Part shown: positions 1 through 22,876 of the stretch, one piece after another
How the letters are laid out: each line of letters starts with the position of its first letter
Numbering within the stretch: position 1 is the stretch's first letter
DNA from: a virus
Direction: 5' to 3' (one strand)
Length of the DNA: 22,876 bases
IMG/VR virus record: IMGVR_UViG_3300009184_000230
Span: 1-22,876 of that record
Made by a program: the position numbers and the translations under genes
The notes under the pieces: model-generated
Told to the model about the DNA's origin: nothing
The model's database searches: none
What the model saw: only the letters and a program-made list of their open reading frames with translations

Positions 1-1
1 C

Positions 2-310
2 AAGGCAGTTTCAGAACTAGGCTCAACAGTTACAACAGCCTTTAGCGACATTACAGCAATCATCAAGTCACTAGCAGATGCAAACGCATCACTAGTTGCT
101 GACGTTGCTGAACTAAAAAAGTCTCTCGGACACGTTACTACCGTAGTAACTGAAACTGAGACAAATCTTGGAAAGCGTATTGACGCAGTAGAAGCAGACA
201 CCGCTTTCCGTAAGTCTGGTGACCTCGGTGAGGTCATTCAGGAACCAGTACTGGTGGAAAAATCAGTATGGGGCGGAAGTTTCCTCACAACATCCGATTT
301 ACTAAAATAA
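2..310 (+). CDS. C-terminal end of a capsid protease/scaffold-like protein (partial)
   Basis: The frame starting at base 2 is open from the left edge to TAA at 308-310 and gives about 102 residues; the start lies outside the window. The visible part is rich in Ala, Val, Glu, Leu and Lys with a heptad-like pattern (ADVAELKKSLGHV, then TETNLGKRIDAVEAD), so it probably forms a coiled coil, and it ends in a more ordered tail with SVWGGSF. It lies 23 bases before the major capsid start. In HK97-type phages this place is usually held by a prohead protease, a scaffold, or a protease with a C-terminal scaffold domain, and helical coiled-coil tails fit a scaffold that guides capsid assembly. No catalytic residues are visible here, so the protease part is inference from position only. 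A portal-associated or minor head protein remains possible. Confidence 0.55.
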   Translation, partial: KAVSELGSTVTTAFSDITAIIKSLADANASLVADVAELKKSLGHVTTVVTETETNLGKRIDAVEADTAFRKSGDLGEVIQEPVLVEKSVWGGSFLTTSDLLK

Positions 311-316
311 TTCACT

Positions 317-323
317 AGGAGGT
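317..323 (+). promoter_or_regulatory. Strong ribosome binding site that fixes the capsid gene start
   Basis: AGGAGGT lies 10 bases before ATG 334. A GTG at 322-324 in the same frame would give four extra residues, but it overlaps this Shine-Dalgarno sequence and has none of its own, so ATG 334 is the likely start. Confidence 0.85.
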
Positions 324-333
324 GAAAAATAAA

Positions 334-1497
334 ATGTCAGAAGAAATTATCAAAAATATGCCTTCAGGTGCGTCTCCAGTTTCTGGATACCCTAACGCTG
401 AAGGTGCTTTCGGTACATCAGACAGCGTGTCAAGCGGCACAGGAGCGTTCTCAGAAAACGGAACTTTCCTAGGCAACAGCCCAACTGCTAACTTTGGTGT
501 AACAACAGGTGCAAACGGTGTAAACCCATCTAGCACTGCGAACAACAACTATCCAGGTACTGGTATCCTACGCCCTGAACAGGCAAGACGATTTATCGAC
601 TATGTTTGGGACGCAACCACACTTGCACAGGACGGTCGCAGAGTTACAATGAGAGCAAACACAATGGAGTTGGAGAAGATTAACGTGGGAGACCGTGTTA
701 TTCGTGCTGCAAACCAGGGTGTTTCAACATACACTAACACAGGTGCAACTTTCTCAAAGGTTGAACTTACCACTAAGAAGATTCGTCTAGACTGGGAAGT
801 TTCTGCGGAGACACTCGAAGATAACATCGAGGGTGCTGCTCTAGAGGACCACCTAGTTCGTCTAATGACTAATGCTTTCGGTAACGACATCGAAGACCTA
901 GCCATTAACGGTGACGGTTCAACAGGTTCGTTCCTAAGCATTATGAATGGATTCATTAACTTGGAGAAGACTAGCCCTAGCGTTAGTTCTGGTAACAACC
1001 CTGGAAGTGCACACGAAGTTATCAACTCAACTCTAGTTGGAAGCAACACTGCGTTCACTGATTGGACTACTGAAAGACTACAAGCACTTATCTTGGCTAT
1101 GCCTCGCAGATACCGTGCCATCACAAATGGACTAAAGTTCTATGCTGGTACAGACACATTTGCTAACATCGTTAAGAATAATGCTACAGTCTACTCAACC
1201 ATTGGTTCTACCGAAAACACTCGTAATGAGTTCATCGGTGGTGCAAACCAGACCTTTGGTGGAGCACGTCAGACTCGTGTTCTAGGTGTACCTGTTCTTG
1301 AAGTTCCTTACTACCCTGCAGGATTCGTTGACCTAACGTTCCCACAGAACCGTATTTGGGGCTTCCAGAGAGATATCACTGTGAACCGTTTCTATGTACC
1401 AAAGAAGGACACTGTAGAATATACAGTATTCGTTCGCTTTGGAATTGCATGGGAAGAACTGGATGCAGTTGCATTCGCAGACACAACAACAGACTAA
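334..1497 (+). CDS. Major capsid protein, HK97-like fold
   Basis: 387 residues from ATG 334. The first ~80 residues are low-complexity, rich in Gly, Ser, Asn and Thr, as in a flexible N-terminal arm. From about residue 86 the pattern is that of the HK97 phage capsid family: a helical stretch (FIDYVWDATTLAQ), then a beta-rich section, then the typical KIRLDWEVSAETLEDNIEG followed by a long helix (EDHLVRLMTNAFGNDIEDLA) and the NGDG turn. The C-terminal half ends with the FVRFGIAWEELDAVAF strand region expected near the end of this family. It is predicted to form the icosahedral shell. Codon choice differs from the neck genes: it favours C-ending codons (AAC, TTC, ATC) and CGT, as expected for a very highly expressed protein. 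A strong RBS precedes it and an intrinsic terminator follows it. No separate decoration gene is obvious between it and the connector apart from the next small gene. Confidence 0.9.
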   Translation: MSEEIIKNMPSGASPVSGYPNAEGAFGTSDSVSSGTGAFSENGTFLGNSPTANFGVTTGANGVNPSSTANNNYPGTGILRPEQARRFIDYVWDATTLAQDGRRVTMRANTMELEKINVGDRVIRAANQGVSTYTNTGATFSKVELTTKKIRLDWEVSAETLEDNIEGAALEDHLVRLMTNAFGNDIEDLAINGDGSTGSFLSIMNGFINLEKTSPSVSSGNNPGSAHEVINSTLVGSNTAFTDWTTERLQALILAMPRRYRAITNGLKFYAGTDTFANIVKNNATVYSTIGSTENTRNEFIGGANQTFGGARQTRVLGVPVLEVPYYPAGFVDLTFPQNRIWGFQRDITVNRFYVPKKDTVEYTVFVRFGIAWEELDAVAFADTTTD

Positions 1498-1522
1498 TTC
1501 TGTTTAGTGTCACCCTTTGATT

Positions 1523-1553
1523 GGGGGTAGGGATTTATTTCTCTACCCCCTTT
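1523..1553 (+). terminator. Rho-independent terminator after the capsid gene
   Basis: GGGGGTAG (1523-1530) pairs perfectly with CTACCCCC (1543-1550). Three further pairs (one G-T wobble) close a six-base loop at 1534-1539, and TTTCT follows the stem. It lies 25 bases after the capsid stop and before the next promoter, so it probably separates capsid transcription from the downstream neck operon. Confidence 0.85.
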
Positions 1554-1564
1554 CTATATTTATC

Positions 1565-1573
1565 TGGTATAAT
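1565..1573 (+). promoter_or_regulatory. Extended -10 promoter (TGG-TATAAT) for the post-capsid operon
   Basis: A perfect TATAAT at 1568-1573 is preceded by TGG, giving an extended -10. No good -35 is seen, which extended -10 promoters can do without. It lies between the terminator and an AAGGAGG (1586-1592) ahead of ATG 1600. Closely related sequences occur at 4809, 5693 and 6426. Confidence 0.7.
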
Positions 1574-1599
1574 TAAAATAAATCTAAGGAGGATTTATC

Positions 1600-1995
1600 A
1601 TGGCTGAAGAAAAAAAGACATCTACCCCAAAGCCTGTTGTTGAAGATGCAGTTGTAGAAACAGTTGCAGAAGCAGTAGCAGAAGTAGTTGAGGAAAAGGT
1701 TATCGTAGCACCAGAACCAACAAGAGACGTTCCTACATTAGGACATAATGCAGATGGCGTAATTGGTTCAACAACCACAAATGCTGGAAAAGCAAAGGTA
1801 GAAAAGAAAGAGGTTGAAGAAGTAGCAGCAGTTACAAAGATTGCACTATTCTCAACACGCAACGTATACGCAGACGGTTTTGGAAAGATTAATGTTGGAT
1901 ACAACATTGTTCCAAAGAAGTATGCAGACTTCTGGACAACACAAAAAGGCATTCGCCTATGTACTCCAGAAGAAGTAGCGGAGGCATTTGCCTAA
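1600..1995 (+). CDS. Small post-capsid structural protein with acidic N-terminus
   Basis: 131 residues; start supported by AAGGAGG with a 7-base spacer. Residues 1-75 are low-complexity, with Val/Glu/Ala repeats (VVETVAEAVAEVVEEKV) that could form a helix or stay disordered. Residues ~80-131 form a compact domain with the pattern KIALFSTRNVYADGFGKINV, then GYNIV, a Trp-containing segment (ADFWTTQKGIRL) and a CTPEEVAEAF ending. From memory, a domain of this kind (N-V/I ... GYNIV ... W ... VR ... TPEEV) often follows the capsid gene in actinobacterial phages. Its precise role is unknown to me; capsid decoration or head completion is a guess from position. It is the first gene of the neck transcription unit and its stop codon directly abuts the next ATG. 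Confidence 0.75.
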   Translation: MAEEKKTSTPKPVVEDAVVETVAEAVAEVVEEKVIVAPEPTRDVPTLGHNADGVIGSTTTNAGKAKVEKKEVEEVAAVTKIALFSTRNVYADGFGKINVGYNIVPKKYADFWTTQKGIRLCTPEEVAEAFA

Positions 1996-3153
1996 ATGGA
2001 GGTTTTGAGAGTTCCACCTTATCCAATTATAACTAAATGGGATGTGCCAGCGGCTAACACTGCATATTCTGTTTATGTAGAGGATTTGGTGGACCACTCA
2101 TTTGAAACATCTACGCTTACTTCAGATGCAAATAAACAGATATCATATACCTTATCACGTTCAAAAGTACAGTATGACCGTGAATTTTTGTTTAAGGTGA
2201 CAGATTCAAGTGGAGAATTAGTTATAGACGATAACCTAAGCGTCTATCGTCCATATGTTAATCCAAACACACTAGCATCTACAGCAGATGAAATCGCTGA
2301 ATACAAAAAATGGGAAATTATTGCAAGGTCAATTATTGATGGTTATATTCTAGACCATTCTGCAAATGGAGATGCTTTTTATAATCACAAACTTGTTATC
2401 GTCAAAGAAGGTCAGGGTGGAGATTATTTTCCAATCTGGCATAATGTAAACAAAGTTTTAAAAGTATATGAGAACAATGTTCTTATTTATAATGGTGAAG
2501 ATTTTGCCATAACACTACCAACTCAAACACCTACAACATCTTCTGGAACTGTCACACTAACAACACCAATTGCTCATGGATATGAGGTTGGAGACGTAGT
2601 CACTATTTCTGCAGTTGTTCCTACAGGATACCGTGGAAGATTTGTTATTACAGCGGTTCCAACAGCAACATCTTTTAGTTTTGCAAATGCAACAACAGGA
2701 AATATAACTACTGCTGGAACAGTCATTAGAACTTGGGAATACGAATACAAAACATTGCTAGATAACTCTGCTATTGCTAGGGTAGAGGCAAATGGAATAT
2801 ACAATAGAAACGAATCAACTCCACTAAGGCTTCCAGGAGCCTCTGGAGATTTAGCGGTACATGCTGGACAAAGAACTGGATATGCAGCATTTGCAGAAGG
2901 AAGTGACTTCACTTTCATCCTTGACGCTGGCTATAAGACTATTCCACCAGATGTTGAAAGGGCAGCAACAATTTTAATAGAAGAACTAAAATGTGGGTCA
3001 AACGATTATTACAAACGTTTTGTGACTCAGTACAGCACAGACCAATTTGATATTAGATTTGCTCCACAATTTTTGGAGGGAACTGGCAACATGCTTGTTG
3101 ATAAGATTCTTAACAACTATAAGGGCAATGTCTTCAAGCCAGCAATACTATAA
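1996..3153 (+). CDS. Head-tail connector/adaptor-like protein with an inserted beta domain
   Basis: 385 residues. ATG 1996 follows the previous TAA without a gap, and GGAGG (1980-1984) serves as RBS. Residues 1-80 are beta-rich and immunoglobulin-like in pattern (YSVYVEDLVDHSFETSTLTS). Residues ~90-120 contain a helix (ADEIAEYKKWEIIARSIIDG), and residues ~310-385 contain helices with VERAATILIEELKCGSNDYY and a C-terminal segment ending in a VDKILNNYKG helix. Helices of this kind plus the position between capsid and tail genes fit the adaptor ring that sits on the portal (gp6/gp15-like connector). An extra beta domain sits at about residues 182-244 and is listed separately. The assignment rests mainly on gene order; a capsid fibre or head-decoration role cannot be excluded. 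Its TAA overlaps the next ATG by one base. Confidence 0.65.
   Translation: MEVLRVPPYPIITKWDVPAANTAYSVYVEDLVDHSFETSTLTSDANKQISYTLSRSKVQYDREFLFKVTDSSGELVIDDNLSVYRPYVNPNTLASTADEIAEYKKWEIIARSIIDGYILDHSANGDAFYNHKLVIVKEGQGGDYFPIWHNVNKVLKVYENNVLIYNGEDFAITLPTQTPTTSSGTVTLTTPIAHGYEVGDVVTISAVVPTGYRGRFVITAVPTATSFSFANATTGNITTAGTVIRTWEYEYKTLLDNSAIARVEANGIYNRNESTPLRLPGASGDLAVHAGQRTGYAAFAEGSDFTFILDAGYKTIPPDVERAATILIEELKCGSNDYYKRFVTQYSTDQFDIRFAPQFLEGTGNMLVDKILNNYKGNVFKPAIL
2539..2727 (+). other. Inserted small beta-barrel-like domain in the connector
   Basis: Residues ~182-244 read as a self-contained beta unit: VTLTTPIAHGYEVGDVVTIS, then YRGRFVITAV, TSFSFANATTG and TAGTVI. The HGY-x-GD-V-I pattern followed by G-x-F-x-V and T-x-F-x-F resembles the small barrel that databases often label FCCH-like in phage structural proteins (from memory). 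A related unit occurs in the last tail protein at residues ~733-806. Probably a surface-exposed add-on. Confidence 0.5.
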
Positions 3154-3599
3154 TGATATGCGAAACCACAGACTTTACATATCCACTACTTGCTGATATT
3201 TACTATCCAATAGTAGAAACTGGGGCTTATGGTAACACAAAGAAGCAATGGATTTTAGATAAAACAGTTGCTTGTTTTTTTAATGTGGCAGGTAGCAAAT
3301 ATAAACAAGATGTTAATACTGAAGCAAACATCAACATAAGTAATTCTATCATTGGCAGACTTAGAAACGACCCAACAATCTCTAGCACGGACACACTATA
3401 TTCTATTACAAATATTGTTATTACTAATATTAGAAGTTCCGATGGATACACAATTTATAACGAGTCTGCTGGACCACGTTCTGGTAGTTCAACACTCTTT
3501 GAAATATCAACAATAAACCCTATAGTTGGTCCTTTTGGAAAGGTAGAATATTACAAAGTCATGCTCAGACGTTCTGAGAATCAGGCGGTAGACCTTTGA
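3153..3599 (+). CDS. Probable head-closure / head-tail joining protein
   Basis: 148 residues; ATG overlaps the preceding stop by one base (TAATG), so translation is probably coupled. The sequence is beta-rich without membrane segments or a signal peptide. It begins with ETTDFTYPLLADIYYPIVET and contains a GNTKKQWILDKTVACFFN stretch, like the small barrel of stopper proteins that take a short description of the form 'A.....G..KK.W......'. It lies between the connector and two tail-completion-like genes, where SPP1 gp16-like head-closure proteins are found. I do not recognise the family with certainty; the call is by position, size and predicted beta content. The next gene starts inside its stop codon. 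Confidence 0.5.
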   Translation: MICETTDFTYPLLADIYYPIVETGAYGNTKKQWILDKTVACFFNVAGSKYKQDVNTEANINISNSIIGRLRNDPTISSTDTLYSITNIVITNIRSSDGYTIYNESAGPRSGSSTLFEISTINPIVGPFGKVEYYKVMLRRSENQAVDL

Positions 3600-4276
3600 T
3601 AATTGACTTTAAAACAGATAATTTAGTAAATAGCCTAAATAATATTGCCAAATATTCTATTGGATTTTTAGAAGGTGTAGATGCTGGAAAAGCAAAATTT
3701 ATGGATAATCTAGGAGCAACAGTTTTAGAATCACTAAAAAACTTTATAGACTCTAATGCTAGAGTAAGTCCAGAAACACTTCACCATGTTTATGAGTGGT
3801 ACGAAACAGGAAGCCCACAAGCAAGACTATTTGATTTAGAATATATTGTAAATAACAATAGTCTAATATCTTTTAGTTATACACTGTCACAATCTAATTC
3901 ACTTTCTAAAGGTTCAACAACACCATTTTATAATAAAGCAACTATTATGGAGAATGGGTCTCCAATAACAATAAAGCCAAAAAAAGGTGGTGTCTTATCT
4001 TTTAATGATAATGGAGAACAAGTATTTACTAAAAAACCAATTTTTGTCGAGAATCCAGGAGGACCTGCAACAGAAGGTGGATTTGAAAATACACTTAAAG
4101 ATTTCTTTGATAACTATTTTTCTCAATCTTTTTTAATATCTAGTGGTTTAGGAGAACATTTTAAAGATGTAAGAACTTATAAACAAAATTTTGCTTCTGG
4201 TTCAAAACAGGGAAAGCCTTTGGGATTTAAAATTGGATACGAGTGGATATCTAAAGGTGGTAGAATTGAAGAATGA
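3596..4276 (+). CDS. Neck / tail-completion protein (HK97 gp10-like), TTG start
   Basis: 226 residues. The only usable start near the front is TTG 3596, overlapping the TGA of the previous gene; AGGCGG at 3583-3588 gives an RBS with good spacing, and the first in-frame ATG is about 35 codons later, inside a well-formed N-terminal helix. The N-terminal third is helical (LVNSLNNIAKYSIGFLEGVD and FMDNLGATVLESLKNFID). It is followed by ETLHHVYEWYETGSPQARLF, a motif I associate with neck or minor capsid proteins of the HK97 gp10 type in actinophages, and by a beta-rich region with FVENPGG. The C-terminal part has a helix with LKDFFDNYF. Such proteins complete the connector or the tail end. It is followed by a 4-base ATGA overlap with the next gene. 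Confidence 0.6.
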   Translation: MIIDFKTDNLVNSLNNIAKYSIGFLEGVDAGKAKFMDNLGATVLESLKNFIDSNARVSPETLHHVYEWYETGSPQARLFDLEYIVNNNSLISFSYTLSQSNSLSKGSTTPFYNKATIMENGSPITIKPKKGGVLSFNDNGEQVFTKKPIFVENPGGPATEGGFENTLKDFFDNYFSQSFLISSGLGEHFKDVRTYKQNFASGSKQGKPLGFKIGYEWISKGGRIEE

Positions 4277-4797
4277 GTAAAACATCTATTTTAAATACCC
4301 CAGTACTTTGGGTAAATGCTTACTTGCAGGAAAAGTTAGAAGACCTAGGTTTTGAGACAGTGCCATTCTTTCCAACTACTCCATCTACAATTAACGATTT
4401 AACAGAGTTTTTTCCTCCAGGTGGGGTTATGTGTACCTATGACAGAATGATGAGAATGCGTAAAGGTCCATTTCCACACATTAAATGTGAGCAACTTCTT
4501 TACTATTTCTATGCTACAGCAGAAAACTCTACTATTAACATGGTTAAAATCACTGAAAAAGTAAACAGACTTATGGATGGCGAAGACGAAACAGCCCAGG
4601 ACCTAAATGATTGGTGCATTAAACATGGACCTATTACGGTAGAGGGTGTAAGTCTTGAGCCAAACTTTAGGTTTCATAGTTTTAAAGTCTTTCAATTACA
4701 AGAAACAAGAGATATCATCAACTTTGCTTCAGCCAGAACCTATGGCGGTAATAAAATTGTTATCTACTACGACTACACAATGCTAGAATTAGAGTAG
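4273..4797 (+). CDS. Probable tail terminator protein
   Basis: 174 residues; ATG overlaps the previous TGA (ATGA), with AAAGGTGG 12 bases upstream. The sequence is alpha/beta: an N-terminal helix (VLWVNAYLQEKLEDLGF), a strand-rich part with FPPGGVMCTYDRMMRMRKGP and CEQLLYYFYATAEN, a helix (KITEKVNRLMDGEDE), and a C-terminal strand series with GGNKIVIYYDYTMLELE. The helix-strand layout, size and place just before the tube gene match tail terminators (gpU / gp17-like), which cap the tube and stop its growth. No catalytic residues are expected. It is the last gene of the overlapping neck cluster before an independent promoter. Confidence 0.65.
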   Translation: MSKTSILNTPVLWVNAYLQEKLEDLGFETVPFFPTTPSTINDLTEFFPPGGVMCTYDRMMRMRKGPFPHIKCEQLLYYFYATAENSTINMVKITEKVNRLMDGEDETAQDLNDWCIKHGPITVEGVSLEPNFRFHSFKVFQLQETRDIINFASARTYGGNKIVIYYDYTMLELE

Positions 4798-4808
4798 TCA
4801 TAAAACTA

Positions 4809-4817
4809 TGCTATAAT
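4809..4817 (+). promoter_or_regulatory. Extended -10 promoter (TGC-TATAAT) for the tail tube gene
   Basis: TATAAT at 4812-4817 is preceded by TGC. The -10 lies in a short inverted repeat (CTATA at 4811-4815 with TATAG downstream). It would give a leader of about 50 bases before ATG 4874. No clear -35 is present. Confidence 0.7.
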
Positions 4818-4873
4818 TATATAGAGGAAACACCGAACCACAAAATTCATAAATGAAAGATGGTGAAATAAAT

Positions 4874-5632
4874 ATGGCATATACAAGAGGCTCAAACGCT
4901 AACATTATCGTTGGTGCAGCAGCACTATTCGTAACAGTAGACACTAACCAGGGTCTAACTAAGGCAAGCATCCCTACGTTCATTGATGGTGAATCTTACA
5001 AAGAAACACTATCACTTCGTTATTCAGATGTTTTCCGTAACGTTGGATACACAAACAACGGTGTTGAAATCTCATTTGCTCCAGACTTTGGAGAGGTTAT
5101 GGTAGACCAACTACTAGATACCGCTAAACTGTTCAAGCAGGGAATGAAGGTTACACTAAAGACAACTCTAGCCGAAGCAACCTTGGAGAACCTTCTCCTA
5201 GCAATTGCTGGCAAGACATCTGACTTTGGTACACTCAACCTAGGTACTCAGACAGAAACTAATAGACTAGTTACTCTGGGTAATCCAACAACAGTAGTAA
5301 CTGCTGCAACAAACGCAGGAGTTACAACTTCTGGAACAGATACCAACAAATTCCTAGATATTACTTCAGGCGACCTTGGGGACTACCCAATCGAACGTGG
5401 TATTATCGCAGTAGGTCCAGGAACTGGAAACCTATCAGGAGTTGGTAACGCAGGTACATCAGACACACTAAGCAACCAAGCAGAGCGTGTTTACATTGCA
5501 TACCGTGCTATCTCAATCGATAGTGTAACAGTATCAGCAAAGCGTGATTCAGCAACATCCTTCGAAGTATCGTTCCGTCTGCTTCCAGACAACAACGGTG
5601 CTTACGGACGTATCGTTGACCGTTCATACTAA
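4874..5632 (+). CDS. Major tail tube protein
   Basis: 252 residues from ATG 4874. An in-frame ATG at 4853 would add seven residues but has no Shine-Dalgarno sequence; GGTGA at 4862-4866 sits 7 bases before 4874, so I prefer the shorter form. The protein begins MAYTRGSNANIIVGAAALFV and is beta-rich with a central loop-like Gly/Thr/Asn-rich insert (residues ~125-195). The C-terminal section runs SVTVSAKRDSATSFEVSFRL and then DNNGAYGRIVDRSY. A middle helix with FGEVMVDQLLDTAKLFKQG fits the tube protein fold. Size, position between tail terminator and chaperones, its own promoter and terminator, and a capsid-like preference for C-ending codons all indicate the abundant tube subunit that stacks around the tape measure. 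Confidence 0.85.
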   Translation: MAYTRGSNANIIVGAAALFVTVDTNQGLTKASIPTFIDGESYKETLSLRYSDVFRNVGYTNNGVEISFAPDFGEVMVDQLLDTAKLFKQGMKVTLKTTLAEATLENLLLAIAGKTSDFGTLNLGTQTETNRLVTLGNPTTVVTAATNAGVTTSGTDTNKFLDITSGDLGDYPIERGIIAVGPGTGNLSGVGNAGTSDTLSNQAERVYIAYRAISIDSVTVSAKRDSATSFEVSFRLLPDNNGAYGRIVDRSY

Positions 5633-5657
5633 AATTAAATAATAACTGAATATCGTT

Positions 5658-5693
5658 GAGACTGCCCTAGGGATTCCTGGGGCAGTTTCTTTT
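5658..5693 (+). terminator. Rho-independent terminator after the tail tube gene
   Basis: ACTGCCC (5661-5667) pairs with GGGCAGT (5680-5686). The stem continues inward through a T-G wobble plus A-T, G-C, G-C pairs to a GATT loop (5672-5675), and the outer GAG/TTC can extend it. The T-rich tail runs 5686-5693 and leads directly into the next promoter. Confidence 0.9.
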
Positions 5694-5701
5694 GCTATAA
5701 T
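5693..5701 (+). promoter_or_regulatory. Extended -10 promoter (TGC-TATAAT) giving a likely leaderless transcript
   Basis: TATAAT at 5696-5701 with TGC in front. The ATG of the next gene begins at 5708, only six bases after the hexamer, which is where transcription normally starts. The mRNA would therefore begin at or next to the A of the start codon. There is no Shine-Dalgarno sequence; the terminator hairpin occupies the space where a -35 would be. Confidence 0.75.
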
Positions 5702-5707
5702 AGAGAT

Positions 5708-6418
5708 ATGCCTACAACAATATACGAAACACATGAACTAGAATTAATAGATGGAACTATCTTAGAAATGTCTCCTCTTAAGATTAAATATTTAAAACAA
5801 TTTATGGATAAGTTTGATTTAATTAAGGAATGCAAAACCGATGAAGAGTCTATTTCTGTTCTTGTGGATTGTGTAAGAATATCAATGAAGCAATTTCATC
5901 CAGTGTTAAAAACTATTGAAGATGTAGAAGATAGTATAGACCTTCCAACAATATATAAAATTATTGATATATGTGCTGGAGTAAAGATGAATAAAGAAGC
6001 CCAAGACAAAAATGATGCATCAGAAATAAAACCAGCAAAGAAAGAAAATAGTTGGGATAGTCTGGATTTGGTAAAATTAGAGTCCGAAATTTTTGTGCTC
6101 GGTGCTTGGAAAAACTTTGACGAATTAGAGTCAAGCATATCTATGCCAGAACTAATGGCTATTCTTGAATCAATAAGAGAACTAGACTATAATGAAAAAA
6201 AGTTTCTTGCTGCGATGCAAGGAGTAGACCTAGATGAATCAAAGAATAAGAATGAACCAGACCCTTGGGAGGCAATGAAAGCCAGGGTAGCGGCACAAGT
6301 ATCTGGTATTGGCAATGGAGACCCTAATGACGTTACATCGTTGCAAGGACAAAAAGCACAACAGTATGGCTTCGGTATCGGCATGGGCCTTGAGTACGAA
6401 GTTATTACCAAAGACTAG
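5708..6418 (+). CDS. Tail assembly chaperone, long form
   Basis: 236 residues. The N-terminal ~97 residues are paralogous to the next gene, sharing M-TTI-ET, E-L-DGT, PLKI, FM-KF, MKQ, DLPT-YKI and G-K, which also confirms the start codon despite the absence of an RBS. After a charged linker (residues ~98-115) comes a C-terminal domain with LGAWKNFDELESSISMPELM, FLAAMQGVDLDE, DPWEAMKARVAAQVSG, GDPNDVTSLQGQKA and GFGIGMGLEYE. Such a pair of domains corresponds to the long product (gpGT-like) of siphovirus tail chaperone genes, which binds the tape measure and recruits tube protein and is not part of the finished tail. Here it is encoded in one unbroken frame. I see no canonical slippery heptamer at the domain boundary. 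The gene is probably translated from a leaderless message. Confidence 0.8.
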   Translation: MPTTIYETHELELIDGTILEMSPLKIKYLKQFMDKFDLIKECKTDEESISVLVDCVRISMKQFHPVLKTIEDVEDSIDLPTIYKIIDICAGVKMNKEAQDKNDASEIKPAKKENSWDSLDLVKLESEIFVLGAWKNFDELESSISMPELMAILESIRELDYNEKKFLAAMQGVDLDESKNKNEPDPWEAMKARVAAQVSGIGNGDPNDVTSLQGQKAQQYGFGIGMGLEYEVITKD

Positions 6419-6425
6419 TTGTTTA

Positions 6426-6434
6426 TGTTATAAT
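6426..6434 (+). promoter_or_regulatory. Extended -10 promoter (TGT-TATAAT) for the short chaperone
   Basis: TATAAT at 6429-6434 with TGT in front, in the 41-base gap between the two chaperone genes. AAGGAGG (6449-6455) lies 4 bases before ATG 6460. The sequence ATGTTATAATTAT closely matches the tube promoter ATGCTATAATTAT. Confidence 0.7.
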
Positions 6435-6459
6435 TATTAAGAAACCATAAGGAGGATTC

Positions 6460-6783
6460 ATGTCTACAACTATTAATGAAACTAAAACAGTAGAACTATT
6501 GGACGGAACAAAAATTAGCGTTCGTCCACTAAAAATCTCTCTTCTTCGCCCTTTTATGACAAAGTTTGAGGGTATCGCAGAAGTAGCAGATAACAACGAG
6601 AAGTCAATGACTCTTCTCATGGAGTGTGTACAAATTGCTATGAAGCAGTACGCTCCAGAACATGCCACAGACCTAAAGGCTCTAGAAGAACTTCTAGACC
6701 TTCCTACAGTATACAAGATTGTCGAAGAGGCATCTGGTATTAAACTTAGCGAGGCTTCGCTAATGGGTGGTCTAATCGGCTAA
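6460..6783 (+). CDS. Tail assembly chaperone, short form (paralogue of the upstream gene)
   Basis: 107 residues with a strong RBS. Nearly the whole protein aligns with residues 1-97 of the preceding gene; by eye roughly 40 of 97 aligned positions are identical, with two single-residue gaps. It ends shortly after the shared domain (KLSEASLMGGLIG) and lacks the C-terminal domain, so it corresponds to the short product (gpG-like) of a tail chaperone gene. In lambda-like phages short and long forms come from one gene by ribosomal frameshifting and the short form is in excess. Here they appear to be two genes, and the short one has the stronger translation signals. It is followed by an 17-base gap and the tape measure gene, as expected for this family. 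Confidence 0.8.
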   Translation: MSTTINETKTVELLDGTKISVRPLKISLLRPFMTKFEGIAEVADNNEKSMTLLMECVQIAMKQYAPEHATDLKALEELLDLPTVYKIVEEASGIKLSEASLMGGLIG

Positions 6784-6800
6784 CAAAGCGGTGTAGTTGA

Positions 6801-9800
6801 ATGGCTGATATCGAATCAAATATAAAAGTTAATATAGATACGTCAGATGCTCTGTCGCAACTAAAACTTTTACAACAGCAGATATCAGCCTTCCAACAGG
6901 CAATGAAAAATGCTGGAGCACAAAATGCTTCAGCCGCTGTTCAAATGCAGCAAAACTTGATGACATCCATCAATGCTACTGGCAAGTTTTCTGCAAATAT
7001 ACAAACAATTAAAACAAGTGCGGAATCTTTTACAGAGTCCCTCGAAAAGAACAAACTATCTATAGGTCAATACTTTAGGTATGCTGGTGGTGCATCTAAA
7101 ACTTTTGGAAAACTGTTCAAATCTGAATTTGAAACTATTCAGCAAGTAGCAGTAGACAGAGTAAAGACTATACAGACCCAGTATATTAAACTTGGTCGTG
7201 ATGCTTCTGGAGCAATGAAAGCAATTGCTGTTAGACCACTTGCTCTCGATATGGATAATTTGGGAACAAAAACCCAAATAGCGGCACAGAAACAGCAACT
7301 CTTTAACCAGTTGATGAAGCAAGGCTCTACACAACTTCTAAACTTTGGTAAGAACACTCAGTGGGCTGGTCGCCAACTTATGGTTGGTTTTACTATTCCA
7401 CTTACATTAATGGGTCAGGCAGCAGCCCAAGCCTATATGAAGATTGAAGCAGCATCTCTAAAGTTTAGGCGTGTTTATGGAGACATGAATACAACAACAG
7501 AAGAAACCAATAAAATGGTTAAATCTGTTCAAGCACTTGCAAATGAGTTTACAAAATATGGTATTGCTGTTGCAGATACCATGGACATGGCTGCTCAAGC
7601 AGCGGCTATGGGTAAAACAGGCACTGACCTTATGCAACAGGTTGCTCAGGCATCAAAACTTTCGGTACTTGGTCAAGTAGAGCAACAGCAAGCATTAGAA
7701 ACAACCATTAGCCTTACAAACGCTTTTGGTATATCTACAGATGAACTAGCAAAAAGCGTAGACTTCCTTAACGCAGTAGAAAACCAAACTGTTGTTAGCA
7801 TCGAAGACCTTACAATTGCTATTCCAAAAGCAGCCCCAGTAGTTAAACAACTTGGTGGAGATGTCGAAGACCTAACATTCTTCCTGACAGCAATGAAGGA
7901 AGGTGGCATTAACGCATCTGAAGGTGCTAACGCACTTAAGTCTGGTCTTGCATCTATGATTAATCCAACTAAAAAGGCTTCGGACTTTTTGGCACAATTT
8001 GGAGTCAACATTAAAGCAATTGTTGAGGGAAACAAGGGAGACATTAAGGGAACAGTTGTTGATTTTGCTAAGGCACTGGACACATTAGACCCACTAAATC
8101 GTGCTCGTGCAATTGAACAGATGTTTGGTAAATTCCAATTCTCTCGTCTATCTACACTATTCAAGAACGTAATTGATGAGGGTAGCCAAGCAGCCACGGT
8201 AGCAGGTCTTGCAAATCAAACAGCAGAAGAACTTGCAGTATTGTCAGAACGAGAAATGAGTAAAATCTCAGACTCTCCTATGTTTAAATTTCAAAAATCT
8301 ATTCAAGATATGCAAACCAAACTTGCTCCAGTTGGAGAAGCATTCCTAAAGGCTGTAACTCCAATTATTGAATTTGTGACAAAGATTTTAGATGGCTTCA
8401 ACAATCTTAGTGAAGGAACAAAATCTTTTGTTTCTATATTAGTTTTGGCTGTTGCTGGTATTGGTCCTGCATTGCTAATGACATTTGGTCTTATTGCTAA
8501 CGGTGTGGCAAACATTATGAAACTCTTTACTAATATGAAGGCTTTCATAAATAAAACTACAAAACCATCCGATGTTCTTGGAGAACAAACTTCTTACATG
8601 AACACAGAGCAGTTAAAGAGTGCTGCTATTGCTGCATCTCTAGACCAGGCTCACGCAAAACTTCGTCAAACATTCACTTCCGAGGCTGCTGCAGTTCAAC
8701 AACTGACAGACGCTTATAGAAATGCTGTACAGGCTCAACAGGCTTATTCTGGTATTCCAGGTATTCCAACAGGAAATCCAAATGCTACACCTAGAAAATA
8801 TGCTAACGGTGTATCTATGGTTCCAGGTCCTTCGGGTGCAGGTGACATTGTTCCAGCACTACTATCTCCAGGTGAAGCAGTTATTCCTGCAAGGTCTGCT
8901 AAAAAGTATGCTCCAGTAATTCGTGGCATGATTGCTGGAAACCTTCCAGGATTTGAGGATGGCACTCCAGGTGCAGGTATGCGTCAAAGCATGATTGGTC
9001 CAATGACCGAAAAACAAATTGAAGGTCTTGCAAGAACAGGAAAAACTCTTAAAGAGATTAGCGATGAAGTTTATGCAGGTCCTTATGGTCAAACTCCACC
9101 AACAAATTATGGCACACAAATCACTCCAAGTGCTGGACATTCTTTCCCTGCATTTGGTGTTGCTGGAGTATATGAAAAACCAGACGGAACAAAAGTATTC
9201 GTTAAGCCACAAATGGACTTAGTTTCTGCAATGGCAGAAATTAGAGGAACAACTATTGCTCGTGACGTACATGGACTTGTAGCACCAAAGCAATCGCTTC
9301 GTGTAATGATGGACCCAACAGACCCAGAAGACAAGAGAAAATTCTTAGTTCTTGAGTCAGCATTGGACGAGAGACTTGCTAATGTTCCAACAGAATTTAC
9401 TAAAGACCAATACTTTAAACAACTTGTTGCGTCTCTTCTTCGTGGAGATAAAGACCTTGGTGTTGGAAACCTTGGAGGAAACGTCCTTGCTGACGTTGGT
9501 CCTGCTGGGGTATTCCAAAGAGCATCTGGTAAACGTGCTCTTGGTAGCCAAATTAACTCTATGGAAGAACAAGCAATCATTAATCTTCTTGGCGTAAAGG
9601 GTGGTGCTAAGAGATTCTTTGCTGAGGCAACATCAGATATTGCTAAGAGTATGACCCCTGCTGAATATGATGCAGCAATCAAGGCAGAGATTCAGGCAGT
9701 TGCTCCAAGACTTCAGGCTACAATTGCTGGATTTGGAAATCTTAACCCAGAAGAAAAGGCAGCATACATGGCTATGCAGCAAAGACTTCAGGCAGGTATG

Positions 9801-12800
9801 GGGGTTGACTGGGCTAAGTATCAGGTCATGCATTCGAAAGTGCCTACAAAGAAACTTGCTGAAGGTGGATTTGTTGGCATTGAAAATAGTCAGTCATTTG
9901 CTCAAAGTTTGATGAGCATGTCTAGTGATGAGATAAAGAAACAACTTAATATCAATGACACTCACTTAGTTACTCCAATAGATTTAACCAAGAATCCACA
10001 AGTTCTTAAACAGATTACAGATATACTTCCAGGAGTAACTAAAGAAGAACTTCGTGGTTTTGAACCAGTATCTAATTTGACAGCCCAACTTCCAGCAAAC
10101 ATGAATCAGAAGATGAAGACTAGTGGTTATCCTTCATCAACATTTAGTTCAATTTGGAATGGTTTTGTTGGCAAACTATCGAAGAGTGCAACTATTGCTG
10201 GAATTGATTTGCCAAGTTCTCAAATAATTGAAGATGAATTGGGTACACAAATTGCTGCTGCTGGCGGAAATATAACTGATGGAACAATTAATGACATCAT
10301 TGGAAATGTTCTTGGAAAATCTTCAAAAGTAACTGACATAAATGAAAGTAAACAAAAACTATATAGTTTAGCACTTAAGGTTGCACAACTTAGAAGCAAA
10401 CCAAAACAATTAAGCCAATCAGGTAATGATTCAATTCATTCAATTGTTCTTAGAATGATAAGGGATGGCTCTGCACAATTTAATGATAACGGAACAAGTA
10501 TTGTTAGAACTATTGGACAAGGAAATGTTACAAGATTTGGAACCTGGGAATTTGAAGGTATTGGAACTGGCAAAGAAGAAGGAACAATAGAACAAAAAGA
10601 AATACGCAGAAGAGCACAAGAAGCAGCATATGGTTCTACTGGCTGGGCATCACTAAGAAATTGGAATGCCCCTATGCCAACAGTAAATCGAGAACTTGTT
10701 AAACCTAAAGACTGGGCGGAAGTAACTAATCCTGCAACCTGGAATAGAATGACTAAAGAACAGCAGAGACAATATCTTTCTACAATACAAGGAACTAAAC
10801 CAACAACTCTTGGATTTAGAAAGCAAGACTATGAACAAGGTTTTGGAGATAACAAGGGTCCTGCATCAGGATGGACATACGATTCTAGTAAACTAAAGGC
10901 TGGAATTAAATGGAGAAATTCCGAACAAGCCATGCAAATGGGATACAACGAAATGGCTGCAAATGGAATTATCCCATCAGCAGGACAAGCATTCTTTAAT
11001 AAGTTAGCCCTAGGTAAAGAACCTGTAAGAATGGCTGAGGGTGGCATTGTTCCAGGTGGAATGGGTAAGCCTAAAGCATCCGTATTTGACGTAGACGATA
11101 CACTGCTTGACCTAGCATCGTTCATGCCAGCACACCAAGAAAGAAATGCAAAACTACCTAAAGAACAAAGACTTAATTGGTGGGAAGAAGTAGCCAAAGA
11201 CCCTAAAGGTATTCCTGCTGCTATTCAAAGACTAAAAGATGCTCAGATGCGTGGTAATAAGATTCTTCTTATGACTGCAAGACCAAAGACTTATGATGCT
11301 GTTACATTGGATACCCTGCAAAAACTGGGTATTGATACTAAGGGTGTCAAACTAATTTCTAGAGAAAATAAAGATTATCGTAAACCAGAACAGATGAAGT
11401 ATGACAAAACTTCTAAGTATATGCAATGGTATGACATTGAAGAGTTCTATGACGATATGGCTAAGACTCGTGGTGCTGTAAGTCTTCTAGGTATTAATAC
11501 TATTAATCCTCTTAAACTTGCTAAGGGTGGTGTTGTTCCTGGATATGCTAAGGGTACTCCAAGAGTTTTAGATACTATCGAGCAAAAGTTCCCAGGAATG
11601 TTTACTCAACTTCCTAAATCAAGGATGATGCAGTATAGTGAAGGTGCAACTAAGCCAGAGGCAAATAAAAAAGTTTTCACATCTTCAAGATTAAAGAGTT
11701 TTAAGTTTGAAGATTGGAACAGAACATATGACTTAGACGAACTAGCACAAATCGCTACAATGATAACTCAGGGTGAGTTTAGTGGTATAGGAAAGTCTGT
11801 ATATAGTAAAAAAACTGGTAAATATAAGAGAATTGGTGTTCCTACCTTCGATGATTTGCTTGTAAATGGAAAACCTATTTTGCAAGAACTTCCAGGGTAT
11901 CAAAAATATTCTTTAGGATATGAAGGAGAAGAAGTATACGCTGGAATTGCTAGAAATAAAATAGCAATGCTACAGTCTCTTCAAGACTGGATTTATCAAG
12001 ATGACTGGGGTAAAGAAGCAAGTGAATTTACTGTAAATGGAATACCTGCAAAAACTTTCTTTAAAGGATTATCTTTAAACCAATACAGAGTTCCAGGACA
12101 AAAAACAAAATCAAAGCCATACTTTTTTGCTGACGGTGTGTTCTCAGTTCCAGGACCAAAGGGTGCTGGCGATGTAGTTCCTGCTATGCTATCTCCAGGT
12201 GAGGCTGTTATTCCTGCCAAGCAAGCAGCACAGCACCGTCCAATGATTCAGCAAATGATTGCTGGTAATCTTCCAGGATATATTAAAGGAAGTCCAGGGG
12301 TAGGAATAAATTCAGTATTCAGTTCTGAGGTAGCAATGGAATCTGGAAAGCCACTAAATGTTAACATTGTAAAAGATGAAACAGCAAAGTCAGATAAACC
12401 ATTAGAAATACTTCAACCAAATTCAAAAGTGACAATTCTAACTCGTGAGCAAATCGAAGAACAGATGTCTATTGAAGATGAGGTATATAGACAACTTTTG
12501 GAAAAAGAAAAAGAATTAAAATTAAAGCACGTTCTTACTGAAGAGGAAAGAAAGTTGCTAGAGTCAAATAAGCAAATTATGCTTAAAAAAGAAGAAGCGT
12601 TTAAACTTCAAAAGAATGTGACAGAAAAAGAAAAAAGAGGTTTCTTTACAAGAAATGCTACAACTGGAAAAGTTCAGGGTGCGATGTATGGTCTTTCTGC
12701 AGCAGCAGGTCTTGCATCAACTGTGCCAGGTGCTGTAGGGGAAAGTGCACAGCAGATGCTTCCAGTTATTGGTGCTGCTACCGCTGCAATGTCTGTTATT

Positions 12801-15800
12801 CCTGGCTATGCTGGTATGATTGTTGGAGCAGGTGCAGCATTGGTTACAGCCTACATGCAGGTACAAGACAAGTTAAATAAGATTAGAGATGAGGCATTGG
12901 CTCTAGGAACTGCTATGGGTTCATCTACAAAGTCTATTGATAAATTTGCGGAATTTGCTAAAACTGTTACAGGTAGCCAAGCAATGGATAAGCGTAGAGA
13001 AACCAGTGCAGGAAGTTTCTTTAATGTTGTTCAAGGTAAAACAACATTTGGTGAATCATACATGAAGAGCGATGCTGGAAAAGAATTAGTCAAATCTGTT
13101 GGTGCAGCAATTAAGGGTGGCGGTTTAGACCAAGCAAAGGCAATGATTGTAAATCAACTTGGTACTGCAATAGCCAGTGGTGCTTTGTCTCCTGCTCAGG
13201 CTAGAAGTATTGCTTCAAATCTAGGTGCTCAACTAGGAGATATGTCTTTAGGTATCGAAGTGGCAGGAAAAATAACTGACCTCGTAGGTCCAAAAGGTGA
13301 AGACTTAAAGAAAGAACCTTTAGAAATAAGAATGCGTCTTGTTGCTGAGTCTATGGAACAGTTTAAAAAACAGGCAGAAATTTCTAACGCTAATGTTAAT
13401 GATACTGCAAAGAATGCAGGAACATCTGGTGCAGGTATTGGTCTAGGTATGGGTGCTGGTGCAGCGGCTGGCGGTATAGCCCTAGGAGCAGCATCCTTAA
13501 TGGGTGGCGTTGCTTCATCTTCTGCAATAGTTGCAGGTCTTGCAACAGCAGGAAGTGCAGTGCCAGTTATTGGAACTATTATTGGAGCACTTGTAGGATT
13601 CTCAATTGCTGCAGTTCAACTACAAGGAGATATTGCAAAAAATGCTGGTTACCTACAAGCAAGTTTAGGAAGTGCTTTATCAGTTCAACAGCAAATGGTT
13701 GACTCACTTACAGTAGACTATGAAAAAAGAATACAAGCAGCAAAGGCTGCTGGAGATACAGCAGAAGCAACTAGACTACAAAATCAATACCTTGCAGACC
13801 AAGCAGAGTTGCTACAGTTTAATAAAGAACAAACTCAGGAAATGTATAGCATATTGGAGTCTCAAGGGACTGGACTTGGATTTATGCTTAACGCACAAAT
13901 TGCAAATCTCGATACAGCAAGAGAAGGATTAAAGAAAGCATTTGAAGGCAGTGGTCAGGAAGTACAGGCTAAACTTGCACAAGAACAAATAGATTCTATG
14001 GCTGGTTCTGCTACCCAAAAGACTATGCTTATGTCAGCAGTTGCTCAAAAGCAAATAGGATTAAATCAAATTGGCGTTGCAAAAACAGCATTCGGTGCAG
14101 ACCAAGCAGGAGCAGACACATTACAGACATTGATGGAAAATAGTCCAACAGAATTAAATAGAACTCTTGGGTTGGCAGGAAATATGGGAGCGGTAGAGCA
14201 AAAGAAGTTTGTTTTAGACATGAGTCTTAAAGACCCTATTGAAGCAAAGGTGATGAATGATGCTGTAGAACTGGCACAAAAAACAACTGGCGTGTTCTTT
14301 GGAGAAAAGAAAACAGCAGAAGCAATTATGAAATTTGCTGTAGAAAATCCAGAAAAAATGTTAGAGTTCCAGCAAAACGTAGCAGAACTAAAAGATGTTG
14401 ATGGAGCAAAATTTGATATTACGGTTGCACAAAAAATTCTTGGTCCAGACTTGGCAAAGGCTTTGGGAGAAAAGAGCGTAGGAGCATACTTTAAGAAATA
14501 CAACAAGCAAAACAAGGTTGTATTCCTATCCGAGTTCCAACAAGTAATGACAATGCTTCAAGAGGGTGACAAAGACATGATTGATTCATACAATGCATGG
14601 AATGCGTCAAACGGAATGAAAAAGACATATGCCGATTATGCTGCTTGGCAGTCCGATAGAACAGTTACTACTCAAGGAGTAGATAATACAAAGGCACCAG
14701 GAGAAGACGGTGGAACAGGAGAAAAGGCTGGACCACAGGCATCAATTCTTGACCAGTTTGTTCAAATGGCGAGAGAGACTTCTAACTTCCAGCAAAAACT
14801 AACTACAGGATGGGATGCATCTCTTGCTGCTTTAAAGAGGTATACAATTACTTCTATTAACTTGCTTGCTGGTTGGGCGGTACGTCTAAAGCAACAAGGT
14901 GTAAGTGCAAATATGATAGACGTATTTATGGGTGCTACAGAAGAAGAGCAAGATAAAATTATTAATAAAAGAACTGGAGCACTCCTACCAGGGGCACTAG
15001 ACTTACTTAGAAAACTTCAGATTATTAAAGATAAAAAAGAATTTGGATTGTCTTATGTTCTTGCAAGTCCAACAGAAAGACTAGCAAAAGATAATGGTCT
15101 ATATCAGGCAGGTCTTGATGTCATTGCTAATAAAGAAAAAAAGATTAATGAAAAATATGATAAACGTATTAAAGCACTTGACCAGATTGGTAAGATTCAA
15201 GAAAAGAATAACCAAAGACAGCAAGATACTTTAACTATTGCAGATGCTTTGTCTAAGGGTGATATTGCTGCAGCCGCTAGAGCAGCACTAACCGCTAAAC
15301 AGAATAGTCAAAGATTAGCATTGGAAGATGCAAAAGAGAGCACAGAACTTGCTCGTAAAACTGAACTTGAGGCTATTACAGTTAAGATTTTAGGAGAAAC
15401 ACAAACACGCTCAGACCTAGAGGCAATAATTGCAACAAATACTGAAAAAATTGCAGCAAATAAACTTGTAGAAATGAATCGTCAAATCACAATTGGTCGA
15501 AATGCTGTTATTGCTGCTGAACAAAGTGCTATTCTTTTAGCAAATTCAACACTTATTTCAAAACTTCCTGGAGCAAACGGTGGTGGCTCTAGTACTGGTA
15601 GTGGAAAAGGCAATGGTGGAAAAGGCAATGGTGGAAAAGGTGATGGTGGAAAAGGTGATGGTGGAAAAGGTGATAAGGGTGGAAATAATGCCAATGATAC
15701 CGATTCAAAACCTACTGGGGTAGTTGGAAATATTGCAAGTTCTGTACAGGGTAAAGCATTTACAGCGGCAATTAAAGGTGCTCAGGATGTTACTCCTGGT

Positions 15801-16910
15801 GCTTTAAAGGCTGCTCAAGATTATGCTACTGCTAAGAAAAATGCAGGGGCATCAATGAGCGATGCTGCTGCAGAAAAGAAATTTGGTGGAAAAAATACTC
15901 CAGAATTTAAAAAATGGAAAGCAAATCAAATAAAACTTGCTAAAGCATTAACAGCAGCACAGGATTATGGTCTTGTCGATAGTTATGGTAACGTTCTTAC
16001 AGCAGACCAAGTTACTAATGCAACTACTTATCAAAAAAATACAATGCTTTCTTCAAAAAGTGGTCAAGCAGATGCAGCAGAATCCTTAAAGGGCATCCCA
16101 GCAGAAATTGCTTCTAGAGCAAAATTGATTAAAAATTCAAATAAAGATTTTGCAGCAGACAAAACAAAACTTGATGAAATGAAGAAAACATTTGAAAAAG
16201 CAGGTGGTATATTGTATATGCTTCCAGGATACTATCAAACATGGTTAAATACCTCAGATGCTTTAAGACCTACAACTCCTTTTGGAAAACTTATTGCAAA
16301 AGGTGCTAAACCAGAAGAACTTATAAATCAAGCAACAAAAATGGCAACGAAGTTTGGTGAAATAGATAATTATAGAAAAGAACTTAGGACTGCTGGGTAC
16401 ACAGAGAGTATGCTTTTCCAGGCTAAACTATTTGATAGTACTGATGGTCGTGATGGACAAACTTTAAAACAAAGTTCTGATTTTGCATCTGGTCAAATGT
16501 TTAATCCACACAAACCCTATACAGGAACAAATATTGGATATGGTAAAAACCAAATACTTCCAGATGCAGAAAACATGCTTAGGTTTGCTAATCAATATTA
16601 TGCTATGGGTGGTATGGTTTATGCAAACAAAGGGCTTAAGGTTGCAGCAAGCAAGTATGCTCTTGGAACAGACACTATTCCAGCCATGCTAACTGCTGGA
16701 GAATTTGTTATGAGGAAATCAGCGGTAGATAGAATTGGCTCAAGAACACTAACCAAAATGAATGATGGAACATCTTCAGGAGATTCAGTGTATAATTATA
16801 GTATTACATTAAACGTCAATTCATCATCTGACTCTAACGACATTGCAGATGCAGTCCTTAGACAGATTAAGAGAATTGATTCACAAAGAATTAGGAGCAG
16901 TGCTATATAA
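6801..16910 (+). CDS. Giant tape measure protein with embedded enzyme-like modules
   Basis: 3,369 residues in one frame; weak RBS GGTG at 6790-6793. Tape measures set tail length and line the tube lumen. Seen in order: N-terminal coiled coil (1-120); TP901-type core (~146-500); hydrophobic segment (~540-577); linker copy A (668-726); insert of about 1,050 residues (727-1776) with four modules; linker copy B (1777-1835); charged coiled coil (~1865-1930); hydrophobic segments (~1961-2018 and ~2212-2275); long helical stretches; a GKGNG/GKGDG repeat (2935-2959); a C-terminal GG-V linker with IPAMLTAGEF (3268-3323); and a C-terminus with SITLNV and DAVLRQIKRIDSQRIR, as in actinophage tape measures. 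It is long for the family, which is usually about 700-2,000 residues. At roughly 1.5 angstrom per residue the whole would span about 500 nm; without the insert about 350 nm. I see no lysozyme or peptidase motif. Its stop overlaps the next start by one base. Confidence 0.93.
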   Translation: MADIESNIKVNIDTSDALSQLKLLQQQISAFQQAMKNAGAQNASAAVQMQQNLMTSINATGKFSANIQTIKTSAESFTESLEKNKLSIGQYFRYAGGASKTFGKLFKSEFETIQQVAVDRVKTIQTQYIKLGRDASGAMKAIAVRPLALDMDNLGTKTQIAAQKQQLFNQLMKQGSTQLLNFGKNTQWAGRQLMVGFTIPLTLMGQAAAQAYMKIEAASLKFRRVYGDMNTTTEETNKMVKSVQALANEFTKYGIAVADTMDMAAQAAAMGKTGTDLMQQVAQASKLSVLGQVEQQQALETTISLTNAFGISTDELAKSVDFLNAVENQTVVSIEDLTIAIPKAAPVVKQLGGDVEDLTFFLTAMKEGGINASEGANALKSGLASMINPTKKASDFLAQFGVNIKAIVEGNKGDIKGTVVDFAKALDTLDPLNRARAIEQMFGKFQFSRLSTLFKNVIDEGSQAATVAGLANQTAEELAVLSEREMSKISDSPMFKFQKSIQDMQTKLAPVGEAFLKAVTPIIEFVTKILDGFNNLSEGTKSFVSILVLAVAGIGPALLMTFGLIANGVANIMKLFTNMKAFINKTTKPSDVLGEQTSYMNTEQLKSAAIAASLDQAHAKLRQTFTSEAAAVQQLTDAYRNAVQAQQAYSGIPGIPTGNPNATPRKYANGVSMVPGPSGAGDIVPALLSPGEAVIPARSAKKYAPVIRGMIAGNLPGFEDGTPGAGMRQSMIGPMTEKQIEGLARTGKTLKEISDEVYAGPYGQTPPTNYGTQITPSAGHSFPAFGVAGVYEKPDGTKVFVKPQMDLVSAMAEIRGTTIARDVHGLVAPKQSLRVMMDPTDPEDKRKFLVLESALDERLANVPTEFTKDQYFKQLVASLLRGDKDLGVGNLGGNVLADVGPAGVFQRASGKRALGSQINSMEEQAIINLLGVKGGAKRFFAEATSDIAKSMTPAEYDAAIKAEIQAVAPRLQATIAGFGNLNPEEKAAYMAMQQRLQAGMGVDWAKYQVMHSKVPTKKLAEGGFVGIENSQSFAQSLMSMSSDEIKKQLNINDTHLVTPIDLTKNPQVLKQITDILPGVTKEELRGFEPVSNLTAQLPANMNQKMKTSGYPSSTFSSIWNGFVGKLSKSATIAGIDLPSSQIIEDELGTQIAAAGGNITDGTINDIIGNVLGKSSKVTDINESKQKLYSLALKVAQLRSKPKQLSQSGNDSIHSIVLRMIRDGSAQFNDNGTSIVRTIGQGNVTRFGTWEFEGIGTGKEEGTIEQKEIRRRAQEAAYGSTGWASLRNWNAPMPTVNRELVKPKDWAEVTNPATWNRMTKEQQRQYLSTIQGTKPTTLGFRKQDYEQGFGDNKGPASGWTYDSSKLKAGIKWRNSEQAMQMGYNEMAANGIIPSAGQAFFNKLALGKEPVRMAEGGIVPGGMGKPKASVFDVDDTLLDLASFMPAHQERNAKLPKEQRLNWWEEVAKDPKGIPAAIQRLKDAQMRGNKILLMTARPKTYDAVTLDTLQKLGIDTKGVKLISRENKDYRKPEQMKYDKTSKYMQWYDIEEFYDDMAKTRGAVSLLGINTINPLKLAKGGVVPGYAKGTPRVLDTIEQKFPGMFTQLPKSRMMQYSEGATKPEANKKVFTSSRLKSFKFEDWNRTYDLDELAQIATMITQGEFSGIGKSVYSKKTGKYKRIGVPTFDDLLVNGKPILQELPGYQKYSLGYEGEEVYAGIARNKIAMLQSLQDWIYQDDWGKEASEFTVNGIPAKTFFKGLSLNQYRVPGQKTKSKPYFFADGVFSVPGPKGAGDVVPAMLSPGEAVIPAKQAAQHRPMIQQMIAGNLPGYIKGSPGVGINSVFSSEVAMESGKPLNVNIVKDETAKSDKPLEILQPNSKVTILTREQIEEQMSIEDEVYRQLLEKEKELKLKHVLTEEERKLLESNKQIMLKKEEAFKLQKNVTEKEKRGFFTRNATTGKVQGAMYGLSAAAGLASTVPGAVGESAQQMLPVIGAATAAMSVIPGYAGMIVGAGAALVTAYMQVQDKLNKIRDEALALGTAMGSSTKSIDKFAEFAKTVTGSQAMDKRRETSAGSFFNVVQGKTTFGESYMKSDAGKELVKSVGAAIKGGGLDQAKAMIVNQLGTAIASGALSPAQARSIASNLGAQLGDMSLGIEVAGKITDLVGPKGEDLKKEPLEIRMRLVAESMEQFKKQAEISNANVNDTAKNAGTSGAGIGLGMGAGAAAGGIALGAASLMGGVASSSAIVAGLATAGSAVPVIGTIIGALVGFSIAAVQLQGDIAKNAGYLQASLGSALSVQQQMVDSLTVDYEKRIQAAKAAGDTAEATRLQNQYLADQAELLQFNKEQTQEMYSILESQGTGLGFMLNAQIANLDTAREGLKKAFEGSGQEVQAKLAQEQIDSMAGSATQKTMLMSAVAQKQIGLNQIGVAKTAFGADQAGADTLQTLMENSPTELNRTLGLAGNMGAVEQKKFVLDMSLKDPIEAKVMNDAVELAQKTTGVFFGEKKTAEAIMKFAVENPEKMLEFQQNVAELKDVDGAKFDITVAQKILGPDLAKALGEKSVGAYFKKYNKQNKVVFLSEFQQVMTMLQEGDKDMIDSYNAWNASNGMKKTYADYAAWQSDRTVTTQGVDNTKAPGEDGGTGEKAGPQASILDQFVQMARETSNFQQKLTTGWDASLAALKRYTITSINLLAGWAVRLKQQGVSANMIDVFMGATEEEQDKIINKRTGALLPGALDLLRKLQIIKDKKEFGLSYVLASPTERLAKDNGLYQAGLDVIANKEKKINEKYDKRIKALDQIGKIQEKNNQRQQDTLTIADALSKGDIAAAARAALTAKQNSQRLALEDAKESTELARKTELEAITVKILGETQTRSDLEAIIATNTEKIAANKLVEMNRQITIGRNAVIAAEQSAILLANSTLISKLPGANGGGSSTGSGKGNGGKGNGGKGDGGKGDGGKGDKGGNNANDTDSKPTGVVGNIASSVQGKAFTAAIKGAQDVTPGALKAAQDYATAKKNAGASMSDAAAEKKFGGKNTPEFKKWKANQIKLAKALTAAQDYGLVDSYGNVLTADQVTNATTYQKNTMLSSKSGQADAAESLKGIPAEIASRAKLIKNSNKDFAADKTKLDEMKKTFEKAGGILYMLPGYYQTWLNTSDALRPTTPFGKLIAKGAKPEELINQATKMATKFGEIDNYRKELRTAGYTESMLFQAKLFDSTDGRDGQTLKQSSDFASGQMFNPHKPYTGTNIGYGKNQILPDAENMLRFANQYYAMGGMVYANKGLKVAASKYALGTDTIPAMLTAGEFVMRKSAVDRIGSRTLTKMNDGTSSGDSVYNYSITLNVNSSSDSNDIADAVLRQIKRIDSQRIRSSAI
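7236..8300 (+). other. TP901-type tape measure core domain
   Basis: Residues ~146-500 carry the recognisable core of phage minor-tail/tape measure proteins: WAGRQLMVGFTIPLTLMGQA, AAQAAAMGKTGTDLMQQVAQ, TNAFGISTDELAKSVDFLNA, then FFLTAMKEGGINASEGANAL and RARAIEQMFGKFQFSRLSTL. This identifies the gene product regardless of the unusual insert downstream. Confidence 0.85.
8802..8978 (+). repeat. Linker repeat copy A in the tape measure
   Basis: Residues 668-726: ANGVSMVPGPSGAGDIVPAL, then LSPGEAVIPA, later IAGNLPG and TPGAG. Aligns without gaps to residues 1777-1835, 39 of 59 positions identical by my count. The G-GD-VPA-LSPGEAVIPA core is a known tape measure linker type (usually seen once, near the C-terminus). 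Confidence 0.85.
9123..9836 (+). other. Kinase-like domain embedded in the tape measure (module 1)
   Basis: Residues ~775-1012. A beta-hairpin with GVYEKPDGTKVFVKP places a lysine (K802) on a strand, followed 11 residues on by E813 in a helix (SAMAEIRGTTIARDV). A hinge-like FLVLESALDE follows (848-857), then a loop with R-GDKDLGVGNLGGNVLAD (D883, D885, N890, N894) and D898. Lys, Glu, Asp, Asn and Asp in this order and spacing match the ATP-binding and catalytic residues of kinase-fold enzymes of the PI3/4-kinase or HipA-like type, where the catalytic loop reads GD-x-x-x-x-x-N. Inference only; substrate unknown. The glycine-rich loop is weak, so it might be inactive or a different fold. Confidence 0.4.
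9879..11024 (+). other. Unrecognised module 2 in the tape measure insert
   Basis: Residues ~1027-1408, bounded by the short linkers AEGGFVG (1020-1026) and AEGGIVPGG (1412-1420). The first half is helical with many Asn, Ile and Ser; the second half is rich in Trp, Arg, Gln and Gly (GWASLRNWN, DWAEVTNPATWNRM, GWTYDSSKLKAGIKWRN). It does not resemble tape-measure sequence and I recognise no family. Codons are more AT-rich than in module 1. Confidence 0.5.
11073..11510 (+). other. HAD-superfamily phosphatase-like domain embedded in the tape measure (module 3)
   Basis: Residues ~1425-1570. Motif I is FDVDDTLLD with nucleophile D1430 and acid/base D1432. Motif II is KILLMTARP with T1492. Lysines K1533, K1536 and K1539 are candidates for motif III, and motif IV is EEFYDD with D1551 and D1552. 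All residues needed for HAD chemistry are in the right order within about 145 residues. A helix carrying IPAAIQRLKDAQMRGNKI precedes motif II, as in the polynucleotide 3'-phosphatase of T4 Pnkp and acid-phosphatase-like HADs. Expected activity is phosphomonoester hydrolysis with Mg2+; the substrate is unknown. Bounded by GG-V linkers on both sides. Confidence 0.8.
11562..12128 (+). other. Unrecognised module 4 in the tape measure insert
   Basis: Residues ~1588-1776, between linker AKGGVVPGYAKGTP (1574-1587) and linker copy B. Mixed alpha/beta, rich in Tyr, Lys, Phe and Trp (LKSFKFEDWNRTYDLDELAQ; LPGYQKYSLGYEGEEVYAG; SLQDWIYQDDWGKEASEF). No family recognised and no catalytic motif seen. Confidence 0.5.
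12129..12305 (+). repeat. Linker repeat copy B in the tape measure
   Basis: Residues 1777-1835: ADGVFSVPGPKGAGDVVPAM, then LSPGEAVIPA, IAGNLPG and SPGVG. Second copy of the 59-residue linker at 668-726. It closes the roughly 1,050-residue insert, after which coiled-coil and hydrophobic tape-measure-like sequence resumes. Confidence 0.85.
12681..12854 (+). other. Hydrophobic segment in the tape measure
   Basis: Residues ~1961-2018 are almost free of charges and rich in Ala, Gly, Val, Ile and Met (GLSAAAGLASTVPGA; GYAGMIVGAGAALVTAYM). Possible membrane-inserting hairpin used during DNA ejection, as known for other tape measures. Confidence 0.55.
13440..13620 (+). other. Second Gly/Ala-rich hydrophobic segment in the tape measure
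   Basis: Residues ~2214-2274: GLGMGAGAAAGGIALGAASL, then VAGLATAGSAVPVIGTIIGA and LVGFSIAAV. Long enough for two membrane spans. Confidence 0.55.
15603..15677 (+). repeat. 15-bp in-frame tandem repeat, five copies
   Basis: Units GGAAAAGGCAATGGT (two copies), GGAAAAGGTGATGGT (two copies) and a final variant ending GATAAG encode GKGNG, GKGNG, GKGDG, GKGDG, GKGDK (residues 2935-2959). It lies in a Gly/Ser/Asn-rich hinge between helical regions and is likely a flexible, slippage-prone spacer. Confidence 0.95.
16602..16769 (+). other. C-terminal tape measure linker related to the internal repeats
   Basis: Residues 3268-3323: AMGGMVYANKG, GTDTIPAMLTAGEFVMRKSA, then RIGSRTLTKMNDG. This is the usual C-terminal tape measure motif and a distant relative of linker copies A and B (D-x-x-PA-L-x-x-GE). 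Confidence 0.75.
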
Positions 16911-17965
16911 TGGCTACAAGTACATATATCTCTGGTAGAAAGACATACCGTAGACCACAGGCTATGCTTTGGTCAGATGCCCCACCAGAAACCTCAAATG
17001 GATTTTATGTTCCATCAGGATTTGAAGTTAATGCTGCTACAGCAGGAAGTGATTTCCTAATACTTTCTGACCACAATAGGAAAGAAATATCATTTAAGCC
17101 AGAACGTATTGAAAAACGTGAACGTATGATTAATGGTCGTATGCGTTCCTATCACATTGCCGATAAGATGACTATTAGTACATCTTGGGATATGCTTCCC
17201 TCTAGAGCATTTTCTACAAATCCAAATTTTGACGTATCAACTGGAGTTAGTTCTTTAAAAAATATTATTACAAATTCTTATTTTGAAACAAATTATGACT
17301 ATTGGGTTCCAGGTGATAACGCTTCTATCTCACGTTCAACAAGCATTTTTTATTCAGGATTAGGTTCTTTAAAAATAAGTTCAACTACTGCAGATGGAAA
17401 CTATTGGGCAAATTCTGCATCACCTTATTCTTCAGTAACTGCTAATCAAACTTACACAGCATCTGCCTATGTTCGTTCAGAAGTTTATGCATCAAAAGTT
17501 CATATTTGTATCGACTGGCTTGATGCTTCAAACAATGTAACAAGAAGTGAAAGTCAAGATTTTTCAATTACTACATCTTGGAGGCAGGTTTCTCTTACAG
17601 CAAACGCACCAAGCAACGCAGTTAAAGCGGCTATAACATTACGCAATTTTAAAGTAGGTACTGGTAACGAGGCTACTTTTTGGGACAACATAGAAATGAC
17701 TGAAAAACCAACACAGTATACAGTTGATGGTGGTGCAGGTGGTAATGAATTGCTAGACTGGTACAATAATCATACAGGTTCGTTTTATGTTTTCCTAGCA
17801 TATGACAAAAAGAGTAACTTTGTAGAATCTGGTCAGTATGGACATCTAGCAGAATACAACGAAGTTATTGAAATGTTTATTTCTAGTTTTGACTACAATG
17901 TGGTAAAGCGTGGCGGTGCTAATTACGATTTTTGGAATGTATCTGTAACGCTGGAAGAGGTATAA
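16910..17965 (+). CDS. Distal tail protein split by a carbohydrate-binding-like domain
   Basis: 351 residues; ATG overlaps the tape measure stop by one base. The N-terminal part (1-117) contains SGFEVNA, SDHNRKEISFKPERIEKRER, MINGRMRSYHIADKM and SWDMLPSRAF. The C-terminal part (267-351) contains YTVDGGAGGNELLDWY, HTGSFYVFLAYDKKSNF and VVKRGGANYDFWNVSVTLEE. Both halves are beta-rich and match, from memory, the distal-tail/minor tail protein of actinophages that follows the tape measure. Between them sits a ~149-residue jelly-roll-like domain, listed separately. It probably forms the ring at the tail tip to which the hub and adhesion proteins attach, with the extra domain facing outward. The next gene overlaps its TAA by one base, with GGAAGAGG as RBS. 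Confidence 0.75.
   Translation: MATSTYISGRKTYRRPQAMLWSDAPPETSNGFYVPSGFEVNAATAGSDFLILSDHNRKEISFKPERIEKRERMINGRMRSYHIADKMTISTSWDMLPSRAFSTNPNFDVSTGVSSLKNIITNSYFETNYDYWVPGDNASISRSTSIFYSGLGSLKISSTTADGNYWANSASPYSSVTANQTYTASAYVRSEVYASKVHICIDWLDASNNVTRSESQDFSITTSWRQVSLTANAPSNAVKAAITLRNFKVGTGNEATFWDNIEMTEKPTQYTVDGGAGGNELLDWYNNHTGSFYVFLAYDKKSNFVESGQYGHLAEYNEVIEMFISSFDYNVVKRGGANYDFWNVSVTLEEV
17261..17707 (+). other. CBM4/9-like jelly-roll domain inserted in the distal tail protein
   Basis: Residues 118-266. Starts ITNSYFETNYDYWVPGDNAS and continues SGLGSLKISS, TYTASAYVRSE, CIDWLDASNNV, SWRQVSLTANAP and ATFWDNIEMTEKP. The N-x-x-FE ... W ... G-x-x-SLKI ... TYT-S-Y-R ... W-x-x-V-L ... FWDNI-M-E order is that of the CBM_4_9 family. 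Probable role: binding of host surface glycans. Confidence 0.75.
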
Positions 17966-20900
17966 TGTTTCAAAACGATAATCTTAAAGCCCATTTACAG
18001 AAGTCTTCTTCTATAAATCTTAAGTCTGTTATTCTTGCAGAATGGAACATGAACTTTTCAGACAACGTTTTACAGGTAGGAAACTATAAGCATAGACCAG
18101 AAACTCTTTCAATACCATCAACCTATGCGTCTGAAACATCTACAACAGAAAATCCAACTTGGTATGGCTATACTGATTCCCAACTAGTTTTAAACTCTGG
18201 ATTAACTACTCAAAACTCAACTGTTCAAACAGTATTTCTTAAAAAGAATGATACAGAAAAAATCTTATACTCTCTTTCAGATTGTTTAGGCAGATTTAGA
18301 CCACGCTCTGGTATAAATAAAATCAGATTCTTTGGTAAAAACTATTTAAATAATTCAAGTGGAAACCTGTATTCTCAACCAAGATATTATCTTTCTTCTA
18401 AAGATGATAAATTTAAGTATTGGAATTCGTATAGGGTAGAGGGTGAAAAATATGCTACAGCGTTTTCCTTTACTTCAACTCTTGTAAAAGATTCAAATTT
18501 GGTATCAGTATCTTCTACTATTGGTTTAGTTGTTGGACAACCATTAATAAAAACTAGTGGTTCTGGAGCCTTTGGCTCTAATGCGGTAATTAAAAGCATA
18601 GACTCGCCAACACAAATTAAAGCATCTGTAGTTCATCAAACTTCAGGCAGCACTTCATTTACAGTGTATGACTTTACCCCAGTTCAAAGAGGTATTGCAA
18701 GTAAACTAAAGAGCACTGGAGAATACTATATAGACGATGCTGCCCCATTTGTAATATATAGCAACCCAGTTCCAGCAAATAGAATTGTTGTTAAAATGCA
18801 AACACATGTTGGAGAAGAGGACAGGGGTTCATTTAGAAAATCAACTAATTTGCAATTTGCAGACCCATTCTACGAAGACCCAGCCAATGTTGGTGCAATG
18901 GTAAATCAACAGGCACCAGTGAGTTGGAAGATTCAATTTTTAGATAGCAGCAATAACTGGCAAACAGCCATCACATTTGACAAAGATTCTAGACGTGGTA
19001 CAAAAAGAATTATTGATTCAAATGGCTATGTAGAAATTTCTTTTGGGGTATCTAACATACCAACAACATCATTTAGAGATTTGGGAACTTATCCATCAGT
19101 TGCATCATTACCAATATCTGGATATGTAGGAGACGGATATTTGATTCCAGATATTACAAATACAACAACTGGAAAATATTATTATTGGACAAATAATGGA
19201 ACAAGTTTGGGAGACGGTGCTCCATTGGGATATTCATCATTTGTACCAACATATGGATGGCTTGTAAATGAAGAATCTCAAACTATTCAAACATCTGTTG
19301 TTACATCACTTACATCGCCAACAACTTATGGAACTGTAACAGATAAATATACAGCAAATTATAGACAACTTAAGTTTGTTAAGGGTCTTAGAATTGTGGT
19401 AGATACCATGAGTAAACAAGATTCAATGTTTGAATTAATTGAAATGTCACCTAGACTAGTCGCTGACATATCAGATAGAACAACTGAATATTCTGTTACA
19501 AAAATTGCATCAGACATTGGCAATACAGGTATTGCTGTTGGAGAGTTGTCTGCTTCAACAGGGCAAATAACCATCTTCGATTACGATGAATCTTTAAATG
19601 AATATAATGATTTGGCTGTTGTTAATGGAACTGTAAAGGGTAGTTTGATATCTGATATTAGTTCAAAAAATTTACAAATTAAGTTTCAAGAACAAATTAC
19701 ACAAAACACGGACTCTGGACTAATTGACTATTTTGTTCCTATTAAAACTATGTATGTAGATGGTTTTCCAAATACAAGCAAACAGGATAGAAAGGCAACA
19801 CTAGAACTTAGAGACTTATTCTTCCATTTTGAATCGATGATTGCTCCAAGTATGATGATGAGAAATGTAAAGTTAAGCAAGGCTATTGCTACAATGTTGG
19901 ATAATGTAGGATTTTCTAATTACATATTTTATAAAAATGAAGATGAGAATGAGAGTGTTATTCCATATTTTTATGTAGCCCCAGAAACAACGGTAGCAGA
20001 AGTATTAAATGATTTGGCAAGGTCTACTCAAACAGCAATGTTCTTTGATGAATTTAATAATTTTGTTGCTATGTCAAAAAACTATATGATGCCAACTACA
20101 CTTCAAAGAGAAACAGATTTAGAATTATATGGAACAAAAGACTTTGCTCAGAATGGAATAACAAAAAATTCTAATACATATGACATCACCGCAATATCTC
20201 GTGATGGAACCTATGTAACATACATATGTAATAACCAATTAATTGCAAATCAATCTGTGTCAATCACAGGGGCTTCTTCATCCGCATATAACTTAACTAA
20301 TGTAAAAGTTTTTGACGCAACATCTACACAATTTAGAGTTGCCTCAACTGCCAATGGAACAACTTCAACAGCAAAAGTTTTGCTTTCTCCAGCACTTGCA
20401 AACATTATAGATATTTCATCAATAGATGATGAAATTTTTAACGGTGGAAAGATTACTTATTCTAATAAGTATTTGCAACGTTCTTATGGAACTATAAAAG
20501 AGGCTTCTCTATTAAACAATAACCAGTCTTATAAATATAAGCCAGTTCTTCTTTGGGAAGTTTCTGGAACAGAAACTCTTAGAAGCACTAACGAAGAAGG
20601 CGGCAATCAGTCAAGTTATTCTTTGGCGGCAATGCCTTTAAACATAGAACTTGGCAACTTACCGCCAACAATAGAAAATGGTAAAATTGTAAACAATACT
20701 ATGGACTTTGGTCAATCTGTATATTGGCTAACTAGATATGAAGGATATTTGTATGCAAACTCAGAAATCATAAAGTATAAAGGAGTTCAACACACTATTC
20801 AAAGCCAAAAAATTACTGGACTAAAAGGAACTCTAGCAACTGGAAATACTTTAATACTCACAGAAGGAAATATATTTTCACTTTCTGTTGGTCAAAGGTT

Positions 20901-22876
20901 GTTCAGAGACACTGGTGCAGGTGCATTTGGAACAAACGCAATTATTACTGGCATTGATAGAAAGAAAAAAAGAATAACTGTTTCAGTAAATAATGCAACT
21001 GCTGGAGAAATTTTCTTTTATGCACAATTTCCTAGCACAAATGTTTGGATAGAAAGTCAAGATGATTATGCAAACTATTTTTCAAAACTTCCTTTTAATA
21101 GCAAAATATTTCCTACTGGCAAAGTAAAGATATATGCAGAACCAACTTTTGATATAAATGGAAATATGACAGGTATTGCAAAACATGGTCGTATGCAGTT
21201 TGGAACAGGTGTACATGGTATTGGAGAAATGGTTCCAGCAACTCACACAGTTTTAAATGACACTAATGAATGGCTAAATGGCACTAAAGCAAAAACATTT
21301 AAGATGGATTCTAAATGGATATTTAGTGGAAATCATAGATATGAGCAAACAGAGTATGTGTTTTCTGCAGGTTCGGTTACTGGAGCAGCAGGTCAAAAAA
21401 CAATAACTATTCTTTCTCCTGCAACAGCAGAGGGTATTAAAAAGGGCTGGATTGTTACAGGTACAGGTATATCAGGCGGCTCTGATGTTGTTGACACTGT
21501 GGCAAGCAATAAACAAAGTTTTACAGTACTTAAAAATTTAACTGGTTCTGGCGTTACAAATCAAAAAATTACTGTAGTAGATGTGGTTATCGATAAAAAT
21601 CCAACTGTGGCGGCTATCACTTCGCTCACACAAAAACCAAAAGTAGAATATTCAACAAAAAACATGTTTGACACATCTTATTTTACAGAATCGCCAACAA
21701 CTAAAACAATAAATTCTACAGTTGGAAAAGGAAGTGGTCAAGCATCAGCAATTTATATAACAGGCGTTGCACCAGCAAAACCATACAATGACTACCTATC
21801 TTATGTTTTTAAAGATTATAGTAGTATAGTCCCTAGAGCAGATGTTTTTGGAACAAGAATGAGAATTTTAGGCACATCTAAGAAAAATTCTCAAAGTCCT
21901 ATTGGTGCAGGTGCAATTACTACTGTTGTTAATAATGATAATAGTTATTTAGTAACTGGCACTGGAGGCGGAATTGGAATATATGTGGATACCTCTACAG
22001 ATGGACTAAACACAGGATATTACTTTGAAATTACAGCATTGTCATCACAAACAATACTTGAAAAAACTAGCACAAACAATACCGTAGACACAATACCAAA
22101 TGTGTTTTTCTATAAAGTTTTAAAAGATAATCTTGGAAATGCTGTACCAATTACTTTATTGCATACAACAGCACCAATACTTGTAGACGATGGACTATTT
22201 CCAGGAATGGCTAGAACAACTGGAGAAGGGGCACCCACAGTATATGACCTATCAATTAAAACTGAAAAAATAGGCAGCACACTAAAATTTTATCTTTATA
22301 TAAATAATAAAATTGTTGGAACAGTTATAGATACAAAGCCAATAAAGTCAACTACAACAAATAAAAATATTGCTCTTTTTGTTCGTGGTAAAGGAAAGTC
22401 AATGTTTGAGCACGTCTATGCTCTTCAGGATTCTGGTTCTTCTCAGTATCAAAAAGAAAATCCACAAGAAAGTAGGTTGCTTTCAGTAACAAAAGAAACA
22501 TTTAATTCTCAGCCATATAGAAAAAATTTGGTAAATCCATCTGTAATAGATATGTTTATTGCTAACGTAACTACAAGCGGTGAACAAAAACAGAACGTGT
22601 ATTATGAGGAGTTTGGAACAATTATGCGTGAGTGTGCATACTTTAATGTTAAATATGATAAGGCTTATCCAGCATTGTATTCAAAGATATCTCCAACATT
22701 CAATGACAAGCAGGGCTATGTTGTTTCTGGATTTAGGTCAAACCCCTACACCGCTGAATTCCTTGTATTTAATGTAACAGACTTTGCTTTAAATCTAGAC
22801 GAATCTACAGGAAACTATTTAAGAATCCAGGGTATTACATTTACCCAGCAATCTTCACACGAACTAACTGTAGACG
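17965..22876 (+). CDS. Large minor tail protein / tail hub with lectin-like parts (partial, runs off the right edge)
   Basis: Open from ATG 17965 to the window end: 1,637 codons without a stop, C-terminus missing. Residues 1-160 are beta-rich with LKSVILAEWNMNFSDNVLQV. Residues ~586-715 look like a hub domain: DYFVPIKTMYVDGF, TLELRDLFFHFESM, TTVAEVLNDLARSTQTAMFF, then FNNFVAMSKNYM. Four small beta domains lie at ~165-236, 733-806, 953-1022 and 1133-1207. Residues ~1245-1485 resemble a concanavalin/LamG-type lectin fold (GGIGIYVD, YDLSIKTEKIGSTLKFYLYI, IALFVRGKGKSMFEHVYAL). From ~1546 a conserved-looking end region begins (YEEFGTIMRECAYFNVKY, GFRSNPYTAEFLVFNVTD). Position after the distal-tail gene and this domain mix suggest the baseplate hub/receptor-binding scaffold of the tail tip. 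Very AT-rich codon use. It could equally be called a tail spike or minor tail protein. Confidence 0.75.
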   Translation, partial: MFQNDNLKAHLQKSSSINLKSVILAEWNMNFSDNVLQVGNYKHRPETLSIPSTYASETSTTENPTWYGYTDSQLVLNSGLTTQNSTVQTVFLKKNDTEKILYSLSDCLGRFRPRSGINKIRFFGKNYLNNSSGNLYSQPRYYLSSKDDKFKYWNSYRVEGEKYATAFSFTSTLVKDSNLVSVSSTIGLVVGQPLIKTSGSGAFGSNAVIKSIDSPTQIKASVVHQTSGSTSFTVYDFTPVQRGIASKLKSTGEYYIDDAAPFVIYSNPVPANRIVVKMQTHVGEEDRGSFRKSTNLQFADPFYEDPANVGAMVNQQAPVSWKIQFLDSSNNWQTAITFDKDSRRGTKRIIDSNGYVEISFGVSNIPTTSFRDLGTYPSVASLPISGYVGDGYLIPDITNTTTGKYYYWTNNGTSLGDGAPLGYSSFVPTYGWLVNEESQTIQTSVVTSLTSPTTYGTVTDKYTANYRQLKFVKGLRIVVDTMSKQDSMFELIEMSPRLVADISDRTTEYSVTKIASDIGNTGIAVGELSASTGQITIFDYDESLNEYNDLAVVNGTVKGSLISDISSKNLQIKFQEQITQNTDSGLIDYFVPIKTMYVDGFPNTSKQDRKATLELRDLFFHFESMIAPSMMMRNVKLSKAIATMLDNVGFSNYIFYKNEDENESVIPYFYVAPETTVAEVLNDLARSTQTAMFFDEFNNFVAMSKNYMMPTTLQRETDLELYGTKDFAQNGITKNSNTYDITAISRDGTYVTYICNNQLIANQSVSITGASSSAYNLTNVKVFDATSTQFRVASTANGTTSTAKVLLSPALANIIDISSIDDEIFNGGKITYSNKYLQRSYGTIKEASLLNNNQSYKYKPVLLWEVSGTETLRSTNEEGGNQSSYSLAAMPLNIELGNLPPTIENGKIVNNTMDFGQSVYWLTRYEGYLYANSEIIKYKGVQHTIQSQKITGLKGTLATGNTLILTEGNIFSLSVGQRLFRDTGAGAFGTNAIITGIDRKKKRITVSVNNATAGEIFFYAQFPSTNVWIESQDDYANYFSKLPFNSKIFPTGKVKIYAEPTFDINGNMTGIAKHGRMQFGTGVHGIGEMVPATHTVLNDTNEWLNGTKAKTFKMDSKWIFSGNHRYEQTEYVFSAGSVTGAAGQKTITILSPATAEGIKKGWIVTGTGISGGSDVVDTVASNKQSFTVLKNLTGSGVTNQKITVVDVVIDKNPTVAAITSLTQKPKVEYSTKNMFDTSYFTESPTTKTINSTVGKGSGQASAIYITGVAPAKPYNDYLSYVFKDYSSIVPRADVFGTRMRILGTSKKNSQSPIGAGAITTVVNNDNSYLVTGTGGGIGIYVDTSTDGLNTGYYFEITALSSQTILEKTSTNNTVDTIPNVFFYKVLKDNLGNAVPITLLHTTAPILVDDGLFPGMARTTGEGAPTVYDLSIKTEKIGSTLKFYLYINNKIVGTVIDTKPIKSTTTNKNIALFVRGKGKSMFEHVYALQDSGSSQYQKENPQESRLLSVTKETFNSQPYRKNLVNPSVIDMFIANVTTSGEQKQNVYYEEFGTIMRECAYFNVKYDKAYPALYSKISPTFNDKQGYVVSGFRSNPYTAEFLVFNVTDFALNLDESTGNYLRIQGITFTQQSSHELTVD
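18457..18672 (+). repeat. Beta domain repeat 1 in the minor tail protein
   Basis: Residues ~165-236. Contains VVGQPLIKTSGSGAFGSNAV followed by IKSID, then KASVVHQTSGSTSFTVY. Shares VGQ-L, G-GAFG-NA-I, ID, SV and a late G-x-x-x-F with the copy at ~953-1022. Confidence 0.65.
20161..20382 (+). repeat. Beta domain 2 in the minor tail protein, FCCH-like
   Basis: Residues ~733-806: YDITAISRDGTYVTYICNNQ, then VSITGASSSAYNLTNVKVFD, TQFRVAS and TSTAKV. Aligns in pattern with the insert of the connector protein (residues 182-244 of the gene at 1996): V-I, A/G...Y, V-x-x-V/A, T-x-F, then a G/T-rich turn and A-V. Confidence 0.5.
20821..21030 (+). repeat. Beta domain repeat 3 in the minor tail protein
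   Basis: Residues ~953-1022. SVGQRLFRDTGAGAFGTNAI, then ITGID and ITVSVNNATAGEIFFY. Clear relative of the copy at ~165-236. Confidence 0.65.
21361..21585 (+). repeat. Beta domain 4 in the minor tail protein
   Basis: Residues ~1133-1207: KTITILSPATAEGIKKGWIV, TGTGISGGSDVVDTV and QSFTVLKNLTGSGVTNQKIT. Same strand order as the other copies (T-I...G-W/Q-x-V/L...G-GI/AFG...V...), more diverged. Confidence 0.45.
21697..22419 (+). other. Lectin/concanavalin-like region of the minor tail protein
   Basis: Residues ~1245-1485. Alternating strands with GGIGIYVDTS, NTGYYFEITAL, VFFYKVLKD, VYDLSIKTEKIGSTLKFYLY, VGTVIDTKP and KSMFEHVYAL, the usual order of a LamG/concanavalin jelly roll. Inference from pattern only; a sugar-binding role is plausible. 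Confidence 0.5.

Follow-up and report, generated by a model that had tools for sequence, protein, structure and literature searches.

At the tail assembly chaperone locus of the phage clade described here, comparative sequence evidence makes it very probable that a tandem gene duplication replaced programmed −1 ribosomal frameshifting. In most long-tailed phages, the two sizes of this chaperone arise from one gene via a programmed ribosome slip, and Xu, Hendrix and Duda reportedly described in 2004 how siphophage tail assembly chaperones are made by −1 frameshifting. The window analyzed, which is an entire IMG/VR virus record of 22,876 bases, contains two chaperone genes. The upstream copy would supply the long form, with its N and C domains in one frame, and the downstream copy the short form, consisting of the N domain alone. 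Duplication in place of frameshifting had been proposed in the initial annotation from the window itself, and the proposal now draws support from the paralogy of the two genes, the occurrence of two gene states among relatives, the loss of the slippery site, and phylogenetic trees.

The chaperone pair lies between a major-tail-protein-like gene (4853..5632), assigned from matches to Ig-domain / major tail protein PHROGs (phrog_2175, 9e-28; phrog_885, 4.3e-5), and the tape measure gene (6801..16910), all on the plus strand. The long gene (5708..6418), a TAC-NC or gpGT-like gene, encodes 236 residues from an ATG. Its N domain (5708..6010) is followed by a linker (6011..6052), which occupies the place of the ancestral frameshift site and has no conserved slippery heptamer, and by a C domain (6053..6415) homologous to the −1 frame domain of frameshifting relatives. 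The short gene (6460..6783), a TAC-N or gpG-like gene, also starts with ATG and encodes 107 residues. This gene order is widely maintained: in 123 of 126 unique loci, the long gene has a tail-protein-like ORF that ends at most 400 nt before it, and a long open frame begins at most 120 nt past the short gene in all 118 loci with enough sequence. The tape measure protein, the presumed client of both chaperones, comprises 3,369 residues and is recognized by TIGR01760 (E=1.8e-32) and PF10145 (7.1e-28). Its residues 1419–1542 (window 11055–11426) match a HAD acid phosphatase domain above cut-off (PF03767, E=1.7e-15) and are flanked by two copies of a PGPxGAGDxVPAxLSPGEAVIPA motif. Residues ~750–1000 of the same protein (window about 9000–9900) have, by eye, the look of a kinase-type fold (VFVKPQ ... 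LRGDKDLGVGNLGGN); Pfam gave no match to this region at E<=0.01.

Paralogy of the two chaperone genes is evident from direct comparison of their products. BLASTP aligns the long and short proteins from residue 1 of both, with 43 of 100 positions identical and 73 of 100 similar (E=1e-26). The earlier alignment of the short gene with the N terminus of the long gene is thus borne out at 43% identity, with the shared region ending near residue 98, and the TTIxET start and the PLKI, MKQ, and DLPTxYKI motifs singled out at that time are all present in the BLASTP alignment. Both proteins match PHROG 10504 over residues 1–101/102 (5.5e-21, 1.6e-18), the long-gene match covering residues 1–101 of its N domain, as do 56 of 56 members of set A3. 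PHROG 10474 is matched by the long protein only (residues 134–205, 1.2e-16), in the same frame as the N domain, just as had been claimed for the C-terminal domain. The window pair consequently has the form of a chaperone pair, with a shared N domain and a C domain added in the long form. Neither chaperone gene has a match in NCBIfam, and Pfam returns only weak matches to them, below cut-offs. The model of the short protein (pLDDT 76) has the HK97 chaperone 2ob9 at the top Foldseek rank but with a non-significant E=1.3, and its VIA Z of 4.4 against 2ob9 is tied with that for another chain (5ir0) at 4.5. In BFVD, a fold match with E=3.9e-6 is to an entry that bears the name tail assembly chaperone. 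The long-protein model is weak (pLDDT 64, with low confidence at residues 95–115) and has no match in the PDB at E<=0.001. A profile of set A2, a mixture of short genes and single-gene N proteins, retrieved nothing relevant from PDB sequences.

Relatives of the pair fall into two gene states. A tblastn search of annotated phages with the long protein identifies 132 records, from 127 Streptomyces phages and 5 Rhodococcus phages, and the short protein alone matches 127 annotated phage records, all from Streptomyces. IMG/VR relatives were drawn from five scans, the first three of which represent the best 80 of 161, at least 582, and 584 relatives. Loci from four of these scans, together with the window and the Streptomyces and Rhodococcus records, make up a set of 326. 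Among the matches listed, 193 of the 326 encode N and C as one uninterrupted frame with a separate N gene downstream of it, 124 encode N and then C in another frame without a second N, and nine are in neither state. Truncation or threshold explains eight of these exceptions, six being cut by the sequence end and two being Rhodococcus loci with an N domain below threshold. In the ninth, L154, a frame change close to the contig end (L154:1-647) interrupts the long gene, through either assembly error or recent mutation; it is the sole broken long gene among the matches listed. Removal of identical sequences leaves 126 complete pair loci (62 duplicate and 4 incomplete loci dropped) and 78 frameshift loci (46 duplicates and 1 without a start dropped). 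Among the matches listed, every one of the 126 unique complete IMG/VR loci of the clade pairs a long gene, whose N and C domains share a frame, with a separate short gene behind it. Outside the clade, the 78 unique relatives listed all place their C domain in the −1 frame. The fifth scan contributes 31 pair loci, 39 frameshift loci, and 4 partial loci, some on contigs already seen, and is excluded from the promoter and codon counts given below. Transitional loci, with both genes and a slippery site, are absent among the matches listed in the five IMG/VR scans, although rarer forms may have escaped the first three.

The single-gene relatives with a slippery site that a replacement of frameshifting would imply are indeed found. 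Of the 78 frameshift loci, 76 have an X XXY YYZ heptamer in frame within the stretch open in both frames, and its sequence is CCCAAAC or CCCAAAT in nearly every case. GAC and CCA are the sole codons at the first two site positions in 70 of 70 aligned loci, and synonyms for both site amino acids are in use elsewhere. The −1 product continues through a Gly/Ser-rich linker to SWDELDL, the counterpart of which in the window long gene is NSWDSLDL. Four Streptomyces phages examined have one N ORF with the C domain in another frame, often labeled tail assembly chaperone, and the chaperone of Rhodococcus phages NiceHouse and Francesca is annotated as joined (frameshift). The window resembles the Stanwilliamsviridae Streptomyces phages Coruscant, EGole, Gilson, and Wakanda in its homologous N and C domains and its gene order, and the Rhodococcus phages NiceHouse, Trina, and Francesca in its homologous C domain and gene order, with the N domain also recognized in Francesca. 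It differs from all of these in that each of them has one locus, in which C is in another frame, and lacks a second gene. The overlap in Coruscant and EGole (L001 and L002), where C is in the −1 frame, contains no X XXY YYZ heptamer and reads GAC CCG GAA at the end of the N ORF, indicating either an unusual slip site or a different mechanism. Assigned starts also vary among the 78 unique frameshift loci (TTG in 61, ATG in 12, and GTG in 5); ATG starts both genes in all 126 pair loci. The pair clade is known mostly from environmental metagenomes, presumably of fresh water to judge from the look of their identifiers. A host search by relatives in genome contigs yielded 150 pattern matches, none of them confirmed, and the affinity of the nearest phages to actinobacteria gives no more than a hint as to host.

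Trees provide insight into the origin of the second gene. In a tree of 137 N domains, those of long genes (LN, 51), short genes (S, 51), and frameshift proteins (FS, 35) each fall on one side of a branch, with SH-aLRT values of 97/92/98. Rooting on a Rhodococcus phage protein places FS at the base and makes LN and S sisters. The LN group is fast evolving, with a subtree length of 22.4 vs 8.7 and a patristic distance greater than that of S in 283 of 300 locus pairs. Several nearer frameshift loci (L362–L364, L366, and L368) have a slippery GGGAAAC and an N domain that is strikingly short-gene-like; the closest single-gene relatives, L362 and L368, thus retain a slippery site. In a C-domain tree, from which 9 of 49 frameshift loci tried were omitted for want of a recognizable C domain, L362/L368 form the sister group of the long-gene C domains, all 31 of them (98/91). 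The simplest history is a single tandem duplication that postdates the separation from L362-like phages, following which the short gene would have retained the ancestral sequence and the long-gene N domain would have changed fast. The second copy could instead have been acquired horizontally, as a chaperone gene of some related phage, with the same two-gene outcome, and an enlarged N-domain tree (thinned to 29 pair loci) does group L362/L368 with S, apart from LN and not outside LN+S (98/93). A constraint placing LN+S in one clade with L362/L368 outside is, however, not rejected (p-AU 0.73, in a test that left out the four longest frameshift rows), and the constrained tree is 18.5 log units better than the free quick tree. 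The fast LN sequences may be drawn to the base of the tree, and the C domains, as noted, set L362/L368 outside all long genes. Transfer is unlikely, and duplication in place is the history preferred here.

Both products of this duplication appear to be in use. From 1,500 sampled locus pairs, 217 (S), 129 (C domain of the long gene, LC), and 345 (LN) gave usable dS, and the corresponding medians of dN/dS are 0.14, 0.18, and 0.35. The 77 pairs that yielded all three estimates give 0.115 for S, 0.115 for LC, and 0.195 for LN. These ratios point to purifying selection on both chaperone genes, strong in the short gene and extending to LN. A silent second gene would have undone the proposal; its near-consensus promoter, its Shine-Dalgarno sequence, and its median dN/dS of 0.14 suggest instead that it is translated. 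The faster change of LN relative to the short gene (0.35 vs 0.14, together with the patristic distances above) might be taken to mean that the short protein alone acts as the tape-measure chaperone and that the long protein has assumed a different role, such that the two no longer form a gpG/gpGT-like pair. The C domain is nonetheless conserved and corresponds by homology to the −1 domain that frameshifting relatives encode, N and C are kept together in 126 of 126 loci, and LN remains under purifying selection, so that a separate role for the long protein is improbable.

Replacement of frameshifting, rather than mere supplementation, is favored by the sequence of the linker. Should the long gene still yield a short product by slippage there, the short gene would be a supplement only. 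In the window, the C domain is in frame 0 and not in the −1 frame behind a heptamer. Across the clade, X XXY YYZ heptamers are found in the linkers of 9 of 117 loci, compared with 18.1 ± 3.4 expected from synonymous reshuffling (1 of 300 reshuffles was as low), in a count that ends at the linker end and drops nine loci without a recognizable one. A wider count over codons 85–125, which begins in the N domain and reaches into the C domain, gives 24 heptamer matches in 126 loci; when the heptamer count is cut at codon 125, 13 of 126 are obtained vs 23.1 expected. A check of the linker for slippage, foreseen in the initial annotation, likewise revealed no position-conserved slippery site in the 22 long-gene linkers listed. 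In the short genes, CCCAAA is absent (0/126) and an in-frame heptamer occurs in the tail of one of 126. With heptamers depleted and no conserved site, a conserved residual frameshift in the long gene was rejected. The weaker −1 motif A AAG does occur in the linkers of 47 of 117 loci, and 115 of 117 linkers contain a −1 stop, features that might allow some low-level slippage; both counts are nevertheless at the reshuffle expectation (46.6 and 115.0). Slippage in the linker as the main source of the short product is accordingly very doubtful. An assembly or sequencing indel that fused or split frames, of the kind suggested by the frame break near the contig end in L154, is scarcely conceivable for the clade as a whole, given that 126 distinct sequences with different linkers share the arrangement and that the second gene is a diverged paralogue, which an indel could not create.

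If duplication has replaced slippage, the ratio of the two products would have to be set elsewhere, and the two genes differ conspicuously in their start signals. The short gene is preceded by a predicted extended −10 promoter (TGTTATAAT, 6426..6434), 25 nt 5′ of its ATG, and by the Shine-Dalgarno sequence AAGGAGG, which is read directly from the sequence at 6449..6455. The short gene is preceded by an exact TATAAT, mostly 24–28 nt before the ATG, in 123 of 126 loci, vs 11.4 in shuffles, and by a Shine-Dalgarno match of at least 5 nt in 98% of the 126 loci, vs 4% in shuffles. Frameshift genes have a like module, with TATAAT 22–28 nt before the start in 68 of 77 and a Shine-Dalgarno match of at least 5 nt in 71 of 77, suggesting that the short gene keeps the ancestral start module of a TATAAT and a leader with AAGGAGG. 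A predicted extended −10 promoter (TGCTATAAT, 5693..5701) also precedes the long gene, 6 nt 5′ of its ATG, and a Shine-Dalgarno match of at least 5 nt is absent there in 126 of 126 loci. TGNTANNNT is found 3–16 nt before the long-gene ATG in 121 of 126 loci (3% of shuffles), with a spacing of 5–9 nt in 113 of the 121; the 5 loci of the 126 that lack it read GCGGTATACT at the −10 place, and the −10 is exact in 27 of 126. From this spacing we infer leaderless initiation of the long gene, for which the window promoter is a candidate. A short leader may remain on the mRNA, since the spacing is 8–15 nt in 38 of the 121 loci. Leaderless starts, in which +1 is the first base of the start codon, are predicted for actinophages in a passage of PMC4351075. 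The contrast drawn earlier between leaderless and strong-RBS starts is upheld throughout the set of 126 unique loci, once it is extended to nearly leaderless ones.

Terminators also distinguish the two genes. An intrinsic terminator-like hairpin of 14 pairs (8 GC) with a T-rich tail lies between the tail-protein gene and the long gene at 5658..5689; it is the first-listed terminator in a scan of the window and has the most pairs. Of the 126 loci, 124 have such a hairpin before the long gene (1 after shuffling) and 2 before the short gene; one also precedes 61 of 77 frameshift genes. A sigma-70 scan of the window returned 50 promoter-like sites, not above shuffles, and TGNTATAAT has 4 matches there vs 1.75 expected, with 9 of 100 shuffles as high; what supports the promoters is therefore their conservation across loci rather than the window by itself. 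Another strong terminator hairpin follows the capsid-like gene at 1523–1573, with TGGTATAAT immediately next to it, and repeats the terminator-then-promoter layout seen before the long chaperone gene.

Codon usage bears on the expression of the two genes, the fraction of two-fold codons ending in C being taken as a sign of high expression. In the window, this fraction is 0.70 for the capsid-like gene, 0.68 for the tail-protein-like gene, 0.50 for the short gene, and 0.26 for the long gene (0.15 in its N domain). Medians over the 126 loci are 0.36 for the short gene and 0.21 for the long gene. The short gene has the higher value in 105 loci, and the other 21 are without that difference.

These features are compatible with a model in which the short:long ratio is set by initiation and transcription, with dosage governed by separate starts and promoters. 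The long form would be made at a low level from a terminator-shielded gene with a weaker −10 and a leaderless or nearly leaderless mRNA. The short form would be made at a high level from a near-consensus promoter, with a leader and a Shine-Dalgarno sequence, and additionally by read-through from the long-gene promoter, which is expected because terminator-like hairpins are not found between the two genes (2/126). Gene order together with read-through would make short-gene mRNA at least as abundant as that of the long gene. By analogy with lambda gpG, the short protein may coat the tape measure; the minor long protein, like gpGT, may also recruit the tail tube protein via its C domain. A bolder version, which is conceivable although we hold it tentatively, is that a promoter-and-initiation device has taken over from recoding and that leaderless initiation sets the minor-to-major ratio formerly set by a slippery heptamer. 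The long gene would then have been shut off behind a terminator, have lost both its leader and its Shine-Dalgarno sequence, and have been left with a degraded −10. In the same proposal, LN, freed from making the bulk product, could have become a specialized tail-initiation subunit that caps or seeds the short-subunit polymer.

The tandem pair resembles lambda gpG/gpGT, where a short N form and a longer N+C form likewise have the N domain in common and their coding region again separates the major tail protein gene from that of the tape measure; a −1 slip is moreover in use among relatives of the window family. The window differs from lambda, in which the ratio is given as about 30 to 1 in part of PMC5009743, in having two genes, two promoters, and two initiation modes, with no frameshift. 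Conservation of the chaperone frameshift elsewhere, along with the names TAC-N and TAC-NC, appears in a section of PMC12846349. Some T4-like phages are mentioned in PMC10274946, in a passage citing Vladimirov et al. 2022, as having one short and one longer fused chaperone gene and no frameshift. The window resembles these in its separate short gene and long fusion gene. The T4 pair, which we take to be genes 26 and 51, is divergently transcribed, and gp51 and gp26 share 20% identity (E=2e-6); the window pair is instead tandem, on one strand, and 43% alike. Its lineage is further distinguished from T4 by kinship to actinobacterial siphophages and by a frameshifting sister state that is still extant. 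Some subclusters of Microbacterium cluster EA are described in a portion of PMC7302621 as having two chaperone ORFs expressed separately without evident frameshift; that portion makes no mention of a duplicated N domain, which may set the present pair apart. No description of a siphophage two-gene chaperone of this kind was found in the open-licence literature. The principle of two-gene chaperones is already known from the T4-like precedent, to which this case adds a tandem layout, a slippery site whose loss can be traced, and start signals that contrast between the two genes.

Few phage recoding events are as widely conserved as the gpG/gpGT frameshift, and its conservation has been read as evidence for the need of a fixed product ratio. 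For annotators, the pair means that a frameshift should not be forced where two chaperone genes stand in tandem. A clade that replaced the frameshift, alongside sister lineages that kept it, makes the states before and after directly comparable. The question of whether the slip itself is needed, or the ratio only, thereby becomes testable.

Follow-up and report, generated by a model that had tools for sequence, protein, structure and literature searches.

An internal slot for exchangeable enzyme-like modules in the tape measure protein of an uncultured phage

What is a long run of globular sequence doing in the middle of a phage tape measure protein (TMP)? The question is raised by a 22,876-nucleotide stretch of viral DNA (IMG/VR record IMGVR_UViG_3300009184_000230; hereafter the window), in which a single open reading frame (ORF) encodes a TMP and holds, between two copies of a linker, a cassette of 1,050 residues in four modules. 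Table 1 presents an overview of its features. Both Pfam and PHROG place the protein in the TMP family, and genes downstream match minor-tail PHROGs; the upstream genes are named tail-tube and chaperone from size, order and reading only. The phage is uncultured and its group is probably actinobacterial. The evidence presented below suggests that its tail may deliver an exchangeable group of enzymes to the bacterium that it infects.

Table 1. Features of the tape measure gene, with residues numbered along the TMP and positions along the window
Feature	Residues	Positions	Strand	Basis
TMP ORF, 3369 aa		6801..16910	+	Pfam PhageMin_Tail 7e-28; PHROG tail length tape measure 1e-99
Conserved N-terminal TMP core; hydrophobic segment 543-561	1-667	6801..8801	+	Relatives' identity, hydropathy
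Linker A, VPGPxGAGDxVPAxLSPGEAVIPA...	668-726	8802..8978	+	Self-alignment, DNA self-match, comparison of copies
Module 1, predicted atypical kinase-fold domain	727-1015	8979..9845	+	AF2, fold matches, invariant residues
Module 2, globular domain, opens with GGFV linker	1016-1410	9846..11030	+	AF2, homologue alignment
Module 3, HAD phosphatase domain, opens with GGIVPGG linker	1411-1574	11031..11522	+	Pfam, PDB matches, invariant residues
Module 4, opens with GGVVPGY linker	1575-1765	11523..12095	+	Homologue comparison; presence/absence and duplication in relatives
Linker B	1777-1835	12129..12305	+	Self-alignment, DNA self-match, comparison of copies
Tape after cassette; hydrophobic segments 1989-2007, 2226-2244, 2254-2272	1836-3369	12306..16907	+	Relatives, hydropathy
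Third, degenerate linker copy (LTAGE)	about 3268-3300	16602..16700	+	Self-comparison

The original prediction described a gapless linker repeat, with 39 of 59 positions identical, enclosing globular sequence that short GG-V motifs divide into four. Each of these points is borne out. Self-alignment of the protein returns the same ungapped match, and the DNA self-match (8801-8980 against 12128-12307, 69% identity over 180 nt, E 3e-15) puts the borders of the duplication no more than about 3 nt from those in Table 1 and the match itself far beyond chance. In blocks of 120 residues, the combined share of Ala, Gln and Lys is mostly 0.17-0.28 between the linkers, compared with about 0.28-0.33 for the majority of blocks in the N-terminal part and the tape, while Trp, Tyr, Phe and Pro account for 0.08-0.22 between the linkers versus mostly 0.04-0.09 elsewhere in the TMP, a globular texture unlike the flanks. 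The GG-V motifs lie at residues 1022, 1414 and 1576 (1020, 1412 and 1574 as first given), and the module borders drawn from them agree with domain borders derived independently from homologues. The remark that LSPGE-type linkers usually occur near the C-terminus fits the degenerate third copy, in which LTAGE lies at residue 3297, about 70 residues from the end of the TMP.

The first module is predicted to adopt a kinase fold with an intact predicted active site. Its AF2 model (pLDDT 91) is globular and is matched by VIA to CotH (Z 11.7, 218 residues, 4.0 A), CtkA (10.6), PI4KII-alpha (10.1) and HipA (9.1); nearly all of the matches listed are atypical kinases, several subfamilies being close in Z. 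Six residues (K802, E813, D883, D885, N890 and D898) are invariant in 81 homologues. In the numbering of the model, K76 lies in strand 72-77, E87 in helix 81-96, D159 and N164 past helix 142-155, and D172 in a D-x-G174 motif; the beta-3 Lys, the alpha-C Glu, the catalytic Asp with an Asn five residues on and the DxG Asp are all present, as assigned by order and not by superposition. Several helices follow the catalytic loop. Since the best Foldseek match in the PDB reaches an E of only 4.3e-3 and a Pfam search over 46 members gave no credible match, the kinase assignment is based on the model, the VIA Z of 11.7 and the invariant residues; a profile search of the PDB gave no match. The kinase profile had no match in 84,980 species genomes, and a host or cellular source was therefore not found. 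Among the best viral matches of the model are large phage proteins annotated as portal protein and ADP-ribosyltransferase, kinds of protein that are discussed as injected effectors elsewhere (PMC5512222).

By its sequence, the third module is a HAD superfamily phosphatase in which the predicted catalytic residues are kept. It matches Pfam Acid_phosphat_B (1e-15, 57.6 bits with a cut-off of 27), its PDB matches are class C acid phosphatases (the best) and Pnkp1, and HAD motifs I (DxDDT), II (T), III (K/R) and IV (DD) are all present, with D1430, D1432, T1492, R1527, D1551 and D1552 invariant in 15 copies. Both the kinase and the HAD modules are under purifying selection (dN/dS 0.07-0.26 and 0.08-0.22, respectively). 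Searched alone against 50,697 annotated phage genomes, neither gave anything significant, and the whole cassette had no match there. Module 2 is confidently folded and globular in its AF2 prediction (pLDDT 85), and its invariant residues in 19 homologues comprise an H, an N-Q, a K, a D and an R; no PDB match and no sequence or fold relative was found for it. Long tape-measure helices through residues 727-1776 would have argued against a cassette; for modules 1 and 2 the predictions show globular folds instead. Relatives of module 4 outside TMPs were looked for and none was found.

As a modular cassette would lead one to expect, related TMPs hold different modules between the linkers, and the close relatives do not all share the same continuous sequence. 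One relative (L004) is without module 4, so that the HAD domain directly abuts linker B; another (L107) has neither HAD nor module 4; a third (L007) has a different sequence in place of module 2; and in L007 and L010 module-4 or module-4-plus-linker units are duplicated (82% nt). The N-terminal core is 61-94% identical in most relatives. Compared with the window, the DNA of L007 is mostly 76-84% identical over core and kinase, about 45% over module 2, 76-91% over HAD and module 4 and about 38-50% over the tape. Between the window and L002, dS is 0.24 in the kinase, 0.24 in the HAD and 0.71 in the core, which points to a recent exchange of the cassette. The corresponding slot of L024 holds a GNAT-like module (E 6e-4, just below the Pfam cut-off) and a cytidyltransferase-like module (7e-8). 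Two further candidates had no library match and are kept as motif-level leads: a second kinase in L012 (NDDGHTNNILFN...NLDLG), to which hhalign aligns the kinase profile over 34 columns only, in the expected Gly/Lys/helix region (P 0.012), and an ART-like module in L005 and L020 (GPGTYFAED). L060 has a weak Pfam match, under the cut-off, to DUF3626. The kinase and HAD modules accompany the tape measure in nearly every case: of the 138 ORFs that have the kinase module, 136 also carry the TMP core and the other two are cut or split, and the core is likewise present in all 36 ORFs that have the HAD module.

Recombination at the repeated linker had been put forward as the origin of the cassette, and this part of the proposal stands only in part. 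Exchange breaks do fall at or near linker borders, but they also use module borders inside the linker frame. Across the window's clade, moreover, the A copies of the linker cluster together and so do the B copies, which rules out a recent A/B duplication as the source. Judged from this grouping, the linker duplication is old, and therefore the frame has been inherited and its contents swapped. The suggested relatives that join linker A directly to the sequence after linker B were not found among 116 distinct TMPs; kinase-less TMPs (L072, L027) still have about 200 aa or more of other sequence past linker A.

The relation of the cassette to the ruler can be approached through length. Over 69 TMPs, the variable zone extends from 396 to 2149 aa (CV 0.39), the remainder of the TMP without it measures 2081±138 aa (CV 0.07), and the correlation between the two is -0.20. 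The wide range of the zone against the near constancy of the rest indicates, indirectly, that the ruler probably does not include the cassette. With the TMP divided into ruler and cargo, one can directly test the assumption that tail length follows from total TMP length.

We lean, by a little over an even chance, towards a TMP with a second role as carrier: its exchangeable enzymes would be ejected with the genome and act in the host. The conserved N-terminal core and the conserved tape would together form the ruler, and the linker-framed slot between them, with hydrophobic segments on both sides, would hold a string of exchangeable enzyme-like modules, either looped out of the ruler or left uncounted by it. 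At infection the TMP would be ejected through the tail, as is thought of TMPs generally, and the enzymes would thus arrive in the host cell, or at its membrane, as soon as infection begins. Once delivered they may modify components of the host, and the set of modules would shift under host pressure. Counting against such a carrier, folded domains of 20-35 kDa may exceed the lumen of a siphophage tail unless they are unfolded or rearranged, and of the four modules only 1 and 3 could be given a predicted activity. A broader claim is tentative, its chances falling somewhat short of even: that the TMP serves as a general delivery platform in a large group of uncultured phages, probably of actinobacteria, its uncounted internal slot being filled with swappable effector enzymes (kinases, phosphatase, and domains resembling GNAT, nucleotidyltransferase and ART) which enter with the genome.

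Other roles for the cassette have to be weighed against delivery. The enzymes could act at the cell envelope, altering phosphorylated components of the wall or membrane as the phage penetrates, in the manner of TMP peptidoglycan hydrolase domains. Class C acid phosphatases, the best structural matches of the HAD module, are outer-membrane or lipoprotein enzymes, the TMP-borne enzymes known so far are mostly wall hydrolases, and since hydrophobic segments flank the cassette it could end up on either side of the membrane. An envelope role is nonetheless unlikely: the kinase, GNAT-like and nucleotidyltransferase-like modules need ATP, acetyl-CoA or NTPs, which are cytoplasmic, and Pfam gave no peptidoglycan-hydrolase family match over 100 variable-zone segments, though one PHROG match carries an endolysin label. 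It is distinctly unlikely that the cassette serves virion assembly, for example by phosphorylating or dephosphorylating tail or chaperone proteins, and is in the virion only through its covalent attachment. The kinase model finds its best structural match in CotH, which phosphorylates structural proteins of the spore coat, and ATP is present in the host where the TMP is made; however, the HAD is missing in close relatives and the kinase occurs in only 32 of the 62 TMPs sharing the same core, so neither is generally required for assembly, and the swapping of different activities in one slot is easier to reconcile with a partner that changes than with a virion that does not.

The modules might also never leave with the tail. 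TMP processing is known from other phages, and the flexible Gly-rich linkers between globular modules would be cleavable, so that proteolysis, or an internal start, could split the cassette from the TMP and yield ordinary intracellular late proteins. This is quite improbable given that the kinase and HAD are never separate genes in the examined loci and that selection holds the modules in frame within a 10-kb gene. Very improbable indeed is a passive insertion hot spot of non-enzymatic domains, in which the protein tolerates added sequence or uses it to adjust tail length. The zone is certainly very variable in length and content, but the dN/dS of the kinase and HAD modules, the predicted catalytic residues that never vary among their copies, and the lack of correlation between cassette length and the rest of the TMP all speak against it.

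If the carrier reading holds and the cargo is delivered, the enzymes would be candidates for the earliest phage weapons against the host, and the slot could reveal how a tail takes up foreign cargo. Catalytic domains embedded in the TMP are familiar from peptidoglycan hydrolase TMPs, from which the window differs in that its cassette is without a hydrolase-family match and has a predicted kinase and phosphatase instead. In Thermus phage P23-45, a virion RNA polymerase fused to the TMP provides a precedent for a TMP with an enzyme that acts inside the cell (PMC10770324). There too a siphophage TMP carries a non-wall enzyme domain, which is proposed to work inside the host as infection starts, and fusion-less relatives exist; it has a single N-terminal polymerase (PMC10770324), whereas here several exchangeable modules lie mid-TMP in a duplicated-linker frame. 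Polyvalent proteins likewise join unrelated catalytic domains in one polypeptide, are proposed to be co-injected with DNA and recombine as cassettes, and the domains treated there include kinases, GNATs and T4-Alt-like ADP-ribosyltransferases (PMC5512222). Disparate catalytic domains in one phage polypeptide are found here as a kinase fold with a HAD domain and, in L024, as GNAT-like and nucleotidyltransferase-like modules. Polyvalent fusions, however, are described for head proteins (such as MuF and portal) and other large proteins, and their kinases are without the C-terminal subdomain, whereas the module-1 model appears to keep a helical C-terminal part; a text search of that paper for tape measures returned no mention (PMC5512222). 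Domain shuffling in phage proteins was surveyed in 2023, and that study noted mosaic signals in TMPs without being able to confirm genuine recent mosaicism in any case (PMC10684548); in the present TMP set, defined modules are gained, lost, replaced and duplicated at defined borders. Sle1 and Tme, of actinobacterial contractile injection systems, share a coiled-coil TMP-like carrier, exchangeable domains and loading in the tail tube, but these are bacterial nanomachines with a C-terminal functional domain (PMC13277306), and here the phage's own ruler holds an internal slot. Should the delivery platform prove true, it would correspond, on the phage side, to polymorphic toxins and to the effectors of tail-derived injection systems.

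The window has the gene content of a head-to-tail block of an uncultured tailed phage, and its 3369-residue open reading frame (ORF) is firmly assigned, by Pfam and PHROG matches, as the tape measure protein (TMP). In many phages, frameshifting within one gene yields both forms of the tail-assembly chaperone; here the two genes in the chaperone position are paralogues in separate ORFs (43% identity over 100 amino acids). Since the nearest TMP cores from isolates (~30% identity) belong to Streptomyces phages, an actinobacterial host is likely.

Features of the gene block and of the tape measure protein
Feature	Position	Basis or remark
Major capsid-like gene	322-1497	PHROG capsid match
Connector-type genes	between capsid-like and tail-tube-like genes	gene order
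Tail-tube-like gene	4853-5632	gene order
Two small chaperone-position genes	5708-6418 and 6460-6783	gene order
TMP, 3369 residues	6801-16910	Pfam PhageMin_Tail, 7e-28; PHROG tape measure families, to 1e-99
Two distal tail genes	after TMP	PHROG minor-tail matches
Linker A	TMP residues 668-726	
Linker B	TMP residues 1777-1835	
Module 1	TMP residues 727-1015	resembles atypical kinases in AlphaFold2 model
Module 2	TMP residues 1016-1410	confident predicted fold, pLDDT 85
Module 3	TMP residues 1411-1574	HAD phosphatase, Pfam Acid_phosphat_B, 1e-15
Module 4	TMP residues 1575-1765	homologue alignments

The cassette between the linkers is real, repeatedly shuffled, and contains predicted enzyme modules. 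The original prediction of an ungapped linker repeat (39/59 residues identical), with a shift in composition between the copies and short GG-V linkers inside, was borne out, the borders of the repeat included. The linkers also match as DNA (180 nt, 69% identity, E 3e-15), and a degenerate third copy lies near the TMP C-terminus. This duplication is old. TMP variable zones outside the window's clade (L045, L060, L067, L083) have a second linker and unrelated contents, including an HNH-looking stretch in L083 (ASHIMPEKNADGTKNWANLKNL). The second linkers of L045 and L083 are nearest to A-type linkers from other phages, which suggests independent duplications.

Homologue alignments split residues 727-1776 into four modules. 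A Pfam search with module 1 gave no credible match, and a profile search of 84,980 species genomes found it in no genome contig. Its model, built from 46 sequences (mean pLDDT 91), has Bacillus CotH as top VIA match (Z 11.7 over 218 residues), followed by CtkA (Z 10.6), PI4KII-alpha (Z 10.1) and, below these, LepB, Fam20, PI3K, HipA and actin-fragmin kinase; the best Foldseek match in the PDB is CtkA (E 4e-3). The residues expected of an active kinase, as placed by the model, show no variation across the 81 homologues examined: K802 (strand 3), E813 (helix C), D885, N890 and D898-x-G900. The module 2 model had no PDB match, and six residues are invariant across 19 diverse copies. Module 3, by its profile matches to class C acid phosphatases and the polynucleotide kinase-phosphatase Pnkp1, is a HAD phosphatase and retains the motif residues in 15 copies. 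Searches with module 4 turned up no relative outside TMPs.

Relatives were gathered by cassette (17 loci encoding parts of it), by N-terminal core (80 TMPs) and by module 1 (~400 loci, 80 kept). Arrangements vary widely among the 116 distinct TMPs, and the modular reading proved right, as modules have been lost, replaced and duplicated. Close relatives differ from the window by one step at a time: in L004 module 4 is missing and HAD adjoins linker B; in L107 HAD and module 4 are both missing; in L007 the core, kinase, HAD and module 4 are mostly 76-91% identical in DNA, while module 2 and the tape look unrelated; and L007 and L010 duplicate module 4, with or without its linker (82% nucleotide identity). 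Between the window and L002, dS is 0.71 in the core against 0.24 in both kinase and HAD, which dates an exchange of cassette DNA to a time later than the split of the cores. Identity climbs ~27 codons ahead of linker A and drops where the HAD ends.

Distant TMPs with the same core hold other contents. L153 combines kinase, HAD and a GNAT-like module, and L024 joins a kinase to cytidyltransferase-like (PHROG 7e-8) and GNAT-like (6e-4, just under the Pfam cut-off) modules. The latter two (L024:12794-13807; GAHQPFTTAHE and LLLGQDR, then RRMGIA) are each bounded by GG-V linkers. In L012 (11900-12802), the place of HAD and module 4 is taken by a module whose motifs (GGYRIIDGKKYYVK, GNDDGHTNNILFN, VNLDLG) are HipA/PI4K-like; judging by motif, this TMP may hold two unrelated kinases, a reading that no library search confirmed. 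Modules of L005 (12581-14731) and L020 (15173-16201) have a common C-terminal 120 residues (35% identity, E 4e-14) with motifs (GPGTYFAED, GYIGYEHG) that read as ART-like by motif, while library searches returned no match.

These modules are no chance captures of free genes. Module 1 lies inside the TMP ORF in 136 of 138 ORFs, the exceptions being one cut contig and one split ORF, and HAD does so in 36/36; both are TMP parts. Both are under purifying selection, with dN/dS (kinase 0.07-0.26, HAD 0.08-0.22) within the core range (0.05-0.12) or somewhat above. In L087 (9142-14488) and L091 (5303-12020) the TMP appears as two ORFs in different frames, broken in or near the kinase module; the cause may be sequencing error or a genuine break in the gene. 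A set of 62 distinct TMPs, retrieved through the core alone, includes 32 with module 1, which lies either 52-67 or 298-345 residues past the core.

Across 69 complete TMPs, the length of the variable zone ranges from 396 to 2149 residues (CV 0.39) while the remainder is 2081 ± 138 (CV 0.07), with a correlation of -0.20 between them. Total TMP length in this group thus follows cassette content. The cassette probably lies outside the ruler, and we infer that the constant part alone sets tail length.

At infection, the TMP of a long-tailed phage is believed to exit the tail and pass into the cell envelope (PMC10770324, PMC13277306). Hydrophobic segments flank the cassette (543-561 in the core; 1989-2007 and 2226-2272 after linker B) and recur in the relatives checked. 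A TMP that left the tail and inserted in the host envelope would therefore expose the cassette as a loop on one membrane face, and the cytoplasmic face would suit ATP-dependent and similar activities. The best viral matches of the kinase model include large phage proteins annotated as portal protein and ADP-ribosyltransferase, and such proteins have been proposed as injected effectors (PMC5512222). Because of the presumed TMP exit, the hydrophobic flanks and these matches, we favor the TMP as a putative carrier, with a constant ruler and tape and a variable effector slot. The shuffled cassette is a variation on the theme of injected multi-enzyme proteins and TMP-fused enzymes.

Follow-up and report, generated by a model that had tools for sequence, protein, structure and literature searches.

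What is a kinase-like module doing in the middle of a phage tail tape measure protein (TMP)? Enzymes in TMPs are known mainly as cell-wall hydrolases. The question is raised by the window studied here, i.e. the whole stretch of 22,876 nucleotides from an uncultured virus, in which an earlier note, made from the letters of the sequence, had read positions 9123-9836 (aa 775-1012 of the TMP) as a kinase-like module of PI3/4-kinase- or HipA-like fold, lying beside a phosphatase-like module in the same protein.

The largest open reading frame of the window (6801-16910, plus strand) encodes 3369 aa and is, as judged from its sequence, a tail tape measure protein. It matches the TMP family profiles PHROG 10030 (E = 1.3e-99) and PF10145 (E = 7e-28), and its N-terminal part is nearest to the TMPs of Streptomyces phages (29-31% identity). 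The following parts of this protein are considered below:

6801..16910, plus strand: giant tail tape measure protein, 3369 aa
8826..8951, plus strand: linker A (aa ~676-717, VPGPxGAGDxVPAxLSPGEAVIPA...NLPGF), from a motif scan, directly upstream of the kinase-like cassette
9078..9836, plus strand: predicted kinase-fold domain (aa 760-1012), supported by the AlphaFold2 model, VIA-align and a conserved island in the TMP alignment
9837..11039, plus strand: variable module (aa 1013-1413)
11046..11525, plus strand: HAD phosphatase-like module (aa 1416-1575) with DxDxT, T, K/R and DD intact
12153..12278, plus strand: linker B (aa ~1785-1826), second linker copy from the motif scan, at the end of the cargo block

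The kinase-fold domain is positioned in the hypervariable cargo region of the TMP. Repeats of a VPGP..GDxVPAxLSPGEAVIPA linker (window ~8826-8951 and ~12153-12278; linker B is 62% identical to linker A) flank this variable cargo block, and a related linker motif is found close to the TMP C-terminus (window ~16680-16770). Linker A is kept in relatives both with and without the kinase-like cassette. A further segment at 11547-12110 of the window (aa 1583-1770) matches no family; whereas the window TMP has it once, the TMPs of the related loci L005 and L007 contain three copies (82-88% identical) and two copies, respectively, which suggests cargo duplication.

An AlphaFold2 model of aa 760-1012, computed from an alignment of 48 sequences, reached a pLDDT of 91.6 and a pTM of 0.90 and predicts a separate domain with a two-lobed kinase fold. 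The domain starts at about aa 760 (9078), earlier than the boundary of 9123 in the earlier note. When the model was compared with known structures by VIA-align 2, kinase-fold chains accounted for all 50 among the matches listed, the best being CotH (5jda; Z 12.2, 217 aa, 3.9 A), followed by CtkA (11.1), PI4KII-alpha (10.6), LepB (10.0), FAM20C (9.5), HipT (9.2), VPS34 (9.1) and HipA (8.9). As rows up to about one Z unit apart were counted as tied, the domain is not assignable to CotH, CtkA/HipA, PI4K or FAM20, and the lead of CotH over CtkA, only about 1, is not discriminating. Foldseek likewise placed CtkA at the top of its PDB matches (E = 7.8e-3, probability 0.97); with an E-value of only this size, the link to kinases rests on the structural alignment of the predicted model together with the motif. 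In a viral library, Foldseek placed giant phage proteins first (best E 6.7e-5). The adjoining module (aa 1013-1413), treated identically as an internal control, found its best PDB match at Z 2.6. The kinase-like module reported earlier is thus borne out by the predicted structure, also in the comparison with HipA, PI4K and FAM20 folds that the note had proposed. Its narrower assignment to a PI3/4-kinase- or HipA-like protein was right as to fold class, but CotH, CtkA and PI4KII score slightly above HipA, and no placement was obtained by sequence.

The putative active site consists of the following elements, whose positions in the model agree with their proposed roles:

9204..9206, plus strand: K802, putative ATP-binding lysine on strand 3 (VFVKP)
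9237..9239, plus strand: E813, putative helix C glutamate
9342..9356, plus strand: FLVLE (aa 848-852), putative hinge strand
9447..9470, plus strand: putative catalytic loop DKDLGVGN with D883, D885 and N890
9492..9500, plus strand: D898-V-G900, putative DFG-like metal site

All residues named previously (K802, E813, FLVLE 848-852, D883, D885, N890, N894 and D898) stand where they had been placed. In 119 unique relatives, K802, D883, D885, N890 and D898 are invariant (119/119 each), while E813 (118/119) and E852 (116/119) are nearly so; G900 is conserved in 61 of 61 sequences. From the catalytic set of the earlier note only N894, kept in 71 of the 119 relatives (60%), had to be rejected as a catalytic residue. 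In the model, of which secondary structure and sequence alone were used to judge active-site geometry, K802 is part of a strand, E813 of the next helix and FLVLE of the hinge strand, whereas D883, D885, N890 and D898 are found in loops; helices 162-253 of the model come after the catalytic loop. The step from D885 to N890 (+5) fits that in catalytic loops of kinases, DKD stands where kinases have HRD, and D898-V-G resembles DFG. The site also departs from the familiar pattern, in that the distance between N890 and D898 is below that of PKA-like kinases and the catalytic loop reads DKD, not HRD.

The conservation of these residues stands out from that of the domain, in which 22 of 254 alignment columns are invariant and columns average 53% identity. 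When seven columns were drawn at random 100,000 times, no set matched the active-site conservation in the 119 unique sequences, nor did any of 100,000 sets drawn from K/E/D/N columns, and synonymous codon changes are present at the invariant sites. Moreover, when aa 600-2000 of 34 TMPs were aligned, the kinase-fold domain contained nearly all of the invariant columns, a clustering that points to selection on domain function. The putative strand-3 lysine, helix C glutamate, catalytic aspartate, asparagine and metal-binding aspartate are therefore all present and conserved, and both model and alignment indicate that the domain is likely an active phosphotransferase. Neither a non-kinase fold nor an unconserved K/E/D/N/D set, the two outcomes that the earlier note had named as speaking against its claim, was seen.

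Searches by sequence gave no connection to named kinases. No Pfam family matched the domain, with PI3/PI4-kinase families absent from the Pfam matches at E <= 10, PHROGs, NCBIfam and PADLOC returned no family match, and phmmer and hmmsearch against PDB sequences linked it to no kinase family. The CotH model PF08757, for which control genomes worked, matched neither the window nor four related records at E <= 10, PF07804 (HipA_C) matched none of these records either, and hhalign of the domain with E. coli HipA yielded a probability of 0.3%. The best PDB profile matches, designed helical proteins aligned over the C-terminal helices, were judged spurious. The open-access literature searched contained no description of a TMP with a kinase fold. 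By its sequence and predicted model, the domain is thus a new family within the known kinase-like superfamily, in an unusual carrier.

Among known systems, the CotH spore-coat protein kinase (PF08757; 5jda, 5jd9) is the best structural match, but identity is 8%, the Pfam model does not match and the carrier here is a phage tail protein. CtkA and HipA/HipT (PF07804; 3akl, 8ezr, 3tpb) share the kinase fold, although neither PF07804 nor, for E. coli HipA, a profile comparison links them to the domain; the same fold is present in PI4KII, the PI3K VPS34 and FAM20C, at 10-13% identity and without a family-model match. Polyvalent proteins resemble the present case in that a kinase-superfamily domain belongs to a large protein of several domains, for which injection together with the DNA has been proposed (PMC5512222). 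Their kinases, which occur in (pro)phages of Verrucomicrobia-Chlamydia and Bacteroidetes, have lost the C-terminal subdomain and possess an insert between His and Asp (PMC5512222), whereas here the predicted helices after the catalytic loop speak against such a loss, and the carrier is a TMP. The mt3 motif of TM4 is likewise a dispensable enzymatic domain in an actinophage TMP (PMC1796659), but a peptidoglycan hydrolase instead of a kinase fold.

The distribution of the domain was studied in IMG/VR with the window sequence (22 loci), with a 19-sequence profile (212 confirmed stretches, of which the best 80 were taken) and with a divergent profile (263 confirmed stretches, best 80 taken). Every one of 153 frame-checked loci contained one copy of the domain, complete frames (n = 112) ranged from 1686 to 4004 aa, and the domain was seen, among the IMG/VR loci checked, only within giant TMPs of uncultured phages; no relatives were found among 50,697 phage records and 84,980 bacterial and archaeal genomes. 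Kinase-bearing TMP frames of 1790 aa (L056/L153) and 1686 aa (L128), compared with a median of 2961, are possibly split genes or assembly errors. A WhiB gene was found on 9 of 12 related contigs, which together with the similarity of the N-terminus to Streptomyces phage TMPs makes an actinobacterial host likely, so that the carrier phages would probably infect Actinobacteria. Their freshwater origin is a guess of ours.

To what extent the domain is a fixed part of these proteins can be seen from 80 TMPs collected by their N-terminus alone, a sample that leans to close relatives of the window TMP and in which 73 were long enough to judge. The domain was present in 21 of the 73, each time with at least 285 bits, and the remaining TMPs gave no signal. 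Complete TMPs with the domain have a median length of 3084 aa versus 2677 aa without it (P = 0.001, kinship ignored). Comparison of L241 with L244 is instructive, as the two share 86% identity over aa 1-784 and align again from 1064 versus 760, leaving an insert of 279 aa; inserts of 269-308 aa likewise distinguish L212 and L214 from L244, L037 from L188, and L034 from L217. Across such insert-versus-empty pairs the insert measures about 270-310 aa, and it occupies two different places in the TMP. The kinase-fold domain is an optional cassette with clean presence and absence. A Pfam scan detected no enzyme in the cargo of 36 TMPs without it. While domain gain or loss could not be confirmed for the TMP class in a recent survey of mosaicism among phage proteins (PMC10684548), the insert-versus-empty pairs represent clear domain gain or loss in TMPs.

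Downstream of the cassette, the variable module (pLDDT 80.8, pTM 0.74) is without a family and has no PDB match above Z 2.6. An alignment of 16 sequences of this module shows no variation at columns with H, N, T, NQ, K, D and R, and the module is possibly another enzyme. The HAD module beyond it matches PF03767 (E = 1.7e-15) and PHROG 415, and its motifs do not vary among 12 sequences. Its nearest named relatives are acid phosphatases, 5'-nucleotidases and PNKP phosphatases; NCBIfam acid phosphatase or nucleotidase models match it below cutoff. The earlier note had considered that kinase and phosphatase might form an opposing pair on one substrate. Indeed, HAD always has the kinase for company: the kinase module is present on the contigs of all 17 HAD loci found and in all four HAD-bearing TMPs of the N-terminus-based sample, and a HAD module without it occurred in none of the loci found. 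The reverse does not hold, since most kinase-bearing TMPs lack HAD; an obligate pair was rejected on this ground, and a dedicated opposing pair is unlikely. That they phosphorylate and dephosphorylate a common substrate is further disfavoured by the variable module between them and by the likeness of HAD to the phosphatases named above and not to protein phosphatases, and we consider it improbable. It is more likely that kinase and HAD are independent cargo modules.

We regard it as fairly probable that the domain is optional TMP cargo, a phosphate-transferring enzyme that is delivered at DNA injection and acts early in infection. The domain would bind ATP-Mg and transfer phosphate; it would travel in the tail with the TMP, exit with it as DNA injection starts, fold inside or at the host cell, and modify a protein of host or phage at an early stage, with other modules such as HAD acting as separate optional cargo. 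It speaks against this scheme that a folded kinase would hardly fit the lumen of the tail tube; the domain would therefore need to be extended or located near the tip. Precedents exist for parts of this scheme: TM4 mt3 is one for a dispensable enzyme within a TMP (PMC1796659), lambda gpH was labelled during injection beside a host protein of the inner membrane (PMC13190303), and for polyvalent proteins the kinase domains themselves are thought to enter with the DNA (PMC5512222).

Alternatively, the kinase could be directed at the virion, phosphorylating tail or virion proteins during assembly or maturation in the manner of CotH and playing no role in the new host. CotH, which phosphorylates structural spore-coat proteins, is the closest structural match among those listed, and the producing cell contains the TMP for as long as virions are assembled. 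Yet the domain is optional among TMPs with N-termini 75-82% identical to that of the window, which argues that assembly is independent of it, and it lies within the hypervariable cargo region; we therefore hold this explanation, the foremost of the alternatives, to be unlikely. Next in descending order, and somewhat less credible, is a kinase fold with another chemistry, such as AMPylation (SelO-like), glutamylation (SidJ-like) or phosphorylation of small molecules, lipids or nucleotides. The DKD of the catalytic loop is unusual, the lipid kinase PI4KII scores near the protein kinases, and kinase-fold enzymes with other activities are known, e.g. SidJ (compare PMC6858067); against this, strand-3 lysine, helix C glutamate, D+5 N and DFG-like aspartate occur in canonical order and are conserved. 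The antagonistic pair discussed above ranks third. Last comes the possibility that the domain lengthens the tail as a structural spacer or pseudoenzyme, which would agree with the greater length of TMPs that possess the domain and with TM4, whose tail became about 20 nm shorter when the dispensable enzymatic motif mt3 was deleted (PMC1796659); a spacer, however, needs no invariant catalytic set in a domain of such modest overall identity, and we give this explanation hardly any credence.

Returning to the domain as injected cargo, a bolder form of this proposal, which we put forward tentatively and with less confidence than the proposal itself, is that the TMP serves as a modular delivery vehicle in a widespread family of uncultured phages, and that a new family of atypical kinases, present or absent as a cassette, precedes the genome into the host with the TMP, phosphorylating host machinery or membrane-associated defence at injection. 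The conserved active-site residues make the idea directly testable. If it is true, a kinase in a TMP would unite TMP enzymes with the injected kinase domains proposed for other large phage proteins, and a conserved kinase-fold family in TMPs would make the ruler of the tail a carrier of host-modifying enzymes.

Follow-up and report, generated by a model that had tools for sequence, protein, structure and literature searches.

To our knowledge, long flexible-tailed phages are seldom regarded as injecting sets of effector enzymes. Mycobacteriophage TM4 is reportedly among those whose tape measure proteins (TMPs) carry peptidoglycan-hydrolase motifs. TMPs are thought to exit the tail at infection and to aid DNA entry, and in Thermus phage P23-45 the protein gp96 is an RNA polymerase fused to a TMP, active and present in virions, which its authors propose acts at the entry pore during DNA entry (PMC10770324). 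Two further descriptions concern actinobacterial contractile injection systems: the Tme effectors, which are related to tape measures and bear functional domains (PMC11126660), and the tape-measure-related effector Sle1 (PMC13277306). Here we analyze a 22,876-nucleotide stretch of viral DNA (IMG/VR record IMGVR_UViG_3300009184_000230), which as a whole we call the window. Our main reading, to which we assign a probability of about 0.6, is that its TMP carries a genuine and probably active HAD phosphomonoesterase as a plug-in cargo module, with catalysis and ejection being inferences.

By its profile matches and its tail-gene neighborhood, the 3369-residue protein of the window (Table 1) is identified as a siphophage tape measure protein. 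Its frame matches Pfam PF10145 (E 7.1e-28), the NCBIfam model TIGR01760 (1.8e-32), and PHROG 10030 (1.3e-99), together with other PHROG TMP families. Annotation by eye places capsid, head-tail, tail-tube, and chaperone genes 5' of this frame and tail-tip-like ORFs 3' of it. The two similar small ORFs that lie in tandem on the 5' side (5708-6418 and 6460-6783, plus strand) look like duplicated tail assembly chaperones. The GC content of the window is ~0.32 to 0.46. WhiB, an actinobacterial family that in our control set matches only Corynebacterium, occurs in 11 of 14 related records, a distribution that points to actinobacterial hosts. Scanning with the N-terminal block of the TMP identified at least 596 relatives (the best 80 were retained), and the best isolated relatives of this N terminus are Streptomyces phages. 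Streptomyces phage Yaboi, only distantly related (31% identity over the N-terminal block), has a TMP of 2093 residues that lacks both the HAD domain and a linker near the corresponding place.

Table 1. Positions in the window of the tape measure gene and the elements discussed here
Feature	Residues	Position	Strand	Basis
Giant TMP, 3369 aa		6801..16910	+	ORF; PF10145, TIGR01760, and PHROG TMP families; neighborhood
Linker 1 (...VPGPSGAGDIVPALLSPGEAVIPA...), left border of slot	664-729	8790..8987	+	Linker HMM, 101 bits
Kinase-fold module (predicted)	745-1025	9033..9875	+	AlphaFold; VIA; invariant residues
Further slot modules	~1026-1420	9876..11061	+	No Pfam over cut-off; patchy in relatives
HAD phosphatase module (predicted)	1425-1570	11073..11510	+	PF03767; structure; conservation; dN/dS
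Module D	~1577-1760	11529..12080	+	Repeated in L021 and L020; no Pfam match
Linker 2, right border of slot	1775-1835	12123..12305	+	Linker HMM, 97 bits
Third linker-like copy near C terminus	3290-3333	16668..16799	+	Linker HMM, 29 bits

A sequence-only reading of this DNA had claimed a HAD phosphatase active site within a tail protein, with the four HAD motifs in order and D1430, D1432, T1492, lysines at 1533-1539, and D1551/D1552 as their residues. The claim is borne out, well above chance level, by PF03767, the AlphaFold model, and the TMP profiles, and both the numbering and the residues, K1533 among them, hold. The 146 residues from 1425 to 1570 of the 3369-residue frame run without stops and contain all of these positions along with R1494. 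A whole-protein scan matched residues 1419-1542 to PF03767, Acid_phosphat_B (HAD subfamily IIIB), at 57.6 bits (E 1.7e-15) against a curated cut-off of 27 bits, and PHROG 415 ("polynucleotide kinase") matches residues 1421-1568 (E 5.4e-10). Weaker Pfam matches include HAD_PNKP (PF25109, 15.2 bits against a cut-off of 27.6), LNS2 (LNS2_PITM1-3, E 0.0026, also below cut-off), and other HAD families. The acid phosphatase equivalogs also remain below their cut-offs (TIGR01675, 35.5 of 264.3 bits; TIGR01533, 30.5 of 216.05 bits; TIGR01672, 25 of 195.8 bits).

The HAD domain turned up in 17 further IMG/VR contigs when viral contigs were scanned twice (15 in the first scan, then 17 including those 15), and in all 15 loci of the first scan it lies inside a frame of 1471 to 4062 residues. 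Domain and TMP share one frame in 15/15 loci, which meets our criterion for a fusion of the P23-45 type. An assembly artefact was rejected because the identical fusion is repeated across many contigs. The 18 records, window included, were reduced by two duplicates and by one that ends within the domain, leaving the 15 distinct sequences of alignment A4. Each of D1430, D1432, T1434, T1492, R1494, K1533, D1551, and D1552 is invariant across A4, and HAD motifs I to IV (DxD, T/S, K, DD) occur in the right order in every member; loss of D1430, D1432, or T1492 in relatives, which would have refuted the earlier claim, was not seen. The dN/dS of the domain has a median of 0.14 and a maximum of 0.24 (60 usable pairs, 12 sequences), and by this estimate the domain is under strong purifying selection. 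A tblastn search of 50,697 phage records with the HAD domain gave no match, that is, no relative in an isolated phage, and of the 166 pattern matches returned when the HAD alignment was scanned against bacterial and archaeal genomes, none was a relative.

Residues 1425-1570 are predicted to adopt the HAD Rossmann-like fold. The AlphaFold model, built with A4 as input, has a pLDDT of 92.8 and a pTM of 0.86, and the T4 Pnkp 3'-phosphatase is its top match both in Foldseek (E 2.6e-7) and in VIA-align (Z 18.2, rmsd 1.9, 132 residues). Other Pnkp structures score Z ~17, followed by Nir2 LNS2 (15.5), a plant vegetative storage protein (14.5), lipin (12.2), and acid phosphatases (11 to 12); among the matches listed, the top rows are HAD proteins. 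The likeness to both Pnkp 3'-phosphatases and acid phosphatases that had been read from the letters is reproduced, the former as the top structural match and the latter as the top sequence match. Class B/C acid phosphatases (PF03767) resemble the module in this over-cut-off profile match, whereas it falls far below the specific NCBIfam cut-offs for such enzymes and is part of a TMP, not a secreted enzyme. Because acid phosphatases are closer in sequence and Pnkp is closer in fold, we claim a HAD phosphatase without a fixed substrate.

The active-site comparison pairs the catalytic residues with those of T4 Pnkp, and it is here that the question of nucleic-acid ends must be weighed. In the alignment with T4 PseT, D1430 pairs with D165, D1432 with D167, R1494 with R213, K1533 with K258, and D1551 and D1552 with D277 and D278; T1492 is aligned at S211, and the motif D-x-R-K-x(4)-K is common to both proteins. 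A Pnkp-type 3'-phosphatase could repair nucleic-acid ends by clearing 3'-phosphates, either from the genome as it enters or from RNAs that host defense nucleases have cleaved. Besides the closest fold and the shared motif, this reading can draw on the "polynucleotide kinase" matches of PHROG 415/505 and on a free-standing HAD_PNKP protein in a related phage record (L126:4920-5366). The score of the module itself against HAD_PNKP, however, is below cut-off. T4 Pnkp R176 and D254, which are essential substrate residues, have no aligned counterpart in the module, with the alignment uncertain around R176, and P1529 occupies the position of D254 in 15/15 sequences. Unlike T4 Pnkp, the module is embedded in a tail protein, and Pfam found no P-loop polynucleotide kinase family in the TMP. 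The sequence-only reading had named nucleic-acid ends as a possible target; because no counterpart of the R176 and D254 contacts is seen in the alignment, such ends remain just one option, and we regard end repair as unlikely without setting it aside.

A second predicted enzyme fold lies upstream in the same protein. The AlphaFold model of residues 745-1025 (46 sequences) has a pLDDT of 90.7, and nearly all of the 50 rows listed by VIA are kinase-fold proteins, the best being CotH (Z 11.9), followed by CtkA, MavQ, PI4K, and later HipA; LepB of Legionella is one row not named as a kinase. The putative catalytic residues K802, E813, D885, N890, and D898 are invariant in 46/46 sequences. Protein kinases have their Asp and Asn five residues apart, and the spacing of D885 and N890 matches this. 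Foldseek support is weak (best E 5.5e-3), no Pfam family scores over cut-off, the alignment retrieved only chance-level rows from PDB sequences, so that the kinase is seen by fold comparison only, and tblastn against the 50,697 phage records found no match to the module. Subject to that weak Foldseek result, the model meets the description of a kinase fold with a putative Lys/Glu/Asp/Asn/Asp set.

Kinase-fold and HAD modules might work as a pair on one target and so constitute a phospho-switch for a protein or lipid of the host or the phage. Of 60 complete TMPs, 37 carry the kinase module and 10 the HAD domain; each of the 10 HAD-bearing proteins also has the kinase module, and both active sites are invariant in their alignments. 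The resemblance of the kinase model to CotH, CtkA, PI4K, and HipA, and of the HAD model to the lipid-related LNS2 and lipin, would suit such a switch. We nevertheless consider the pairing improbable: the kinase module stands without the HAD domain in 27 of the 37 TMPs that carry it, and the co-occurrence is confounded by common ancestry.

The comparison of relatives takes the analysis beyond the earlier claims, in that the HAD domain belongs to a group of modules that can replace one another. Judged from sequence, it occupies a slot with a copy of a ~60-residue linker at either end, the linker consensus being VPGPxGAGDxVPAxLSPGEAVIPA... The two copies in the window share 69% DNA identity over 180 bp. 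The first linker lies at residue 555 to 680 in 60/60 complete TMP ORFs, a full linker immediately follows the HAD domain in 6/14 cases, and short GG-VPG linker fragments flank modules within the slot. Pfam found nothing over cut-off in the window's other slot modules (residues ~1026-1420 and module D); the former are kept in some relatives and missing from others.

Slot modules with kinase-fold, HAD, cytidylyltransferase-like, GNAT-like, and other identities have been gained, lost, and shuffled. In the N-terminal tree L039 branches within the HAD clade (its exact placement there has low support, 0.053); in this TMP, unrelated sequence replaces the HAD domain between flanks that are kept, namely window residues 1-1133 (74% identity) and 1773-2903 (55%). 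Conversely, L032 has the HAD domain on a backbone grouped with the HAD-less L049 and L052 (support 1.0). A cytidylyltransferase-like domain sits exactly between two linkers in L052 and L154 and after the kinase module in L155; in L052 it is recognized by PHROGs only (PHROG 3041, 8.6e-9), Pfam giving nothing over cut-off and a PDB sequence search no match. The GNAT-like stretch of L032 scores 18.1 bits as a full match and 23.2 bits as a fragment, against a cut-off of 20.7, and it passes only as a 100-residue fragment that was chosen after the weaker full match had been seen. A regular-expression search of the relatives' TMPs for HxGH nucleotidyltransferase and HExxH motifs returned nothing relevant. 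Module D occurs once in the window, twice in L020, and three times in L021, and its tripling is evidence of duplication within the slot.

Several further observations concern the contents of these genomes. The three copies of module D in the L021 TMP are at residues 1654-1827, 1910-2081, and 2446-2605. The TMP slot of L111 (6304-7356, plus strand) matches DUF3626 just below cut-off (26.4 versus 27 bits). Glycine-zipper profiles match the TMPs of some relatives (A2 members; L049, L088, and L075), and glycine zippers have been linked to the membrane passage of a type VI secretion (T6SS) effector (PMC10240207). In three phages with a HAD-bearing TMP (G001, G004, and G005), another small HAD-like protein is encoded on its own (MIITDIDDT...). 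Free-standing HAD-like loci are at L136:4194-4538 (minus strand), L134:2840-3262 (plus), and L135:4087-4470 (minus), with glycosyltransferase-like ORFs nearby in L134 and L135 and slightly farther away in L136. The HAD_PNKP protein of L126 (plus strand; 148 residues, E 7.5e-21) belongs to G008, whose TMP lacks the HAD domain, and adjoins glutathione peroxidase- and peroxiredoxin-like ORFs.

Judged from related sequences, slot size is not what one would expect of an element that sets length. Our length set comprised nine TMPs with at least two linkers and an N-terminal identity of 80% or more, after removal of one duplicate. Their total length is 3374 +/- 374 residues, split into a slot of 1114 +/- 386 and a rest of 2260 +/- 78; total length correlates with the slot at r = 0.98 and with the rest at r = -0.06. 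In the other 10 of 20 multi-linker TMPs (besides these nine and the duplicate), the rest spans 1340 to 3031 residues, partly because the linkers of several are arranged differently, and since these ten deviate, a constant rest is established for the close group only. The earlier suggestion that the HAD domain has a role in infection and not in tail length is strengthened by these lengths and is not proven. They also bear on the possibility that the domain acts in assembly or is purely structural, a spacer or plug whose catalysis is irrelevant or is used before packaging. Fusion to a structural protein and the highly variable slot content are what one would expect of such a part, but the size of the slot is not that of a length-setting element, the catalytic residues are all invariant, and purifying selection is strong, so we rate this possibility lower still than a kinase-phosphatase pair. 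Nir2 LNS2 (Z 15.5) and the sub-cut-off LNS2_PITM1-3 match could suggest that the module derives from HAD enzymes but, in the manner of LNS2-type domains, only binds phosphate or lipid and turns nothing over; this is very improbable, since such binding-only relatives usually lack the second Asp of motif I and here it is kept in 15/15.

Computation establishes the fold, an active site that is both complete and invariant, the purifying selection, the linker-bounded slot, and the constant rest in the close group. The most likely interpretation is that the TMP doubles as a delivery vehicle, with catalysis, ejection, and substrate inferred. By analogy, the slot would most likely hold cargo enzymes that reach the cell interior ahead of phage gene expression. 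The rod part of the TMP would set tail length, and the slot would travel in the tail to be ejected with the TMP and the DNA as infection of an actinobacterial host starts. When folded, a 16-kDa domain has about the width of a tail lumen, and the domain is therefore expected to be staggered or unfolded within the tail. Folding after ejection and the place of action are, like the substrate, inferred steps. If the catalytic roles can be taken from HAD enzymes, as we assume, D1430 would be the nucleophile and D1432 the acid/base, T1492 and K1533 would stabilize the phosphate, and D1551/D1552 would hold Mg2+ together with D1430. The domain may then dephosphorylate a host or phage phospho-compound ahead of phage gene expression. 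For the substrate class we can offer only a tentative, low-confidence ranking, with nucleotides or other small phospho-compounds first and nucleic-acid 3' ends second. Against this main reading stand the tight fit of a folded domain in the tail, the lack of biochemical, virion-proteome, and ejection data, length statistics drawn from nine related TMPs, the failure to find a relative among isolated phages, and the absence of counterparts to T4 Pnkp R176 and D254.

The other enzyme-like domains in the slots of relatives suggest that, at infection, the tail may act as carrier for a few interchangeable enzymes. A broader reading, on which we consider the odds even, is that these actinophage TMPs are reconfigurable delivery vehicles in which the slot acquires and swaps enzymes that are injected ahead of the genome and modify the host or disarm its defenses in advance of phage gene expression, while the rest alone sets tail length; such cargo would include a kinase, a HAD phosphatase, a cytidylyltransferase, an acetyltransferase, and others. 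If true, the swappable-slot TMP would add a layer of protein delivery to siphophage infection, could account for the unexpectedly great length of some TMPs, and would serve as a natural scaffold when proteins are to be loaded into tails. Tail length would be predicted to track the constant part and not the slot.

Enzymes fused to TMPs are already known; neither a HAD or kinase-fold module in a TMP nor a linker-bounded exchange site in one was found in the open literature, with bioRxiv and most subscription journals outside the scope of the search. The TM4-type TMPs likewise hold an enzymatic motif inside the TMP, but theirs acts on the cell wall and the HAD phosphatase has no such wall substrate. 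P23-45 gp96 is similarly an enzyme domain in a giant TMP that is patchy among relatives; it differs in being an N-terminal RNA polymerase with demonstrated activity, whereas the window has mid-protein modules in a linker-bounded slot that receives several enzymes, all of them predicted only (PMC10770324). Tme and Sle1 share with our locus a TMP-like carrier, exchangeable functional domains, and an association with actinobacteria (PMC11126660, PMC13277306). They are C-terminal effectors of genome-free bacterial particles, whereas the window encodes a phage TMP whose modules are internal.
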